Shown piece by piece: positions 1 to 64,000 of a stretch of 64,000 bases of DNA. Position 1 is the stretch's first letter, and the number at the start of each line of letters is the position of its first letter. The notes under the pieces were generated by a model, which was not told the DNA's origin, did not search any database, and was given only the letters and a program-made list of their open reading frames with translations. A program made the position numbers and the translations under genes. Source of the stretch: Actinoallomurus bryophytorum (lineage in GTDB: Bacteria > Actinomycetota > Actinomycetes > Streptosporangiales > Streptosporangiaceae); assembly GCF_006716425.1 (NCBI RefSeq), contig NZ_VFOZ01000001.1:5642001-5706000 (forward strand), written 5' to 3'.

Positions 1-765
1 GCCCCCGACAGGTACGCCGGATTCGCCCTCATCGGCATCGCCCAGGGCGCGGCCGGGCTGGTCATGGTCTGTGTGTGCGGTCACCCGGCGCGCGCCGCGT
101 GGCCGTGGATCGCCGCCTCGGTCGTGGTGCACGTCGTGTACACGGCGCTGCTGGCGCGCTCGTACGAGCTGGGCGACTTCAACCAGGTCTACCCGCTCGC
201 CCGCGGCACCGGCCCGCTGATCGTCGCGTTCGTCGCCGCCACGACCCTCGGCGAGCACCTGACGCTTCCGCAGCTCGCCGGCGTCGCCGCGGTCTGCGGC
301 GGGCTCGGCGCGCTGGCCTTCTCCGGCGGGGTGTCCCGGCGCCAGGCGGGCGCGATCGGCGCCGCGCTGTTCACCGGGGTCTCGATCGCCGGGTACACGC
401 TCATCGACGGCGTCGGTGTACGTCACGCGGGTACGGCCGCCGGGTACAGCGGGTGGCTCTTCTTCTGCATGGGCCCGCTGGTCGTCCTGTGGGTCTACCT
501 GGTCCGCGGCGCGGGGCTGTGGCGGGGCGTGGCCGCGCAGTGGCGGCTCGGCCTGCCCGGCGGTCTCATCTCGGTGCTGGGGTACGGCATCGTGGTCTGG
601 GCGCAGACACGCGGGGCGCTCGCCCCCGTCGCCGCCCTGCGGGAGACCGGAGTGATCACCGGTGCCATCATCGGCGCGGTCTTCTTCCGCGAACGGATGG
701 GACTGCCGAGGTTCGCCGCCGCGGGCGTGGTCGTCATCGGCGTGGCCCTCATCAACGTCCACTGA
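1..765 (+). CDS. EamA/DMT-family transporter, 5' end outside window
   Basis: The frame is open from the first base, so the gene starts upstream; at least 254 residues are visible. The product is almost wholly hydrophobic, with about eight membrane segments and the helix-short loop-helix pattern of EamA (drug/metabolite transporter) proteins. The N-terminal visible half contains LGEHLTLPQLAG and the second half FFRERMGLPRFAAAGVVVIG, the repeated end-of-domain signature of the two EamA repeats. It would sit in the cytoplasmic membrane and move a small metabolite; the substrate cannot be read from sequence. The internal ATG at base 64 is not the true start because coding continues upstream of it in frame. 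Confidence 0.8.
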   Translation, partial: APDRYAGFALIGIAQGAAGLVMVCVCGHPARAAWPWIAASVVVHVVYTALLARSYELGDFNQVYPLARGTGPLIVAFVAATTLGEHLTLPQLAGVAAVCGGLGALAFSGGVSRRQAGAIGAALFTGVSIAGYTLIDGVGVRHAGTAAGYSGWLFFCMGPLVVLWVYLVRGAGLWRGVAAQWRLGLPGGLISVLGYGIVVWAQTRGALAPVAALRETGVITGAIIGAVFFRERMGLPRFAAAGVVVIGVALINVH

Positions 766-808
766 CGACATGCGGTTTCGACGCCGCCTCACCGGTGAAC
801 CTGGTCAG

Positions 809-1423
809 ATGACCTCATCCGATGTCGAGAACGATGTCCGCCCCGCGACGGTGGTGTTCACCTGGGACGTCGCCCCCGGCCGCGAGGCGGAGTTCGAGTC
901 GTGGGCGCACGGCGTCAATGACGCCGCGGCCGGTTTCCCGGGGCACCGCGGGGCGACCTGGCTGCGCGCCGAGGGATCGCGGCACCGCTACTACACGGTC
1001 CTGAACTTCGTCGACGAGGAACGCCTGAACGCCTGGATGGGCTCGGCCGAACGCGACGAGTGGCTCGAACGCGTCGACGGCATCGCCAAGGAGCACCGCC
1101 ATCGCACCACCGGCCTGGAGACGTGGTTCAGCCTTCCCGGTGACGCGGTTCCCGCCCCGGCGCGCCCCAAGATGGTCATCGTCACCCTCCTGGCCGTCTA
1201 CCCGCTCAGCCTGGTGTTCCAGGGCGTCATCGCGCCGTGGACGCAGAGCTGGCCGCTCCCGCTGCGCAGCGCGCTCTTCCCGCTCGTGGTCGTGCCCACG
1301 CTCACCTACGCGTTCATGCCGGGCCTCAGCCGGGTGATGCGCGGATGGCTCTATCCCACCGGCCGGAGGCACCGGCCCGCCCAGCGGACGGACCGCCGGG
1401 ACGCCGGGAGCGATCCCGCCTGA
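809..1423 (+). CDS. Antibiotic biosynthesis monooxygenase-like (ABM fold) membrane protein
   Basis: 204 residues. Residues about 12-100 resemble the dimeric alpha/beta barrel of ABM-type proteins: TVVFTWDVAPGREAEFESW followed by a HRGATWLR strand and a YYTVLNFVDEERLNAWM segment. The C-terminal part has two membrane helices (about 120-140 and 150-172) and a basic tail. This N-terminal ABM plus C-terminal two-helix arrangement is known in actinobacterial proteins of unknown substrate. The ATG at 809 was chosen because upstream in-frame sequence overlaps the preceding transporter gene and is a frame shadow of it. It lies 43 bp after the transporter and ends 9 bp before the convergent glycosyltransferase. 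Enzymatic activity is not established. Confidence 0.72.
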   Translation: MTSSDVENDVRPATVVFTWDVAPGREAEFESWAHGVNDAAAGFPGHRGATWLRAEGSRHRYYTVLNFVDEERLNAWMGSAERDEWLERVDGIAKEHRHRTTGLETWFSLPGDAVPAPARPKMVIVTLLAVYPLSLVFQGVIAPWTQSWPLPLRSALFPLVVVPTLTYAFMPGLSRVMRGWLYPTGRRHRPAQRTDRRDAGSDPA

Positions 1424-1432
1424 ACCCAGGGC

Positions 1433-2656
1433 TCAGGTCAGCGTGCCGCCGGCCATCGCCATCTCATCCGTCCGGCCGTCGATGACCTGGCGGTACACCG
1501 CCTCGGTCTCGGCCGCGACCCGGCTCCAGGTGTGGCGTTCGCGGACCCGCGCCGCCGCGGCGGCGCCGAGGGAGGGGCCCAGGCGGGGATCGGCGAGCAC
1601 CCTGCGCAGCCGTCCCGCCAGCGCGCCCGGCACGTGAGGCGGGACGTGCAGTCCGGTCACCCCGTCGACGACCGTGTCCAGATGGCCGCCGACCGCGGAG
1701 ACGACCACCGGAACACCGCACGCCATCGCCTCCAGGACCGCGATCCCGAAGGGTTCGTACCACGGCACCGACACGACGACGTCGGCCGACCGGATCAGCG
1801 CGGGCAGCTTCTCGCGTGTGATCCTCCCCGTGAACAGGACGCGCGACGCGACGCCGCGTGCCTGCGCCAGCCGCCGCAGCCGGAGCACCTCGGGGTCGCG
1901 GTCCAGATCCGCGCGTGGCGGCCCGCCGGCCACCACGAGCTCCACGTCCGGCACGTGGCACAGCGCCTCGATGACGGTGTCCAGCCCTTTGCGCGGGACG
2001 AGACGCCCGATCGTGAGGACGCGCGGCCGGTCGCCGCGCTCGGCGGCCGGCCCGGCCGGGCGGAAGCGCCCGGTGTCGACGCCGCACGGGACGACGTGGA
2101 CCGAGCCCGGCGGGATGCCGTACGCGGCCAGCTCACGTGCCTCGTCGGTGCTCGTGGCGATGACCGCCGCGGCGTCACGGCCCACCTGGGCCTCGAACCG
2201 CTGCCGCTCGGGCGGGCTCGTGTCCGTGTCCGGCTGGTGCGCCCGCTTGACGCTGCCGAGGGCGTGGAACGTCTGCACCACCGGGATGTCCTGGTCGCGT
2301 ACGCCGCCGAGCGCGGCGAGCCCGCTCATCCAGAAGTGCGCGTGGATGACGTCCGGAGGCGTCGACGCCCACCGCCGCGCCAGTTGCTCGGCGAACTCCG
2401 CCATGTACGGCAGCAGCTGGTCCTTGCCGACGACCCGCGCCGGACCGGCCCGTACGTGCTCCACCGTGACGCCGGGCGCGTACGGCACCGAGTCGGGCAG
2501 CGCGACGTCGTCGCGGCGCGTGTGGACGGTGACCTCGTGGCCACGGAGTGCCAGAGCGGTCGCGAGCCCCCCGATGTGAACGTTCTGGCCTCCGGCGTCG
2601 ATCCCCCCGGGCGGCGCCAGTGGACTGGCATGCTCGGAAATCATGTCGATTCTCAA
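1433..2656 (-). CDS. Glycosyltransferase family 4 (GT-B)
   Basis: 407 residues, the usual length for GT4 enzymes. The N-terminal half has the glycine-rich acceptor-domain start GGIDAGGQNVHIGGLATAL, and the nucleotide-sugar domain has the typical EPFGIAVLEAMACGVPVV block containing the EX7E-type motif. The N-terminus resembles the MshA/sucrose-phosphate-synthase branch (GGQNVHI), so it probably transfers a sugar from a nucleotide donor to a small acceptor or exopolysaccharide in the cytoplasm. The start is TTG: an AAGGAG Shine-Dalgarno lies about 6 nt before it, whereas the ATG four codons in has no comparable site. A roughly 450-bp AT-richer upstream region probably holds its promoter. Confidence 0.85.
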   Translation of the reverse strand: MRIDMISEHASPLAPPGGIDAGGQNVHIGGLATALALRGHEVTVHTRRDDVALPDSVPYAPGVTVEHVRAGPARVVGKDQLLPYMAEFAEQLARRWASTPPDVIHAHFWMSGLAALGGVRDQDIPVVQTFHALGSVKRAHQPDTDTSPPERQRFEAQVGRDAAAVIATSTDEARELAAYGIPPGSVHVVPCGVDTGRFRPAGPAAERGDRPRVLTIGRLVPRKGLDTVIEALCHVPDVELVVAGGPPRADLDRDPEVLRLRRLAQARGVASRVLFTGRITREKLPALIRSADVVVSVPWYEPFGIAVLEAMACGVPVVVSAVGGHLDTVVDGVTGLHVPPHVPGALAGRLRRVLADPRLGPSLGAAAAARVRERHTWSRVAAETEAVYRQVIDGRTDEMAMAGGTLT

Positions 2657-3109
2657 CGGCGCTCCTTTACGGCGAGTATGCGATGCGACTATTGGCCCAA
2701 TGACCGTACAAATAGTTTTGCCTCCGGCATTGCCGTCAAACTCCGCCCAGATTCGGCAAAATAGCGATGAACGGCCAAGTCAGTGGTCTGGCGCGACCCA
2801 CCTTGTCATGCCCCGCTCGCCCGGCCACGCATCGGGTCCGGCCGGGCGCCGAGGTCGTCGTCCATGGCGGCCGACCTGCGGTGTCAGACGCGCCGCTGCC
2901 GGGAGAATTGGTAAATTATTACCATTGCCGACCATTTACCGCCTGAAGATCTGTTGCCGCCGGCGTGTTTGACACGGGGTCCCACGGGCAGACACCGCGA
3001 GGAACGGGCATTGTGAAAGTTGCAGTGCCTTTCTCAGACCGAGCGCGGACCAGGCCCGGCTGTGCCATCGTGCGGGAGGGGACGGTGAGCCACGGGAGGG
3101 GAGCGGTGT
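2657..3109. other. Intergenic region between divergent glycosyltransferase and BON genes
   Basis: About 450 bp with no convincing gene. It is noticeably more AT-rich than its surroundings near 2690-2770 and 2905-2945, fitting promoters for the two divergent genes. It contains the inverted repeat annotated at 2910-2940. Confidence 0.5.
2910..2940. promoter_or_regulatory. AT-rich inverted repeat, possible operator
   Basis: GGTAAAT at 2910-2916 pairs with ATTTACC at 2934-2940, and a nested palindrome GGTAA-N4-TTACC lies at 2910-2923. It is an unusual AT-rich island in this genome and sits in the divergent intergenic region about 170 bp before the BON gene. Operator or promoter function is inferred from position and symmetry only. 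Confidence 0.35.
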
Positions 3110-3370
3110 ATGACCGAGAACCCGCCACACCGTCTCGCGGCGCGCATCAAGGACCGTCTCGCCGCGGACGCCCGCACCGTCGAGTTCGGCATCGACGTCG
3201 ACATCCACGATGACGTGGTCGTCCTGCGCGGGCAGGTGGCCACCGCCCGGCGACGCGCACTGATCGAGGCGGTCGCCCGCGAGGCGGCGTCCGGTCTGCG
3301 CATCGCCAACGACGTCGTCGTCGTGGGGCTGCCGGCCCAGAGCAGGTACAAGGACGGCACGCCGTGGTGA
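3110..3370 (+). CDS. BON-domain protein
   Basis: 86 residues, essentially one BON domain: a helix (LAARIKDRLAADART), a strand pair (VEFGIDVDIHDDVVVLRGQV), then the helix RRALIEAVAREA and a last strand ANDVVVV. BON domains in OsmY-like proteins are thought to bind membranes or lipids, but this copy has no signal peptide or membrane helix and would be cytoplasmic. A purine-rich GGGAGGGGAGC stretch precedes the ATG at ribosome-binding distance. It is monocistronic, ends 18 bp before the convergent pxpC gene, and its role is unknown. Confidence 0.75.
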   Translation: MTENPPHRLAARIKDRLAADARTVEFGIDVDIHDDVVVLRGQVATARRRALIEAVAREAASGLRIANDVVVVGLPAQSRYKDGTPW

Positions 3371-3388
3371 GCGCCGGGACGTGACGCC

Positions 3389-4228
3389 TCACGTGCCCCC
3401 GGCGGCGAACCGGAACCGCACCCGCTGACCAGGACGAAGCTGCGCGGCACGCGGGATGTCGCCGGTGGCCAGCACGGCCGCCACGGGATAGCCGCCGGTC
3501 GTCGGATGGTCCGCCAGGAAGATGATGGGCAGCCCGTTCGGCGGCACCTGCAGCGACCCGGTCACCATGCCCTCGCTCGGCAGCTCCCCGCCACGCCGCC
3601 GTTTGAGCGCGGGCCCGTCCAGCCGCACCCCGACACGGTTGCTCTGGGTGGTCACCTCATAGGCCGCCTCCGCGAGCGGAGCGAGCGTCTCGAACCAGTC
3701 GTCGCGCGGGCCCGCGGCGACGCGCAGCACCGGCTCACCCTCCGGCTCCAGCCCCGGTGCCACATCGACCGTGATCATGCCCGTCGCGCGCCCGACGGCC
3801 AGCCGGTCACCGGCCGACAACGGCGGCGGACCGAGCCCGGACAGTACGTCGGTGGAGCGGCTGCCGAGCACCGCGGGCACGTCGACGCCGCCGCGTACCG
3901 CGACGTATGTGCGGACCCCCGCGGACGGCGCACCGAACTCCACGACCGTGCCGGCCGGCACGTGGCAGGGCGCGTTCATCGTGACCGGCGACAGGGGCAG
4001 CGGCGCCCCGGTCACCGCGACCCACGCGGCCGACTCGAAACGCAGCGCGGCGTTTCCGAAGGTCAGCTCCACGCCGGCGGCGTCCTCGGCGTTGCCGATC
4101 AGACGGTTGGCCAGGCACAGGCTCGCCCGGTCCGCCGCACCGGACAACGGCACTCCCAGGTGGGCGTACCCGGCACGGCCCAGGTCCTGCACGGTGGCGA
4201 GCGGCCCGGGGCGTACGACCTCGATCAC
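3389..4228 (-). CDS. pxpC: 5-oxoprolinase subunit C (biotin-dependent carboxyltransferase family, KipA-like)
   Basis: 279 residues. It opens with MIEVVRPGPLATVQDLGR-type sequence and contains GVPLSGAADRASLCLANRLIGN and the conserved VPPNGLPIIFLADHPTTGGYPV region, all typical of the KipA/PxpC family. With PxpA and PxpB it forms the prokaryotic ATP-dependent 5-oxoprolinase that opens 5-oxo-L-proline to L-glutamate. It is the last gene of a four-gene minus-strand operon, 10 bp after pxpB. Length matches the family. Confidence 0.88.
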   Translation of the reverse strand: MIEVVRPGPLATVQDLGRAGYAHLGVPLSGAADRASLCLANRLIGNAEDAAGVELTFGNAALRFESAAWVAVTGAPLPLSPVTMNAPCHVPAGTVVEFGAPSAGVRTYVAVRGGVDVPAVLGSRSTDVLSGLGPPPLSAGDRLAVGRATGMITVDVAPGLEPEGEPVLRVAAGPRDDWFETLAPLAEAAYEVTTQSNRVGVRLDGPALKRRRGGELPSEGMVTGSLQVPPNGLPIIFLADHPTTGGYPVAAVLATGDIPRAAQLRPGQRVRFRFAAGGT

Positions 4229-4238
4229 GTTGGCCCCC

Positions 4239-4841
4239 TCACCGCGTCACGCGATCGAAGCGCACCCGTACTCCGGGCCGCAGGAGCGAGGGAGGGTCAC
4301 GTTCGGGATCCCACGGCTTCAGCGTCGTACGGCCGAGGAGCCGCCATCCGCCCGGTGACGAGGACGGGTAGATGGCGCCGTACGGACCGGCGATCGCCAC
4401 CGACCCGGACGGCACCGACGTGCGCGGTGAGTCGCGGCGTGGCACCTGGAGCCGCTCGTCGAGTCCGGACAGGTAGCCGAACCCCGGTGCGAACCCCAGA
4501 TAGGCCACGACGTAGTCGCCGCTCGCGTGCCGTTCGATGACCTCCTCGCTGCTCAGCCCGGTGATCGAGGCGACCTCGTCCAGGTCCTCGCCGTCGTAGA
4601 CGACCGGCACCCGCAGCGGCTCGCCGCCCGTCTCGTACGCCTCCGGCAGCGGCAGGTCGCCGAGCAGCGAGCCGAGATACCTCAGGTCGGTGCCCGGCCG
4701 CGTCGTCACCAGCACCGTCCCGGCGCCCGGTACGACGTCGACCACGTCCGGCCGGGCGAGCTCGCGTACCGCGGCGTGCAGCCGGTGCGGCGCCTCGGTC
4801 TCGATGAGCAGGGCGGCGTCGCCCGCGCGCCGCACCCTCAC
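4239..4841 (-). CDS. pxpB: 5-oxoprolinase subunit B (KipI-like)
   Basis: 200 residues beginning [14 protein letters not shown]. It has the PxpB/KipI hallmarks YLGFAPGFGYLSGL, VPSGSVAIAGPYGAIYPSSSPGGW and the terminal LLRPGVRVRF. The GTG at 4841 was chosen because it overlaps the pxpA stop by 4 bp (GTGA) and the alignable domain starts there; the long open frame upstream is a shadow of pxpA. It should act in the cytoplasm with PxpC in 5-oxoproline cleavage. KipI homologues can also modulate kinases in Bacillus, but the operon context supports the metabolic role. Confidence 0.88.
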   Translation of the reverse strand: MRVRRAGDAALLIETEAPHRLHAAVRELARPDVVDVVPGAGTVLVTTRPGTDLRYLGSLLGDLPLPEAYETGGEPLRVPVVYDGEDLDEVASITGLSSEEVIERHASGDYVVAYLGFAPGFGYLSGLDERLQVPRRDSPRTSVPSGSVAIAGPYGAIYPSSSPGGWRLLGRTTLKPWDPERDPPSLLRPGVRVRFDRVTR

Positions 4842-5581
4842 GCGAACGGTCCCAGCCGGATGTCGGCATGTTCGAGCATCGTGCGCACGGCCCGTGCGAG
4901 CGCGACCGCGCCCGGCGTGTCGCCGTGCACGCAGATCGACCGGGGATCGACGCGCACCTCGGTCCCGTCGACGGCCTCGACAGTGCCGTCGACGGCCATC
5001 CGCGTCGCGCGCGCCGCCACCCGGTGCTCGTCCTCGATCACCGCACCGGGCTCCCGCCGGGACACGAGAGTGCCGTCGGGGTTGTAGGCGCGGTCGGCGA
5101 AGCCCTCGTTGACCACGGTCACGCCGGAGACCTGGTGCAGCACCGAGCCGGGCAGCGTGAGCATCGGCAGCGCCGGGTCGTAGGCCCTGACCGCGGCGGC
5201 AACCGCCTCGGCCTGGACGGGATCGCGCACGATGCGGTTGTACAGCGCGCCGTGCGGCTTGACGTACCGCACGCGGCCACCCTCCGCGCGCGCGATGCCG
5301 TCGAGCGCGGCGAGCTGGTACAGCACCTCGGCGGTCAGCTCGTCCGGGGCAACGTCCATCTCCCGGCGGCCGAAGCCCGCCAGATCGCGGTAGGACACCT
5401 GTGCCCCGATCGTCACGCCGCGCTCCACGGCGCCCGCGCACGTACGCCGCATGATCAGCGGATCTCCGGCGTGGAACCCGCACGCGACGTTCGCGCTGGT
5501 GACGATCGAGAGCAGGGCGAGATCATCGCCGAGCCGCCACGGCCCGAATCCCTCACCCAGGTCCGCATTCAGGTCGATCAT
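4838..5581 (-). CDS. pxpA: 5-oxoprolinase subunit A (LamB/YcsF family)
   Basis: 247 residues with the family start [15 protein letters not shown], then [29 protein letters not shown] and VKPHGALYN, all diagnostic of LamB/YcsF (PxpA). The His and Asp residues in these motifs are the expected active-site ligands. It overlaps both neighbours by 4 bp (ATGA with the upstream cyclase-like gene, GTGA with pxpB), so the four genes are translationally coupled. Confidence 0.92.
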
Positions 5582-6372
5582 GGGGTCAGCGTCTCATCCG
5601 AACGATCGGTTATCAGCATCCGCCCGGGAGAGTGGGTGATGACGAACGGCGGCTCGCTGGCCATCACGACCGCCTGCGGGGTCACGCCACAGGCCCAGAA
5701 CACCGGGACGTCCCCGGGCTCGGCCGTCACCGCGTCGCCGAAGTCGGGCCGGTCGAGCGACGCGATGCCCAGCTCGGCGGGGTCGCCGGCATGGACCGGC
5801 GCGCCGTGGGCGGCCGGATGGCGCGCGGTCACCTCGGCGGCCGTACGGACCAGGTCGGGCGGCACGGGCCGCATCGAGACGACGAGCGGCCCGGCGAGGC
5901 GGCCGGCCGGGCGGCACGGCCGCGACGTGACGTACATCGGCACGTTGCGGCCCTGCTCGACGTGGCGCAGCGGTACACCGGCCGCGGCCAGGGCCGCCTC
6001 GAACGTGAAACTACAGCCGAACAGCAGGCCGACGAGATCGTCGCGCCAGTACTCGGTGACGTCGGGAACCTCGGCGACGAGCCGGCCGTGCTCGTACACC
6101 CGGTAGGCCGGCAGATCGGTGCGCAGGTCGGCGGTGGCCACGTCGTGGACGAGGGGATCGCCGGGGTCGGTGACCTCGAGCAGCGGGCACGGCCGGGGGT
6201 TGCGGACGGCGAACAGCAGCGCGTCGAAGGCCAGGTCGCGCGGTACGGCGAGGAGGTTCGCCTGTACGTAACCGCGGCACCAGCCGCTCGTCGTCTCCGG
6301 TACCTCGCCGGTGCGGAAGACCTCACGCGCCTGGGAGGGGGTCAGTATGGCGGGTTGCTCCAGAGCGGTCAT
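5578..6372 (-). CDS. D-glutamate cyclase-like / putative hydro-lyase (DUF1445 family)
   Basis: 264 residues from the ATG at 6372. Family features are [30 protein letters not shown] near the N-terminus, [15 protein letters not shown], the [15 protein letters not shown] segment and the end [12 protein letters not shown]. The family is related to the mitochondrial D-glutamate cyclase, which makes 5-oxo-D-proline from D-glutamate. It is the first gene of the operon and overlaps pxpA by ATGA, so a pathway linking a glutamate-derived lactam to glutamate is plausible. A longer frame to 6513 exists but overlaps the upstream thioesterase gene, so the internal ATG is preferred; no strong ribosome site precedes it. 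Confidence 0.78.
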
Positions 6373-6463
6373 GAAGAGGTCATGCCCGCTGGACCCGCCG
6401 GGCAGGCCGCGCGACAGGGTATTGGCGCTGCCGGTAGCGGCCAGGTCCCGGAGCCGCGCGCCC

Positions 6464-7240
6464 TCAGTCGCGCCGGGCGACGAAGAGGGTCTGTGCGGCG
6501 CTGCCGAAGTCACCGCGCTCGTCGTACAGGCGCGTACGGCACAGGCCGCTGCCGGACGGCCCGACCGTCGTGGCGGCGTCGAGGCAGGTCCACTCGCCGG
6601 ACTGGGGCCGCACCAGGTGCAGGGTGAAGTCGACGTTGGAGAACATGTACGCGGCGAAGCTCAGCTCGGAGCTGATGCCGCTGGCCGTGTCCGCGACCCC
6701 GGCCACCCGCTGGAGCTGCGAGGGCTCCTCGTCGGGAAGGACCGGCACCGCGAGCCGGGTCCACAGGACGGCCGGCCCGTTCTGCATGAACCCGCCCTCG
6801 GCGAACCGCCACTCGAGCGCGTGGAAGTACCCGAAGTCGGGCAGCGGCGACTCCTTCAGGGTGGTGTCCGGCAGGGGCAGGCGAGAGGCGGCGGTCTCCG
6901 AGGCGATCGCCTCGGTGTCGGCGTGCCGCAGGCGCCAGGCACGCGCGTACGCGACCGGACGTCCCTCGGCGACCATCTCGGCGGCGACGGACTGGATCCG
7001 CCGTCCGGGCCGTACGACCTCGGTGTGCACCGTGACCTCGCCGACCGGGATCGGCCCGAGGATGTCGATCGCCAGCTGCGAGACGGTCATGTCGGGCTGC
7101 GGGTCGGTGCGTTCGAGCTCCCGGGTGAGCAGTGCCGCCGGCGGGCTGCCGTGCTGGTTCCGTGGGTCCCACGGTCCCTGCGTGAGCTCCGTCGACTGGA
7201 ACCGGCCGTCTCCGAGCGGACGGTAGAGGCTGTCGGCCAT
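6464..7240 (-). CDS. Thioesterase-family protein (double hotdog, acyl-CoA thioesterase II-like)
   Basis: 258 residues. Features of double-hotdog acyl-CoA thioesterases are visible: [29 protein letters not shown] near the start, the strand pair [20 protein letters not shown] in the first hotdog and [14 protein letters not shown] with [22 protein letters not shown] in the second. It probably hydrolyses a cytosolic acyl-CoA; chain preference is unknown. It lies 91 bp upstream of the 5-oxoproline operon on the same strand and may be cotranscribed, though no functional link is obvious. Confidence 0.8.
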
Positions 7241-7382
7241 GCGAGTCCCTTCAGCGCGGTCCGGCGCTCGCGCGGGTGACGAATGAACGCGTCACAGCTC
7301 TACCATGATTTCGGTCGAACCGGGGCGACCGGCCAAGGCATGGCCGTAACCACCGGCGTGGCCACGACCGGCCGGGCCGCGG

Positions 7383-8873
7383 TCAGACCTCGTCGCGAAG
7401 ACCCCGCAGCGCGGCACGCAACGCCCGCGGGTCGTCGCCCACCTCATCGAGGATCACCATGAACCGGTGGAGGATGTCGTGGCGGTCGTGGCCCTTGTCG
7501 AGGAGGTACTCGGCGATGGTCCACAGCTGGGGCGGGTCGCCGTTCCACAGGCGCTTGGCCAGGCGCAGGTGCGTCTCGATGTGCTCGTGGTCGTGGTCGG
7601 GGTGCTCGAACTTCAACAGCTTGCGCCGGTCGTGGTCGTCGGCCGGGTCCAGCCGGGTGAGGTCGATGTCGGCGTTGCCCGCGGTCAGGAACGGGAACGC
7701 GAACGCCCGGCGGGCCAGGGCCTCCAGGTCACCGTCGGGCAGCAGCCGCTCGACCAGCTCGCGGTCCAGGCCGAACGTCGTCGGGTCGCGGTAGGCCTCG
7801 GCGAACTTGCCGGTGATGTCCCAGACCTTGTCGAGGGTCTGCCGGACACCCTCCTCGTGCAGCCGGGTCCGCTTGCTCGCCCAGCGCACCCAGGCCGCGA
7901 GCACGTGCGGCATGGCGTCCTGTTCGCCGGGAGAGAGCATCACCTTGCGCGGGAGGTGGTGCAGCAGGAACGTCTCACACTTGACCGGGCTGACCCGCAG
8001 CGGCCGGCCGAAGTCGTAATCGCAGCCGTAGTCGATGATCCGGTCGACGCAGCGGCTCGCGGCCGAGCGGTCCGACAGCCCCTCGGCCTCGTCCGAGGCG
8101 AGGAACTGTGCCGCCATGGTCGCGCGCCGGTCGTGGCTGTAGGCCGTTGGAGGGGTACGGCGTCCGCCGGGCGGAAGCGCGCGCATCCGCGCACGTACGA
8201 ACGCGTGGTAGGACCCGAAGGTGTCCTTGACCGGCGGATCCTCGATCTCGTCGGTGATCGCCAGGGCCTTCTCCAGGAGGACGCGAGCGCGGCTCCCGGG
8301 GATCGGCTCGAAGCACATCAGCGGGTTGTCCTCGGCCTCCTTGCGGCAGTAGCCGAGCAGCTTGTCCACCTGTGAGGACACCCACGCGTCGACCACCATG
8401 CCGCGCTCGTTGTGGTCGACGACGACGACCAGCGCATGGTGCTCCTCGCCGGCGTAGGTGTAGGTGCACACGACCGAGTCCTGGTCGCCGTACACGTCGC
8501 GGGACACGAAGCACTGGTCGGGCACGACCACGCCGACGCGCCCGGCCCAGCCCGGCCGTGCCACGCCCGCCTCCATGAGCGTCAGCGCGGCCTGCTCGGC
8601 CTTCGCGGCCTGCCGTGGTGTGCCGAGGTAGGCGATCCCGGTGAGCAGGGCGAGCGCCGCCGGCGTACGCGCCTTGGCGGCATGCTCGACCAGGGCCTCA
8701 CCGACGACCTCCTCGACGTCGTCGTGCACCAGCCGCTTGCCCCACCACGTGCCGAGCATCTCGCTCACGATGAGCTCGGCGTCGAGGGGGCTGCGCACCG
8801 CCAGCAGCTCGCGGGCGGCGCGCAGCATCTCTAGGAACACGGCATCCGGGGGCTGGGTGCGCTGCCGTGTCAT
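7383..8873 (-). CDS. Conserved hypothetical protein, 496 residues
   Basis: A long, soluble, charged protein with third-position GC and composition normal for the window, so clearly coding. I recognise no catalytic domain. It is largely alpha-helical, with a central beta segment (DSVVCTYTYAGEEHHALVVVVDHNERGMVVDAW compacted around residues 130-165) and a His/Asp-rich stretch PDHDHEHIETH near residue 430. There is no signal peptide or membrane helix. It resembles large cytosolic actinobacterial proteins of unknown function with similar HALVVVVDHN cores. It stands alone, with 142 bp to the thioesterase gene and about 490 bp to the next gene on its strand. Confidence 0.7.
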   Translation of the reverse strand: MTRQRTQPPDAVFLEMLRAARELLAVRSPLDAELIVSEMLGTWWGKRLVHDDVEEVVGEALVEHAAKARTPAALALLTGIAYLGTPRQAAKAEQAALTLMEAGVARPGWAGRVGVVVPDQCFVSRDVYGDQDSVVCTYTYAGEEHHALVVVVDHNERGMVVDAWVSSQVDKLLGYCRKEAEDNPLMCFEPIPGSRARVLLEKALAITDEIEDPPVKDTFGSYHAFVRARMRALPPGGRRTPPTAYSHDRRATMAAQFLASDEAEGLSDRSAASRCVDRIIDYGCDYDFGRPLRVSPVKCETFLLHHLPRKVMLSPGEQDAMPHVLAAWVRWASKRTRLHEEGVRQTLDKVWDITGKFAEAYRDPTTFGLDRELVERLLPDGDLEALARRAFAFPFLTAGNADIDLTRLDPADDHDRRKLLKFEHPDHDHEHIETHLRLAKRLWNGDPPQLWTIAEYLLDKGHDRHDILHRFMVILDEVGDDPRALRAALRGLRDEV

Positions 8874-9111
8874 GCAACCTCGCCACGGGAGCGCCGTCGT
8901 ACGGCGGGGGGCGTACCGGTCATGCGGCGACCTCGCCTGGATGCCGGCTCGGGCGCGCCGCGTGACGCGGCGACACGGCCGTCATCAGCGGGGGTCGCGC
9001 GCTCGGCGGCTCGCGCAGGTCGCTCACGTGGCTACCTTCTCGCAGTACGTCCCTTGGCGCGGCCGGGAGCGGCGCCTCAGGGAAGAGTGGTCCGGTGTCC
9101 GGCCACTTACC

Positions 9112-9363
9112 CTACTCGCCCGCAGAAGGTTCGGCTCGACGTGCTGAGGGTGGCTCGGACTTGACCATACTCAGCAGATGTTCGCGGGTGATGACTTCGA
9201 TGAGCTGCGGGGTGAGGTCCACGCCCAGGTGCCGGCCGCGCAGCCGTACGTCGGCGACGCAGCGTTCGACGGTCTCGGCGGAGAGTTCGGTGAAGTCGCG
9301 GCACAGTCGCCTCACCATCGGTGAGGGGACGTGGAGCCGCCACATGAGCTGTGTCGGAGCCAT
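9112..9363 (-). CDS. Three-helix bundle dimerisation-domain protein
   Basis: 83 residues, predicted all-helical: MVRRLCRDFTELSAETVERCVADV, a short turn HLGVDLTPQLIEVITREHLL, and a polar tail. The VERCVADV...THEHL...MVKSEPP-like pattern is shared by many small actinomycete proteins annotated as three-helix bundle dimerisation proteins of unknown role. The ATG at 9363 has GGAGAG nine bases upstream; a GTG seven codons earlier (9384) is the alternative. No signal peptide is present, so it should be cytoplasmic. Confidence 0.6.
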   Translation of the reverse strand: MAPTQLMWRLHVPSPMVRRLCRDFTELSAETVERCVADVRLRGRHLGVDLTPQLIEVITREHLLSMVKSEPPSARRAEPSAGE

Positions 9364-9459
9364 ATCGGACCACTCTCCCGCCACAGATCGACGATCGCGG
9401 GGAACACCGGCGCGGTGCGACCCGCCACGGCTCGAATCTCGGCTCTCTGCGCAGGGGTG

Positions 9460-10095
9460 TCAAGACTTTCCGGCGACACGATCGCGTGGCTCGCGCTCGT
9501 CGGTCTCGTCGAGCCACGCGACGTGATGACGGGCCGCCCAGTCCCGCCGGACGTGGCCGCGGAACATCCCGCTGAGCGACCCCGGGTCGCGCAGCGCGTA
9601 GTAGAGATGCCCGGCCACGACCACGAAGATCGCGAAGAACAGCCAGTCGTGCACGAACGTCGCGCCCGCGCGCAGTGAGTCCGGCCAGCGGTGGGGGAAG
9701 GTGAGGACGGCCCCGGTGCCGAGCATCACCAGGATCGCGCCGCCGGCGAACGCGGCGTTGAGCTTCTGCCCCGCGTTGTACTTGCCCACCGGGTGGATGC
9801 CGCGGCCGCGCACCGTGGCGCGGCGGTCCTTGCCGCGCAGCCACTCCCAGTCGGCGGGGGAGAAGCGGTTCAGGCGGCGAAGGTCGTCGCGGAAGGCGCG
9901 GGAGGCCCATCCCAGCAGCGCCGGCACCGGCAGCCCGAACCCGGCGTAGACGTGGATCAGGCGGATCAGGTGGCGGCGGCCGACCGTCTCCTCGAGCGCC
10001 GGGACGTACAGCACCGCCGCGGTCACGAGACAGATCAGCATCAGCAACGCCGTCGCGTGGTGGACCCAGCGGACGGGCCGCGTGAACCGGATCAT
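9460..10095 (-). CDS. Cytochrome b/b6-like membrane protein, partner of molybdoenzyme
   Basis: 211 residues with four hydrophobic segments, the formate dehydrogenase gamma/cytochrome b561-like layout. Histidines suited to haem ligation are present in helix 1 (VRWVHHATALL), helix 2 (IRLIHVYAGF) and helix 4 (TFVHDWLFFAIFVVVAGHLYYAL). The ATG at 10095 overlaps the stop of the upstream sulfite-oxidase-like gene (ATGA), showing translational coupling. It should anchor the molybdoenzyme to the membrane and pass electrons to or from quinones. An upstream in-frame extension is a shadow of the molybdoenzyme gene. Confidence 0.85.
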   Translation of the reverse strand: MIRFTRPVRWVHHATALLMLICLVTAAVLYVPALEETVGRRHLIRLIHVYAGFGLPVPALLGWASRAFRDDLRRLNRFSPADWEWLRGKDRRATVRGRGIHPVGKYNAGQKLNAAFAGGAILVMLGTGAVLTFPHRWPDSLRAGATFVHDWLFFAIFVVVAGHLYYALRDPGSLSGMFRGHVRRDWAARHHVAWLDETDEREPRDRVAGKS

Positions 10096-10781
10096 GACGT
10101 GTATCCGTTCGAGTGCCCGACCCAGCCGTCCACGTCGTACCCGCGTGTCTCCCAGTAGCCGGGCCGCACCTTGTCGACCAGCTCGATCCCGCTCAGCCAC
10201 TTCGTGGACTTGTAGCCGTACATCGGGTTGACGTACATCCGTACCGGCCCCCCGTGGTCATGGCTCACCGGACCGCCCAGCATGCCGGTGGCGACGATCA
10301 CGTCGCGCCGCCGCGCCTGTTCGAGCGTGAGGCTCTCGGTGTACTCGCCGTCGAAAGAGGTGAACTTGACCCCGCGCGCGCCGGCCCCCACGCCGACCGC
10401 GTCGAGCAGGTCGGGCAGCGCGACGCCCACCCAGGCCACCTTCGGGACGCTCCATCCGGTGACGCAGTGGAACGTGTCCGTCATCCGCGTCTGCGGAAGC
10501 GCCGTCTGCAGCTCGACGAAGCTGAAGTCGCGCGGGTGGTTCACCAGGCCGCGCACCGTCAGGTGGTAGTCGGCCGGCTCGATGCGTTTCACCGAACCGG
10601 TCACCGTGTAGAAGCGGAAGCCGCCGGCCGCGGGCACGATGCCGGAGATTCCCGAACTGACCGGTCCGAGCGCGCGGTTCACTCCACGCTGCACCTTGGC
10701 ACCCGTCACGACGCCGACGGCGCCTAGGCCGATCATGCCGAGCACGATGCGACGCCCGACCGGCGATCCTTCACTGCTCAC
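10092..10781 (-). CDS. Sulfite oxidase-like molybdopterin-dependent oxidoreductase
   Basis: 229 residues. An N-terminal RRIVLGMIGLGAVGVV segment resembles a Tat signal or anchor. The Moco domain contains the conserved cysteine in DTFHCVTGWSVPKVAWVGV, followed by GPVRMYVNPMYGYKSTKWLSGIEL, as in the YedY/MsrP-sulfite oxidase fold. It is a single-domain version with no dimerisation or haem domain. The downstream coupled gene encodes a membrane cytochrome b, as in YedYZ-like pairs. It should act outside or at the membrane face on an unknown substrate. The start is GTG at 10781. Confidence 0.85.
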   Translation of the reverse strand: MSSEGSPVGRRIVLGMIGLGAVGVVTGAKVQRGVNRALGPVSSGISGIVPAAGGFRFYTVTGSVKRIEPADYHLTVRGLVNHPRDFSFVELQTALPQTRMTDTFHCVTGWSVPKVAWVGVALPDLLDAVGVGAGARGVKFTSFDGEYTESLTLEQARRRDVIVATGMLGGPVSHDHGGPVRMYVNPMYGYKSTKWLSGIELVDKVRPGYWETRGYDVDGWVGHSNGYTS

Positions 10782-10902
10782 GTCCCTATTCGAACACTGC
10801 CGGAGCCGTATGCGAACCGATTCCGTCAGGACGTCAGAATTCCGTCATATCTTCCGCGGAAACCCGGATGCGCCCGCCACACCGCGGACGTAGTCTCGTG
10901 AC

Positions 10903-12114
10903 ATGACCTGGCGACATTGATCCTCACCTGAGGCGACGCTCGCGCGCAGGCTCTACGCCTACGCGTTCCTCGACGACTTCGTGCTGTTCTATCCCGTGTA
11001 CGCGGTGCTGTTCGCGGACGCGGGGCTGTCGGCCGCGAAGATCTCCTCGCTCTTCCTCCTCTGGTCGGTCACCGGCTTCGTGGTCGAGGTGCCGTCCGGA
11101 CTGTGGGCCGACGTCTTCTCCCGCAGGCTGCTGCTGATCGTCGCGCCCGCCCTCACTGGCGCGGGATACGCGCTGTGGACGTTCTTCCCCTCCTATTCCT
11201 TCTTCGCGCTGGGGTTCGTGCTGTGGGGCACCGGCAGCTCCCTGCGCTCGGGCGCCCTGCAGGCGCTGGTCTACGACGAGCTCGAACGCGCCGGTGCCGC
11301 CGGCGCCTACGCTCGCCTGATCGGCCGTTCGCAGGCCGCGGGCATGACCGCGGTCATGACGGCGACGGCCCTCGCCGCGCCGGTCATGCACCTGGGCGGC
11401 TTCCGCGCGGTGGGTGTCGCGAGCGTCGCCGTCACGCTCCTCGGCGTGCCGGTCGCGTGGTCGTTTCCCGAGTCGCGCGGCGGCGGACGGCACGGCGGGA
11501 GCCATCGCGACGTGCTGCGCGAGGGCCTGGCCGAGGCACGGGGGACGCCCGCAGTCCGACGCTGCCTGGTCATCGTCGCGGCTGTGTCCGGTGTGGACGC
11601 CCTGGAGGAGTACGTCCCGTTGCTCGCCCGCGCGACGGGCGCCGCCACCGCGACGGTGCCGTTCCTCGTCCTCATGGTCTCGGCGGGGATGGCCGCGGGC
11701 GGCTGGCTGGGCGGCCGGGGCACGCGCTGGGCGGCGCCGGCGCTGGCCGCCGGTTCCGTGTGTCTCGCGGCCGGTGGGGTCATCGGCAGGCCGGCCGGGC
11801 TCGTGCCCGTCGCGGTCGCGTTCGGCGTCTTCCAGTGGGCGATCGTCGCCGCCGACCTGCGGCTGCAGGAGCGCATCTCCGACCGCTCGCGGGCGACGCT
11901 GACGTCGATGGCCGGCTTCGGCACGGAGGTCGTGGCGGTGCTGACCTTCGCCGGTTACGCGCTGGGCTCCTCCTGGATGGGGCCGGGCCCGCTGTTCACG
12001 CTCGCCGCCGTCCCGTACGCCGTCATCGCGCTGGCCATGGGGGCGGACCGGGCGGGTTCCGGTACGCGGCGCGCGCTTGGGAGGATGATGAGAGGCCCGG
12101 GGAAGGAAAGGTAG
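10903..12114 (+). pseudogene. MFS transporter with in-frame TGA at codon 6
   Basis: An MFS protein of about 400 residues, 12 membrane segments, with the loop 2-3 signature VPSGLWADVFSRR. The reading frame begins naturally at the ATG at 10903 but reads M-T-W-R-H-stop, the TGA being at 10918-10920; coding then continues in the same frame without a break through LARRLYAYAFLDDFVLFYPVYAV. No in-frame ATG, GTG or TTG lies between the TGA and GTG 10981, and starting at 10981 would remove most of helix 1. TAGTCT at 10891-10896 is placed like a -10 box for a leaderless message. It may be a nonsense mutation, a sequencing error, or a gene using an unusual start. The body shows no other damage. Confidence 0.6.
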
Positions 12115-12120
12115 GACGTC

Positions 12121-12699
12121 GTGACGGTTTCGCTGCCCATCGCGCCGGAGGCCAACGCACTGCTCAACCGCAGCCCGCTGGCGCTGCTGATGGCGATGCT
12201 GCTCGACCAGCAGGTGCCGCTCGAACGCGCGTTCTCGGCGCCGGCCGACCTCGCGCGGCGGCTCGGGCACGATCCCGACGTCGAGGAGCTGGCCGGCTAC
12301 GACCCGGACGCCCTCGTCGCCGTCTTCAGCCAGCGCCCCGCGCTCCACCGCTTTCCCAAGGCGATGGCCGCGCGGGTACAGACGCTGTGCCGGCTTCTCC
12401 TCCAGCATTACGACGGCGACGCCGAGCGGGTGTGGGCGGATGCGGGGACCGGTCGTGAGCTGCTCGAACGCGTGGGTGCGCTGCCCGGCTTCGGCGAGCA
12501 GAAGGCGAAGATCTTCGTCGCGCTGCTCGGTAAGCGGCTCGGCGTGCGGCCGGAGGGCTGGCGCGAGGCGGCCGGCCCGTACGGCGAGGACGCGGCACAC
12601 CGCTCCATCGCCGACATCGTGGATGAGGACTCGCTCGGCAAGGTGCGCAGCCACAAGCAGCAGATGAAGGCGGCCGCGAAGGCCAAGAACAAGGCGTAG
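12121..12699 (+). CDS. HhH-GPD-type base-excision DNA repair protein
   Basis: 192 residues from GTG 12121, with a purine-rich AGGAAAGGTAGGA upstream. The helix-hairpin-helix is visible as ERVGALPGFGEQKAKIFVALLGKRLGV, and the N-terminal LLMAMLLDQQVPLERAF matches the actinobacterial HhH-GPD subgroup. Members are relatives of endonuclease III/AlkA glycosylases; substrate unknown. A basic tail rich in K and A (KQQMKAAAKAKNKA) probably contacts DNA. It lies 6 bp after the MFS gene and may be cotranscribed with it. Confidence 0.85.
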   Translation: MTVSLPIAPEANALLNRSPLALLMAMLLDQQVPLERAFSAPADLARRLGHDPDVEELAGYDPDALVAVFSQRPALHRFPKAMAARVQTLCRLLLQHYDGDAERVWADAGTGRELLERVGALPGFGEQKAKIFVALLGKRLGVRPEGWREAAGPYGEDAAHRSIADIVDEDSLGKVRSHKQQMKAAAKAKNKA

Positions 12700-13112
12700 G
12701 GGCGGTGTGCCCGGTTCGGTGGTGCCGGTGAGCGCCGTCCAGGGGGCGCCGGACCGAAACGGACTCAAGCGGACGAAAAAGTAAAGGTCAATTAAGAATT
12801 ACCGATATTCGGCGACACGCCGTCCGTAATTTCTCCCCCGTACGCTGCGAGAACGCTGCTCATCGGCCCGTATGCCGCATGAGAGACGCGCCGAGATCGG
12901 CGATCTCGCCCGCCACCCTGCGGCTGGCGCTTATTATCTTCTTTCCTGCCGGGTACGCGGCTTCGCGCCGCGTGGCCGGCCGGGCGAGGATGGGCCGTGC
13001 GCTTCGCGGCCGGCGATAACGATGCCGAACGGGGCTTCCGTCGGCGGCGAACCACCGAGATGATGAAAATCTGACTCCGAGCGGTGTTGTGTTGGAGAAC
13101 GGGAGCGCTAGC
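12700..13112. other. Intergenic region left of the IS element
   Basis: About 410 bp with no convincing gene. It contains a 17-bp inverted repeat, CGAGATC-GGC-GATCTCG, at 12892-12908, and an AT-richer stretch at 12775-12830 that could hold a promoter. Frames crossing it have poor composition. Confidence 0.4.
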
Positions 13113-13133
13113 TGTACTGACCACGGAGGTTGG
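13113..13133. repeat. Left terminal inverted repeat of IS481-family element
   Basis: Begins TGTACTGACC and pairs imperfectly with the right end at about 14160-14176; differences include A/T changes at positions 4 and 8. Confidence 0.8.
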
Positions 13134-13227
13134 TGACGGCGACACGGTGCGATGATCTTGAAATAGGTGAGGGCCTTCTGGCTCGGTGTGGATTGCGACA
13201 TCTGCACCGGCGACCAGAAAGGCCCTC

Positions 13228-14181
13228 ATGCCGCACCGTAACGCACCCCTGAGTGAGACCGGACGCCTTCGCCTGGCCCGCTGTGTCGTGGAGGACGGCT
13301 GGCCGCTACGGCGGGCCGCTGAACGCTTCCAGGTCTCGGTCACGACCGCCCAGCGGTGGGCAAGCCGCTACCGCACCCACGGTGAGGCCGGGATGGCCGA
13401 CCGTTCCAGCCGCCCACACACCAGCCCACGGCGTACCCCGACCCGGACCGAGCGGCGGATCATCAAGGTCCGGGTGGCGCGGCGGTGGGGACCGGCGCGG
13501 ATCGCCGGCCTGCTGCATCTGAACCCGGCCACTGTGCACCGGGTCCTGGTGCGCTACCGGCTCAACCGGCTGGCCTGGACCGACCGGGCGACCGGCCGGG
13601 TGATCCGCCGCTACGAACACCAAGCACCGGGCGACCTGGTCCACGTCGACATCAAGAAACTCGGCAACATCCCCGACGGCGGCGGACACAAGACCCTAGG
13701 CCGCCAGGCGGGGCGTAAGACCCGCTCCGGCGCCGGGTACAGCTACATCCATACCGCCGTCGATGACCACTCCCGCCTGGCCTACAGCGAAATCCTCACC
13801 GACGAGAAGAAACACACCGCCGCCGCGTTCTGGACCCGCGCCCAGGCCTTCTTCACCTCCTGCGGCATCACCGTCCAACGCGTCCTGACCGACAACGGCG
13901 CCTGCTACAAATCCCACCCCTGGCGCGACGTCCTGGCCACCGCCGGCATCGTCCACAAACGCACCCGCCCCTACCGGCCCCAGACCAACGGCAAGGTCGA
14001 ACGCCTCAACCGCACCCTGCTGGAGGAATGGGCCTACGCCCGCCCCTACCGATCAGAGACCGAACGACGCCAAGCCTTCCCCGACTGGCTGCACGCCTAC
14101 AACCACCACCGCGGACACACCGCACTGAACGGCCAACCACCCGCCAGCCGCATCCCCAACCTCACGGGACAGAACAGCTAG
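13228..14181 (+). CDS. IS481-family transposase (DDE integrase fold)
   Basis: 317 residues. An N-terminal helix-turn-helix (DGWPLRRAAERFQVSVTTAQRWASRYR) is followed by a basic second HTH (RIAGLLHLNPATVHRVL) and an rve-type catalytic core. The DDE residues are visible as HVDIKKL, LTDNGACYKS and NGKVERLNRTLLEEW. The ATG at 13228 has AAAGG upstream; earlier in-frame starts lie in the element end. The last codons AGC TAG are partly supplied by the duplicated GCTAGC target, so the stop codon is created by insertion. The frame is intact and probably active. Confidence 0.92.
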   Translation: MPHRNAPLSETGRLRLARCVVEDGWPLRRAAERFQVSVTTAQRWASRYRTHGEAGMADRSSRPHTSPRRTPTRTERRIIKVRVARRWGPARIAGLLHLNPATVHRVLVRYRLNRLAWTDRATGRVIRRYEHQAPGDLVHVDIKKLGNIPDGGGHKTLGRQAGRKTRSGAGYSYIHTAVDDHSRLAYSEILTDEKKHTAAAFWTRAQAFFTSCGITVQRVLTDNGACYKSHPWRDVLATAGIVHKRTRPYRPQTNGKVERLNRTLLEEWAYARPYRSETERRQAFPDWLHAYNHHRGHTALNGQPPASRIPNLTGQNS

Positions 14182-14254
14182 CCTGCTCCCATTCACCCAT
14201 AGTGATGCGGAAATGCCTAGCAGTAGGCCCAGGCGCGCGACGGAGGTGTCTACC

Positions 14255-16312
14255 ATGAGCACCGATACGTCCGTGCCGCATCCCCGGCTCTCCGGTCTCG
14301 ACGCGTCGGACTCGGCGCTGTTCGCCACGTTGCTACGGGAGGCTCCGATCGGGTTCGCGCTCTTCGATACCGACCTGCGTTTCAAGCGCGCCAACGAGAC
14401 GCTCGCCCGTCTGCACGGCGTCGCCGTCACCGACCTCGAGGGCAAGAAGCCGTCCGAGGTGCTCCCCGACGAGTTCGGCGAGATCGTCGAGGGCGCGGTC
14501 CGCAAGGTCGTCGACGAGGACCGTCCGGTGCTCGACGTCGACCTGCAGATCGACGGACGGCACTGGGCGTACTCCTGGTTCCCCTCACGTGCCGCCGACG
14601 GTGCGATGACGGGTGTCGTGCTCGTCGTCGTGGACGTCACCGACCGTGTCCTCGCCGAGACGTCCATCCGCCGCAAAGAAGAGCGCTACCGCTCCCTGGT
14701 CGAGGCCAGCTCGCAGGTCGTCTGGGTGACCATGCCGACCGGCAAGGTCGTCGACGACGCGCCCGAATGGCGCGCCATCACCGGTCAGACGCACGAGGAG
14801 TACGCCGCGGACGGCTGGCTGGGCGCCGTGCACACCGAGGACCGCAACCGCATCGAGGACGCCTGGCAGGCGTGCGTGTCCGGCGACCGCATCTTCGAGG
14901 CGACGTACCGCATCCGCACCCGTGCCGGCGGCTACCGCAACTACGACGTACGCGCGGTGCCGATCCGCCGCGACGGCGAGATCGTCGAGTGGGTCGGTGC
15001 CAACACCGACGTCACCGGCAAGCGCGAGGCCGAGGAGATGCGGGGACGGCTCACCGAGCAGCTCTCCGCCGCCGCGCTGCGCACCGCACGGCTCCAGCAG
15101 GCGACGTCGATGCTGGCCGAGGCGCTGACGGTCAACCAGGTGGTCGCCGTGATCACCGAGGTCGGCCGGTCCGCCATCGGCGCCGACCGCTCCGCGGTCG
15201 CGCTTCTCGACGATGACAAGGTGCGGCTGCGCACCATCACGCCGGGTGGCATTCCCGAGCTTCCGGGTCCGCCCCGCGAGGAGATCGGGATCGAGGACGC
15301 GAGCGTGATGTCGATCGCCGTGCGCGAACGCCGCCCGTTCCTCGCCGAGAACCCCGAGAGCCTGCGCGGCCAGATCCCGGCCGAGGAGATCGACACGTTC
15401 GCCCGGCTGACCGACGAGCGCGCCTGGGTGGGCCTCCCGCTGCTGGCCGCCGGCCGCGCGCTCGGCGCTCTCCGTTTCTCGTTCACACGGCCTCGCGAGA
15501 TCACCGAGGAGGAGAGGGTCTTCCTCGAGGCGCTCGCCGGCCAGTGCGCACTCGCGGTCGAGCGCGCCACGCTGTTCGAGCGCGAGCACAAGACCGCTGA
15601 GGCGCTGCAGCGCAGCCTCCTGCCGGACCAGCTGCCCCAGCTTCCTTCGATGCAGCTCGCGGCCCGCTACCAGCCCGCGACACGCCACGTGCAGGTCGGC
15701 GGCGACTGGTACGACGCCTTCCCGCTGCAGGACAACCAGGTGGCGATCGCGATCGGCGACGTCATGGGCAAGGGGGTCAAGGCCGCGGCCGGAATGGGCC
15801 GCGTGCGCAACGCTCTGCGCGCCCTCGCCCTCAACGACCCGCGTCCCGCGGCGGTGCTGTCCGGCCTCGACCGGCTGTTCACCGCCACCGAGGGCCTGGA
15901 GCAGATCACGACGCTCGCGTACGCCGTGATCGATCCGGCCACGGGCGAGGGCGTGATCAGCAACGCGGGACATCTGCCCCCGTTGTTGATCTTCCCGGAC
16001 GCGCCGCCGAAGGTCAGTACGGCCGAGGCCGGCACCCCGCTCGGCTGGCCCTCACAGCGACATCAAACAAAGTTTTCCGTTCCACCCGGCAACACTGTGG
16101 TCTTCTACTCCGATGGACTTGTGGAGAACCGAAGACGGGGACTCGACGCCGGCCTCGACGAGATCGTGGCCATCGCCGCCGATGCTCCGCCCGAGGTGCT
16201 CGCGGATCCTGAGATACTTGTCGACTTCCTGGTGGATCGGATGCTGGCCGGGTATGACCATGATGATGACGTGACCGTACTTGCCCTACATGTTCCGCCG
16301 AAGACGGCGTAG
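14255..16312 (+). CDS. PAS-PAS-GAF-PP2C (SpoIIE-type) serine phosphatase
   Basis: 685 residues, soluble. Domains in order: PAS (about 20-130, [24 protein letters not shown]), second PAS with PAC (about 140-255, ending [28 protein letters not shown]), GAF (about 285-435), then a SpoIIE-like PP2C domain (about 450-680) with the metal-site segments [18 protein letters not shown] and GHLPPLLI, and the terminal [11 protein letters not shown]. Such proteins usually dephosphorylate anti-anti-sigma factors in partner-switching stress circuits; no partner gene is adjacent. The start follows GGAGGTGTCTACC and lies 72 bp from the IS element. The principal sigma factor gene follows 197 bp downstream. Confidence 0.9.
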
Positions 16313-16509
16313 CACGTACGAAGGACCACCCCAAGCCCTCTAAGGTGGTGGTCACCGGGTCGGACTCCACCGTGCGGAATAGGCAGGCGTACCAGAATGC
16401 TGGATCGAGAGTGAGGCAGGGGTACGCTGCTCAACGCAAAGCGTCTACGGGGCCGGCGCCCGATACAGCACTGGGTCAACATAGCCACACGTTCGTTCGA
16501 GAGGTGTTT

Positions 16510-18138
16510 GTGTCGCCTGCGAGTTCGACCTCCAAGCCGTCCGAGCTGCACGAGCACGTTGTCAGGCAATTGATCGAGCGTGGGCGTTCCCAGGGCTACC
16601 TCGAGGCCGATGATGTACGCCGTGCGTTCGAGGAGGCCGACATTCCCGTGTCGAAGGCCTCGAGCATCTTGCGGAGTCTTAGCAAGGAGGGTGTGACCGT
16701 CATGGTGAGCGCTGCCGACTCCGCGGCGCCTAAGCGCGCGCGCAACAGCAGCAAGCGTGCGACGCCCGCGACCAAGAAGACCAAGACGACTGCCGCTACC
16801 AAGGAGCAGGACTCGGTGACCGCGGTCGTCGAGGACGACGCCGAGGCGCCGCCCAAGCCTGCTCGCGCCAAGAAGAGCGCCGCCAAGCCGAAGAAGGCGG
16901 CGCCGGCGAAGAAGTCCGCGCCGCAGCCCGTCGCGAAGGCCGTAAAAGAGCCTGAGGACGGCGAGGACGTCAGCGATGCCGACATCGAGGTCACCGACAT
17001 CGATGAGGCCGACCTGAACGATCTCGGCGACGACGTCGTGGCCGCCGATCTCGAGACCGGCGTCGACGACACGGACACCGAGGTCGTGGCCGAGGCCGCG
17101 CCTGAGGCGGAGCCCGAGGAGGCCCCCGCCCCGGCCGCGGAGAAGAAGCCGACGTCGGAGGACGAGTCGTTCGTCATCGGTGACGACGACGAGGACGCCC
17201 CGGCGCAGCAGATCGCGGCCGCCGGCGCGACCGCCGACCCCGTCAAGGACTATCTCAAGCAGATCGGCAAGGTCCCGCTGCTCAACGCCGAGCAGGAGGT
17301 CGAGCTGGCCAAGCGCATCGAGGCCGGCCTGTTCGCCGAGGAAAAGCTCGCCCTCGAGCGGACCGTCCTGGAGTTCCAGGTGCTCGACGACCTCGAGTGG
17401 ATCGCCGAGGACGGCCGCCGGGCCAAGAACCACCTCCTCGAGGCCAACCTCCGGCTGGTCGTCTCGCTGGCCAAGCGCTACACCGGTCGCGGCATGCTCT
17501 TCCTGGACCTCATCCAGGAGGGCAACCTCGGCCTGATCCGCGCCGTCGAGAAGTTCGACTACACCAAGGGTTACAAGTTCTCGACCTACGCCACCTGGTG
17601 GATCCGGCAGGCGATCACCCGGGCGATGGCCGACCAGGCCCGGACGATCCGTATACCGGTCCACATGGTCGAGGTCATCAACAAGCTGGCCCGCGTGCAG
17701 CGCCAGATGCTCCAGGACCTCGGCCGTGAGCCGACCCCGGAGGAGCTGGCCAAGGAGCTCGACATGACGCCTGAAAAGGTGGTCGAGGTCCAAAAGTACG
17801 GCCGTGAGCCCATCTCGCTGCACACACCGCTCGGTGAGGACGGTGACAGTGAGTTCGGTGACCTCATCGAGGACTCCGAGGCCATCGTGCCGGCCGACGC
17901 GGTCAGCTTCACGCTGCTGCAGGAGCAACTGCACTCGGTGCTCGACACGCTGAGCGAGCGGGAGGCCGGCGTGGTCTCCATGCGGTTCGGCCTCACCGAC
18001 GGGCAGCCGAAGACCTTGGACGAGATCGGCAAGGTCTACGGCGTCACCCGCGAGCGGATCCGTCAGATCGAGTCCAAGACCATGTCGAAGCTGCGTCACC
18101 CGTCGCGCTCGCAGGTGCTGCGCGACTACCTCGACTGA
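16510..18138 (+). CDS. hrdB: Principal RNA polymerase sigma factor (RpoD/HrdB type)
   Basis: 542 residues. After a region 1.1-like N-terminus ([29 protein letters not shown]) comes a Lys/Ala-rich then acidic low-complexity linker (about 75-235), typical of actinobacterial primary sigma factors. Region 1.2 starts about residue 242 ([16 protein letters not shown]). Region 2 holds [18 protein letters not shown] and [17 protein letters not shown], and region 4 ends [23 protein letters not shown]. It directs housekeeping transcription. The GTG at 16510 has GAGAGG seven bases upstream, and the family N-terminus starts here; the open frame to 16345 is not needed. A strong terminator follows. Confidence 0.95.
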
Positions 18139-18153
18139 GTCATCACGATCGGG

Positions 18154-18188
18154 GGCCCGGACCGTTCACGGTCCGGGCCTTCGTTTTT
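18154..18188 (+). terminator. Rho-independent terminator after the sigma factor gene
   Basis: A perfect 11-bp stem, GGCCCGGACCG with CGGTCCGGGCC, encloses the loop TTCA and is followed by a T-rich run (TTCGTTTTT). It begins 15 bp after the sigma factor stop and could also serve the convergent yaaA gene less well. Confidence 0.9.
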
Positions 18189-18257
18189 CGCCGAGGGCGC
18201 TTGCGGCGAACGGCGGGAGCCGGCCTGGTCGCGCGCGGTCCCCTCCGCGTGGGCTGC

Positions 18258-18983
18258 TCAGTCGGCGATGACGACGTCGACGGCGGAGCCGTTGAGCTCG
18301 GCGGCGTACCCCAGATCGAGCAGGGTCTTGACCAGTTCCTCCGGGGTCGCCGGATCCGCGGCGTTCCGCAGCAGCGCCCGGGCGACCGCGCCCCGCGTCG
18401 CCTTGGCCATGTGGCTGACCACCGTCCGCGTGCCGTCGCGCTCGCGGAAGACCCTCACCTTGACGGCCGGCGGACGCCACGCGGCGGCGTACGGCGCCGA
18501 GCGCATGTCCACGATGAGGTCCCCGGTGGGCAGTGCGGCGGTCAGGATGGGCCGCCAGACGGCCGCGAGAGCGCCCAGGGGCGGCAGGCGTACGTTCATT
18601 GCCAGTCGGTATGCGGGGACGCGGTCGGCGACCCTCAGGGCGCCCCACAGGCCCGAGAAGATCAAGATGGACCGTGCGGCTCGGTCCGGGTCCAGTGTGG
18701 CCAGGCCCAGATTGTCGTACAGCACGCCGGTGTAGAGCTCCGCGGCCGGCAGTGCGGGGGCCGTCCGCAGTCCGCGGTTGCGCGTGATCTCGGCCGCCTG
18801 GCCGGGGGACAGGCCCAGCGTCTGCCGTGCGGTGCCCTCAGGACCGGCGCAGAGGGCCTCCAGGGCGCGGAGCACGCGTTCGCGGGTGGGAGTGAGGCCG
18901 GGGAAGCTGAGCGAGCCCGTGTCGAGCGGTGGCGCGTCCGCGCCGGCCGCCTTGCTCTCCGACGGCGGCAACAAGATCAGCAT
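18258..18983 (-). CDS. yaaA: Peroxide stress protein YaaA (DUF328 family)
   Basis: 241 residues with the family start MLILLPPSESK, then DRAARSILIFSGLWGALRVADRVPAYRLAMN and the terminal GRTVVSHMAKATRG-like block (here TRTVVSHMAKATRGAVARAL). In E. coli YaaA lowers free iron during peroxide stress and binds DNA. The ATG at 18983 is preceded by GGGGGGAC; a longer open frame upstream crosses the triplicated 25-bp repeat and is not family sequence. It is single and convergent with the sigma factor gene. Confidence 0.9.
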   Translation of the reverse strand: MLILLPPSESKAAGADAPPLDTGSLSFPGLTPTRERVLRALEALCAGPEGTARQTLGLSPGQAAEITRNRGLRTAPALPAAELYTGVLYDNLGLATLDPDRAARSILIFSGLWGALRVADRVPAYRLAMNVRLPPLGALAAVWRPILTAALPTGDLIVDMRSAPYAAAWRPPAVKVRVFRERDGTRTVVSHMAKATRGAVARALLRNAADPATPEELVKTLLDLGYAAELNGSAVDVVIAD

Positions 18984-19135
18984 CGTCCCCCCAGGCCCTC
19001 GGCCGTGTGGTCCGGGGCGTCGTACCGAAAGCGTCGTACGGACAGTGTCGTCCACGCGGTGTCGTTCCGGAGTCATGGGCGTCCGGGCGCGGCGGCCGTA
19101 CTGGTCTCGTCGTCGTTGGCGGGCCTTCGTCGCGG

Positions 19136-19210
19136 CCTGAGCGGGCTGGGCGCACTCACGCCTGAGCGGGCTGGGCGCACTCACGCCTGAGCGGGCTGGG
19201 CGCACTCACG
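19136..19210. repeat. Three perfect tandem copies of a 25-bp unit
   Basis: The unit starts CCTGAGCGGGCTGGGCGC and recurs at 19136, 19161 and 19186 without mismatch, with a partial fourth start (CCTGAGCG) at 19212 after one extra G. It lies upstream of yaaA in a gene-free stretch (18984-19379). Confidence 0.9.
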
Positions 19211-19379
19211 GCCTGAGCGCCCACCTCGATCATCCTGAGGCCACGTCCTGCTCGATGCGCTGCCGGGCCGCGTCGTGCCGCGTGGCGCTCGCTGGAAGGG
19301 GTTCGTCCGGAAAACTGAGACGACGGCCCCCGGTTCGGGTGGCCGCCGTCTCGTCGGTTATGAATTCGGCTCGCCTGGC

Positions 19380-19616
19380 CTACCGCTCTTCTTCTTCGGA
19401 GGGTGCGGTGGCAGGGGTCTCAAGCAGCCGGTCGGTCTCGTCGTGGATCTCTGCGCCTGCCGCGCGAAGCGGCTCGCCGTACTTACGGCCATGGTGGGCA
19501 CAGAACAGCAACTCGCCGCCGCCCGCGAGGACCGCGCGGACATAGGCCTGAGCACCGCAGCGGTCGCAGCGGTCTGCGGCCGTCAGCGGCTTGGTTGGGG
19601 CAAGAGCTCCAGTCAC
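19380..19616 (-). CDS. DUF7455-type small zinc-ribbon-like protein
   Basis: 78 residues. The core LTAADRCDRCGAQAYVRAVLAGGGELLFCAHHGRKY has a CxxC pair and a second C-x-H-H cluster suited to zinc binding. This conserved actinobacterial family is often encoded close to the principal sigma factor gene, as here. The GTG at 19616 (VTGALAPTKPL) is preceded by GAGGAAGG at ideal spacing; the longer frame to 19727 lacks that support. The C-terminus is acidic (TAPSEEEER). Function is unknown. Confidence 0.75.
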   Translation of the reverse strand: MTGALAPTKPLTAADRCDRCGAQAYVRAVLAGGGELLFCAHHGRKYGEPLRAAGAEIHDETDRLLETPATAPSEEEER

Positions 19617-19749
19617 GTCGCCTTCCTCGTCTCGGGGTCGGTCGCTTAGGACAACATCTAACCGGACGTGAGCGTTCCCATGCGGGTTCTGTGTACGCCG
19701 AGAGCGGAATAGCCCCGGAGGTGACAAACGTCACGCTAGCGGTCAATGT

Positions 19750-20814
19750 TCAGATTTGTTCCCACCGGAAAACGCGGATGGCGATGATCGTCGCGACGAG
19801 CGCGAATCCCAGCAGGATCCCCATCTGCGGAAGGACGGAGGCCGGTCCGGCACCCCGTGCCATGACCTTCAGCATGCCATCGTTGAGGTGGCGCAGAGGG
19901 AAGATCTCCGTAACGACACGCAGCCATCTTGGCGCCTGGTCGATGGGGAAGAACGACCCGCCGAGGAAGGCCATCGGCAGCACGACCATCTGGGTGACGG
20001 CCTGCGCGGTCTCCTGGGTCTTGGCCCACGCCCCGATCAGCATGCCGATCGCGAGGAACGCGAGCACCCCGCACAGCACCATCGGGATCGCCATCCACCA
20101 GTAATGGTCGAGCTTCAGCCCGAAGAACGGCAGCGTCGCCACCCCGATGAACAGCGCGGTCTGCACGAGCGCCGTACCCAGGCTGACCGCCACCCGTGCG
20201 GTGAACACCGTACGGATCGGAACCGGTGACAACCGCAGCCGGCGCAGGATGCCTTTGGTGCGCCATGTGACAAGTGTGGTGGACGCGCCGAACATGCCCG
20301 CCGCGGCGAGCGCCCAGCCGAGCAGGCCCGGGGTGATGTACTGGATCGCCTTGAGGGACTTGTCCTCGACCTGCTCCGCCTGGAGGCGATACTTCGGCGG
20401 CTGTCCGGAGGCCGCCTGATTGGCGGCCTGGACGAGCCCCTCGATCTGCCCCTGCGCGGTGCCGGCCTTCACCTGGTCGGCCGCCGAGAAGTGGATGACG
20501 ACCTGGCCGCCGCTCTGCTCGAGCGCGGCGTCGTAGTCGCCCTTCTTGACCTTCTCCAGCGCGGCGTTCCGGTCGCTGATCTTGGTGATCTTCAGCGACT
20601 TGTCGAAGCCGGCGCGTACGTCCGCCGGCATCTGGTCGACGACCTCCACCGAACCGATCTCCAGCATCGTCGACTTGGGCGTCGACTGCTTGGCGAACAG
20701 CCCGCCGATGATCAGCAGGAAGAGGAGCGGCAGCGCGATCGTGAAGAAGAGCGCGCCCTTGTCCCGTCGGAACCCGAGGAACATCGCACGGGCGAGGCTC
20801 TGAAAGCTGCTCAT
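19750..20814 (-). CDS. ABC-2 type transporter permease
   Basis: 354 residues. One N-terminal membrane helix (FFTIALPLLFLLIIGGLF) is followed by an extracytoplasmic region of about 150 residues and then five helices, including GTALVQTALFIGVATLPFF and MVVLPMAFLGGSFFPIDQAP, the typical DrrB/NatB-like ABC-2 layout. With the ATPase encoded just upstream it should form an exporter for a drug, lipid or ion. Its ATG overlaps the stop of the third of three coupled mini-ORFs (20811-20814), with GAAGGAGGG as ribosome-binding site. Confidence 0.88.
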   Translation of the reverse strand: MSSFQSLARAMFLGFRRDKGALFFTIALPLLFLLIIGGLFAKQSTPKSTMLEIGSVEVVDQMPADVRAGFDKSLKITKISDRNAALEKVKKGDYDAALEQSGGQVVIHFSAADQVKAGTAQGQIEGLVQAANQAASGQPPKYRLQAEQVEDKSLKAIQYITPGLLGWALAAAGMFGASTTLVTWRTKGILRRLRLSPVPIRTVFTARVAVSLGTALVQTALFIGVATLPFFGLKLDHYWWMAIPMVLCGVLAFLAIGMLIGAWAKTQETAQAVTQMVVLPMAFLGGSFFPIDQAPRWLRVVTEIFPLRHLNDGMLKVMARGAGPASVLPQMGILLGFALVATIIAIRVFRWEQI

Positions 20815-20882
20815 GAACCCTCCTTCGTCGGAGGAGTGATCGGGGCGCTGTGTTGACTGATTCGCTCGCTCCGCTCGCTCAT
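20811..20882 (-). CDS. Mini-ORF 3 in the ABC operon (23 codons plus stop)
   Basis: Reads MSERSER...SAPITPPTKEGS. The ATG overlaps the stop of mini-ORF 2 by ATGA and its own TGA overlaps the permease ATG by ATGA. A GAAGGAGGG sequence inside the 3' end of mini-ORF 2 gives a strong ribosome-binding site. It is a near-copy of mini-ORF 2. Whether the peptide matters or only its translation is unknown. Confidence 0.5.
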   Translation of the reverse strand: MSERSERISQHSAPITPPTKEGS

Positions 20883-20950
20883 GAGCCCTCCTTCGTCGGA
20901 GGGGTGATCGGGGCGCTGTGTTCGCCGGTTCGCTCGCTCCGCTCGTTCAC
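20879..20950 (-). CDS. Mini-ORF 2 in the ABC operon (23 codons plus stop)
   Basis: Starts GTG (20948-20950) overlapping the stop of mini-ORF 1 as GTGA, and ends TGA overlapping the ATG of mini-ORF 3. The product VNERSER...SAPITPPTKEGS differs from mini-ORF 3 mainly in the middle (TGEH versus ISQH). AAGGAGGG precedes the start. Confidence 0.5.
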   Translation of the reverse strand: MNERSERTGEHSAPITPPTKEGS

Positions 20951-21006
20951 GAGCCCTCCTTGTTCGTCGTGATCGGGACGCCGTGCTCATTGCCTCGCTC
21001 GCTCAT
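20947..21006 (-). CDS. Mini-ORF 1 in the ABC operon (19 codons plus stop)
   Basis: The ATG at 21004-21006 overlaps the ATPase stop as ATGA. The product MSERGNEHGVPITTNKEGS is a diverged, four-residue-shorter relative of mini-ORFs 2 and 3, sharing MSER, PIT and KEGS. It ends TGA, overlapped by the GTG of mini-ORF 2. Confidence 0.5.
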   Translation of the reverse strand: MSERGNEHGVPITTNKEGS

Positions 21007-21905
21007 GCCCGGTACTCCCGTCCGGTCAGGTCGAGGAAGACGTCCTCGAGCGTGGCGCCACGGATCTGCACGCCCTCCAGGGCGCCGCGGTCGGCGAGCG
21101 CCTTGACCACCTTGGGGGCGTCGTGCGTGGCGATGACCAGGGAGACCTCGTCGTCCGTCACCTCGTCGGCGCCCGGGAGCGTACGCGCGTCCTCGGCGCT
21201 GACCACACCGCTGGCCACGCTGACGCGGGCGGCGGCGTCCAGGTCGCGGACCAGCGTGGCGGGCGGCCCGCTGCGCAGGATCCGGCCATGGTCCATGATC
21301 GCGACGCGGTCGCAGAGGACCTCCGCCTCGTCCATGTAGTGCGTGGTCAGGACGATCGTGCGGCCGTCGGTGTTGATCGCCCGCAGTACGTCCCAGAGGT
21401 TGCGGCGCGCCTGCGGGTCGAGCGCCGCGGTCGGTTCGTCCAGGAATACCAGCTCCGGCTCGTGCACGAGCGCGCACGCGATGGACAGCCGCTGTGCCTG
21501 TCCGCCCGAAAGCTTCTCCACCTGGGTGTCGGCCTTGTCGGCCAGGCCCACGGTCTCCAGCATCTCGTCGGCCTTGCGGCTCGTCGCCCCGTACAGGGAG
21601 CCGAAGGTCCGTAGCTGCTCACGAGCGGTGAGACGCTCGAAGAAGGCCGACGACTGGAGCTGTACCCCCATCCTCGGCAACAGCGCGGCGTTGCGCGGCC
21701 AGGGGGACTGGCCGAAGACGGAGATCTCACCGCCGTCGGCCTCACGGAGACCCTCGATGATCTCCAGGGTGGTGGTCTTTCCGGCGCCGTTCGGGCCGAG
21801 AATGCCGAAGAACTCACCGTCTTCGACCGTAAGGGAGACGCCGTCTACGGCGTTCACGTCGCCATAGCGCTTACGCAGGTCTTTGGCGACAATCGTGTTG
21901 GACAT
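21003..21905 (-). CDS. ABC transporter ATP-binding protein (DrrA/NatA-like)
   Basis: 300 residues. Walker A is LGPNGAGKTTT, the signature motif is KLSGGQAQRLSIA, Walker B is PELVFLDEPTAALDP, and the switch histidine lies in VLTTHYMDEAE. The C-terminal 80 residues form the extra domain common in DrrA-type exporters and end LEDVFLDLTGREYRA. It powers the ABC-2 permease encoded downstream, but three coupled mini-ORFs intervene. The start is ATG at 21905; the parE gene is divergent about 165 bp away. Confidence 0.92.
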   Translation of the reverse strand: MSNTIVAKDLRKRYGDVNAVDGVSLTVEDGEFFGILGPNGAGKTTTLEIIEGLREADGGEISVFGQSPWPRNAALLPRMGVQLQSSAFFERLTAREQLRTFGSLYGATSRKADEMLETVGLADKADTQVEKLSGGQAQRLSIACALVHEPELVFLDEPTAALDPQARRNLWDVLRAINTDGRTIVLTTHYMDEAEVLCDRVAIMDHGRILRSGPPATLVRDLDAAARVSVASGVVSAEDARTLPGADEVTDDEVSLVIATHDAPKVVKALADRGALEGVQIRGATLEDVFLDLTGREYRA

Positions 21906-22071
21906 GGCAGGACCATATGGGTGTGATGTGACGCAGAGCCACCGCTAATAGGTGGACTTGCACAATCTGCAACCCAGGGTGGAGGACAGGCAGAACGGCG
22001 CGCCGGTCGGCTACTGTCGGCGCTGCCGGGTAGCCTGCTGCCGCACGTCCTACCCCCGAGGAGCAAAGCCG

Positions 22072-24165
22072 TTGACCGCCGCCACTATCACCGCCGAGGA
22101 CCCGCACGGTTACACCGCGCGGCACCTTTCGGTGCTCGAAGGTCTGGAGGCCGTACGCAAGCGGCCCGGAATGTACATCGGGTCGACCGACAGCCGCGGT
22201 CTCATGCACTGCCTCTGGGAGATCATCGACAACTCCGTCGACGAGGCTCTCGGCGGGCACTGCTCGCGCATCGAGGTCGCCCTGCACGCGGACGGCTCGA
22301 TGGAGGTCGGCGACGACGGGCGCGGGATCCCGGTCGACGCCGAGCCCAAGACCGGCCTGACCGGCGTCGAGCTGGTGATGACGCGGCTGCACGCGGGCGG
22401 CAAGTTCGGCGGCATCTCCTACACCGCGTCCGGAGGCCTGCACGGCGTCGGCGCTTCGGTGGTCAACGCCCTGTCCGTACGCCTCGACGTCGAGGTCGAC
22501 CGTGACGGGCACACGCACGTGATGAGCTTCAAGCGCGGACTCCCCGGCGACTTCGCCGGCGACGGACCGGACGCGAAGTTCACCAAAAAGCCGGCCAAGC
22601 AGCGCGGGCTCCACCAGTCCAAGCGAGTCGCCAAGCGCATCACCGGCACGCGTGTCCGCTTCTGGCCCGACCGGCAGATCTTCCTCAAAGAAGCCACGAT
22701 CGGCGACGAGGCCGTCGTCGACCGGATGCGCCAGACGGCGTTCCTGGTGCCCGGCCTCACCATCGCCGTACGCGACGAGCGCGGTGAGGAGCTCGTCGAG
22801 CACGAGTTCCGCTTCGACGGCGGCATCAGCGAGTTCTGTGACCACCTCGCGTCCGACCAGCCGGTCTCCGAGGTGCTGCGGCTGCAGGGCCGCGGGCACT
22901 TCACCGAGACCGTCCCGGTCCTGGACGACCAGGGCCACCTCACGCCGACCGACGTCGAACGCGACATCGACGTCGACGTCGCGCTGCGCTGGGGCGCCGG
23001 CTACGACACGATCACCAAGTCGTTCGTCAACGTGATCGCCACGCCCAAGCACGGCACCCACGTCACCGGGTTCGACCGTGCCCTGGTCAAGGTGCTCAAC
23101 GACCAGCTCCGCGCGACCAAGCTGCTGAAAAACGGCGACGACCCGATCATCAAGGACGACATCCTCGAGGGCCTCACCGCCGTCGTGACGGTCCGCCTGC
23201 CGGAGCCGCAGTTCGAGGGGCAGACCAAGGAGGTGCTGGGCACCTCGGCGGCGACCCGGATCGTCTCCCAGGTGATCGGGCGCGAGCTCAAAGAGGCGTT
23301 CGACAACCCCAAGCGCGGTCAGAAGCAGCCGATGCGGTCCGTGCTCGAAAAGGTCGTCTCGGCCTCCAAGGCCCGCATCGCCGCCCGCCAGCAGCGCGAG
23401 AACCAACGCCGTAAGAGCGCGCTGGAAAACTCCGCCCTGCCGGCCAAGCTGGTCGACTGCCGCACCGCCGACGACCGCAGCGAGCTGTTCATCGTCGAGG
23501 GCGACTCCGCCCTCGGCACCGCCAAGCTCGCGCGTAACTCCGAGTTCCAGGCCCTGCTGCCGATCCGCGGCAAGATCTTGAACGTGCAGAAGGCGTCCGT
23601 CGCCGACATGCTGAAAAACGTCGAGTGCGCCTCGATCATCCAGGTGCTGGGCGCGGGCTCCGGCCGCACCTTCGACCTCGACGCCGTACGCTACGGCCGC
23701 ATCGTCTTGATGGCCGACGCCGACGTCGACGGCGCCCACATCCGCTGCCTGCTACTGACCCTGCTCCACCGCTACATGCGCCCGATGCTCGACGCGGGCC
23801 GCGTCTTCGCCGCCGTGCCCCCACTGCACCGCATCGAGCTGACCAAGCCGAAAAAGGGCCAGGACAAGCACATCTACACCTACTCCGACGCCGAGCTGCG
23901 CAAAAAGCTCGTGGAGTTCGAACGCCGCGGAGTCCGCTGGAAGGAGCCCATCCAGCGCTACAAGGGCCTGGGCGAAATGGACGCAGACCAGCTCGCCGAG
24001 ACGACGATGGACCCACGCCACCGCATGCTGCGCCGTATCCGCATCGAGGACGCCCAGGAGGCCGAGGGCATCTTCAACCTCCTGATGGGCTCCGAGGTCG
24101 GCCCCCGCCGCGAATTCATCTCCAGCGGCGCCTCCGAACTGGACGACTCCCGCATCGACATCTGA
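22072..24165 (+). CDS. parE: DNA topoisomerase IV subunit B (GyrB-type)
   Basis: 697 residues. The GHKL ATPase motifs are EIIDNSVDEAL, VGDDGRGIPVD and GGLHGVGASVVNALS; the TOPRIM domain shows FIVEGDSALG and LMADADVDGAHIRCLL; the end is the conserved QRYKGLGEMDADQLAETTMDP block. The sequence starts with a short TITAEDPHGYTARHLSVLEG lead typical of the actinobacterial second type II topoisomerase rather than gyrase. The TTG start at 22072 is supported by GAGGAG upstream; the frame to 21952 is not. With ParC it decatenates or relaxes DNA. parC is encoded convergently 5 kb away. Confidence 0.9.
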   Translation: MTAATITAEDPHGYTARHLSVLEGLEAVRKRPGMYIGSTDSRGLMHCLWEIIDNSVDEALGGHCSRIEVALHADGSMEVGDDGRGIPVDAEPKTGLTGVELVMTRLHAGGKFGGISYTASGGLHGVGASVVNALSVRLDVEVDRDGHTHVMSFKRGLPGDFAGDGPDAKFTKKPAKQRGLHQSKRVAKRITGTRVRFWPDRQIFLKEATIGDEAVVDRMRQTAFLVPGLTIAVRDERGEELVEHEFRFDGGISEFCDHLASDQPVSEVLRLQGRGHFTETVPVLDDQGHLTPTDVERDIDVDVALRWGAGYDTITKSFVNVIATPKHGTHVTGFDRALVKVLNDQLRATKLLKNGDDPIIKDDILEGLTAVVTVRLPEPQFEGQTKEVLGTSAATRIVSQVIGRELKEAFDNPKRGQKQPMRSVLEKVVSASKARIAARQQRENQRRKSALENSALPAKLVDCRTADDRSELFIVEGDSALGTAKLARNSEFQALLPIRGKILNVQKASVADMLKNVECASIIQVLGAGSGRTFDLDAVRYGRIVLMADADVDGAHIRCLLLTLLHRYMRPMLDAGRVFAAVPPLHRIELTKPKKGQDKHIYTYSDAELRKKLVEFERRGVRWKEPIQRYKGLGEMDADQLAETTMDPRHRMLRRIRIEDAQEAEGIFNLLMGSEVGPRREFISSGASELDDSRIDI

Positions 24166-24200
24166 CCAAGCCTCACCACGGGCCGACCCTTGACCGGGTA

Positions 24201-24564
24201 GGCTCCCCACCTTGGGCTCCCCACCTTGGGCTCCCCACCTTGGGCTCCCCACCTTGGGCTCCCCACCTTGGGCTCCCCACCTTGGGCTCCCCACCTTGGG
24301 CTCCCCACCTTGGGCTCCCCACCTTGGGCTCCCCACCTTGGGCTCCCCACCTTGGGCTCCCCACCTTGGGCTCCCCACCTTGGGCTCCCCACCTTGGGCT
24401 CCCCACCTTGGGCTCCCCACCTTGGGCTCCCCACCTTGGGCTCCCCACCTTGGGCTCCCCACCTTGGGCTCCCCACCTTGGGCTCCCCACCTTGGGCTCC
24501 CCACCTTGGGCTCCCCACCTTGGGCTCCCCACCTTGGGCTCCCCACCTTGGGCTCCCCACCTTG
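24201..24564. repeat. Minisatellite: 26 perfect copies of a 14-bp unit
   Basis: The unit GGCTCCCCACCTTG is repeated exactly 26 times (364 bp) with no mismatch, starting 36 bp after the parE stop. Because 14 is not a multiple of 3, all six frames stay open across it, giving spurious long reading frames. A hairpin follows at 24573-24588. Confidence 0.97.
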
Positions 24565-24572
24565 GGCGTCCG

Positions 24573-24588
24573 TCCACCCTCGGGTGGA
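24573..24588 (+). terminator. Hairpin after the minisatellite, possible parE terminator
   Basis: TCCACCC and GGGTGGA pair around a 2-nt loop, with no T run. It is the first clear stem-loop after parE, but lies beyond the 364-bp array, so assignment as a terminator is tentative. Confidence 0.3.
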
Positions 24589-24650
24589 GGGGTGGAAGCT
24601 CCATCCTCGCGCCGATCCGGACGAGCCCGGCGATTCCTAGTGTCGTCGTC

Positions 24651-25127
24651 ATGCATGAAGCTCTCACCGGTCTGATCGTCGCCGCCGTCATCGTGTTCGT
24701 CATCGCGCGCCGTTTCACGAGGCGGCGGGTCGACGAGCGGAGGCTGCTGGTGATCCCGCTCGTCATCGGGGGCATCGGGATCGCCCAGGGCGGAGCGGTC
24801 GATCCCCACCACGCCGCGCTGAGCGCGGGCCTGCTGGCCGCCGAGATCGTCGCCGCACTGCTGCTGGGCCTCGGCCTGGGCGCGACCATGCACATCTGGC
24901 GCGAGCCGTCCGGCGGCCTGTGGAGCCGGGGGACCTGGGCCACCTTCGGGATCTTCCTGGCGTCGATCGCCGTACGCAGCGGTCTGTTCGGGGCGGGGTA
25001 CGCGGCAGGGGTCAGGCCCGGCAGCGGGGCGATCTTGATCTCCGTCGCGGCCTGGCTGCTCGCACAGAACGCGGTGATCGCCTGGCGGTCCCGTGAACTC
25101 CAGACCCGGGTTAGCGTTCAACCGTGA
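24651..25127 (+). CDS. Small integral membrane protein of unknown function
   Basis: 158 residues with four or five hydrophobic segments (LTGLIVAAVIVFVIARRF, LLVIPLVIGGIGIAQGG, LLAAEIVAALLLGLGLGATM, TFGIFLASIAVRSGLF, ILISVAAWLLAQNAVIAW). The layout resembles CcdC-like/DUF1453 proteins, but I see no diagnostic residue. It precedes a sensor kinase gene on the same strand by about 130 bp and could be part of the same operon and sensing system. The ATG at 24651 is the first in the membrane frame and clear of the minisatellite. Confidence 0.7.
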   Translation: MHEALTGLIVAAVIVFVIARRFTRRRVDERRLLVIPLVIGGIGIAQGGAVDPHHAALSAGLLAAEIVAALLLGLGLGATMHIWREPSGGLWSRGTWATFGIFLASIAVRSGLFGAGYAAGVRPGSGAILISVAAWLLAQNAVIAWRSRELQTRVSVQP

Positions 25128-25257
25128 TGACAGAGCCGCGCCGCGTACCGGCCGGAGGATCGGTACGCGAACGGAGAGATCCTTCGGCCGCGGACCGGCC
25201 CCTCCCTGCCGCTCGGCGGAGTCGCGGGCGGTCGGCACGAGATGGTGTTCGTCCGTG

Positions 25258-26427
25258 ATGGCAGAGCTGCGAGGCTGGCTGGCCCGCGATCGGCGCTGGC
25301 CGGCGGTCGTACCCGCCCTGCTTCTCCGGAGGGACGGGCCGCACCTACGGGTCGGCGTCCTCATCGCGGCGAGTCTCTGGTTCGCGTACGCGATGTTGCG
25401 CACGGACGTCCACCCCGGCCGGCCCCACCTCGGCCTGTACGGTCGCGACCTCGCGCTCACCGGCACGGTCGCCGTCGCGGTCGCCTGTTTCGTGATCGGC
25501 ATGATCGTGAGCCGGCGCGGGTACGCGCTGGGCCCTCTGCTCCTGGTCGCCGGTGCCGGCATCGGCGTCGCGCTCTACGCCTACGTGCCCGACCGGCCGG
25601 GCAGCGCGCTCATCTTCGCCTGTACGGGCTACGCGGGTGCGATCCGGCCGTTGCTCCGGTCCGGCGCGGTGGCGATGGTCGGTTCGGTCGGGATGCTGGT
25701 CGTCATCGCTGTTCAGGGGCGTCCGGCAGGGGAGCTGTGGACGATCGTCGGCATGCTCGGCATGTACGCCGGAATCCGTGCGGGCATGACCCGCGAGGCG
25801 GCACGGCTGACCGAGCAGCAGAACCTGGTGCTGGCCGAGCGCTCCCGCATCGCCCGCGAGATCCACGACATCCTCGCCCACTCCCTGTCCGCCCAGCTGG
25901 TCCACCTCGAAGGTGCCCGGCTGCTGATGGTGAGCGGACGGACCGACGAGGCACTCGACCGGGTCGAACGCGCCCGAGGGCTGGCCCGCAGCGGCCTCGA
26001 GGAGACCCGCCGGGCACTCGCCACTCTCCGCGGCGACATCCCGCCGATGGACGAGGTGCTGCGCGAGCTGGCCGACGAGCACCGGCTTCTCGCGGACGCG
26101 GCCTGCGAGGTGACGATCGCGGGGAAGCCGCAGGACCTGACCGCCAGGGCCGTGCTCGCCGTGATCCGTACGGCCCAGGAGGCGCTGACCAACGTCCGCA
26201 AGCACGCTCCGGGTGCCGACGTGGCGATCGTGCTGCGGTACGAGCCCGAGTGGTGCGAGCTGGAGGTCACCGACTCCGGCGGGAGGAAGGAACCCGGCCC
26301 GCTCGCCACGAGCGGCGGAGGATACGGTCTGGTCGGGATGCGCGAGCGCGCCGAGCTGATCGGCGGCACGCTCGAAGCCGGCCCGGCGGGAGAGGGATTC
26401 AGCGTGCTGCTGAGGGTGCCACTTTGA
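25258..26427 (+). CDS. NarL-family sensor histidine kinase
   Basis: 389 residues. Four to six N-terminal membrane helices are followed by a HisKA_3 domain with the phosphoacceptor in AREIHDILAHSLSAQLVHLE and a compact HATPase domain (VIRTAQEALTNVRKHAPGA, GGGYGLVGMRERAELIGG). There is no large extracellular sensor, so it probably senses a membrane signal. The ATG at 25258 (or the adjacent GTG 25255) begins the coding-like sequence. The stop overlaps the TTG start of the response regulator, so the pair is coupled. Confidence 0.88.
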   Translation: MAELRGWLARDRRWPAVVPALLLRRDGPHLRVGVLIAASLWFAYAMLRTDVHPGRPHLGLYGRDLALTGTVAVAVACFVIGMIVSRRGYALGPLLLVAGAGIGVALYAYVPDRPGSALIFACTGYAGAIRPLLRSGAVAMVGSVGMLVVIAVQGRPAGELWTIVGMLGMYAGIRAGMTREAARLTEQQNLVLAERSRIAREIHDILAHSLSAQLVHLEGARLLMVSGRTDEALDRVERARGLARSGLEETRRALATLRGDIPPMDEVLRELADEHRLLADAACEVTIAGKPQDLTARAVLAVIRTAQEALTNVRKHAPGADVAIVLRYEPEWCELEVTDSGGRKEPGPLATSGGGYGLVGMRERAELIGGTLEAGPAGEGFSVLLRVPL

Positions 26428-27080
26428 CGCGCGTACTGGTGGTGGACGACCAGACCGTCGTCCGCGACGGCCTGGTGCTGCTGCTGGGACTGCTGCCCGG
26501 CCTGGAGGTGGTCGGCTCCGCGAGCGACGGTGAGGAGGCCGTACGTCTCGTGTCCGAGAGCAACCCGGACGTCGTACTCATGGACCTCCGCATGCCACGC
26601 GTGGACGGCGTCGAGGCCACCCGCCGCATCAAGGCCGAACATCCGTCGGTCCAGATCGTCGTCCTCACCACCTTCAGCGACGACGAGTCCGTCTTCGCCG
26701 CCCTCCAGGCCGGCGCACGCGGCTACCTGACCAAGGACGCGGGCGCCGAGGAGATAGCCCGAGCGATAGACGCGGTACGCGACGGAGACGCCCAACTCGA
26801 CCCGTCGGTCCAGCGACGCCTGGTGGACGCCCTGGCCACGGGCGCCCAGCCGTCCCGCCGCCGACGCGCCGACCTCCCCGACGGCCTCACCCAACGCGAG
26901 GTGGAGGTCCTGACCCTGATCGCGTCGGGCCACTCGAACGCCGAGATCGCCCGCGAGCTGTTCATCAGCGAGGCGACGGTGAAGACGCACATCAACAACC
27001 TGTTCGCCAAGGCGGGCCTGCGCGACCGCGCCCAAGCGGTCACGTACGCGTACCGCAAGGGCCTGGCAGACCTGGGCTGA
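26424..27080 (+). CDS. NarL/LuxR-family response regulator
   Basis: 218 residues. The receiver domain has the acidic pocket VLVVDDQ, phosphoacceptor D in DVVLMDLRMPRVDG, and the K in LTKDAG. The C-terminal LuxR HTH reads LTQREVEVLTLIASGHSNAEIARELFISEATVKTHINNLFAKAG. TTG at 26424 overlaps the kinase stop (TTGA), and the receiver domain starts exactly there. It is the cognate partner of the kinase upstream. No target site could be assigned. Confidence 0.9.
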   Translation: MTRVLVVDDQTVVRDGLVLLLGLLPGLEVVGSASDGEEAVRLVSESNPDVVLMDLRMPRVDGVEATRRIKAEHPSVQIVVLTTFSDDESVFAALQAGARGYLTKDAGAEEIARAIDAVRDGDAQLDPSVQRRLVDALATGAQPSRRRRADLPDGLTQREVEVLTLIASGHSNAEIARELFISEATVKTHINNLFAKAGLRDRAQAVTYAYRKGLADLG

Positions 27081-27129
27081 TTCACCTCCCCGCCTGACGT
27101 CTGTACTCGCCGGAAGTCCCGCTTTGGCC

Positions 27130-27595
27130 TCCGGCCCCGGCCCGGCTCAGGACCCTGCCCTGTCCCCGGCCTTGGCCTTGTCCCCGCCCCTGGCCCCAGC
27201 CCTGCCCCGGTCCCGGCCCTGGCCCGGGTCCCGCCCCTGGCCCCGCTCCCGGCCCTGCCCCGGGTCCCGCCCCTGGCCCCGCTCCCGGCCCTGGCCTCGG
27301 TCCTGTCCCGGCCCTGGCTCTGTCCCCGGTCCCGGTCCCGGTCCCGGCCCTGGCCCTGTCCCCGGTCCTGGCCCTGGCCCCGGTCCCGGCCCTGGCCCCG
27401 GTCCTGGCCCTGTCCCCGGTCCCGGCCCTGGCCCCGGTCCCGGCCCTGGCCCTGTCCCCGGTCCTGGCCCTGGCCCCGGTCCCGGCCCTGGCCCCGGTCC
27501 CGGCCCTGGCCCCGGCCCCGGCCCCGGCCCCGGCCCTGGCTCTGTCTCCGCCCCTGGCCCTGGCCCTGGCCTCGGTCCCGGCCGCGTCGCGCCCG
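27130..27595. repeat. Hexanucleotide-type CC(C/T)GG(C/T) low-complexity array
   Basis: About 460 bp made of hexamers such as CCCGGT, CCCGGC and CCTGGC in varied order, starting with larger degenerate units and becoming more regular from about 27310. Translations are Pro-Gly runs on one strand and Gly/Ala/Arg runs on the other; I treat them as non-coding. It follows the response regulator stop by about 50 bp. Confidence 0.9.
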
Positions 27596-27676
27596 ACTGG
27601 ATGCGATGACCGTTGATCACGCCGGTCGCGCATATATGCCAACGGCGCCTCTTCGGCCCGTAGCTCTCATGCCCCC

Positions 27677-27845
27677 AGGGCCTCATCCGAAGTCCCGCTG
27701 TCCTACTGAGCGGCGCCCAGGCGGCGCCTCGCCGCGTTGCCGCCGGTCGCCGGCCGGCACCAGGCCGACTCCCTCCTCCGCCTTGCGGCGCGCCGCCTGG
27801 ACGCCACTCGCTACGGATGGAGACTTCGAGACAGTCCTGGCCCTC
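27677..27845. repeat. Copy 1 of a dispersed element with inverted ends
   Basis: Starts AGGGCCTCATCCGAAGTC and ends with GACTTCGAGACAGTCCTGG then CCCT, so the two ends are imperfectly inverted. Related ends occur at 45420, 53624-53968 and 60435-60494. The interior is GC-rich with no gene. It lies between two minisatellite arrays. Confidence 0.55.
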
Positions 27846-27872
27846 AGCGCCAGATCCCGGTCCTACCCCCGC

Positions 27873-28162
27873 CCTTGGCCACCGCCCCTGGCAACCGGGT
27901 GTGGCCACCGCCCCTGGCAACCGGGTGTGGCCACCGTGCCTGGCAACCGGGTGTGGCCACCGCCCCTGGCAACCGGGTGTGGCCACCGTGCCTGGCAACC
28001 GGGTGTGGCCACCGTGCCTGGCAACCGGGCGTGGCTACCGGCCCTGCCCCCGCCCTTGGCCACCGCCCCTCGCAACCGGACGTGGCCATCGTGCCTGCCC
28101 CCGCCCTTGGCCACCGCCCCTGGCAACCGGGCGCGGCCACCGCTCCTGCCCCCGCCCTTGGC
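27873..28162. repeat. 26-bp minisatellite array
   Basis: A unit starting CAACCGGGTGTGGCCACCG is repeated about seven times almost perfectly, alternating CGCCCCTGG and CGTGCCTGG variants, then several degenerate copies interleaved with CCCCCGCCCTTGGCCACCG. All frames stay open; I see no reason to call a protein. Confidence 0.9.
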
Positions 28163-28451
28163 CGGTGGGAGGCAGGCGGCTCGCGTGACCGTGTACCGCC
28201 TGCCGTTGTCCATCGACGAAGCCGTACCGACCGGCTCGGCCATTCTGCGTGGGTTGCCGATGTGAGTGGTGAATCGTGGTGCAGGGAGCCTGTTGCCGGA
28301 CGTATCGCTTGATGGGGCGATGGTCCATCCGCTCGTACCAGGGAACTCCCCAGACACGTCGCGACGCACGGCGACGGACGATGACAAGAGGTGATCATTC
28401 GACTACTGTGCGTTATGGATCTATGTGAATGCTTTCTCAAGGAGAACCGGC

Positions 28452-28808
28452 GTGCGAAAGTCCTTCATGATCGCTGAATGCCTCCGCCGTTACGCCTGGT
28501 GGCGACTCAACCGTTCCGACGAGCACGACGAGGGGCGCAACGCGCGCAGTGCGGTCGCACTGCTGAACGCCGCAGCGTACGCCGCCGACCTGCCCGAGGA
28601 CGCACCCGTCATCAGCCAGCTCTGCGCGGCCGGCAGCCTCTCCGGCGAGGAGTTCCGCCTCCCGGTACCCGCCGAACGCATCGTTCGCTTCTGGCACTAC
28701 GAGGAGCCCGGCGGGGACCCGGACGACCTGCTCAACGCCATCGCGGCCATGTCAGAACCGCCGAAGATCCCCGCCCAGCGCGACGGCGACCAGCCACTAC
28801 GCCGTTGA
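28452..28808 (+). CDS. Hypothetical protein, 118 residues
   Basis: Soluble and acidic overall. The start GTG 28452 has AAGGAG nine bases upstream; this lies after an AT-richer promoter-like stretch (28375-28440). The product reads VRKSFMIAECLRRYAWWRLN, then an ALLNAAAYAADLPED helix and the end PPKIPAQRDGDQPLRR. I recognise no domain. Codon third positions are GC-rich as in neighbours, which supports coding. It stands alone beyond the minisatellites. Confidence 0.6.
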   Translation: MRKSFMIAECLRRYAWWRLNRSDEHDEGRNARSAVALLNAAAYAADLPEDAPVISQLCAAGSLSGEEFRLPVPAERIVRFWHYEEPGGDPDDLLNAIAAMSEPPKIPAQRDGDQPLRR

Positions 28809-29234
28809 TCGCATAACGCGATCTCGGAGCTTGAGAGGACAGGGCCCGCCGGGGGGAGATGGTGCGGCCCTCACCTCAACGCAAGCGGAACGAGCCGAGT
28901 CCCTGAACCAAGGACTTGAACCAAGGCCTGCGCCGTCACCGGGCCCACCCGACACGCGCCCAGCAGTCCGCCTCCTCGCGTTAACGCCTGAGCGGACTCG
29001 GCCGTACCGCCACCGACCGCGGCCGGACGTAGCCACCACACACCCGCCACGCGGGCGACCCGGCACCCACGATCAGGTGCGCTCCCACACGAGCGGTGCG
29101 GTAGACGCTAACCACGACCAACGGCGATAGACGGTCATTTGTGATCGAGTACAGCGGGTGGCCGTGGTGACCGCCGGATGACCACCCGCGGGTGGTCATC
29201 CGGGGCTCACGTCGGTGGGCCGGGGACCGGTCCG
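28809..29234. other. Intergenic region between hypothetical gene and parC end
   Basis: About 425 bp without a convincing gene. It contains two copies of TGAACCAAGG about 13 bp apart near 28903-28924, and the perfect palindrome at 29174-29203 next to parC. Confidence 0.4.
29174..29203 (-). terminator. 30-bp perfect palindrome after parC
   Basis: CCGGATGACCACCCG is followed directly by its exact reverse complement (15 bp each arm, no loop). It lies 31 bp beyond the parC stop on the minus strand. There is no T run, so it is either a GC-rich terminator or a protein-binding palindrome. Confidence 0.6.
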
Positions 29235-31751
29235 TCACTCAGGCGGAAGCTGCTCCGCCTCGTCCTCCGAAGCGTCCTGGACGGGCAGTGGCGTCTCCAC
29301 GCGGCCGCCGACCGGGCCGCTGATGGCGGCGATCGGGGCCGGGAGTTTCACGCCCGAGCCGTCGCGGCGGCCGAGTTCGGCAGGGAGGTCGATCGGCTTG
29401 CCGGTCATCCCCGATGCCTTGGCCGGCGTCGGGCCGGCCCAGCCGAGCAGGATGACGTCCTCGCCCTTGAGGAAGCGGTGGGCTCGGACGCCGCCCGTGG
29501 CGCGGCCCTTCGCCGGGTATTCGGCGTAGTCGGAGACCTTGATGGCACCGGTCTGTGTGCCCGGCAGGGCGGTCGAGCTGCCCGCGATCGTGACCACGCG
29601 GGACTCCAGAGAACCGTCCAGGGCGCCGAACCAGATCGCCTTGGCGCCGGGGCTCAGCCGGATGCCGGCCATGCCGCCCGCCGGGCGGCCCTGTGGGCGG
29701 ACGCTCGAGGCGGTGAAGCGCAGGAGCTGCGCGTCACTCGTGATGAACACCAGGTCGTCGTCCTCGGACTCGAGGTGGAGCGCACGCACGACGCGGTCGC
29801 CCTCCTTGAGGCCGATCACCTCGAACTCGTCCGCGTTTTTCGGGTAGTCCGGGGCGACGCGCTTGACCACGCCCTGTTCGGTGCCGAGGGTCAGGCCGGC
29901 GGAGTCGAGTGAGGCCAGGCCGACGACCGTCTCGTCCTTGTCCAGCGCGACGAATTCGCTCAGCGGCGCGCCGCCCGCCAGTGACGGCGGGGACGCCGAG
30001 GGCGGCAGCGCGGGCAGGTCGAGAACGTCCACGCGGATCAGCCGGCCGGCGCTCGTCACGGCGCCGATCTGGCCCCGTGCGGTCGCCATCAGGGTCGAGA
30101 CGATCACGTCGTGTGCGGCGCGTCCGCCGTCGGCGGGCAGGAGCTCGGCCGACATGGTGCGGGCCAGCAGGCCGGTCGAGGACAGCAGCACGCGGCACGG
30201 GTCGTCGGCCACCTCCAGCGGCACCGCCGCCGTCTTGGTCTGGCCCGAGGACTCCAGGAGTACGGTGCGCCGCGGCGTGCCGTACGTCTTCGCGATCTCG
30301 GCCAGCTCCTCCGCGACCAGGCCGCGCAGCCGGGACTCTGAGTCCAGGATCGCCGTCAGCGCGGCGATCTCCCGGGTGAGCTGCTTCTTCTCCTTTTCCA
30401 GCTCCAGCCGGTCGTACTTGGTCAGCCGGCGCAGCGGAGTGTCGAGGATGTACTGCGCCTGGATCTCCGACAGCTCGAAGGACCCCATGAGCCGCGTCTT
30501 CGCGTCGGCGGTGTCCTCGCTGGCCCGGATGACGCGGATGACCTCGTCGATGTTGAGCAGCGCGATGACGAGACCGTCGACGAGGTGCAGGCGGTCCTCG
30601 CGCTTCCTGCGGCGGAACTGACTGCGACGCCGGACGACCTCGATGCGGTGGTCGACGTAGACCTGGAGCAGGTCGCGCAGGCCGAGCGTGCGCGGCTGGC
30701 CGTCGACCAGGGCGACGTTGTTGATCCCGAACGTCTCCTCCATCGGCGTCAGCCGGTAGAGCTCCTCCAGCACCGCCTCGGGGTGGAATCCGTTTTTGAT
30801 CTCGATGACCAGGCGCAGGCCCTGCTGCCGGTCGGTGAGGTCCTTCAGGTCGGCGATGCCGGAGATCTTCTTCGCGTTGACGAGGTCCTTGATCTTCGCG
30901 ACCACGCGCTCGGGGCCGACCGCGTACGGCAGCTCGGTGACGACGATGCCCTTACGGCGCGGAGTGACGCTCTCGATGTGCGCGGTGGCGCGCGTACGGA
31001 ACGTGCCGCGCCCGGTCTCGTACGCGTCGCGGACGCCCTCCAGGCCGACGATCTTGCCGCCGGTCGGCAGGTCGGGACCGGGTACGAAGCGCATCAGGTC
31101 ATCGAGCGTCGCCTCGGGGAACGCGATCAGGTGCCGCGCCGCCGAGATCACCTCGATGAGGTTGTGCGGGGCCATGTTGGTCGCCATGCCGACCGCGATG
31201 CCGGACCCGCCGTTGACCAGCAGGTTGGGATAGGCCGAGGGCAGGACCTCGGGCTCGAGCTCCTGGCCGTCGTAGTTGGGGCGGAACTCGACGGTCTCCT
31301 CGTCGATGCTCTCCACCATGAGCGCGGCCGCGCGCGACATCCGCGCCTCGGTGTAACGCATCGCCGCGGGCGAGTCGTCACCGCCGAGCGAGCCGAAGTT
31401 GCCGTGCCCGTCGACGAGCTGCATGCGCATCGACCACGGCTGCGCGAGGCGTACGAGCGCGTCGTAGATCGCCGAGTCGCCGTGCGGATGCAGCTTGCCC
31501 ATCACCTCGCCGACGACCCGGGCGCACTTGACGTGCCCCCGGTCGGGCCGCAGGCCCATTTCGTTCATCGAGTAGAGGATGCGGCGCTGCACGGGCTTGA
31601 GCCCGTCGCGCGCGTCAGGGAGCGCCCGCTGGTAGATGACCGAGTAGGCGTACTCGAGATAGCTGCCCCGCATCTCTTCGGAGACGTCGACGTCGACGAT
31701 GTTCTCTTCGAAGTCCGGCGGGGGAGGGGTCTGCGTACCGCGTCGTGCCAT
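29235..31751 (-). CDS. parC: DNA topoisomerase IV subunit A (GyrA-type)
   Basis: 838 residues from the ATG at 31751 ([18 protein letters not shown]); two earlier in-frame starts (31760, 31781) are possible but not family sequence. The breakage-reunion domain contains [18 protein letters not shown], the quinolone-determining segment [17 protein letters not shown] with serine, and the catalytic tyrosine in [11 protein letters not shown] (about residue 133). The middle has the tower and coiled coil ([18 protein letters not shown]), and the C-terminal part is a beta-pinwheel with degenerate blades. It pairs with ParE to form the second type II topoisomerase. Confidence 0.92.
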
Positions 31752-31861
31752 AACTGTCATTGTGACGGGTCGCCACGACAAGTTGTGCCGTGGGCGTCGG
31801 CGCGCCGCATTCCAATGGGGGAAGATGTCGCACCGGCTCGTCTACGAAATGGGGGCGTCGC

Positions 31862-32992
31862 ATGTACGCCGACTTCCAGAACGAGATCTACCTCAACGGC
31901 CTGAACGACGTCCTTCCCTCGCTGCCGGCCGACCTGACCCGTCTGGAGTCGCTCGCCGGGGACAAGCTCTCGCGCGAAGCGTATGACTACGTCGCGGGAT
32001 CGGCCGGGACCGGCGACACCGCACGGGCGAACCGCGAGGCGTTCCGCCGCTGGCGGCTCGTACCCCAGATGCTGCGCGGTACGACCGGCTGTGACCTGAC
32101 GACACGAGTGCTCGGTCAGACGCTGGCCACTCCGGTGCTCCTCGGCCCGGTCGGCGTCCTGCGCCAGCTGCATCCCGAGGGCGAGCTCGCGGTGGCCAGA
32201 GCGGCGGAGAAGCTGGGCGTGCCGATGGTGCTGAGCACGGCGGCGTCGGTCGCGATGGAGGAGGTCGCCGAGGTGGCCGGGCCGCGGTGGTACCAGCTGT
32301 ACTGGCCGGACGACCGCGAGCTCGCCGTCAGCTTTCTCGACCGGGCCAAGGCGTCCGGCTACTCCGCGCTCGTGGTCACGCTCGACACCTTCACGCTGGC
32401 CTGGCGGCCGCACGACCTCGACAACGCGTACCTGCCCTTCCTGCGCGGTGTCGGCAACCAGAACTACTTCTCCGACCCGGTCTTCACCCGGAAGGCGGGC
32501 GACAACCCGATCCTGCACTGGACCACGCTGTTCGGAAACCCGTCACTGACCTGGGACGACCTCGCGTTCCTGCGTGAGCACTGGGACGGTCCGATCGCGC
32601 TGAAAGGAATTCAGCACACCGACGACGCGCGCCGTGCGGTCGACGCGGGCATGGACGGCATCGTCGTGTCCAATCACGGCGGACGCCAGGTCGACGGCGC
32701 GATCGCCTCGCTGGACGCGCTGGCCCCGATCACGCACGCTGTCGGCGACCAGATCGACGTGCTGTTCGACAGCGGCATCCGTACGGGCGCCGATGTCGTC
32801 AAGGCGCTCGCGCTCGGCGCGAAGGCGGTGCTGCTGGGCCGTCCGTACGCGTACGGGCTGGCGCTCGCGGGAGAGGCGGGGGTACGGCACGTGCTGCGGT
32901 GCCTGCTCGCCGATCTCGAGCTCACGCTGCGCCTGTCCGGCCAGCCCGACGTCACGTCGCCGTCCCTGGAGATCCTGCAGAACGTCACCTAG
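31862..32992 (+). CDS. FMN-dependent alpha-hydroxy-acid oxidising protein (lactate 2-monooxygenase-like)
   Basis: 376 residues. FMN-binding and catalytic residues of the family are visible: the YVAGSAGTGDTARANREAF motif, YQLYWP, TLDT, the lysine in IALKGIQHTDDARRA, and the active-site His/Arg in IVVSNHGGRQVDGA, then LFDSGIRTGADVVKALALGAKAVLLGRPYAYGLA. The start MYADFQNEIYLNGL matches lactate 2-monooxygenase-like actinobacterial proteins better than glycolate or mandelate enzymes. It oxidises a 2-hydroxy acid; substrate is inferred. It is divergent from parC, 110 bp apart. Confidence 0.87.
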   Translation: MYADFQNEIYLNGLNDVLPSLPADLTRLESLAGDKLSREAYDYVAGSAGTGDTARANREAFRRWRLVPQMLRGTTGCDLTTRVLGQTLATPVLLGPVGVLRQLHPEGELAVARAAEKLGVPMVLSTAASVAMEEVAEVAGPRWYQLYWPDDRELAVSFLDRAKASGYSALVVTLDTFTLAWRPHDLDNAYLPFLRGVGNQNYFSDPVFTRKAGDNPILHWTTLFGNPSLTWDDLAFLREHWDGPIALKGIQHTDDARRAVDAGMDGIVVSNHGGRQVDGAIASLDALAPITHAVGDQIDVLFDSGIRTGADVVKALALGAKAVLLGRPYAYGLALAGEAGVRHVLRCLLADLELTLRLSGQPDVTSPSLEILQNVT

Positions 32993-33001
32993 CCCCCCCG
33001 G

Positions 33002-33017
33002 TCATACCGCGGTATGA
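33002..33017. promoter_or_regulatory. Perfect 16-bp palindrome, likely antitoxin operator
   Basis: TCATACCGCGGTATGA is a perfect palindrome immediately before the toxin-antitoxin pair. TATGAT at 33013-33018, a good -10 box, overlaps its right arm and lies only a few bases from the first possible start, so the message may be leaderless and repressible by antitoxin binding. Confidence 0.65.
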
Positions 33018-33020
33018 TGA

Positions 33021-33272
33021 GTGACTGTGAGTGTACGGAAAGTGACCATCTCCCTCGATCCCGACCTTTACGCTGCCGCGAAGGCCGATGCGGAGCGTAA
33101 GGGGACGAGCGTGTCGAGTTGGATGTCCGACGCCGCTGCGGAGAAACTCCGCCAGCAGGCATGGGATGAATACATGGCGTCATACGAGGCAGAGCATGGC
33201 GAGTTCACCGAAGAAGAGCTCGGCAGGCCGATCCCGGTGGCCTATGTCAGTGGCAAGAAGCAGGCGTCCTGA
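33021..33272 (+). CDS. Ribbon-helix-helix antitoxin (VapB-like)
   Basis: 83 residues if started at GTG 33021 (GTG 33027 is the alternative). The N-terminus VRKVTISLDPDLYAAAKADAERKGTSVSSWMSDAAAEKL is a classic RHH DNA-binding strand-helix-helix; the acidic C-terminal tail (YEAEHGEFTEEELGRP) would wrap the toxin. Its stop overlaps the toxin start (TGATG). The palindrome at 33002-33017 is the likely autoregulatory site. Confidence 0.82.
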   Translation: MTVSVRKVTISLDPDLYAAAKADAERKGTSVSSWMSDAAAEKLRQQAWDEYMASYEAEHGEFTEEELGRPIPVAYVSGKKQAS

Positions 33273-33643
33273 TGGGGGTCGTTCTCGATGCGGGCGCTCT
33301 CGTCGCCATCGACAGGGGTGACCGCGAGACCAACCGGGTGTTGTATCGGGCCCGCACCGGTGGTGTCCGTACCTCCTGCGCGGTCGTGGCCCAGGTGTGG
33401 CGCGACGGCGCACGCCAGGCGCGCCTCGCGCTGGCGCTGAAGGGCATCGATGTCGTGCCCCTGGATGAGGACGCCGACCGCCGGATCGGCGAGTTGCTAC
33501 GCGCGACCGGCACCGCCGACGTGGTCGACGGTCATGTCGCGTTGATGGTCCGGCCGGGTGACTATGTGGCGACGTCCGATGTCGGCGACATCGGCCGGCT
33601 GCTCGACGCCCGCCGCGTACGTGCGGAGCTCGTGCGGGTGTGA
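33272..33643 (+). CDS. PIN-domain toxin (VapC-like ribonuclease)
   Basis: 123 residues. PIN-domain acidic residues are at LDAGALVAIDRGD near the N-terminus, in DEDADRRIGELL, in DVVDGHVALM and in TSDVGDIGRLL, as expected for a metal-dependent RNase. It is encoded directly after the RHH antitoxin with a TGATG overlap, the standard VapBC organisation. It should cleave RNA (often tRNA) when released; the target is unknown. No truncation is seen. Confidence 0.82.
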   Translation: MGVVLDAGALVAIDRGDRETNRVLYRARTGGVRTSCAVVAQVWRDGARQARLALALKGIDVVPLDEDADRRIGELLRATGTADVVDGHVALMVRPGDYVATSDVGDIGRLLDARRVRAELVRV

Positions 33644-33710
33644 CGGTGCCGGGGCGCCTCACGTGAGCGGACCCCGGCCGGATGCCGGGGCCCGCTGCCG
33701 CGCGGATGCG

Positions 33711-35171
33711 TCAGGCGGCTTCGATGAGGATCTCCGGTTCCGTCGCCGGCTGGGCGGCCGGCCTCGGGTTGGGCAGGAGCAGTGTCAGCGCCGCCATGGT
33801 GACGACCAGTGCCAGGGCGAGGAACGTGACCGACTCCGCCGAGGCGGCGTAGTCGGCGCGCGAGGGCCGCGCCCCGAGCCCGCCGAAGAACACCACCCCC
33901 AGGATGGCGACGCCGGCGGCGCTCGCGAACTGCTGGACGGTCGTCAGCACCCCCGCCGCCGCGCCGCCGTGCGCGGGCTGGATCCCGGCCAGTACGGCGC
34001 CGATCAGCGTCGGCAGGACCAGGCCGTTTCCGAGGCCGACGAACCCCGTCGGGATGAGCAGCCACGCCGGCGTGATGTCCCCGCCCAGCGTCTGCAGCTC
34101 GGCGATGAGGATCACCAGGCCGGCCCCCGAGATCGAGGCGCCCACCGTCATCACCCGCAGGCCGTACCTCGCGACCAGCGAACGGCCGAGGATGGAGGTC
34201 ACGGAGAAGAGCACGCCCAGCGGCAAGAACGTCAGGCCCGCCTCCAGCGGGGACAGGCCGAGGCCGCCCTGCAGGAGCAGCGTGAGCACGAACATGAAGC
34301 TCGCGAAGAAGGCCATGAAGGCCGCGTTCACCGGCAGTCCCGCCGCGAACGCACGGTTGCGGAACAGCGTCAGGTCGAGCAGCGGCTCGCTGCCCCGGCG
34401 GGTGAGGTGCAGCTCCCAGCGCAGGGTCGCCGCCAGGACCGGCAGGGACGTCGCCATGGAGACCCACGTCCACACCGGCCAGCCCTCCTCGCGGCCGATG
34501 ATGAGCGGCACCAGGATCAGGGCGAGCGCACCGGAGATGCCGATCGCGCCGAGCGGGTCGAGCCGGGGGCGGCGCTCCGCGCGGTGGTGCGGCAGCAGCC
34601 GTAGTGCGAAGACCAGTGCGACCAGGCCCACCGGCACGTTGATCAGGAAGATCACCCGCCAGCCGAGCCCGAACAGGTCGGCGTCCAGGAGCAGCCCGCC
34701 GAGCACCTGCCCGGCGATCGCGCCGATGCCGGCGGTGACGCCGAACCAGGACATCGCGCGCGGCCGTTCGTCCGCCGGGAACGTCGCGGTGATCAGGGCC
34801 AGCACCTGGGGCACCATGAGCGCGCCGGTGAGTCCCTGCAGCAGTCGCGCCGCGACCAGCTCCGACGGTGACTGGGCGAGTCCGCACAGCAGTGACGCGA
34901 GGGTGAAGGCGGCCATGCCGGCCAGGAAGAGCCGCCGGTAGCCGAGCAGGTCACCCAGCCGGCCGCCGGTCACCATCCCGCTGGCGTAGGTGAAGGCGTA
35001 TCCGCCGACGATGAGCTCCAGGGCGGCCTGGCCGGCGTGCAGGTCGTGTTCCATGGACGGGGCGGCGACGTTGACGACGAAGAAGTCGAACAAAGCCATG
35101 AACGTGGCCGACAGGATCACCGGCAGCATCATCCAGCGGCGCGGGGCAGGGGTTGAGGCGAGTTGAGACAC
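33711..35171 (-). CDS. MFS drug exporter, DHA2 (EmrB/QacA) type
   Basis: 486 residues with 14 membrane segments. The start region MMLPVILSATFMALFDFFVVNVAAPSM and YAFTYASGMVTGGRLGDLLGYRRLF (motif A) and ARLLQGLTGALMVPQVLALI (motif C region) identify DHA2 exporters. GTG at 35171 follows GGAAGTGAC; the longer frame runs into the operator region. It is transcribed divergently from an ArsR-type regulator with three operator-like sites between them, so it is probably an inducible efflux pump controlled by that regulator. Confidence 0.9.
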   Translation of the reverse strand: MSQLASTPAPRRWMMLPVILSATFMALFDFFVVNVAAPSMEHDLHAGQAALELIVGGYAFTYASGMVTGGRLGDLLGYRRLFLAGMAAFTLASLLCGLAQSPSELVAARLLQGLTGALMVPQVLALITATFPADERPRAMSWFGVTAGIGAIAGQVLGGLLLDADLFGLGWRVIFLINVPVGLVALVFALRLLPHHRAERRPRLDPLGAIGISGALALILVPLIIGREEGWPVWTWVSMATSLPVLAATLRWELHLTRRGSEPLLDLTLFRNRAFAAGLPVNAAFMAFFASFMFVLTLLLQGGLGLSPLEAGLTFLPLGVLFSVTSILGRSLVARYGLRVMTVGASISGAGLVILIAELQTLGGDITPAWLLIPTGFVGLGNGLVLPTLIGAVLAGIQPAHGGAAAGVLTTVQQFASAAGVAILGVVFFGGLGARPSRADYAASAESVTFLALALVVTMAALTLLLPNPRPAAQPATEPEILIEAA

Positions 35172-35191
35172 GTCACTTCCAGAGAAAGATG

Positions 35192-35245
35192 TTCGACGAC
35201 CATCGAAGAGTTCGAAGCTTGTCGAACAGTACGATAGTGGTCGAA
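35192..35245. promoter_or_regulatory. Three evenly spaced TTCGA-N6-TCGAA operator-like sites
   Basis: Sites begin at 35192 (TTCGACGACCATCGAA), 35211 (TTCGAAGCTTGTCGAA) and 35230 (TACGATAGTGGTCGAA, one mismatch), each 16 bp with exactly 19-bp spacing. They fill the divergent promoter region between the exporter and the ArsR-type gene, and probably bind the regulator cooperatively on one face of the helix. Confidence 0.72.
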
Positions 35246-35275
35246 CTTCCCGCAACTCTGATTTATGCTCGGCAT

Positions 35276-35605
35276 GTGAGCGAAGACGCGATTCAACCTC
35301 CGGCGGAGGAACTGGGCCTGCCCAAGGTGCTGGCGGCTCTGGCCGACCCGGCGCGCCTGGCGACCGTACGCGCGCTGGCCCAGGTCGGTGAGTGTTCGTG
35401 CACCCAGATCCGGCTGGACGCCGGGCTCGAGGTGAGCAAGTCCACCATGTCCCACCATCTGCGCATCCTGCGCGAGGCGGGCATCATCCACTCCCGGGTA
35501 CAGGGCGCACGCCGCCTGGTGACATTGTGTCGCAAGGATCTCGACGCCAGGTTCCCCGGCCTGCTCGACGCCGTCCTGCAGCCCGAGCCGGCCGCGACCT
35601 ACTGA
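35276..35605 (+). CDS. ArsR-family winged-helix repressor
   Basis: 109 residues from GTG 35276. The winged HTH is clear: LPKVLAALADPARLATVRAL, CSCTQIRLDAGLEVSKSTMSHHLRILREAGII, then the wing HSRVQGARRLVTLCRKDL. Cysteines in GECSCTQI resemble but do not prove a metal site; many such regulators answer to drugs or redox instead. It probably represses the divergent MFS exporter and itself through the three sites upstream. The longer frame to 35153 would overlap the operators. Confidence 0.87.
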   Translation: MSEDAIQPPAEELGLPKVLAALADPARLATVRALAQVGECSCTQIRLDAGLEVSKSTMSHHLRILREAGIIHSRVQGARRLVTLCRKDLDARFPGLLDAVLQPEPAATY

Positions 35606-35647
35606 TCGATGCCACATCCGTCCGTGGTCCCTGATAGCAAGGGGACC

Positions 35648-37741
<2,094 letters not shown>

Positions 37742-37787
37742 TGGCCGTGGGACCGATGTGACGTGGAATGACCGGAGATACGACGTT

Positions 37788-37820
37788 TCGGCCCCCTGAG
37801 GGCCGAGCGATTCGCGAATC
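37788..37820 (+). terminator. Stem-loop and adjacent palindrome after the RecQ gene
   Basis: TCGGCCC and GGGCCGA (37788-37806) pair around a 5-nt loop 46 bp after the helicase stop, followed by the perfect 12-bp palindrome GATTCGCGAATC (37809-37820). The first resembles a GC terminator without a T run; the second may be an operator for the downstream gas vesicle-type gene. Confidence 0.4.
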
Positions 37821-37941
37821 ATAAACGAATCCTTATGCCGACCATTTGCGCAGGTAATGTCGGTCTCACGACACCCCGCGATCGGGGCGTCCCCAGCCAT
37901 CGGGGTCGCCGCAGGCCGATTGCGTGGAGGTGGGGGAGGGC

Positions 37942-39066
37942 ATGAACCAAAGAGGTCCTACAGCGATTGGCACTCGTCTGCTGGGGTTGACCCAGCGGCT
38001 GAGGCCGATCGTGGCGTACCCGGTACCCGCGACGGCATCCCCTGAGCCGATGCGGGCCGCCACCTCGGCCCCCGGTGCCATAAGAGGCATCCTCAGGGCC
38101 GGGATCGCGGAGATCTCTGCGGCTCCCCCGCTACGTACGGGCGCGTCGGCGCCCCACCTCGCCGACCCGCCGAGCGCGCTGCTCGGCGGGCCGGCGGAGT
38201 CGGCCGCCGAGGCATTGGACGAATGGCACGACGAGCTCGGCGCGCCGTACCCTGCCGGCCCGGAGGGAGCGCGAGGAGTGACGACACGGCAGGAGGCCGG
38301 AGTCGAGAGCCCGGATGCGCGTGTCTGCTACGTGTACGGGATCGTTCCCGCCTCCACCGACCTGCCTGAGGGACTGCTGGGTACCGGCGGCGGCAAAGTA
38401 CGCCTGGTCCGCTACGGCGATCTCGCCGGCGTGATCAGCGAGCTCCCGGCCGCCGGCGCCATGGGCACCCGAGACGATCTTCTCGCGCACGAGAGCGTCG
38501 TCGCGTCGCTCGCCGCCCGCACCACCATGCTGCCGCTGCGCTTCAGCGCCGTCGTGACCACGGCGGACGCCGTGGCCAAGGAGATGCTCGAGCCCTACTA
38601 CCACTGGTTCACCGGCATCCTCGCCGATCTGGAGGGCCGGGCGGAGTTCAGCGTCTCGGGCACGTACGTCCAGGACACCGTCCTTCGCGAGGTGCTCGCC
38701 GAGGAGCCGGAGGTCATGCGCCTGCGCGAGAGCCTGCGCGGCCTGCCGGAGGAGGCCGGATACTACGAGCGGGTACGCCTGGGCGAGCTGATCGTGCACG
38801 CGCTGGACGCCAAGCGCGAGGTCGACACCGAGGATCTGGTGCAGGCGCTGTCGCGGCACGCCGTCGCCGCCGCTCCGCGCCCGCCGGCCAACGAGGACAC
38901 CGCGGCCGACGCGGCCTTCCTCGTCGCCGACAAGGACCGCGAGGACTTCCGGCGGGCCGTCGACGAGCTGGGCTACCGCTGGGCCGGCCGGATCAGGCTG
39001 CGTGTCCTGGGGCCGCTGGCGCCGTACGACTTCGTCCCCTCGCCCCCCGGCGGCCCCTACTGCTGA
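37942..39066 (+). CDS. GvpL/GvpF-family gas vesicle protein, with possible N-terminal extension
   Basis: 374 residues from ATG 37942, which has GGAGGTGGGGGAGG upstream. The family domain starts only near residue 128 (RVCYVYGIVPASTDLPEGLLG) and includes AHESVVASLAARTTMLPLRFSAVV and RRAVDELGYRWAGRIRLRVLGPLAPYDFV. A second good start, GTG 38278 with GGAGGG upstream, gives a normal-length 262-residue protein, so the first 112 residues (Ala/Pro-rich, poorer codon bias at the beginning) may not be translated. No other gvp gene is in the window. GvpF/L proteins assist gas vesicle assembly; in isolation the function is uncertain. Confidence 0.75.
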   Translation: MNQRGPTAIGTRLLGLTQRLRPIVAYPVPATASPEPMRAATSAPGAIRGILRAGIAEISAAPPLRTGASAPHLADPPSALLGGPAESAAEALDEWHDELGAPYPAGPEGARGVTTRQEAGVESPDARVCYVYGIVPASTDLPEGLLGTGGGKVRLVRYGDLAGVISELPAAGAMGTRDDLLAHESVVASLAARTTMLPLRFSAVVTTADAVAKEMLEPYYHWFTGILADLEGRAEFSVSGTYVQDTVLREVLAEEPEVMRLRESLRGLPEEAGYYERVRLGELIVHALDAKREVDTEDLVQALSRHAVAAAPRPPANEDTAADAAFLVADKDREDFRRAVDELGYRWAGRIRLRVLGPLAPYDFVPSPPGGPYC

Positions 39067-39114
39067 GATCCCCGAGCGCCGCGCGGTAGAACAGCGGGCG
39101 TTCGGCGCAGGGCA

Positions 39115-40008
39115 CTAGAGGATCGGGCGGGCACCCAGGTGGCCGATGGCCCGCGTGGCCAGGCGGCATCCGGCGGCCAGCGCCTCGGCGGGCGGCTTTC
39201 CGTCGAGCCAGGCAGGCAGGAAACCGGCGGCGAACGCGTCGCCGCCTCCCGTGCCGTCGATGACGTCCTCGACCGGGTCCGCGGCGACGCGTACGGGCTC
39301 GGGCCGGCCGTTGGTGTACCAGAGCGCGCCGTCGGCGCCCATCTTCACCACGACCTGTTGGTACCAGGCGGTCAGGACCTTCGCGGCCTGCTCGGGGTTG
39401 TCCCGTCCGGTCAGCGCCTCGGCCTGGGCCGCGTTGACGATCAGCAGGCGCACACCCTGGGTCCAGTCGAGGAACGGCTCGGCACCGGCCCGCTTGAGCA
39501 GGGAGTTGGCGCCACCGTCGACGGTGATCGACATCTGGGCGCTGCCCGCGAGGTTCATCGCGTGCAGGGCCGCCTGCCGGGACCCGTCGTTGAGCAGGGA
39601 GTAGCCGGACACGTGCAGGTGCGCGCCCGGGGCGAACAGGTCCTGCGGGATGTCCTCGGGGAGCAGTGCCCCATTGGCCCCAGGGTCGGACAACATCGTC
39701 CGATCGCCCTTGTGGGTCACCATGACCACACAGGTGCCGGTGGCGCGTTCGGGGTCCATCACGAGGCGGGCGTCGACGCCGTAGCCCATGAGCTCCATGT
39801 CGCGGTTGCGGCCCGCGATGTCGGCGCCGCGCCGTCCGACGAAGGCGGACTCGACGCCCTCGACGGCCAGCCAGGACGCCACGTTGGCGCCGGAGCCACC
39901 ACCGTGCATCGTGACCTTGGCGGGCGTGTCTCCGCCCTTCGCCAGCGGGTATGCGGCCCGCGCGACGGCATCGGTCATAAGGTCACCGACCACGACCACG
40001 CGCGTCAT
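39115..40008 (-). CDS. PfkB-family sugar kinase
   Basis: 297 residues. It begins MTRVVVVGDLMTDAVARAA and has the PfkB signatures MHGGGSGANVASWLAVEG near the N-terminus and VIDGTGGGDAFAAGFLPAWLDG near the C-terminus, where D is the catalytic base. It resembles ribokinase/carbohydrate kinases that phosphorylate a sugar or nucleoside in the cytoplasm. The ATG at 40008 follows GGTGGTGA; the longer frame enters the promoter region. It is divergent from the acetyltransferase fusion gene and has no sugar-transport neighbours, so the substrate is unknown. Confidence 0.88.
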   Translation of the reverse strand: MTRVVVVGDLMTDAVARAAYPLAKGGDTPAKVTMHGGGSGANVASWLAVEGVESAFVGRRGADIAGRNRDMELMGYGVDARLVMDPERATGTCVVMVTHKGDRTMLSDPGANGALLPEDIPQDLFAPGAHLHVSGYSLLNDGSRQAALHAMNLAGSAQMSITVDGGANSLLKRAGAEPFLDWTQGVRLLIVNAAQAEALTGRDNPEQAAKVLTAWYQQVVVKMGADGALWYTNGRPEPVRVAADPVEDVIDGTGGGDAFAAGFLPAWLDGKPPAEALAAGCRLATRAIGHLGARPIL

Positions 40009-40149
40009 GACGTCACCACCCTGTTCTGCGGTCGCCGCCCTTTTGGGCGAGCGGAGCTGCGCGACCCGGAGCAAAAACCTAACAGCTCTCAGTACCCCGA
40101 TGGGTATCGAACGAGATGCGATTTTGGCATCTCCCGTTACTCTCGACCT

Positions 40150-42555
40150 GTGCCGTATCCCGACCACTGGGAGGCCGACGTCGTCCTCACCGATGGGGGG
40201 ACAGCGCATATTCGCCCCATTCGGGCGGATGACGCCGGGCTGCTACGCGAGTTCTACGCCAGGCTGTCGCCGGAGTCGATCTACTACCGGTTCTTCTCAC
40301 CGCGTCCCCGGCTGACCGACGGTGAGGTCGAGCATTTCACCAACGTCGACTACGACCACCGGGTGGCGCTGATCGCGACCATCGGGACCGCGATGGTGGC
40401 GGTCGTCCGCTATGACCGCATCCATTCCGCCGACGAGGCGGAGAACGGCAGGTCGGGGACCGCCGAGGTGGCCTTCCTCGTCGAAGACGCGCACCAGGGC
40501 CGCGGCCTGGCGAGCGTGCTGCTGGAGCACATCGCCGCCGCCGCGCGCGAACGCGGCATCGCCCGGTTCATCGCCGACGTCCTGCCGGAGAACCGCCGCA
40601 TGAGCAAGGTGTTCCGCGAGGCGGGATACAAGGCGGAGCAGCGGTTCGAGGACGGCGTCCTGATGCTCACCCTCGACCTGGAGCCCACCGAGACCTCGCG
40701 GGAGGTCATGGCGGCACGCGAACACCGGGCCGAGTCGCGCTCGATCGGCCGGCTGCTGTCGCCGCGGTCGGTCGCGGTGATCGGCGCCAGCCGTACCGCG
40801 CACACCGTCGGCCAGACGGTGCTGCGCAACCTGCTCACCGGAGGCTTCGCCGGTCCCGTCTTCCCCGTGCACCCCACCGCCACCGCGGTCGCCAGCGTCC
40901 GCGCCTACCCGGCCATCGGCGACGTGCCCGGCGATGTCGACCTCGCGGTCGTCGCCGTCCCCGCCGACGGCGTGAACGACGTCGTGGCGCAGTGCGCCGC
41001 CAAGGGCGTCCGCGGCCTGGTCGTCCTGTCCTCCGGGTTCGGCGAGGCGGGCGCCGAGGGCCGTGAGCGGCAGGACGAGCTCGTACGCCTCGCGCGTGCG
41101 GGCGGCATGCGCGTGGTCGGGCCCAACTGCCTGGGCATCGCCAACAACGCGACCGGGCTGAACGCCACGCTCGCGCCGACGCTGCCACGGCGGGGATCGG
41201 TCGGGTTCTTCTCCCAGTCCGGCGCGCTGGGCATCGCGATCCTGCGCTGGGCCGCCGAACGCGACCTCGGGCTGTCGACGTTCGTGTCCGCCGGCAACCG
41301 CGCCGACGTCTCGGGCAACGACCTCATGCAGTACTGGGAGGAGGATCCCGACACGAGCGTGGTGCTGCTCTACCTCGAGTCCATCGGCAACCCGCGCAAG
41401 TTCACCCGGCTGGCCCGCCGGATCAGCCGCAGCAAGCCGATCGTCGCGGTCAAGAGCGGCCGCACCACGCAGGGCGTGCCGCTGGGGCACGCCGCCCAGG
41501 CGCTGAGCCTGCCCGACCACGCCGTCAGCGCCCTGTTCGCCCAGGCCGGTGTGGTGCGGGTCGACTCTCTCGGTGAGCTGTTCGACGTCGCGCAGATCCT
41601 CGCGTACCAGCCGCCGCCCAAGGGGGACCGGGTCGCGATCGTGGGCAACTCCGACTCGATCGGCCTGCTCGTCCAGGACGCGGCGACCGTCGAGGGCCTC
41701 GATCCGCTGCCGCCGGTGGACCTCGGGCCCGGCGCCGGGCCCGAGGAGTTCGGGGCCGCTTTGGAGCGGACGCTCGCGGACGACGCGGCCGACGCCGTGA
41801 TCGTGGTGTTCGCGCCCGCGGTGACCGAAAGCATGACCTCCGGCGTCGCCGCCGCGATCGCGGGAAAGGCGGAGGGCGCCTCCAAACCGGTCGTGGCCAC
41901 CTATCTCGGTGAGCGCGGCCTGCTGCACGGGACCGTGCCGTCCTATCCCGCGCCCGAGGACGCGGTGCGCGCCCTCGCGTACGCCGTCCGGTACGCCGGC
42001 TGGCGTCGCCGCCCGCGCGGCCGGGTGCCCGACCTGCCCGGCGTCGACCGGCCGCGGGCCCGCGCCCTCGTCGAGGAGATGCTCGGCCAGGGCGAGCCCA
42101 CGGCCGAACAGACCGCCGCGCTGCTCGCCTGCTACGGCATCGTGCTGGTGGAGCAGGGCTACGGGATCGCCACGAAGATCACCACGTCCGAGGACCCGTC
42201 ATTCGGCGCGATCGTGTCGTTCGGGCTCGACGACGTCACCGCCGAGCTGCTGGACGACCGGGCGTACCGGCTCGCGCCGCTGACCGACGTCGAGGCGGGC
42301 GAGATCGTCCGCGCGGTGCGGACCGCGCCGCTGCTGCTGGGCCACCACGGCGCCGAACCCGTCGACACCGGCGCGCTGGAGGATCTCGTGCTGCGCGCGT
42401 CACGGCTCGCCGACGACCTGCCGGAGGTGGCCCGGCTCGACCTCGAGCCGGTGCTGGCCGCGCCGGACGGCGCCGTCGTACGCGGCGCACGGCTGCGGCT
42501 CGCCGGACCACCGGGGCGGCACGCCGAAGAGGCCAGGCGGCTCAGACCCTCCTGA
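40150..42555 (+). CDS. GNAT acetyltransferase fused to NDP-forming acyl-CoA synthetase-like domains
   Basis: 801 residues from GTG 40150. Residues about 15-185 form a GNAT domain (HIRPIRADDAGLLREFYARLSPESIYYRFF; acetyl-CoA loop VEDAHQGRGLASVLLEHI). From about 200 come a CoA-binding Rossmann domain (SIGRLLSPRSVAVIGASR), succinyl-CoA ligase-like domains (VGFFSQSGALGIAILRWA) and a C-terminal ATP-grasp-related part. GNAT-first order is the Streptomyces type of protein lysine acetyltransferase, the reverse of the Salmonella Pat order, and such enzymes control acyl-CoA synthetases. The long frame upstream of 40150 is a shadow of the kinase gene. Confidence 0.88.
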   Translation: MPYPDHWEADVVLTDGGTAHIRPIRADDAGLLREFYARLSPESIYYRFFSPRPRLTDGEVEHFTNVDYDHRVALIATIGTAMVAVVRYDRIHSADEAENGRSGTAEVAFLVEDAHQGRGLASVLLEHIAAAARERGIARFIADVLPENRRMSKVFREAGYKAEQRFEDGVLMLTLDLEPTETSREVMAAREHRAESRSIGRLLSPRSVAVIGASRTAHTVGQTVLRNLLTGGFAGPVFPVHPTATAVASVRAYPAIGDVPGDVDLAVVAVPADGVNDVVAQCAAKGVRGLVVLSSGFGEAGAEGRERQDELVRLARAGGMRVVGPNCLGIANNATGLNATLAPTLPRRGSVGFFSQSGALGIAILRWAAERDLGLSTFVSAGNRADVSGNDLMQYWEEDPDTSVVLLYLESIGNPRKFTRLARRISRSKPIVAVKSGRTTQGVPLGHAAQALSLPDHAVSALFAQAGVVRVDSLGELFDVAQILAYQPPPKGDRVAIVGNSDSIGLLVQDAATVEGLDPLPPVDLGPGAGPEEFGAALERTLADDAADAVIVVFAPAVTESMTSGVAAAIAGKAEGASKPVVATYLGERGLLHGTVPSYPAPEDAVRALAYAVRYAGWRRRPRGRVPDLPGVDRPRARALVEEMLGQGEPTAEQTAALLACYGIVLVEQGYGIATKITTSEDPSFGAIVSFGLDDVTAELLDDRAYRLAPLTDVEAGEIVRAVRTAPLLLGHHGAEPVDTGALEDLVLRASRLADDLPEVARLDLEPVLAAPDGAVVRGARLRLAGPPGRHAEEARRLRPS

Positions 42556-42565
42556 CCGCCCCGGA

Positions 42566-42793
42566 TCAGGTGCCCGGGATCTCCTGGGGCTGTGGTGGCG
42601 GCACGGGATCGGGAACCGGCGGGATCGGGCTCGGCGCCGGTCCGGGTACGGGCTCGGGCGGCCCGGGTGCGGGCGGTCTCGGCCCGGGAGGGGGCTCGGG
42701 CGGTGGCACCGGGGGTTCCGGTGACGGGATCGGCGGCTCGGGGGTCGGGGGATCCGGCCGCGGGGGTGTCGGGGGTACCGGTGTCGGTGTCAT
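42566..42793 (-). CDS. Proline-rich small protein (possible)
   Basis: 75 residues starting MTPTPVPPTPPRPDPPTPEP and almost half proline, with Glu, Gly, Val and Ile; it ends PPPQPQEIPGT. Similar small proline-rich proteins occur in Streptosporangiales. The frame is tail-to-tail with the acetyltransferase gene (11 bp apart) and head-to-head with DUF5998. Only weak GAGAA precedes the start. The opposite strand would read as a Gly-rich extension of DUF5998, so either strand might be non-coding here. Confidence 0.42.
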   Translation of the reverse strand: MTPTPVPPTPPRPDPPTPEPPIPSPEPPVPPPEPPPGPRPPAPGPPEPVPGPAPSPIPPVPDPVPPPQPQEIPGT

Positions 42794-42851
42794 GGCCGGT
42801 TCTCTACCCGCACGTGTGCGCATGACGCCCGAGCAGTGCAGGATGGGAGTC

Positions 42852-43442
42852 ATGAGGGAAACCCGAGCGATGGCCAACGGGCTCCGCACGGCGATCGAGC
42901 GGAGCGGCTACTACCCCGCGCTCGTCGCGGACGCCGTCGAGTCGGTTCTGGGCACCGAGTCCGTGATCGCGTACGTCGTCCACCACGAGGCGACCTTCGA
43001 TCCCGCGATGGAGGTGCGACGGCACGTCACCGTGCTCGTCCTGTCGCCGACCAGACTGCTGGTCTGTCACACCGACGAGCACCCGCCGACCGAGGCGATG
43101 CCACATCCGCACGCGTCCACGACGACGGAGGCGGTGCGGCTGGGCCGCGTCCAGTCCGTGGCCGTGACCCGCGTCGTGCCGGAGCCGGCGTCCTACGTCC
43201 CCGGCATCCCGCCGACCGAGGTGATGGTGACCATCGGCTGGGGCGTGATCGCCCACGTCGATCTCGAACCCGCCTCCTGTGGCGACGAGTCCTGCGAGGC
43301 CGACCACGGCTACACCGGCACCCTGACCGCCGACGACCTGTCCCTGCGGGTCAGTGAGGCGGCGGACGGCGCCGACGCGGTCGAGCAGGCGCTGGCGTTC
43401 GCCCAGGCGCTGTCCGAGGTCATCGCCCAGCGCGAACGATGA
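42852..43442 (+). CDS. DUF5998 family protein
   Basis: 196 residues from ATG 42852, preceded by GGATGGGAG. The conserved actinobacterial family sequence is clear: MANGLRTAIERSGYYPALVADAVESVLG, VIAYVVHHEATFD, HVTVLVLSPTRLLVCHTDEH and TTEAVRLGRVQSVAVTRVV. No catalytic motif is recognised and it is soluble. The stop overlaps the phosphatase ATG (ATGA), so the genes are coupled. A Gly-rich in-frame extension upstream (to 42570) is not part of the family. Confidence 0.82.
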   Translation: MRETRAMANGLRTAIERSGYYPALVADAVESVLGTESVIAYVVHHEATFDPAMEVRRHVTVLVLSPTRLLVCHTDEHPPTEAMPHPHASTTTEAVRLGRVQSVAVTRVVPEPASYVPGIPPTEVMVTIGWGVIAHVDLEPASCGDESCEADHGYTGTLTADDLSLRVSEAADGADAVEQALAFAQALSEVIAQRER

Positions 43443-44548
43443 GGCTTCCCGTCCCGGCGTACGGGCACGGGTCCCTCGCCGACCTGACCCCGTCCGTGCT
43501 GGCGGCGCTCGGCGTACCCGGGCGGGCGAACACCCTGGACCTGCCGGCGCTGCCGCGCGCGTGCGTCCTCCTGGTCGACGGCCTGGGCTGGGAGCTGCTG
43601 CGCGCCCACCCCGAACAGGCTCCGTTCCTCCACGCGCTCGCCGGCCGGGCACTGACCGCCGGCTTCCCGGCGACCACCGCGACCAGCCTCGGCTCGCTCG
43701 GCACGGGGCTGCCGCCGGGCGGCCATGGCCTGCTCGGCTACCAGGTCGCCATCCCGGGTGAGGGCCGCCTCCTCAACTGCCTGCGCTGGGACGACGGCAT
43801 CGACCCGATCACGTGGCAGCCGTCTCCCACCGTGTTCGAGCAGGCGTCCGCCGCGGGTGTGGCGACCGCGCACGTCTCGGCCGGGGCGTACAACGGCAGC
43901 GGCCTCACCCGCGCGGTCTACCGTGGCGCCCGCTACGTCCCGGCGGACGCGCTCGGGCCGCTCGTGGCCGGCGCCGAGCACGCGGTACGCGAGGGCGAGC
44001 GGTCCTTCGTGACCGTCTACCACAGTGAGCTGGACTCCACCGGGCACCTCCACGGCTCCCGCTCGCCGGCCTGGCGCCACCACCTGACCTTCGTCGACCT
44101 GCTGGTACGGCGGCTGGCCGAGGTGATGCCGCCGGACGCGGCCCTGTACGTCACCGCCGACCACGGCATGACCGATCCGGGCACGCGTGTCGACGTGGAC
44201 GCCGAGCCCGCCCTGCGTGACGGCGTCGCGCTGCTGGGCGGTGAACCGCGGGCACGCCACGTGTACGCGTCGCCGGGCGCGGCCGCGGACGTCCTCGCCG
44301 TCTGGCGCGAACGCCTGGCCGGGCAGGCGTGGGTCATGTCGCGCGAGGAGGCCATCGCCGCGGGCCTGTTCGGTCAGGTCGGGCCGCGGATGGCCGAGCG
44401 CGTCGGCGACGTCGTCGCGGTGCCGCACGGCGACCTCGCCATCGTCGCGACCGAGGCCGAGCCGGTGGAGTCCTCCCTCGTCGGAATGCACGGCTCTCTC
44501 GTACCGGCCGAACAGCTCGTACCCCTGCTCACGCACCTCGCGCCGTGA
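43439..44548 (+). CDS. Alkaline phosphatase-superfamily phosphodiesterase/nucleotide pyrophosphatase
   Basis: 369 residues. Metal-binding and nucleophile motifs of the superfamily are present: CVLLVDGLGWELL, the threonine nucleophile segment AGFPATTATSLGSLGTGLPPGGHGLLGY, VYHSELDSTGHLHG and YVTADHGMTDPG. It probably hydrolyses a phosphodiester or nucleotide-sugar bond. There is no signal peptide, so it should act in the cytoplasm. It is coupled to DUF5998 upstream (ATGA) and to the sulfurtransferase downstream (TGATG), an order conserved in many actinobacteria. Confidence 0.88.
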   Translation: MRLPVPAYGHGSLADLTPSVLAALGVPGRANTLDLPALPRACVLLVDGLGWELLRAHPEQAPFLHALAGRALTAGFPATTATSLGSLGTGLPPGGHGLLGYQVAIPGEGRLLNCLRWDDGIDPITWQPSPTVFEQASAAGVATAHVSAGAYNGSGLTRAVYRGARYVPADALGPLVAGAEHAVREGERSFVTVYHSELDSTGHLHGSRSPAWRHHLTFVDLLVRRLAEVMPPDAALYVTADHGMTDPGTRVDVDAEPALRDGVALLGGEPRARHVYASPGAAADVLAVWRERLAGQAWVMSREEAIAAGLFGQVGPRMAERVGDVVAVPHGDLAIVATEAEPVESSLVGMHGSLVPAEQLVPLLTHLAP

Positions 44549-45423
44549 TGAACGACCGGTCGCCCCTCGCGGAAGATCCGCATAACGGTCAGACTGGCAC
44601 TGTGCACCCTCTCATCGACGTCCCGTCACTTGTCCGGGCGACCCGGGGAGGCGTGACCCTCCTCGATGTCCGCTGGCGCCTCGGTGGCCCACCCGGCATC
44701 GAGGCGTACCGGCGCGGTCACCTGCCGGGCGCGGTCTTCATCGACCTCGACCACGACCTCGCGGCGCCGCCGGGGCCGGGCGGCCGTCACCCCCTCCCCG
44801 GCCGGCAGGAGTTCCAGGACGCGATGAGGCGCGCCGGGGTGCGCCAGGACCGGCTGGTCGTGGTCTACGACGACGCCGACGCGACCGCCGCGGCCCGCGC
44901 GTGGTGGACCTTGCGCTACTTCGGGCACGAACGCGTCCGCGTCCTCGACGGCGGCTACCACGCCTGGGTGGACGCGGGGCGGCCCGTCACCAACGAGACG
45001 GCGGAGACCGAACCAGGTGACTTCACCGCGTCACCGGGCCACCTGCCACTCCTCGACGCGGACGGCGCGATGGCCGTGGCCAAGGACGGCGTCCTCCTCG
45101 ACGCACGCGCGTCCGAGCGCTACCGCGGCGAGATGGAGCCGGTCGACCCGGTCGCCGGCCACATCCCGGGCGCGGTCAACGCCCCGACCCACGGCAACGT
45201 CGGCGTGGACGGCCGCTTTTTGCCCGCGGGCCTGCTCCGCGAGCGCTTCGCCGGCTTGGGCGCGACGGACGCGGCGGAGGTGGGCGCGTACTGCGGCTCC
45301 GGCGTCACGGCCGCCCACGAGATCCTGGCGCTGACGATCGCCGGAGTCCCCGCGGCCCTGTACGCCGGCTCGTGGTCCAACTGGATCGCCGACGCCGCCC
45401 GCCCGGTCGAGTCGGGCGGCTAG
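44548..45423 (+). CDS. Sulfurtransferase (thiosulfate/3-mercaptopyruvate type, two rhodanese domains)
   Basis: 291 residues. The N-terminal inactive rhodanese domain holds LLDVRWRLGG and HLPGAVFIDLDHDLA; the C-terminal domain has LLDARASERYRG, HIPGAVNAP and the active-site loop YCGSGVTAAHEIL, whose CGSGVTA form is typical of 3-mercaptopyruvate sulfurtransferases. ATG 44548 overlaps the phosphatase stop; GTG 44602, 18 codons in, would give the usual family N-terminus. The stop codon TAG lies inside the CTAG edge of the repeat element at 45420. Confidence 0.87.
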   Translation: MNDRSPLAEDPHNGQTGTVHPLIDVPSLVRATRGGVTLLDVRWRLGGPPGIEAYRRGHLPGAVFIDLDHDLAAPPGPGGRHPLPGRQEFQDAMRRAGVRQDRLVVVYDDADATAAARAWWTLRYFGHERVRVLDGGYHAWVDAGRPVTNETAETEPGDFTASPGHLPLLDADGAMAVAKDGVLLDARASERYRGEMEPVDPVAGHIPGAVNAPTHGNVGVDGRFLPAGLLRERFAGLGATDAAEVGAYCGSGVTAAHEILALTIAGVPAALYAGSWSNWIADAARPVESGG

Positions 45424-45615
45424 GTCCTGTCTCAAGGTCATGCTGTTGCCGTGTGGCGCCGTCTGTGCCGTGTGGCGCCGCCTGGGCGCTGCCTGGGGCG
45501 GCGTTATCCACAGAACGTCGCTCTACTTCCGCCCGTCGTTGTTCTGGCTGGACAATGAGAGTGGGATGGCACCCCCGGGCGGGTGGGCTCCAGGTGGGTG
45601 GGCTCCAGGACGGCT
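45420..45615. repeat. Dispersed element copy A with DnaA-box sequence
   Basis: Starts CTAGGTCCTGTCTCAAGGTCATGC, split here as CTAGGTCCTGTCTC then AAGGTCATGC, and runs through TGTTGCCGTGTGGCG, a TTATCCACA (45504-45512, the consensus DnaA box), TGGCTGGACAATGAGAG and a GGGTGGGCTCCAGG duplication. The same sequence occurs inverted at 53770-53968. The left end overlaps the sulfurtransferase stop codon. The gene-free stretch 45424-45728 is mostly this element; the right boundary is unclear. Confidence 0.6.
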
Positions 45616-45728
45616 GGGCACGCATCGGCCCAGCCGGGCAGGCGAAGCGGCGGCTCGCCCTCACCCGTGACGTGGCAGGCGAGAGGGGCCCGTCGGCGGC
45701 GGTGAGAGTGGGCGACGTGCGGGTGCCG

Positions 45729-46106
45729 TCAGATGCCCGCGGCGGGGATGCGGCGGCGGGCGGCGAAGCCGAGGTCGGTCCGGTGGTACCACCCGAGTTC
45801 GGTCTCGCCCTCCAGCAGGCAGAGGCGGACCGAGGTGCCCTTGTAGACCGCGGGGAAGTCCACCAGCACCGGAGAGATGCTCTTGACCTCGATGCCCTGG
45901 ATCGTGAACCATCCCAGCGCCTCGTCGATGCGGGCCTCGTAACCCTTCTGCTCCGGCTTGCCGCCCAGGTGCGACGCGAGGCCCGACCGCAGCGCGAAGG
46001 TCACCTCGGCCAGGTTGGCGCGGGCGGCCACGATGGCGTCGATCTGCGCTCGCGCCTCGGGAACCAGCGCGCGTGCCTCACTGAGGGTGAAGGTCCGGTC
46101 GGTCAC
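45729..46106 (-). CDS. DUF2203 family protein
   Basis: 125 residues from GTG 46106. The start FTLSEARALVPEARAQIDAIVAARANLAEV and the core VKSISPVLVDFPAVYKGTSVRLCLLEGETELGWYHRTDLGFAARR are typical of DUF2203, whose function is unknown; the conserved LCWL/LGWYH portion has Cys and His residues. It overlaps the end of the CHAT gene by 29 bp. Starting at the ATG 46154 would deepen the overlap with non-family residues, so GTG is preferred. Confidence 0.78.
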   Translation of the reverse strand: MTDRTFTLSEARALVPEARAQIDAIVAARANLAEVTFALRSGLASHLGGKPEQKGYEARIDEALGWFTIQGIEVKSISPVLVDFPAVYKGTSVRLCLLEGETELGWYHRTDLGFAARRRIPAAGI

Positions 46107-48645
46107 GCTCGTACGGTACCGGGCGGTCCGGCTCCCACCGGCGGCGCCGCTCATAACCGGCGCCGAAGCAGAGGAAGCCGAGAGTCGCCGGGTCGCGGGG
46201 CGTGGCGGCGAGGGCCTCGGCCGGAGACATGCCGGTGGCCAGGCGTTCGTGGAAGCCGGTCATCAGGCCCGGGGTGGCGGTGTCGCCGACCGGCGTCACG
46301 GCCGCGACGACCGTCGCCGTGCCGAAGGACAGCAGGCTGGCGGCCATCCCCATGACGGCCTCTCCCGCGCGCACGTCCGCGCGGCCCGCGTCGCAGGCGG
46401 ACAGGACCAGCAGCCGTGGTGGCCGTGTCAGGCGTTCGAGGTCGTAGGTGATCAGCGGACCGTCCGCGAGGCGGAGGCTGGAGAACAGGGCGTTCCCGGA
46501 GCGGAACCTCCCGTGTACGGCGAGATGGGCGGTCGCGGCGCCGTCCAGGGCGGCGCGGACCGCGTCCGAGGTCGCCGCCGCGCCCGTGAGGAGCACGGCC
46601 GACGGGTGGCGCGACCGGACCGCCGTCACCTCGCCGGCGGCGTGAGCGAGGTCCGGGCCGGCGACCAGCGTCACGTGCCCGGGAGCGTCCGGCACACGGA
46701 GTGTACGGAGCCAGCTCGCCACGGACGGCACCACGGTCAGCGGACGTCCGGCCAGCGAGGGCAGCGCGGCCCACGGCAGGCCGTGCAGCGCACCGGTGGG
46801 CGCCAGCACCACCGGCCGGTCCCCGAGGCGCAGCGGCCCGCACAGCCGGGCGTCTAGCCGCCCCGCCGCGCACGCCAGCCCCTGCGCGGCCGCCGGGGTC
46901 GCCGGGGTCGCCGCATGGGCGAGCCGGGACACGGCGAACCGCAGGAGCCGTACGTCGTGCTCGGCGCGCGCGTACGGGCCCAGGGACACGCGGCGGCAGC
47001 GTCCGCCGGCCACGGTCACCGCGAGCAGGTCGTCGCCGTCGCGGATCAGCTCGACGAACATGCGGTCGGCGAGCGCCTCGAAGAGGGCGGGCACCAGCCA
47101 GGCCCACCCGCGTACGGTGTCCCGGCTCGACGTGAGGACGCGTGTACGGGTGCGGACCGCCTGCTCCAGGCGCGTCTGGGCGGCGAGCAGCTCGGGCCGC
47201 ACGGAAACCTCGGCACTGACGCGGCGCAGCTCGGCGAGCAGCCCCGCCAGCCGCCGGTCCCGCGGCGGCCGGATCGCGGGCGGGCGGCCGGCGATGGCCC
47301 GCGCGCGTTCGGCGGCGACGAGGAGGGCTCGCGGACCTCGCGCGAGGCGTACGCCGAGGCCGGCCAGCTCGGCGGACCAGCCGGCCGCCCGGCCGCGCAG
47401 CTCCGCGGCGCCGAGCGCGGCGGCGTGCTCGTCCACGACGCGCAGCCCCGCGCGCACCGCGGCGGCGGCGCCCTGACGGTCACCGGCGGCCAGCCGCAGC
47501 AGCGCCTTGGCGTGCCAGGCCGCGACACGGGCGCCGAGGGGTCCGCCGCCGACGCGGCCGAGCAGCCGGGCCGCGTGCTCCCGTCGTCCCTGGTCGAGGG
47601 CGATCAGACCGGCGAGCGTGCGTGTGTCGGCCGCGGCGGAGACCCAGCCGGCGCCGGCCAGGAGTCCGGCGGCCCTCTCGGCCTCCGCGGCGAGCGACGG
47701 GGAGCGCTCGCCGTCCGTCCAGCGCGCCCGCAGCCCGACCTGCTCGGCGAGCAGCGCGAACCCGGCACGCTCCGCGCCGAAGGCGTCGCGCGCCCGCCGC
47801 GCGGTGGCCGCGGCGGCACGCGGATCGCCGTCGGCAAGCTCGGCGTGGGCGAGCAGCAGCAGGGCGTCGGCGGTGTCGCACCGGTAGCCGGCACCGTCGA
47901 GGTGTTCGAGTGTCCGCGTCAGGAGAGGACGCGCCTCCTCGGGCAGCTGTGCGGCGACGAGCGCCTCGGCGCGGTCGAGCTGGAGCTGGCAGAGGCGTTC
48001 GCCGACCCCGGCCAGCTCGGGTTCGACGGCGTCGTAGATCGCCAACGCCGCGGGCAGGTCGCCGCGGCGCACCGCGATCACGGCCAGGTTGTGCCGGACC
48101 ATCGCGGCCTGGTGACGCAGGCCCGCCCGCTCGGCGACGGACAGCGCGCGGCGCAGGTCGGACTCGCCCCGTCCGAGCTTGCCCGCGTACGCCCTGGCCA
48201 GCCCCGTGTTGACCCGCAGGCCGATGGAGACCGCCGGGTCCTCGCAGGTACGGGCGATCCGCGCCACCTCGCCGATGCGGCCGCTGCGGGCCAGAGCGCA
48301 GGCGCGGTTCGCCAGCAGCCGGTCGGCGTCGGCCCCGGTGAGCACCGGCGCCGCCTCGTCGGCCGTCGCCAGCGCCGCCTCGAGGTCGCCACGCGCGACG
48401 AGCAGCCCGACGAGGTTCATCTTGACCTGTGCGGTCGCGTAGGTGAGGTGTTCGGCCTCGGCGATGCGCAGCGCCTCGTCCAGGTGCTCCAGGCCCTCCC
48501 CGAGCCGGCCGAGCTCCTTGCAGGCCAGACCCAGCGCGCGACGCGCCGTCACCCGTAGCCCGGGATCGGCGGCCGTCACCTGCGCGAGGGCCGAGGAGTA
48601 GGCCCGGCGCGGGTCCGCGGCGGCCGCCGTGATCAGGTCACACAC
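46078..48645 (-). CDS. TPR-CHAT domain protein (caspase-like protease)
   Basis: 855 residues. The first 430 are Ala/Leu-rich TPR-like helical repeats (for example ARRALGLACKELGRLGEGLEHLDEALRIAEAE and LRHQAAMVRHNLAVIAVRRGDLPAALAIYD). The C-terminal 300 form a CHAT domain: VLAPTGALHGLPWAAL, catalytic histidine in AHLAVHGRFRSGNALFSSL and catalytic cysteine in LLVLSACDAGRADVRAGEAVMGM, ending with FHERLATGMSPAEALAAT. CHAT domains are caspase-fold peptidases found in cell-death and defence systems. No signal peptide. The GTG start overlaps the preceding gene by 8 bp. It belongs to the operon with the S8 protease and ECF sigma genes. Confidence 0.88.
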   Translation of the reverse strand: MCDLITAAAADPRRAYSSALAQVTAADPGLRVTARRALGLACKELGRLGEGLEHLDEALRIAEAEHLTYATAQVKMNLVGLLVARGDLEAALATADEAAPVLTGADADRLLANRACALARSGRIGEVARIARTCEDPAVSIGLRVNTGLARAYAGKLGRGESDLRRALSVAERAGLRHQAAMVRHNLAVIAVRRGDLPAALAIYDAVEPELAGVGERLCQLQLDRAEALVAAQLPEEARPLLTRTLEHLDGAGYRCDTADALLLLAHAELADGDPRAAAATARRARDAFGAERAGFALLAEQVGLRARWTDGERSPSLAAEAERAAGLLAGAGWVSAAADTRTLAGLIALDQGRREHAARLLGRVGGGPLGARVAAWHAKALLRLAAGDRQGAAAAVRAGLRVVDEHAAALGAAELRGRAAGWSAELAGLGVRLARGPRALLVAAERARAIAGRPPAIRPPRDRRLAGLLAELRRVSAEVSVRPELLAAQTRLEQAVRTRTRVLTSSRDTVRGWAWLVPALFEALADRMFVELIRDGDDLLAVTVAGGRCRRVSLGPYARAEHDVRLLRFAVSRLAHAATPATPAAAQGLACAAGRLDARLCGPLRLGDRPVVLAPTGALHGLPWAALPSLAGRPLTVVPSVASWLRTLRVPDAPGHVTLVAGPDLAHAAGEVTAVRSRHPSAVLLTGAAATSDAVRAALDGAATAHLAVHGRFRSGNALFSSLRLADGPLITYDLERLTRPPRLLVLSACDAGRADVRAGEAVMGMAASLLSFGTATVVAAVTPVGDTATPGLMTGFHERLATGMSPAEALAATPRDPATLGFLCFGAGYERRRRWEPDRPVPYERDRPDLHPQ

Positions 48646-49066
48646 GGATCCAGCTCGTGACGACCGAGGTCGCGTCGGCGAGCCGGAACAGCAGGCTGAC
48701 CGCGCCCGCGGGCACGCCGGAGAGCGCGAACGACCCGGCCTCGTCGGTACGCGTCCCGCGCTCCCCGCCCGCCGAGCGCAGGATCACCTCCGCGAGGGAG
48801 GGAGGCGCGAGCTGCCCCACGATCTCCCGCCCGCAGACCTCGACCTCGACGCTGACGCGGGGACCGGCGAACGTGAGCGACCGTGAGCCGTCGCCGCGTA
48901 CGCCGGGCGGTGTCGCGATGGTCTCCGTGGTGAGCGTCGCGAGCGTCGCGGCCGGCTCGAACCACGCGAACGCGGCGTACCCGAGCGCCCGTACGTGGTC
49001 GGGAACGGGAGGAAAGATCCCGCGCAGCGCCTCGACCAGCTCCTCCTCGCTGGCTCCGCCGTTCAC
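48638..49066 (-). CDS. Small protein of the S8-sigma-CHAT operon, function unknown
   Basis: 142 residues from GTG 49066, which overlaps the sigma factor stop (GTGA). The N-terminus is helical (ASEEELVEALRGIFPPVPDHVRALGYAAFAWF). The C-terminal half is beta-rich, with FAGPRVSVEVEVCGREIVGQLAP then RTDEAGSFALSGVPAGAVSLLFRL, like a carboxypeptidase-regulatory/transthyretin-type fold. This gene type recurs between ECF sigma and CHAT genes in actinobacteria. With no signal peptide it should be cytoplasmic; an adaptor or anti-sigma-like role is conjecture. Confidence 0.75.
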   Translation of the reverse strand: MNGGASEEELVEALRGIFPPVPDHVRALGYAAFAWFEPAATLATLTTETIATPPGVRGDGSRSLTFAGPRVSVEVEVCGREIVGQLAPPSLAEVILRSAGGERGTRTDEAGSFALSGVPAGAVSLLFRLADATSVVTSWIRV

Positions 49067-49629
49067 GTGACACCGTCCAGCTGCCTGCGCAGGTGGGTCA
49101 GGCACCGGGCACGCGTCGGGCCGACGCTGCCGACCGGGATCTCCAGCGCCGCCGAGATCTCCGAGTAGCTGAAAGGCGGTGAGGCCACGAACAGCTCCAG
49201 CAACCGGCGGCAGCGCGGCGGGATCGTCTCCAGCGCCGCTCCGACCGAGGCCGCGAGGTCGCGGCCGAACACCACATGGTGCGGCCCGGTCACCGAGGGT
49301 CCGTAGCCCTGCAGGGGGCGTTCGCGGCCGAGTCGCCGGAGCGTGGCCAGGCTCTCCCGCCGTGCCGTGACGGCCAGCCACGTGCCGGCACGTGCGGGGT
49401 CGCGCAGCAGGGTGAGCCGCTCGACCAGCCGCAGCCAGGTCGTCTGCATCACGTCGTCGGCGTCCGCGCCGCTCAGCCCGTACGAGTGCGCGATGGCGCA
49501 CAGCAGTCGCGAGTAGCGGTCGACGAGGCCACGCCAGGCGTCGATGTCGCCCCGGCCCGCCCGCCGTACGAGGTCGCCGGTGCTTTCGTCCTCCACAGGC
49601 GGGGATATTAGCGCAGAGTAAGCGTTCAA
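49063..49629 (-). CDS. ECF-type RNA polymerase sigma factor
   Basis: 188 residues. Region 2 is DLVRRAGRGDIDAWRGLVDRYSRLLCAIAHSYGLSGADADDVMQTTWLRLVERLTLLRDPARAGTWLAVTARRESLATLRR, condensed here by its ends: DLVRRAGRGDIDAW, ADADDVMQTTWLRL and WLAVTARRESLATLRR. Region 4 contains LETIPPRCRRLLELFVASPPFSYSEISAALEIPVGSVGPTRARCL condensed as SYSEISAALEIPVGSVGPTR. The TTG start overlaps the S8 protease stop (TTGA); a GTG at 49596 is the alternative. No membrane anti-sigma gene is adjacent, so control may come from the operon's proteases. Confidence 0.87.
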   Translation of the reverse strand: MNAYSALISPPVEDESTGDLVRRAGRGDIDAWRGLVDRYSRLLCAIAHSYGLSGADADDVMQTTWLRLVERLTLLRDPARAGTWLAVTARRESLATLRRLGRERPLQGYGPSVTGPHHVVFGRDLAASVGAALETIPPRCRRLLELFVASPPFSYSEISAALEIPVGSVGPTRARCLTHLRRQLDGVT

Positions 49630-50801
49630 CTACCAGAAGTCATGAGGATCACTCCCAGATCCGGAAGTGTGCGCCGGTGCGCCGGATCAAGAATCCGCTC
49701 CGCGGCCGTGGTCGCGGGCAGGTCCTCGGCCGCGGCCAGGCCGGCGATCGCGCCCGCCACCGCCGGCGCCGCGAACGACGTGCCGCTCCACGACGCGTAG
49801 CCCGCGAAGTCGTCCGGGTCGATCCCGCGCACCCGCGGCAGCGGGCCGTCGAAGCTGACGAAACAGCTCGTGACGTCCACGCCCGGCGCGCACGCGTCCA
49901 CCCACCAGCCGTAGTCGGAGAACCAGGCGCGTTCGAGTCCGTCCAGCGCCGCGACGGCGATCACGTGCTTCAGCGCGGCCGGCCAGAACGGCCGGTCGCT
50001 CGCGTGGTTGCCGGCACACGCCACGATGACCGTACGGCGGCCGAGCGCGGCGACGGCGCGAGCGACGACGGGGGAGGGGCGGTCGTCGTAGGTGTGGCAC
50101 CCGAGGGACAGGTTGACCACGTCGGCCCGGCCGGCCAGCCGCGCCAGGGCGCGCAGCACCCCGAGCTCGTCCCCCACGCCGTCGCCGCCGATCACCCGTA
50201 TGGCGCGGACGCGGACACCGGGCGCGTGGCGGAGCAGCACCCCGGCGATGAACGTGCCGTGTCCCGCCTGGGCGTCGAGCGCGTAGTCCAGGTCGGCGTC
50301 GAGGACCTCGCTCACCTCGTCGCGCTGTGCGGCGTACCAGTCCGCGGACTCGTACCAGGGGTGCGGCGACAGGCCGGTGTCGAGCACGGCGACGGTGACC
50401 GGCCGCCGTACGCGCGCCGTCCTCGGGGGCGCGAGCGGCGCGGTCGGAGCCGGCCTCCCCGCGGGGCCCGTCCACCACATCGGCTGGCCGTGGACGAGGT
50501 GGTTGGGCGCGACCGCGAGCCGCCGGTGCGGAGCGTCCTCGTTGAGGTGTGCGGACAGCTCGCAGACGTCCACTCTCGCCGGGGCGCGCAGTCGCATCCG
50601 CGCGACGCCCGGTCCGTCCTCCCGCGAGTCGAGCCAGCGGCGCGCGCGGTCCTCCACCGCGGGCACGTCCTGGTCGGCGACCAGGATCTGGTCCCGGCGC
50701 ACGAGAGTGGGGCACCCGCGTACGTGCTCGGCCACCACCGCGTCGCGATGGCGCGCGAGCAGCCGGTCGAGCCGGGCCTGCTGAACGGACTCGTCGAACA
50801 C
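49626..50801 (-). CDS. S8 (subtilisin-family) serine peptidase without signal peptide
   Basis: 391 residues. The catalytic triad is clear: D in VAVLDTGLSPHPW, H in AGHGTFIAGVLL and S in WSGTSFAAPAVAGAIAG; the oxyanion asparagine lies in VIVACAGNHASD. The N-terminal 130 residues precede the peptidase domain and include RRLAVAPNHLVHGQPMWW, but no signal peptide or membrane helix is present, so the enzyme should be cytoplasmic. GTG 50801 is preceded by GGGAGGG. It is the first gene of the operon with ECF sigma, a small protein and CHAT. Confidence 0.88.
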   Translation of the reverse strand: MFDESVQQARLDRLLARHRDAVVAEHVRGCPTLVRRDQILVADQDVPAVEDRARRWLDSREDGPGVARMRLRAPARVDVCELSAHLNEDAPHRRLAVAPNHLVHGQPMWWTGPAGRPAPTAPLAPPRTARVRRPVTVAVLDTGLSPHPWYESADWYAAQRDEVSEVLDADLDYALDAQAGHGTFIAGVLLRHAPGVRVRAIRVIGGDGVGDELGVLRALARLAGRADVVNLSLGCHTYDDRPSPVVARAVAALGRRTVIVACAGNHASDRPFWPAALKHVIAVAALDGLERAWFSDYGWWVDACAPGVDVTSCFVSFDGPLPRVRGIDPDDFAGYASWSGTSFAAPAVAGAIAGLAAAEDLPATTAAERILDPAHRRTLPDLGVILMTSGS

Positions 50802-50952
50802 GGCACCCTCCCGTACGTCACGTAACGCGAGCGGTCATGTACGCAGTGTTCCTGACATGTCACCTGCGGGCCAGGGGCCGGCGGAGCGGAGCGCTTTTCG
50901 ATCTTCGTCGGGACTGCTTGCCGTACACCCGCCGGACGATCACCCTGGGGGG

Positions 50953-52470
50953 ATGAGGGTCTCGGCGGAGTTCATCGAGTCCGGCGACGGCCCGCCGGTG
51001 GTCCGAGAGCGCCTTCCCAGGCGCCGTCGTGCCGCCGCCCTGCTGCGCCGCCGGCTGCCGGCCCTCCTCGCCGGCGCGCTGCCGGTGCTGGCGTTTCCCC
51101 GCCCCGGGCTCGACTGGCTGGCATGGGTCGCGCTCATGCCGGGGCTCCTGCTCGCCCGTTCCGCGCCGGACGGACGCGAGGCCGCCAAGCGCGGCTGGTG
51201 GTTCGGCGGAGGGTTCATCATCGCCGCGCTCTACTGGCTGGTCCCGACCATCGGGCCGGGCCTGCTGCTGCTCGCGGTGGCGGCCGGCGCGCTGTGGGCG
51301 CCGTGGGGCTACGCCGCCTGGGCGCTCATGCGGCCTGGCCGCACCCTGGCGGCCGTCGTGGTGGTGCCGAGTGTGTGGCTGGCGGCCGAGTGGGCGCGTT
51401 CGTGGCAGGCGCTGGGCGGCCCGTGGGCGCTGTACGGCGCGACGCAGTGGCGGCACCCCGCCGTGCTCGGCCTGGCCTCCGTCGGCGGCGTGTGGCTCGT
51501 GACCTTCGCCCTCGTCGCGGTCAACACGGCGCTGGCGATCGCGGTGAGCACCCGGTCGGCGCCGGCCGCCCTGCTCGCGGTGTCCGTGGCGGCGGCCGGG
51601 CCGCTCGCGTACACCTCCTCGTGGACCAGGCCCGCGGGCCGCGCGCCGGCGGTGGCGCTGGTCCAGCCCGGCGTAGTCGACGGCCCGGGCCCGCGGTTCG
51701 CGGCGGAGGAGCGGATCACGGCCGCGCTGCCCCGCGCCGACCTGGTGGTCTGGGGGGAGAGCAGCGTCGGCTTCGACCTGCGCCGCCGCCCCGACCTGGT
51801 CGCCAGACTCGCCACGCTGGCACGTGCGCACGGCCCGCTGCTGGTCAACGAGGACGCGCGGGACGCGGCGGGGCGCATCTCCAAGAGCGCGGTGCTGATC
51901 GGACCGGACGGGGAGGAGGCGCGCTACGTCAAGAACCGCCTCGTGCCGTTCGGGGAGTACGTTCCGCTGCGCGCCGCGCTCGGCTGGCTCACCCACATCA
52001 GCCAGGCCGCCAAGGAGGACCGCGTGCCGGGGACGGGCGTGGTGATGATGCACACGAGCTCCGGCATCACCTTCGGCCCGCTGATCTGCTTCGAGTCGAC
52101 CTTCCCCGACCTCGGCCGCGACGTCGTACGCCGCGGCGCCCGGCTGGTCGTGTACGAGTCGGCGACGTCGACGTTCCAGGGGAGCTGGGCGCCGCCGCAG
52201 CACGCCTCACTCGGAGCGGTACGCGCGGCGGAGACGGGGCGGCCGGTCGTACAGGCGGCACTGACCGGAGTGTCGGCGGCGTTCGACGCGCGCGGGCGCC
52301 GGCTGGCATGGTTCGACACTCCCCGGCGCGGGTCCGTCATCGTGCGGCCTCCGACGTCGAGCGGCCGTACACCCTATGACCGGTTCGGGGATTATGTGCC
52401 GTGGCTCGCCGTGGTGATCACCCTCGGTTCCGGGCTGTGGGCATGGCGCGGGGCGCGTCTCCGGAGCTGA
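50953..52470 (+). CDS. lnt: Apolipoprotein N-acyltransferase
   Basis: 505 residues. Five to six N-terminal membrane helices precede a nitrilase-type catalytic domain and a last C-terminal helix (WLAVVITLGSGLWAW). Catalytic residues expected for Lnt are visible: E in LVVWGESSVGFD, K in RYVKNRLVPFGEYVPL and C in GPLICFESTFPDLG. It N-acylates the lipoprotein cysteine at the outer face of the cytoplasmic membrane. The ATG at 50953 follows GGGGGG; upstream in-frame sequence is not family. Divergent from the S8 peptidase. Confidence 0.9.
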   Translation: MRVSAEFIESGDGPPVVRERLPRRRRAAALLRRRLPALLAGALPVLAFPRPGLDWLAWVALMPGLLLARSAPDGREAAKRGWWFGGGFIIAALYWLVPTIGPGLLLLAVAAGALWAPWGYAAWALMRPGRTLAAVVVVPSVWLAAEWARSWQALGGPWALYGATQWRHPAVLGLASVGGVWLVTFALVAVNTALAIAVSTRSAPAALLAVSVAAAGPLAYTSSWTRPAGRAPAVALVQPGVVDGPGPRFAAEERITAALPRADLVVWGESSVGFDLRRRPDLVARLATLARAHGPLLVNEDARDAAGRISKSAVLIGPDGEEARYVKNRLVPFGEYVPLRAALGWLTHISQAAKEDRVPGTGVVMMHTSSGITFGPLICFESTFPDLGRDVVRRGARLVVYESATSTFQGSWAPPQHASLGAVRAAETGRPVVQAALTGVSAAFDARGRRLAWFDTPRRGSVIVRPPTSSGRTPYDRFGDYVPWLAVVITLGSGLWAWRGARLRS

Positions 52471-52613
52471 TTCGTCGCCGCGAACCCATGCCGACGTCGT
52501 ATGTGGGCTGGTGCGAGTGATGTTCATGAGGCACAATGACCGAGCGGTCACCCGCCCATCTGGATGCGAGGACGTTGGGGAAGACGAACCTCGCAACGCT
52601 CCCAGGAGGTCCG

Positions 52614-53108
52614 GTGTCCGCACGTGGCGTTTTCTACGTCCACTCAGCGCCACCTGCGCTGTGCCCGCACATTGAGTGGGCCGCCGCAGGTGTACTCGGT
52701 GTGCCCGTCTCACTGCCGTGGAGCGATCAGCCCGCGGCTCCAGGCACCATGCGCACCGAGCTGTGCTGGGAGGGACGCTCCGGCACGGCCGCCGGCATCG
52801 TGTCGGCGCTGCGCGACTGGCGCCTGCTGCGGTTCGAGGCGACCGAGGACGCGTCGCCGGGCTGCGACGGCGTCCGCTACAGCGTCACGCCCTCTCTCGG
52901 AGCCTTCACCGCCGTGATCGGCGCCAACGGCGACGTCCACGTACCCGAAGACCGTCTCCGCTCGGCGATGGCCAACGCGATGGCCGGCAAGGCGACGTTC
53001 GAGCACGAGGTCGACCGCCTGCTCGGCAAGCCGTGGGACGACGAACTGGAGCCCTTCCGCCGCGCCGGCGACGGAGCCCCGGTCCGCTGGCTGCACGCCG
53101 CCGGCTGA
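52614..53108 (+). CDS. DUF3145 family protein
   Basis: 164 residues from GTG 52614 with AGGAGG seven bases upstream. It starts VSARGVFYVHSAPPALCPHIEWAAAGVLG and contains WEGRSGTAAGIVSALRDWRLLRFEATED and VRYSVTPSLGAFTAVIGANGDVHVPEDRLR, diagnostic of this actinobacterial family of unknown function. It is soluble. The gene stands alone downstream of lnt. Confidence 0.88.
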   Translation: MSARGVFYVHSAPPALCPHIEWAAAGVLGVPVSLPWSDQPAAPGTMRTELCWEGRSGTAAGIVSALRDWRLLRFEATEDASPGCDGVRYSVTPSLGAFTAVIGANGDVHVPEDRLRSAMANAMAGKATFEHEVDRLLGKPWDDELEPFRRAGDGAPVRWLHAAG

Positions 53109-53479
53109 CGCGTCACGGGCCGAACGGCCAGGTCTCGCCGGCCGAAAGTTCCCCGGCCGAGGAGCCGTCCGGCGCACCCGCGCCGACACCCGCTCCGGCA
53201 CGAAGGACCGGGCCGGATCGGCCGAACGTCCGGAGCGTCCTCGGCGTCGCGTTTCCCGGGCTGCGGCCGACTGGCGTCGCCATCGGAGCCGGGCAGATCG
53301 AGACCGCGCGCACGCACCTCGGCGGGCTCGGGCCGGAGGCCGACCAGGACGACGCGAGGGGCGCAACTGTGGGGCCGGCTGGACGAGGCGGGGTCCGGCG
53401 ACGTCGAGCCTCGGCGAGCGGCTGCACACCTGGCGCGGAACGGACACGGCCTCGGCCGCCCGGGGGCGTGGCCGACGTC

Positions 53480-53629
53480 GCGGAGTCCTCGGATCACCGA
53501 CTTCGCGCCGCCCGGCGCCCCGGACGAGGCCACCCTCCGCCGCGCGCTGGGGGAGCTGAGGGCACTGGGAGACGACCCCGGCACCCGGATGCGAATCATC
53601 ATCCACAAGCCCAGGGGCCTCGCCTAGGG
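53480..53629 (+). pseudogene. Possible degraded coding remnant
   Basis: A plus-strand frame reads RITDFAPPGAPDEATLRRALGELRALGDDPG then MRIIIHKPRGLA and a TAG stop at 53625-53627, with normal-looking codon bias, but upstream (53110-53480) the coding pattern shifts between frames and no start is found. It looks like the 3' end of a broken gene. I do not recognise the family. The TAG stop is part of the CTAG edge of the repeat element that follows. Confidence 0.3.
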
Positions 53630-53968
53630 CCTCATTCAAAGTCTTCGGTCTGGGCCCCGCTCGGTCTGGGCCCCGCTCGGTCTGGGCCCCGCTCGGTCTG
53701 GGCCCCGCTCGGTCTGGGCCCCGCTCGGTCTGGAGCCCGTCCGTCTGGAGCCCGTCCGTCTGGGCCCGCTCGGTCTGGAGCCCGTCCGTCTGGAGCCCAC
53801 CCACCTGGAGCCCACCCGCCCGGGGGTGCCATCCCACTCTCATTGTCCAGCCAGAACAGCGGCAGGCGGAAGTAGAGCGGGGTTCTGTGGATAACCGCCG
53901 CCCAGGCGCCGCCCGGGCGCCGCCCGGGCGCCGCCACACGGCAACAGCATGACTTCGGATGGGCCTAG
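53624..53968. repeat. Dispersed element copy B with internal minisatellite and DnaA-box sequence
   Basis: Bounded by CTAG on both sides (53624-53627 and 53965-53968) with inverted ends: AGGGCCTCATTCAAAGTC inward from the left, AGGCCCATCCGAAGTCATG inward from the right. The left half is a 16-bp-type array (CGGTCTGGGCCCCGCT, about six copies, then CGGTCTGGAGCC variants). The right half matches copy A in inverse, including TGTGGATAA (53886-53894), the complement of the DnaA box. Confidence 0.7.
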
Positions 53969-54037
53969 AACCACCGGTCGCGGACGTCCTTGACCGCGTC
54001 CGGGCCGGGTCGTGGTGAAGGCCTCCGGTACCCGAAC

Positions 54038-54064
54038 GCCCCGTCCAGGGAGCCTGGACGGGGC
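54038..54064 (-). terminator. Hairpin after accD, end of the fatty acid operon
   Basis: GCCCCGTCCAGG and CCTGGACGGGGC form a 12-bp perfect stem with loop GAG, 41 bp beyond the carboxyltransferase stop on the minus strand. There is no clear T run, which is common in high-GC actinomycetes. Confidence 0.65.
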
Positions 54065-54105
54065 GTGCCGTACTCGATGGGTGACGGGCCGTCGGCCCGG
54101 AACCG

Positions 54106-55557
54106 CTAGAGAGGGATGTTGCTGTGTGCGCCGCGCGCCGGGGTCGCCTCGGCGATGGCCAGGGCGATGGCGCGGCGGGTCTTGGCCGGGTCGATGACCT
54201 CGTCGATGACACCCAGGTCGTGGGCGCGCTCGAGGCCGCCGGCGATCTTCTCGTGTTCGGCCGCGAGCTGCTCCTCGAGTGCGTGCCGCTCCTCCTCCGG
54301 CACCGCGGCCAGCTTGCGGCGGTGCAGGATGCGGACCGCGGCGACCGGGCCCATCACCGCGATCTCCGCGGTCGGCCAGGCGAAGACCCTCGTCGCGCCC
54401 AGTGACCGGGAGTTCATCGCGATGTACGCGCCACCGTACGCCTTGCGGGTCACGAGGGTCACCCGGGGGACGACCGCCTCCGCGAACGCGTGCAGCAGCT
54501 TGGCGCCACGGCGTACCACGCCGTCGTGTTCCTGGCCGACGCCCGGCAGGTAGCCGGGGACGTCGACGACGACCACGAGCGGAACGCCGAAGGAGTCGCA
54601 CATGCGCACGAACCGCGCCGACTTCTCCGCCGAGGTGGAGTCCAGGCAGCCGCCGAGGCGCATCGGGTTGTTGGCGATGACGCCCACGGTGCGGCCGCCG
54701 AGACGGCCCAGGGTGGTCGTGATGTTCGGTGCCCACTTGGGGTGCAGCTCGACCGACTCGGACGCGTCGTCGAGCAGCCCGGCGATGACCGGGTGGATGT
54801 CGTACGCACGCCGCTTGTTCTCCGGCAGGATGCCGCCGAGGTCGACCTCGGTGACGTCTTCCGGGTGCATCCGGCCCTGGTGACCGAGCAGCGTCGCGAG
54901 CCGCCGGGCCTTCAGCAGGGCCTCGGTGTCGGTCTTGGTGACGACGTGGACGACACCGCTGCGCTTGCTGTGCGGCTCAGGGCCGCCCAGCGCCGCCATG
55001 TCGACCTCTTCGCCGGTCACCGACCGCACGACGTCCGGGCCGGTCACGAAGATGCGGCCGCCCTCGGAGAGGATGACGATGTCCGTGAGGGCCGGGCCGT
55101 ACGCGGCCCCGCCCGCGGCGGCACCGAGCACGACCGAGATCTGCGGCACCACACCGGACGCGTGGGTCATCGCCGCGAAGATCCGGCCGACGCCGTGCAG
55201 CGACTCCACACCCTCGGCCAGGCGCGCACCGCCGGAGTGCCACAGGCCGATGATGGGCAACCGCTCGCGTACGGCGTGGTCGTACGCGTGCACGATGTGC
55301 TCGCAGCCCGCGGAGCCCATGGCGCCGCCCTGGATGCGCGGATCGCTGGCGAACGCCACGACGGGCATGCCCTCGATCCGGCCGACACCGGCGAGGGCAC
55401 CGCTGTCGTCCTCCTCGGTCAGAGGACGCAGCGACCCCTCGTCGAAGAGCGCGTCGAGGCGCACCCGGGGATCTCGCGGGTCCGGCGGGGCGACCTCGAC
55501 CTGCGCGGGGATCTCCTCGGCCGAAGAAGCGGGGGTACGACTGTCGACAACGGTCAC
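54106..55557 (-). CDS. accD: Acyl-CoA carboxylase beta (carboxyltransferase) subunit
   Basis: 483 residues with both crotonase-fold halves. The N-terminal half contains GLWHSGGARLAEGVESLHG and VLGAAAGGAAYGPALTD; the C-terminal half VVVVDVPGYLPGVGQEHDGVVRRGAKLLHAF and VTRKAYGGAYIAMNSRSLGATRVFAWPTAEIAVMGP. It transfers carboxyl from biotin to acetyl- or propionyl-CoA, supplying malonyl-CoA here. It ends the fab operon; GTG 55557 overlaps the fabF stop (GTGA). The alpha (biotin carboxylase) subunit is not in the window. Confidence 0.88.
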   Translation of the reverse strand: MTVVDSRTPASSAEEIPAQVEVAPPDPRDPRVRLDALFDEGSLRPLTEEDDSGALAGVGRIEGMPVVAFASDPRIQGGAMGSAGCEHIVHAYDHAVRERLPIIGLWHSGGARLAEGVESLHGVGRIFAAMTHASGVVPQISVVLGAAAGGAAYGPALTDIVILSEGGRIFVTGPDVVRSVTGEEVDMAALGGPEPHSKRSGVVHVVTKTDTEALLKARRLATLLGHQGRMHPEDVTEVDLGGILPENKRRAYDIHPVIAGLLDDASESVELHPKWAPNITTTLGRLGGRTVGVIANNPMRLGGCLDSTSAEKSARFVRMCDSFGVPLVVVVDVPGYLPGVGQEHDGVVRRGAKLLHAFAEAVVPRVTLVTRKAYGGAYIAMNSRSLGATRVFAWPTAEIAVMGPVAAVRILHRRKLAAVPEEERHALEEQLAAEHEKIAGGLERAHDLGVIDEVIDPAKTRRAIALAIAEATPARGAHSNIPL

Positions 55558-56816
55558 GACTCATGCCTCCTAAAGGCGACGCACACGTTGTGGCCACCGA
55601 AGCCGAACGAGTTGTTCAGCGCGGCCGCGGGACCGTCGGGCAGCTTCCTCGGCTCACCCTGGGCGATGTCGAGGTCGACTTCGTCGTCGAGGTCGTCGAT
55701 GTTGATGGTGGGCGGAACGAGCCCCTCCCTGAGCGCGAGAAGCGTCGCGATGGACTCCACCGCTCCGGTGCCGCCGAGCAGGTGACCGGTCATCGACTTG
55801 GTGCTCGTCACGACGATCTGGCCGGCGGCGTCGCCGAAGGCCTTCTTGATCGCCTTGATCTCGCCGATGTCGCCGATCGGGGTGGACGTGCCGTGGGCGT
55901 TGATGTGAACGATGTCCGACGGCTCGAGGTCGGCGTCGGTCAGCGCACGGCGCATCGCCTTCGACATGCCGTCCGCGTCGTTCTGGACGATGTCGTTGGC
56001 GTCGGCCGAGTAGCCGGCTCCGGCGGCGATTCCGTAGATCCGCGCTCCGCGCGCCCGCGCGTGCTCCTCCGACTCGAGGATGACGATCCCGGAACCCTCG
56101 CCGAGCACGAAGCCGTCGCGGTTTTTGTCGTAGGGCCGCGAGGCGCGCTCGGGCTCGTCGTTCCGCGTCGACATGGCGCGCATCGACGCGAACGCGGCGA
56201 GGTTGAGCTGGTGGATCGCCGCCTCCGTGCCGCCGGCGATGACGACATCGGCACGACCGTTGCGGATCATGTCGATGGCGTAGCCGATGGCCTCGGCGCT
56301 GGACGCGCAGGCACTCGCCAGCGCGTGCGCGCCCGCCTTGGCGCCGAACTCGATGCTCACCTGGCCGGCCGCGCCGTTGGGCATCAGCATCGGCACCGCG
56401 AACGGCGAGACGCGCTTCCAGCCCTTCGCCAGCAGCGTGTCGTAGTTGTCGAGGGTCGTGATGATGCCCCCGATCCCACTGGACACCACGGCGCCGAGCC
56501 GGTCGCCGTCGACGCGGAAGCCCTCGGCGGACTCCTCGTCACCGAAGGCGAAGCCGGCGTCGCGCCATGCCTCGTGCGCGGCGATGAGCGCGAACTGCTG
56601 GCACCGGTCGAGGCGGCGCAGGCGATGCCTGGGCAGGACCTCCGACGGCTCCACCGCGATCGTGGCGGCGATCCTCACCGGCAGGTCCTTGGCCCATTCC
56701 GCCTCGAGCGGCCGGACACCGGAACGGCCCGCGAGAAGAGCGGACCAGGTCGACGCCACGTCGCCGCCGAGTGGCGTGGTCGCGCCGAGTCCGGTAACGA
56801 CGACGGAGGTACTCAT
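55554..56816 (-). CDS. fabF: Beta-ketoacyl-ACP synthase II
   Basis: 420 residues. The catalytic Cys-His-His triad is visible in ALASACASSAEAIGYA, INAHGTSTPIGDIGE and KSMTGHLLGGTGAVES. The start MSTSVVVTGLGATTPLGGDV and end NNSFGFGGHNVCVAFRR are canonical. It elongates acyl-ACP with malonyl-ACP in type II fatty acid synthesis. ATG 56816; 41 bp after acpP, coupled to accD by GTGA overlap. Confidence 0.95.
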   Translation of the reverse strand: MSTSVVVTGLGATTPLGGDVASTWSALLAGRSGVRPLEAEWAKDLPVRIAATIAVEPSEVLPRHRLRRLDRCQQFALIAAHEAWRDAGFAFGDEESAEGFRVDGDRLGAVVSSGIGGIITTLDNYDTLLAKGWKRVSPFAVPMLMPNGAAGQVSIEFGAKAGAHALASACASSAEAIGYAIDMIRNGRADVVIAGGTEAAIHQLNLAAFASMRAMSTRNDEPERASRPYDKNRDGFVLGEGSGIVILESEEHARARGARIYGIAAGAGYSADANDIVQNDADGMSKAMRRALTDADLEPSDIVHINAHGTSTPIGDIGEIKAIKKAFGDAAGQIVVTSTKSMTGHLLGGTGAVESIATLLALREGLVPPTINIDDLDDEVDLDIAQGEPRKLPDGPAAALNNSFGFGGHNVCVAFRRHES

Positions 56817-56857
56817 GTGGTCACGCTCTCCCTTGGTCGCTTCGTTGTGCTGCGGAT

Positions 56858-57112
56858 TCAGGCTGAGACGCCCTTGCCCTGCACGTAGACGACGACGTCC
56901 TTGACGGTCTTGAGGTTCTTGAGCTCGTCGTCGGGGATCTCAACGCCGAACTGGTCCTGCGCGGCGACGGCGATCTCCACCATCGACAGCGAGTCGATGT
57001 CGAGGTCGTCGACGAAGGACTTCTCGGGGGTGACGTCGGCGGCGGGAACGCCCGCGATCTCTTCGATGATGTCGCCGAGGCCGTTGAGGATCTCCTGGTC
57101 GGACAATGCCAT
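56858..57112 (-). CDS. acpP: Acyl carrier protein
   Basis: 84 residues with the phosphopantetheine serine in DDLDIDSLSMVEIAVAAQ and the usual acidic four-helix layout (MALSDQEILNGLGDIIEEIAGV). It carries growing acyl chains. It lies between fabH and fabF, as in Streptomyces and relatives, with a 79-bp gap from fabH. Confidence 0.95.
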   Translation of the reverse strand: MALSDQEILNGLGDIIEEIAGVPAADVTPEKSFVDDLDIDSLSMVEIAVAAQDQFGVEIPDDELKNLKTVKDVVVYVQGKGVSA

Positions 57113-57191
57113 GATGCTTTATCTCCTTGTTTGTATGTGGTGCTGAACTACGTGGATCTTCGGTGTGAGGAAGGCGGATCCGTGGCCGGGG

Positions 57192-58157
57192 CTACGGGAT
57201 CTCGACCACCTGGGCCGCGTACGTCATCCCGGCGCCGAACCCGATCAGCAGGGCGGGCGCGCCGGACGGCACGTCCCTCCGCTCGATCATGCGGGACAGG
57301 GCGAGGGGGATCGACGCGGCCGAGGTGTTCCCGGCCTCCACGATGTCGTCCGCGACGACGGCGTTGTCCGCCTTCAGCTTGCGTGCGATCGCCTCGACGA
57401 TGCGCAGGTTGGCCTGGTGCGGGACGAACGCGGCGAGGTCCGACGGGGTGATCCCGGCGAGCTCGCATGCCTCTTTGGCCACCGTGTGGAGGTTCGTGGT
57501 GGTCCACCGGAACACGCTCTGGCCCTCCTGGTGGAGGAAGCCGTTCCGGTCCTTGATGTAGATCTTGTCGGCCATGTCGCCGGCGCTGCCCCAGACGACC
57601 GGCCCGACCGAGGTCTCCTCGGAGGGACCGACCACCGCGGCGCCCGCGCCGTCGGCGAAGATGATGCTGGTCGAACGGTCCGTCCAGTCCACCCACTGCG
57701 AGAGCTTCTCCGAGCCGACCACGAGCACGTTGCGCGCCGAGCCCGCGCGGATCGCGTCCGCGGCGTTGGACAGTGCGTAGCAGAAGCCCGCGCACGCGGC
57801 GTTGACGTCGTACGCGCCCGGCGAGACGATGCCGAGCCGCGTGGCCACCTGCGCCGACGCGTTGGGGATCGTGGCCTCCTGCGTGCAGGTGGCGACGATG
57901 ACCAGGTCGACGTCGGCCGGGGACAGGCCGCTGCCCGCGAGGGCCTTGCCGCCCGCCTGCACGGCCATGTCGACGACCGACTCGTCGGGGCCCGCCACGC
58001 GCCGCTGCTTGATGCCGACCCTGCTCTGGATCCATTCGTCGTTGGTGTCGACCATCTTGGCCAGGTCGTCATTGGTGATGACCTTGGACGGCTGGTAGTG
58101 ACCGAACGCGAGGATACGCGCACCAGGTGCGCCGGTACGGAGCTGGAAAGACGTCAC
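57192..58157 (-). CDS. fabH: Beta-ketoacyl-ACP synthase III
   Basis: 321 residues. Catalytic Cys-His-Asn are seen in NAACAGFCYALSNAAD, AFVPHQANLRIVEAIA and DIVEAGNTSAASIPLAL; the end LLIGFGAGMTYAAQVVEIP is typical. It condenses an acyl-CoA primer with malonyl-ACP to start chains, often branched primers in actinomycetes. GTG 58157 overlaps the fabD stop (GTGA). Confidence 0.95.
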   Translation of the reverse strand: MTSFQLRTGAPGARILAFGHYQPSKVITNDDLAKMVDTNDEWIQSRVGIKQRRVAGPDESVVDMAVQAGGKALAGSGLSPADVDLVIVATCTQEATIPNASAQVATRLGIVSPGAYDVNAACAGFCYALSNAADAIRAGSARNVLVVGSEKLSQWVDWTDRSTSIIFADGAGAAVVGPSEETSVGPVVWGSAGDMADKIYIKDRNGFLHQEGQSVFRWTTTNLHTVAKEACELAGITPSDLAAFVPHQANLRIVEAIARKLKADNAVVADDIVEAGNTSAASIPLALSRMIERRDVPSGAPALLIGFGAGMTYAAQVVEIP

Positions 58158-59089
58158 GCGTTCTCCAATGGGTCGTCCTTGGGGCTTGCCTCGGACTCGG
58201 CCAGCGCACGTGCCTCGTCGAGCTTGTCCGGCGTCTTGAGCGCGACCACCTTGATGCCTGGCAGCGCGCGCCGGGCGATACCGGCGAGCGTGCCGGCCGG
58301 CGGAAGCTCGATGATCGCTGTGACACCGAGATCCGTCATGGTGTCCATGCAGGCGTCCCAGCGCACCGGGGTGCTGACCTGCTCGGCGAGACGGGCGACG
58401 AAGTCCGCCCCACGCTCCACGACGGCGCCGTCGCGGTTGGACAGCACCTGTATACCCGGGTCCGCCACGGGCATGCCCGGGGTGATTCGCCGGAGTGTGT
58501 CGACCGCGGGCTCCATGTGCCGGGTGTGGAACGCACCTGCCACCTGAAGACCGCGGAGCCGTGCTCCCGCCGGCGGCTTGTCCGCCAGCGCGCTGAGCTG
58601 GTCCATCGTACCCGCGGCCACGACCTGTCCCGCGCCGTTCATGTTGGCCGGCGTCAGGCCGTGCTCCTTGAGCACCGCCTGTACCTCGTCGGGGTCGCCG
58701 CCGAGGACGGCCGTCATGCCGGTCCTGGTGACAGCCGCGGCCTCCGCCATCGCGCGGCCGCGCTCACGTGCGAGCACGAGCGCGGACTCGGGGGAGATGA
58801 TGCCGGCGATGGCCGCCGCCGCGAGCTCGCCCACGCTGTGCCCGGCCGTGAGATCGGGCGTGACGCCGAGCAGCTCGTAGGTGACGAGCGCCGCGCTGAC
58901 GAGCAACGGCTGCGCGACGGCGGTGTCGCGGATCTCGTCGGCGTCGGCGGTCGTTCCGTACCGGATCAGGTCGAGCCCGGTTACGGCGGACCACCACGTG
59001 AGACGGTCCGCCACGCCTGGCAGCTCGAGCCAGGCCTCGAGGAACCCCGGTGTCTGTGCGCCCTGTCCGGGCGCGGCAATGGCGAGCAC
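58154..59089 (-). CDS. fabD: Malonyl-CoA:ACP transacylase
   Basis: 311 residues. The active-site serine lies in LTAGHSVGELAAAAIAG, with the N-terminal APGQGAQTPGFLEAW and the histidine in VAGAFHTRHMEPAVD. It loads malonyl groups onto ACP. GTG 59089 begins the family sequence. The gene lies 80 bp downstream of the PucR-type regulator and is the first fab gene. Confidence 0.95.
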   Translation of the reverse strand: MLAIAAPGQGAQTPGFLEAWLELPGVADRLTWWSAVTGLDLIRYGTTADADEIRDTAVAQPLLVSAALVTYELLGVTPDLTAGHSVGELAAAAIAGIISPESALVLARERGRAMAEAAAVTRTGMTAVLGGDPDEVQAVLKEHGLTPANMNGAGQVVAAGTMDQLSALADKPPAGARLRGLQVAGAFHTRHMEPAVDTLRRITPGMPVADPGIQVLSNRDGAVVERGADFVARLAEQVSTPVRWDACMDTMTDLGVTAIIELPPAGTLAGIARRALPGIKVVALKTPDKLDEARALAESEASPKDDPLENA

Positions 59090-59169
59090 GCATCCAACAG
59101 TGCACTGTAGGAGTCCGCCATGTTCATGCGGTGACGTACGAAGTTATGGCCGTGGGTCTTGTGCGGGTC

Positions 59170-60354
59170 CTACAAGTTGACGGGCCGTGAGGCGTAACGG
59201 CCGAGTACGAGAGCGATTCGCAGGGTGAACGCGGCGCGGCCGTCCGCGGGGACATATCCGGTGAGCTCCGTCACCCGGCGCAGGCGGTACCGCACCGTGT
59301 TGGGGTGGACGAACAGCAGCCGTGCGGTGGCCTCCAGCGACGACCCCTGCTCCAGGTAGGTCGTCAGGGTGTCGAGCAGGGGAGCCCCCGCCGCACGCAG
59401 GGGTTCGTAGACCTCCTCGACCAGGTAGGCGCGCGCGTCCTGGTCCCCGTCGAGCGCGCGTTCGGCCAGCAGGGCGCCCGCGAGGACCGGCCGCGGCGCG
59501 TCCGGCCAGCCGGGCACGGCCTGCAGACCGGCCAGGGCGGCGCGCGCCGATCCCGTCGCGGCGTACAGGTCCTCGACGCGGGGTCCGACCACGACCGGGC
59601 CGGATCCGAACTTGGCGGTGAACGGCTTCGCGGCGGCGAGCGGGTCCTCCTCCACACCGCCGACGATGATGATGAGACGGCTGCCCTGCACCCCGGCGAG
59701 CACGTCGACCCGCGCCCTGCGGGAGGCGATGCGAATGTCGTCGATGATGGCCTCGGGCTCGTCGTCGGGGGTGTGCCCCGCCATGACGGCCACCGAGGTC
59801 GACGCCCAGCCGAGCGCCGCCGCCCAGGAGTGCAGCGACTCGTCCACCTCGCCGCGCAGCAGTGCGTCCACGATCAGCGCCTCCAGGCGCGCGTCCCAGG
59901 CTCCGCGGGTCTCCGCGGCCCGCGCGTACACCTGCGCGGCGCCGAAGGCGACCTCGCGCGTGTAGCGGAGGATCGCCTCGCGCAGCTGGGTCTCCCCGCC
60001 CGGCGCGGCGAGTTCGTTCACCTGCGCCTCGACCACGTCGATGACCACTCGTACTATCTCGACGGTCTGCTGGAGGCGTACGGCGCGCATCAGCTCGCGG
60101 GGCGCGGTGCCGAAGACCTCACCGGCGATGGCCGGCCGGATCTTCTCCTTGTGCTTGAACCACTCGACGAACCCGGCGATGCCCGCCTGGGCGACCAGGC
60201 CGACCCAGGAGCGGTATTCGGCCGACATCGCGCGGAACCACGGGAGCCGCTCCTCCATGCTGGCCGTCGCGGCGGTACCGAGCGATCCCATGGCCTGCTC
60301 GAGACGCTCAGTGGTCTGTTCGCGGATGTCGCGGTCGTTCTTCACATTCTCCAC
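59170..60354 (-). CDS. fasR: PucR-family transcriptional regulator (FasR-like)
   Basis: 394 residues. A central GGDEF-like/CdaR region (about 170-300) is followed by the C-terminal PucR HTH: LEATARLLFVHPNTVRYRLRRVTELTGYVP. Position just upstream of fabD in the same direction matches FasR, the activator of the fab operon described in Streptomyces. It probably senses an acyl product and activates fabDHF. The frame opens at GTG 60354, with GTG 60345 (better spaced from GGTGGAG) as alternative. Confidence 0.87.
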   Translation of the reverse strand: MENVKNDRDIREQTTERLEQAMGSLGTAATASMEERLPWFRAMSAEYRSWVGLVAQAGIAGFVEWFKHKEKIRPAIAGEVFGTAPRELMRAVRLQQTVEIVRVVIDVVEAQVNELAAPGGETQLREAILRYTREVAFGAAQVYARAAETRGAWDARLEALIVDALLRGEVDESLHSWAAALGWASTSVAVMAGHTPDDEPEAIIDDIRIASRRARVDVLAGVQGSRLIIIVGGVEEDPLAAAKPFTAKFGSGPVVVGPRVEDLYAATGSARAALAGLQAVPGWPDAPRPVLAGALLAERALDGDQDARAYLVEEVYEPLRAAGAPLLDTLTTYLEQGSSLEATARLLFVHPNTVRYRLRRVTELTGYVPADGRAAFTLRIALVLGRYASRPVNL

Positions 60355-60434
60355 CCTCCCACCTGCCCGGCGGATGAGAGCATCGGCCGGGCCGTGCGCG
60401 CCATCCCCGCCGGCCGCACGTCGACCCCGACGTC

Positions 60435-60494
60435 AGGGCCTGTCCCGAAGTCCCGCCGTCCTCCTGCGCGGTGGGGGACCCCGAGACAGACCCT
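60435..60494. repeat. Short dispersed element with 19-bp inverted ends
   Basis: AGGGCCTGTCCCGAAGTCC at the left and GGACCCCGAGACAGACCCT at the right are imperfect inverted repeats (15 of 19 pairs) spanning only 60 bp; CTAG (60493-60496) marks the right edge. The ends match those of copies at 27677, 45420 and 53624. It lies between fasR and the hydrolase gene and could also fold as a hairpin. Confidence 0.6.
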
Positions 60495-60521
60495 AGCCGT
60501 CAACGGGACTGAAAGGGCTGG

Positions 60522-61445
60522 TCAGCGGGAGACCTGGTCGGTACGTCCGAGAGCGACCATGGCGAGGTTGCGCAGCGACACGCTGCCGGGGGACAGGTAG
60601 TCGCTGTGCCCGCCGTCACCGGCCGCGAACCGGCGGGCGCCGAATCCCGGCCCGGCCGGGTCGGTGCCGAAGCCCACGCCGAGCACGCGGATCTTGGGCA
60701 CGTACCGGATGAAGTCGTGGGCCGCGCGGCCCGCCCACAGACGGGCGCGAGAGTGCAGGGCCGCGGCGGAGGAGACGGTCAGGCCGGGGCTGCCGAACAC
60801 CGCGATGTCGGTGACGTCCAGGTCTTTCGCGGCCCGTCCGCACACCACCGTGCCGTAGCTGTGGCACAGCAGGGCGACACCGGTGCCGCGCGCGTCCAGC
60901 CACGCGACCAGCGGGCGCAGCTCGCGTGCGCCCTCGTCGGCACGCGCCGCGGTGAGGACGCCGGGGCTCAGCGTGGCCGGGGTGTCGTAGCCGAGCCAGG
61001 CGATGACGGCCAGGCGGGCGCCCGGGTCGGCACGGCGGGCCTCGGCGTACACGGCGCGTGCGCCTCCGCCGGGCGAGGCGGTGCCGCGCGAGTCGAAGGT
61101 GGAGAGCGTCGTGTCGGCGCCGGGGACGAGCACCGCGACGCGGCGTGCGGTCGCCAGGTCGCCGACCACCTCGACCGCCCGGCCTCGTGGGTCGAAGTCC
61201 AGGAACGTACGTCCGGGTGCGGCGAGAGCGCGCAGCCGCCGCGACGTGCGAGGGTCCTCGGTACCGCGTGCGGCCTCCGTGATCGCCGCGCTGTCGGCCG
61301 CGTACCGTGCCGCCAGGCCCCGCCCGGTGAGGGCCGGCAGCGGCCGCAGCGGGATCGGCCCGAGCGACGGCTCGCCCGCCGCGGCGGTGCACAGAACGAG
61401 GGCGGTACAGGTGAGTGCCACCAGAGTCGCCCGGCCGGTTCTCAT
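60522..61445 (-). CDS. Secreted alpha/beta hydrolase (DUF1023 type)
   Basis: 307 residues. A signal peptide is visible (RTGRATLVALTCTALVLCTAAAGEP). The hydrolase core has VAVLVPGADTTLSTFDSRG, the nucleophile elbow LLCHSYGTVVCGRAAK (CHSYG for GxSxG) and IAVFGSPGLTV, with a late histidine in GGHSDYLSPGS. Members of this actinobacterial family are extracytoplasmic esterases or hydrolases of unknown substrate. The ATG at 61445 starts the signal sequence. Confidence 0.85.
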   Translation of the reverse strand: MRTGRATLVALTCTALVLCTAAAGEPSLGPIPLRPLPALTGRGLAARYAADSAAITEAARGTEDPRTSRRLRALAAPGRTFLDFDPRGRAVEVVGDLATARRVAVLVPGADTTLSTFDSRGTASPGGGARAVYAEARRADPGARLAVIAWLGYDTPATLSPGVLTAARADEGARELRPLVAWLDARGTGVALLCHSYGTVVCGRAAKDLDVTDIAVFGSPGLTVSSAAALHSRARLWAGRAAHDFIRYVPKIRVLGVGFGTDPAGPGFGARRFAAGDGGHSDYLSPGSVSLRNLAMVALGRTDQVSR

Positions 61446-61591
61446 CGCGATGTCCTTCCTGACCGGGCTGGTCAGCCGGTCGGCAGGACAGGAAGCTACG
61501 AACGGGCGGGCGTGGTCCGCGTCCCCCGCGAGCGTGGATCACCGCGTACCGCTCAGGTACGTCGTGCCCGCACGAGCACCGGGCCGTGGGG

Positions 61592-62248
61592 TTACTCGCC
61601 GGGCCGGATCAGGCCGGTCTCGTAGGCGTACACGACCGCCTGGGTACGGTCGCGCAGCCCGAGCTTCATCAGGATCCGCCCGACGTGCGTCTTGACCGTC
61701 TGCTCGGCCACGACGAGCTTGGCGGCGACCTCGGCGTTGGACATGCCGCGCGCCACCAGGCCGAGCACCTCGGTCTCGCGCTCGGTGAGGCCCTCGACCA
61801 GCCGCCCGTCCGGGCCGCGCGGCGCGCCCATCCGGGCGAACTCGGCGATGAGCCTGCGGGTCACGCCCGGTGCGAGCAGCGCGTCGCCCCGCGCGACCAC
61901 GCGTACGGCGTCGGACAGCTCGCTCGCCGAGGCGTCCTTCAGCAGGAAGCCGCTGGCCCCGGCGCGCAGCGCCTCGTAGACGTAGTCGTCGAGGTCGAAG
62001 GTGGTCAGGATAAGCACCTTCGGGGCGTTCTCGCCCGCGGTGACGAGGCGCGTGGCCGCCAGGCCGTCCATCACCGGCATCCGTACGTCCATCAGGACGA
62101 CGTCGGGCCGCTGCTCGGCCGCCTTGGCGACCGCCTCCTCGCCGTTGACGGCCTCCCCGATCACGTGGATGTCGGGCTGGGCGTTCAGCAGGATGGAGAA
62201 GCCGGACCGGACCATCCCCTGGTCGTCGGCGATGAGCACGCGGATCAT
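61592..62248 (-). CDS. NarL/LuxR-family response regulator
   Basis: 218 residues. The receiver begins MIRVLIADDQGMVRSG, phosphoacceptor D in DVVLMDVRMPVMDGL and K in LLKDAS; the LuxR HTH is LTERETEVLGLVARGMSNAEVAAKLVVAEQTVKTHVGRILMKLGLRDR condensed as NAEVAAKLVVAEQTVKTH. Its ATG overlaps the kinase stop (ATGA). It is the partner of the kinase encoded upstream; targets unknown. Confidence 0.92.
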   Translation of the reverse strand: MIRVLIADDQGMVRSGFSILLNAQPDIHVIGEAVNGEEAVAKAAEQRPDVVLMDVRMPVMDGLAATRLVTAGENAPKVLILTTFDLDDYVYEALRAGASGFLLKDASASELSDAVRVVARGDALLAPGVTRRLIAEFARMGAPRGPDGRLVEGLTERETEVLGLVARGMSNAEVAAKLVVAEQTVKTHVGRILMKLGLRDRTQAVVYAYETGLIRPGE

Positions 62249-63435
62249 GTGGAGGCCTTCTCGTACGGGAGGACGGCGGTGACGGCGAAACCGCCGTCGG
62301 GTTCGGGACCCGCGGACAGTTCGCCATCGAGCATGATCACACGCTCACGCATGCCGACGAGACCGTGGCCGCCACCGCTCATGCCGGCCGGAGGTGGTTC
62401 GGTGCCGGGGCCGTTGACCACCCGCAGCCGCAGCTCGGCGGTGCCGTACGCGATGTCGACGGACACGGCGGCTCCCGGCGCGTGCTTCATCGCGTTGCTC
62501 AGCGCCTCCTGGAGGATGCGGTGCGCCGACAGCGCCACGCCCTGTGGCAGCGCGGGCGCCTCGCCGGACACCGACACGTCGATCGTGAGACCGCCGCCGC
62601 GCGCCGAGGCGAGCACCTCCTCCAGCCGCTCCAGGCCGGGCTGGGGTGCGGTCTGCGGCGAGTCGCCGGTGCGCAGGACGCCCAGGACACGGCGGAGCTC
62701 GGTCAGTCCTTCCAGGGCGCTGGACCGGATGTCGGCGAAGCTCTCGGCCAGCTCGGGCGGGGGATCGGTCACCTTGTACGGCGCGGCCTCGGCCTGGATC
62801 GCGATGACCGACATGTGATGGGCGACGACGTCGTGCAGCTCGCGTGCGATCCGCTGGCGTTCTTCCAGCACGGCCGTCTCGGCGTCGTGGCGGGCCTCCT
62901 GGTCGGCGAGGGCCTGCCGGGTGGAGCGGCGGACGCGTACGAGGTGGCCCAGGAGGAGGGGGATCATCATGGGCAGCGCCACGGCGGCGCTCTGCTGGTC
63001 GAGCGCGGCGGCGCCGAAGACGGTCACCGCGGCCGCCGTGACCGTGACCCGGTTTCCGCCCCGGACGGCGACGGCGTACAGGCACAGGAGGTACACCGCG
63101 ACCGCACCGGGGATGTAGGGCCCCGAGATGTCGCGGTGCGGGGTGAAGATGAGCGCGCTGATCGTGATCGCCGCGACGGAGCACAGCCAGGCGGTGAGAG
63201 GGCGCCGGTCGCGCAGGACCAGCGGCGCCGCGGTCGTGACCGAGACCAGGAGGACCAGCACACCGGCGCCGTGGTGGCCGTGATGGCGGACCTCTGAGGT
63301 CAGGTAGGAATTGTCGGCCAGGAAGGCGACAAGAGTGATCAGCACGTCGAGGGCCGTCACCAGGTCGACCGGGCCGACGCGCAGGCGCGCCCGTATACGG
63401 CCAGGGGGCCGCCGGACGCTCAGGTCATCGGCCAT
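62245..63435 (-). CDS. NarL-family sensor histidine kinase
   Basis: 396 residues. Five to six membrane helices (to about 165) lead into HisKA_3 with the acceptor in ARELHDVVAHHMSVIAIQAEAAPYK and a HATPase_c domain (LQEALSNAMKHAPGAAVSV, GGGHGLVGMRERVIMLDGEL). The ATG at 63435 starts MADDLSVRRPPGRIR. It overlaps the response regulator start. The same arrangement occurs at 25.3 kb, but the two kinases are clearly different sequences. Confidence 0.92.
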   Translation of the reverse strand: MADDLSVRRPPGRIRARLRVGPVDLVTALDVLITLVAFLADNSYLTSEVRHHGHHGAGVLVLLVSVTTAAPLVLRDRRPLTAWLCSVAAITISALIFTPHRDISGPYIPGAVAVYLLCLYAVAVRGGNRVTVTAAAVTVFGAAALDQQSAAVALPMMIPLLLGHLVRVRRSTRQALADQEARHDAETAVLEERQRIARELHDVVAHHMSVIAIQAEAAPYKVTDPPPELAESFADIRSSALEGLTELRRVLGVLRTGDSPQTAPQPGLERLEEVLASARGGGLTIDVSVSGEAPALPQGVALSAHRILQEALSNAMKHAPGAAVSVDIAYGTAELRLRVVNGPGTEPPPAGMSGGGHGLVGMRERVIMLDGELSAGPEPDGGFAVTAVLPYEKAST

Positions 63436-63540
63436 GGACCGAGCCTAGACGCGGCCTCCGACGCCGGCGTCCGCCGCTGGAGCGACCTTCGGAGTGATAC
63501 TCCGGTAGGGGGGCGGGGCCGGGACGTGTAGAAATGGGGC

Positions 63541-64000
63541 ATGGAGCCGGTCGAGGCACTCAAGCGCATCGCGTTCCTGCTGGAGCGGGCGGGCGAGGCG
63601 ACCTATCGCGTACGCGCGTTCCGCCGTGCCGCCGAGACGGCCGCCACGACCTCCGCGGACGACCTCGCGGCCCGCGCACGTGAGGGCACGCTGGAGGGCC
63701 TGCCCGGCGTCGGCAAGGTCACCGCGCTGGTGATCAAGGAGGCGCTCGACGGGGATACCCCGGTCTACCTGCGGCGGCTGGAGGCCACCGAGGGACGGCC
63801 GCTGGACGAGGCCACCGCCGCGCTGCGCGACGCGCTCCGCGGCGACCTGCACACGCACTCGGACTGGTCGGACGGCGGGTCGCCGATCGAGGAGATGGCG
63901 GCGGCGGCGATCGGGCTCGGCCACGACTACATCGCGCTCACCGACCACTCGCCCCGGCTGAAGGTGGCGAACGGCCTGTCGGCCGAGCGGCTGCGGTCGC
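63541..64000 (+). CDS. HhH-PHP domain protein (DNA polymerase X-like), 3' end outside window
   Basis: At least 153 residues, cut by the window end. The N-terminal part is a Pol X-type helix-hairpin-helix region (PVEALKRIAFLLERAGEATYRVRAFRRAAE and EGLPGVGKVTALVIKEAL). A PHP metal-dependent phosphoesterase domain follows, with LRGDLHTHSDWSDGGSPIEEMA and YIALTDHSP. Related actinobacterial proteins lack the polymerase palm and consist of HhH plus PHP. ATG 63541 starts the protein; it is divergent from the sensor kinase. Confidence 0.85.
   Translation, partial: MEPVEALKRIAFLLERAGEATYRVRAFRRAAETAATTSADDLAARAREGTLEGLPGVGKVTALVIKEALDGDTPVYLRRLEATEGRPLDEATAALRDALRGDLHTHSDWSDGGSPIEEMAAAAIGLGHDYIALTDHSPRLKVANGLSAERLRS

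Follow-up and report, generated by a model that had tools for sequence, protein, structure and literature searches.

A conserved gene set of subtilisin, ECF sigma factor, small protein and TPR-CHAT protease in Actinoallomurus bryophytorum: a possible protease-controlled sigma switch

Introduction

A group of neighbouring genes in Actinoallomurus bryophytorum raises the question of how an ECF sigma factor might be controlled when it is encoded together with two proteases and a small protein. Passages of a 2022 review (PMC8999054), which cites Casas-Pastor 2021 and Huang 2015 as sources of the group, describe for the ECF54 sigma factors (an example being SFT86700.1) a conserved context of subtilase, CHAT and carboxypeptidase proteins, propose a proteolytic control that does without an anti-sigma factor, and place proteolytic control of ECF sigma factors mainly in actinobacteria. 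The cassette is thus already known as a gene neighbourhood. No experiment on it was found in the open-licence literature searched, and among the three open-licence papers mentioning 'ECF54' this review alone concerns sigma factors by its title.

Loci and alignments

Three sets of loci were compared. The 40 stretches from relatives were picked from the CHAT places of a search of 60 genomes (the own genome and 59 relatives). The 40 stretches from a search of 396 phylum-wide genomes with the small protein represent 43 of the 56 listed small-protein places. The third set consists of the loci of the best 80 of at least 529 CHAT relatives in named genomes. The sets overlap: L123, L124 and L125 duplicate L033, L034 and L035, and others may do so too. 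Some loci stop at contig ends, and L205-L207 were not used. The locus genes were called by a codon-bias script, and the score cut-offs for the six-frame HMM counts were set by hand.

Each alignment contained the window sequence as well. To it were added 32 of 40 CHAT genes in A1, all 35 small proteins in A2, 33 of 34 sigma genes in A3, 26 of 28 S8 genes in A4, 11 of 40 CHAT genes in A5 and 19 of 40 in A8, all 72 named small proteins in A6, and 59 of 75 named CHAT genes in A7.

The genes and their arrangement

The window, the whole stretch of 64,000 nucleotides that was analysed, comes from a genome of 9.47 Mb in three contigs. Pfam matches and coordinates bear out the order given by the preliminary description, with a subtilisin, an ECF sigma factor, a small protein and a TPR-CHAT protein following one another on the minus strand. 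The S8 (subtilisin-like) serine peptidase (49626..50801, minus strand, 391 aa; PF00082, Peptidase_S8, 2e-26) has its catalytic domain at residues 135-360, and its N-terminal ~130 residues look like a putative pro-domain. The sigma factor (49063..49596, minus strand; PF04542, Sigma70_r2, 3.7e-13; TIGR02937, 4.6e-17) is 177 residues long when read from the GTG at 49596 and 188 residues long when read from the TTG at 49629. It is followed by the small partner protein (48638..49066, minus strand, 142 aa), whose match to PF13620 (5.5e-5) lies below the curated cut-off, and by the TPR-CHAT cysteine protease (46078..48645, minus strand, 855 aa; PF12770, 2.2e-31; TPR_12, 5e-11), in which helical repeats extend to about residue 525 and a separase/caspase-like region occupies about residues 529-830. 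A DUF2203 gene (45729..46154, or from a start at 46106, minus strand; PF09969, 7.1e-26) is a neighbour outside the core set. All five window genes were called by the codon-bias script, which was trained partly on the S8, sigma, CHAT and DUF2203 genes, the small protein being kept out of the training.

The claim that all these genes overlap holds in part. The GTGA overlap of the sigma and small-protein genes and the 8-bp overlap of the small-protein and CHAT genes are both read directly in the sequence. The overlap between the CHAT and DUF2203 genes depends on the start chosen, being 29 bp with the DUF2203 GTG at 46106 and 77 bp with the ATG at 46154. The TTGA overlap between the S8 and sigma genes is doubtful. 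Comparison of the sequences indicates that the sigma gene probably starts at the GTG at 49596, past the end of the S8 gene, so that 29 bases would separate the two. The called sigma start in the relatives L033, L034 and L035 corresponds to this GTG, and a TAATAT-like box stands 7-8 bases ahead of it in the window and in all three; the relatives' starts come from the codon-bias script, and the box is independent of the script. In the window this -10-like box (TAATAT, 49605..49610, minus strand) is found 8 bases before the GTG, and might give the sigma gene its own leaderless promoter. As a general feature of sigma genes the box was rejected: one of this form lies ahead of 24/137 sigma genes and of 208/1660 other genes, and the pattern holds only in the window and the three relatives. 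Among 77 S8-then-sigma pairs, seven overlap and the median gap is 54.

The cassette is enclosed by an inverted pair of a dispersed repeat of ~180 bp (45430-45612, plus strand; 53790-53953, minus strand). The repeat has 67 matches in its own genome, spread over all three contigs (40 of 105 candidates were scored); 40 of the 67, the window copy included, are long matches of 80-100% identity, and in some copies the repeat continues into short tandem units. The congeners gave short partial matches only, in 3/7, so that the repeat is apparently a lineage-specific expansion. Its RNA fold z-score is -0.71, and a search of the window against Rfam found nothing. A tandem array of 15-16 bp units (53645-53817; 9.8 copies of 16 bp) adjoins the second copy of the repeat.

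Conservation of the set

Judged from their co-occurrence, the four genes are a real and widely conserved set, beyond chance. All four stand together in 25/40 loci of the relatives, in 27/40 loci found with the small protein, and in 66/80 loci of the named genomes (the best 80 of at least 529). The genes belong together as had been supposed, and the set extends to distant actinobacterial genomes, not to close relatives alone. The search with CHAT matched 45 of the 60 genomes: the own genome, 7/7 of the same genus, 27/29 others of the same family, 4/4 of the same order and 6/19 others of the same class. This places CHAT in 34/36 other genomes of the family. Across the phylum it is patchy (49/396 genomes at E<=1e-30), and some genomes carry several copies. 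The closest named homologues among the matches listed are from Actinomadura sp. DC4 and Actinoallomurus species, and matches were also obtained in Acidimicrobiia and Egibacteraceae MAGs.

The incomplete loci are of several kinds. Apart from the 25 complete ones, the relatives' loci comprise nine with CHAT, sigma and small protein, three with CHAT and S8, two with CHAT, S8 and small protein, and one with CHAT alone. Four CHAT loci without a nearby small protein (L049, L051, L052 and L072) belong to genomes that encode one elsewhere (G018, G006, G058 and G015, respectively). The small-protein search matched 47 of the 396 genomes, and besides the 27 complete loci it gave seven with sigma and small protein, four with the small protein only and two with CHAT, sigma and small protein. 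Among 11 genomes examined because no CHAT gene adjoins the small protein, CHAT is encoded elsewhere in eight (G142, G174, G218, G364, G373, G292, G098 and G245) and absent from three (G438, G442 and G325). The remaining loci among the best 80 of at least 529 in named genomes have CHAT, sigma and small protein (6), CHAT only (4), CHAT and S8 (3), or CHAT and small protein (1). Counted by gene, S8 is present in 27/40 small-protein-query loci and in 30/40 and 69/80 CHAT-query loci (the 80 again being the best of at least 529), and CHAT in 29/40 small-protein-query loci and in 43/47 genomes carrying the small protein. Over the 396 genomes, with CHAT taken at E<=1e-30, both proteins occur in 43, the small protein only in four, CHAT only in six and neither in 343 (Fisher p 3e-46, uncorrected for kinship).

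The 160 loci differ in gene order, S8, sigma, small protein, CHAT being found in 50 and a small protein-sigma-S8 group divergent from CHAT in 26, besides others. A constant element is that the sigma gene directly precedes the small-protein gene, in the same direction, in 138/138 loci in which both were called; 94 of these 138 pairs overlap, and the median gap is -4. Adjacent co-directional pairs of this kind often consist of a sigma factor and its regulator. That the small protein is central is likewise supported. None of 596 ORFs contains two of the four families, so no gene fusion was seen among them. The membership of DUF2203, which the preliminary description left undecided, does not look real: it is near the set in 11/40, 0/40 and 5/80 loci (the 80 being the best of at least 529), counts that come from one profile round with the window protein and may miss distant members.

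Some loci differ in other ways. Tandem duplication of the set is seen at L104 and L106 (genomes G153 and G409), with 2-3 small-protein genes, two CHAT genes and one sigma gene within 19 kb. Three loci from Acidimicrobiaceae MAGs (L177, L182 and L183) have like-sized genes after CHAT, and no S8 gene was found at them; in L183 the genes after CHAT encode an AAA_3/MoxR-like ATPase together with a DUF58 protein, and in L182 a transglutaminase-like protein comes after the like-sized genes. At L094 a 501-aa protein (L094:10832-12337) is encoded divergently to CHAT, at the position often held by S8. It is a possible replacement protease, but its only match, to the NAL1 N-terminus (NAL1_N, 0.0014), lies below the cut-off.

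The two proteases

Both catalytic sites are kept, as had been expected. In the S8 protein D141, H181, S342 and N265 are invariant in 27/27 aligned sequences, and in a wider set of 135 rows, five of which do not span the sites, they are kept in 130/130 (D141), 129/130 (H181), 130/130 (N265) and 130/130 (S342) of the covering rows. The sole missing His belongs to an additional S8 copy in L173, and is the one exception to the retention of the catalytic residues of either protease in all covering rows. H711 and C751 of the CHAT protein are invariant in 33/33 and 60/60 homologues and in the 152/152 covering rows of 183, the other 31 rows not spanning the sites.

The window S8 protein has no hydrophobic N-terminus, in keeping with the earlier statement that it lacks a signal peptide; one is present in 4/114 S8 homologues. 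No 19-residue stretch with a hydropathy of 1.9 or more was found in any of the four window proteins, the peak in CHAT being 1.68, within the CHAT domain. Such a stretch occurs in 41/136 CHAT homologues. By their hydropathy the cassette proteins of the window look cytoplasmic.

The AlphaFold2 model of the CHAT protein (pLDDT 90.7) shows the TPR repeats as a superhelix and the protease region as separase-like. In a Foldseek search with this model the top hit by E-value is DdvA (8rw5; 2.2e-14), but with a TM-score of 0.25; separases, whose TM-scores reach 0.50, and Csx29 (0.31-0.35) come next. A profile of the CHAT domain run against the PDB also places DdvA first (2.4e-11), followed by Csx29 from 4.8e-7, and the His and Cys of DdvA are kept in the alignment with the CHAT domain. 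The full-length profile has unrelated TPR proteins on top and DdvA at 2e-10, and a single-sequence search of the PDB with the CHAT domain gave nothing at E<=1. In separase, according to passages of PMC9729208, D2151 reads the P1 Arg, and its counterpart in Csx29 is K670. Because the aligned residue is P792 here and K670 in Csx29, an Arg specificity of the CHAT protease derived from D2151 was rejected.

The small protein

The AlphaFold2 model of the small protein (mean pLDDT 91.2) has two N-terminal helices (residues 7-17 and 23-34) followed by a beta-sandwich resembling CarboxypepD_reg. PF13620 was matched by 17/36 homologues at E<=1 (best 7.8e-6), the only matches being of the CarboxypepD_reg type; no peptidase family was found among the 36 homologues scanned with Pfam. 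A fold search of solved structures in the PDB gave no match at E<=0.001, a PDB profile search gave two matches only (E 0.51 and 1.5), and neither of these two PDB searches found a Csx30 or anti-sigma fold. As modelled, the protein looks like a non-enzymatic protein of two helices and a beta-sandwich. It is probably the 'carboxypeptidase' that the literature assigns to the ECF54 context.

One arginine of this protein is almost invariant. All but one of the distinct homologues (143/144) have R57, and in 137/144 a G, S, A or T comes next. The block of residues 51-60, which contains R57, is the lowest in the model (pLDDT 71). The conserved pattern, set in this least confident loop, resembles a cleavage site, and the R57-G58 bond (codons at 48893..48898, minus strand) is a candidate scissile bond. 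A structural role for R57 is also possible since residue 48 is mostly acidic (72/73 in A6 and 28/36 in A2).

A possible mechanism of sigma control

By combining these observations with known systems, it is possible to describe how the cassette might work. We consider the chances about even that it is a soluble, CRISPR-free, protease-controlled sigma switch of the ECF54 type, the assignment to ECF54 being made via the gene neighbourhood. The small protein would bind and hold the sigma factor, acting like an anti-sigma factor although it has no classical anti-sigma domain. The CHAT protein would sense an internal signal through its TPR part, and the protease so activated would then cut the small protein, perhaps at the R57 loop, either by itself or in a cascade that includes the subtilisin. 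The cut would lead to release of the sigma factor and thus to a stress or developmental programme.

The small protein is likely to be the sigma partner and a protease substrate by analogy with Csx29, Csx30 and CASP-sigma. Passages of PMC10028731 describe Csx29 as cleaving Csx30, an inhibitor of CASP-sigma, and those of PMC11417357 describe CalpL as cleaving the anti-sigma factor CalpT, which holds CalpS. According to PMC9729208, in the passages concerned, Csx30-N remains bound to its sigma factor after cleavage, so that the Csx29 precedent needs an additional step. Partial distance correlations over 92 loci (six of 98 with identical small proteins having been dropped) are 0.495 for sigma-small protein, 0.475 for sigma-CHAT, 0.465 for CHAT-S8, 0.269 for small protein-S8, 0.245 for CHAT-small protein and -0.105 for sigma-S8. 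They would fit a chain S8-CHAT-sigma-small protein, a weak clue because a species history is common to all four genes. Against the proposed switch stand the small-protein loci that have the sigma and small-protein genes only (7/40) or the small protein alone (4/40), the low TM-score of the DdvA match, and the failure to find any fusion among the 596 ORFs, a common sigma promoter or a credible PDB match for the small protein.

A common ECF promoter, or autoregulation through it, was rejected. The motif GGAAC-N15-18-CGT is not enriched upstream of the cassette genes (4/274 vs 17/799 controls), and the enriched k-mers looked like shared sequence of close relatives. When the regions before nine S8 starts were aligned (the window and eight others, L123-L125 being duplicates of L033-L035), no clear common promoter appeared.

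It is doubtful that the small protein represents a new type of soluble anti-sigma factor cut at its loop Arg by a relay of subtilisin and CHAT, the whole being a widespread chromosomal counterpart, perhaps the kind of ancestor, of the Craspase sigma-release module. Our estimate for this reading was lowered a little because Csx29 is reported to cut elsewhere than after Arg; its cuts are placed at residues 427-429 in a passage of PMC10028731 and, alternatively, after L407 in one of PMC9729208.

Other explanations

The proteases might also act on the sigma factor itself, degrading it to keep it off with no anti-sigma factor involved and with the small protein as adaptor or co-substrate. Section 3.3 of PMC8999054, as far as that section goes, proposes such degradation, and the sigma-CHAT correlation, which persists with the others held fixed, agrees with it. 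The third conserved protein, however, weakly matches CarboxypepD_reg only, although the review counts carboxypeptidases as peptidases, and degradation would leave the constant pairing of sigma and small protein unexplained; we regard this explanation as unlikely. The suggestion of the preliminary description that the proteases regulate the sigma factor is plausible and has been proposed in print, but its extension to induction in a phage response is unsupported. Programmed lysis or a developmental switch in aerial growth or sporulation, with S8 and CHAT as executioners expressed or activated through the sigma factor, would suit the two intact protease sites. It would also suit the many matches that fall in filamentous actinobacteria, a habit that we presume from general knowledge of the organisms named by the search. 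The absence of ECF-type promoter enrichment upstream of the cassette genes and the extension of the matches to Acidimicrobiia and Egibacteraceae MAGs speak against it, and make it quite improbable.

An anti-phage or abortive infection system, in which the sigma factor switches on the response and the proteases kill or protect when a phage infects, seems about as improbable. Its attraction lies in the CHAT proteases that act in Craspase and with bacterial gasdermin, as passages of PMC9729208 recount, and in the patchy distribution of CHAT in the phylum, with multiple copies in some genomes. In the family, however, CHAT is nearly universal and often lies at a syntenic site, and the same rhodanese gene adjoins the set in 16/40, 1/40 and 34/80 loci (the 80 being the best of at least 529). 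The window neighbours are of a housekeeping type or uncharacterised, not defence-like: by Pfam, the flanking genes encode an apolipoprotein N-acyltransferase, a rhodanese, a phosphodiesterase-like protein, a DUF5998 protein, a DUF3145 protein and a carboxyl transferase. The PADLOC matches at E<=0.01 are weak or generic only (generic subtilase, 7.7e-9; BovA, 9.6e-5; IetS, MzaA and PbeC, 0.0022 to 0.0087). Viral contigs yielded no CHAT relative, phages yielded no match to the small protein, and CHAT matched two plasmid records, one of them of 11.85 Mb. These searches give little sign of mobility of the cassette, and the phage response proposed earlier finds no support in them.

Relation to known systems

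The protease-controlled sigma switch proposed here shares with ECF54 an ECF sigma factor beside subtilase and CHAT proteins, together with the proposal of proteolytic control. The carboxypeptidase-domain protein of that context probably corresponds to the small protein, whose matches are of the CarboxypepD_reg type and, in the window, below the Pfam cut-off; a difference is that this protein looks like a sigma partner with no enzymatic role. Like Craspase (type III-E Csx29, Csx30 and CASP-sigma), the set contains a TPR-CHAT protein with a His-Cys dyad and a separase-like fold, and genes for an ECF sigma factor and one more protein accompany it. In contrast to Craspase, it has an added subtilisin and is near-universal in its family, its small protein has no likeness to Csx30 detectable in the PDB searches, and the six flanking window genes scanned with Pfam include no Cas7-11 or other Cas-like gene.

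For Myxococcus xanthus, passages of PMC4374960 describe DdvA as the anti-sigma factor acting on the ECF sigma factor DdvS, so that there too an ECF sigma factor is governed by a CHAT-containing protein. DdvA is transmembrane, whereas the window CHAT protein shows no membrane helix by hydropathy, and the only Pfam domains of the latter above the cut-off are TPR and CHAT, the proposed sigma partner being a separate small protein. The CalpL-CalpT-CalpS system of type III CRISPR has in common with the proposed switch a sensor protease that cuts an anti-sigma factor and frees an ECF sigma factor, but its protease is SAVED-Lon, triggered by cA4 and linked to CRISPR. The EACC2-caspase neighbourhoods with an ECF sigma factor and DUF1822, as passages of PMC8195603 present them, likewise combine a caspase-like protein with an ECF sigma factor; they have another constant domain and other partners, and no subtilisin is seen in those passages.

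What is new here is the reading of the probable 'carboxypeptidase' as a constant sigma partner, along with the connection made to DdvA and Csx29 and the candidate site in the loop. This reading challenges the published view of ECF54 as a group without an anti-sigma factor, and the cassette offers tractable actinomycetes for the study of CHAT control of an ECF sigma factor without CRISPR. If the proposal is true, Craspase, DdvA and ECF54 would be united as sigma switches governed by CHAT proteins.
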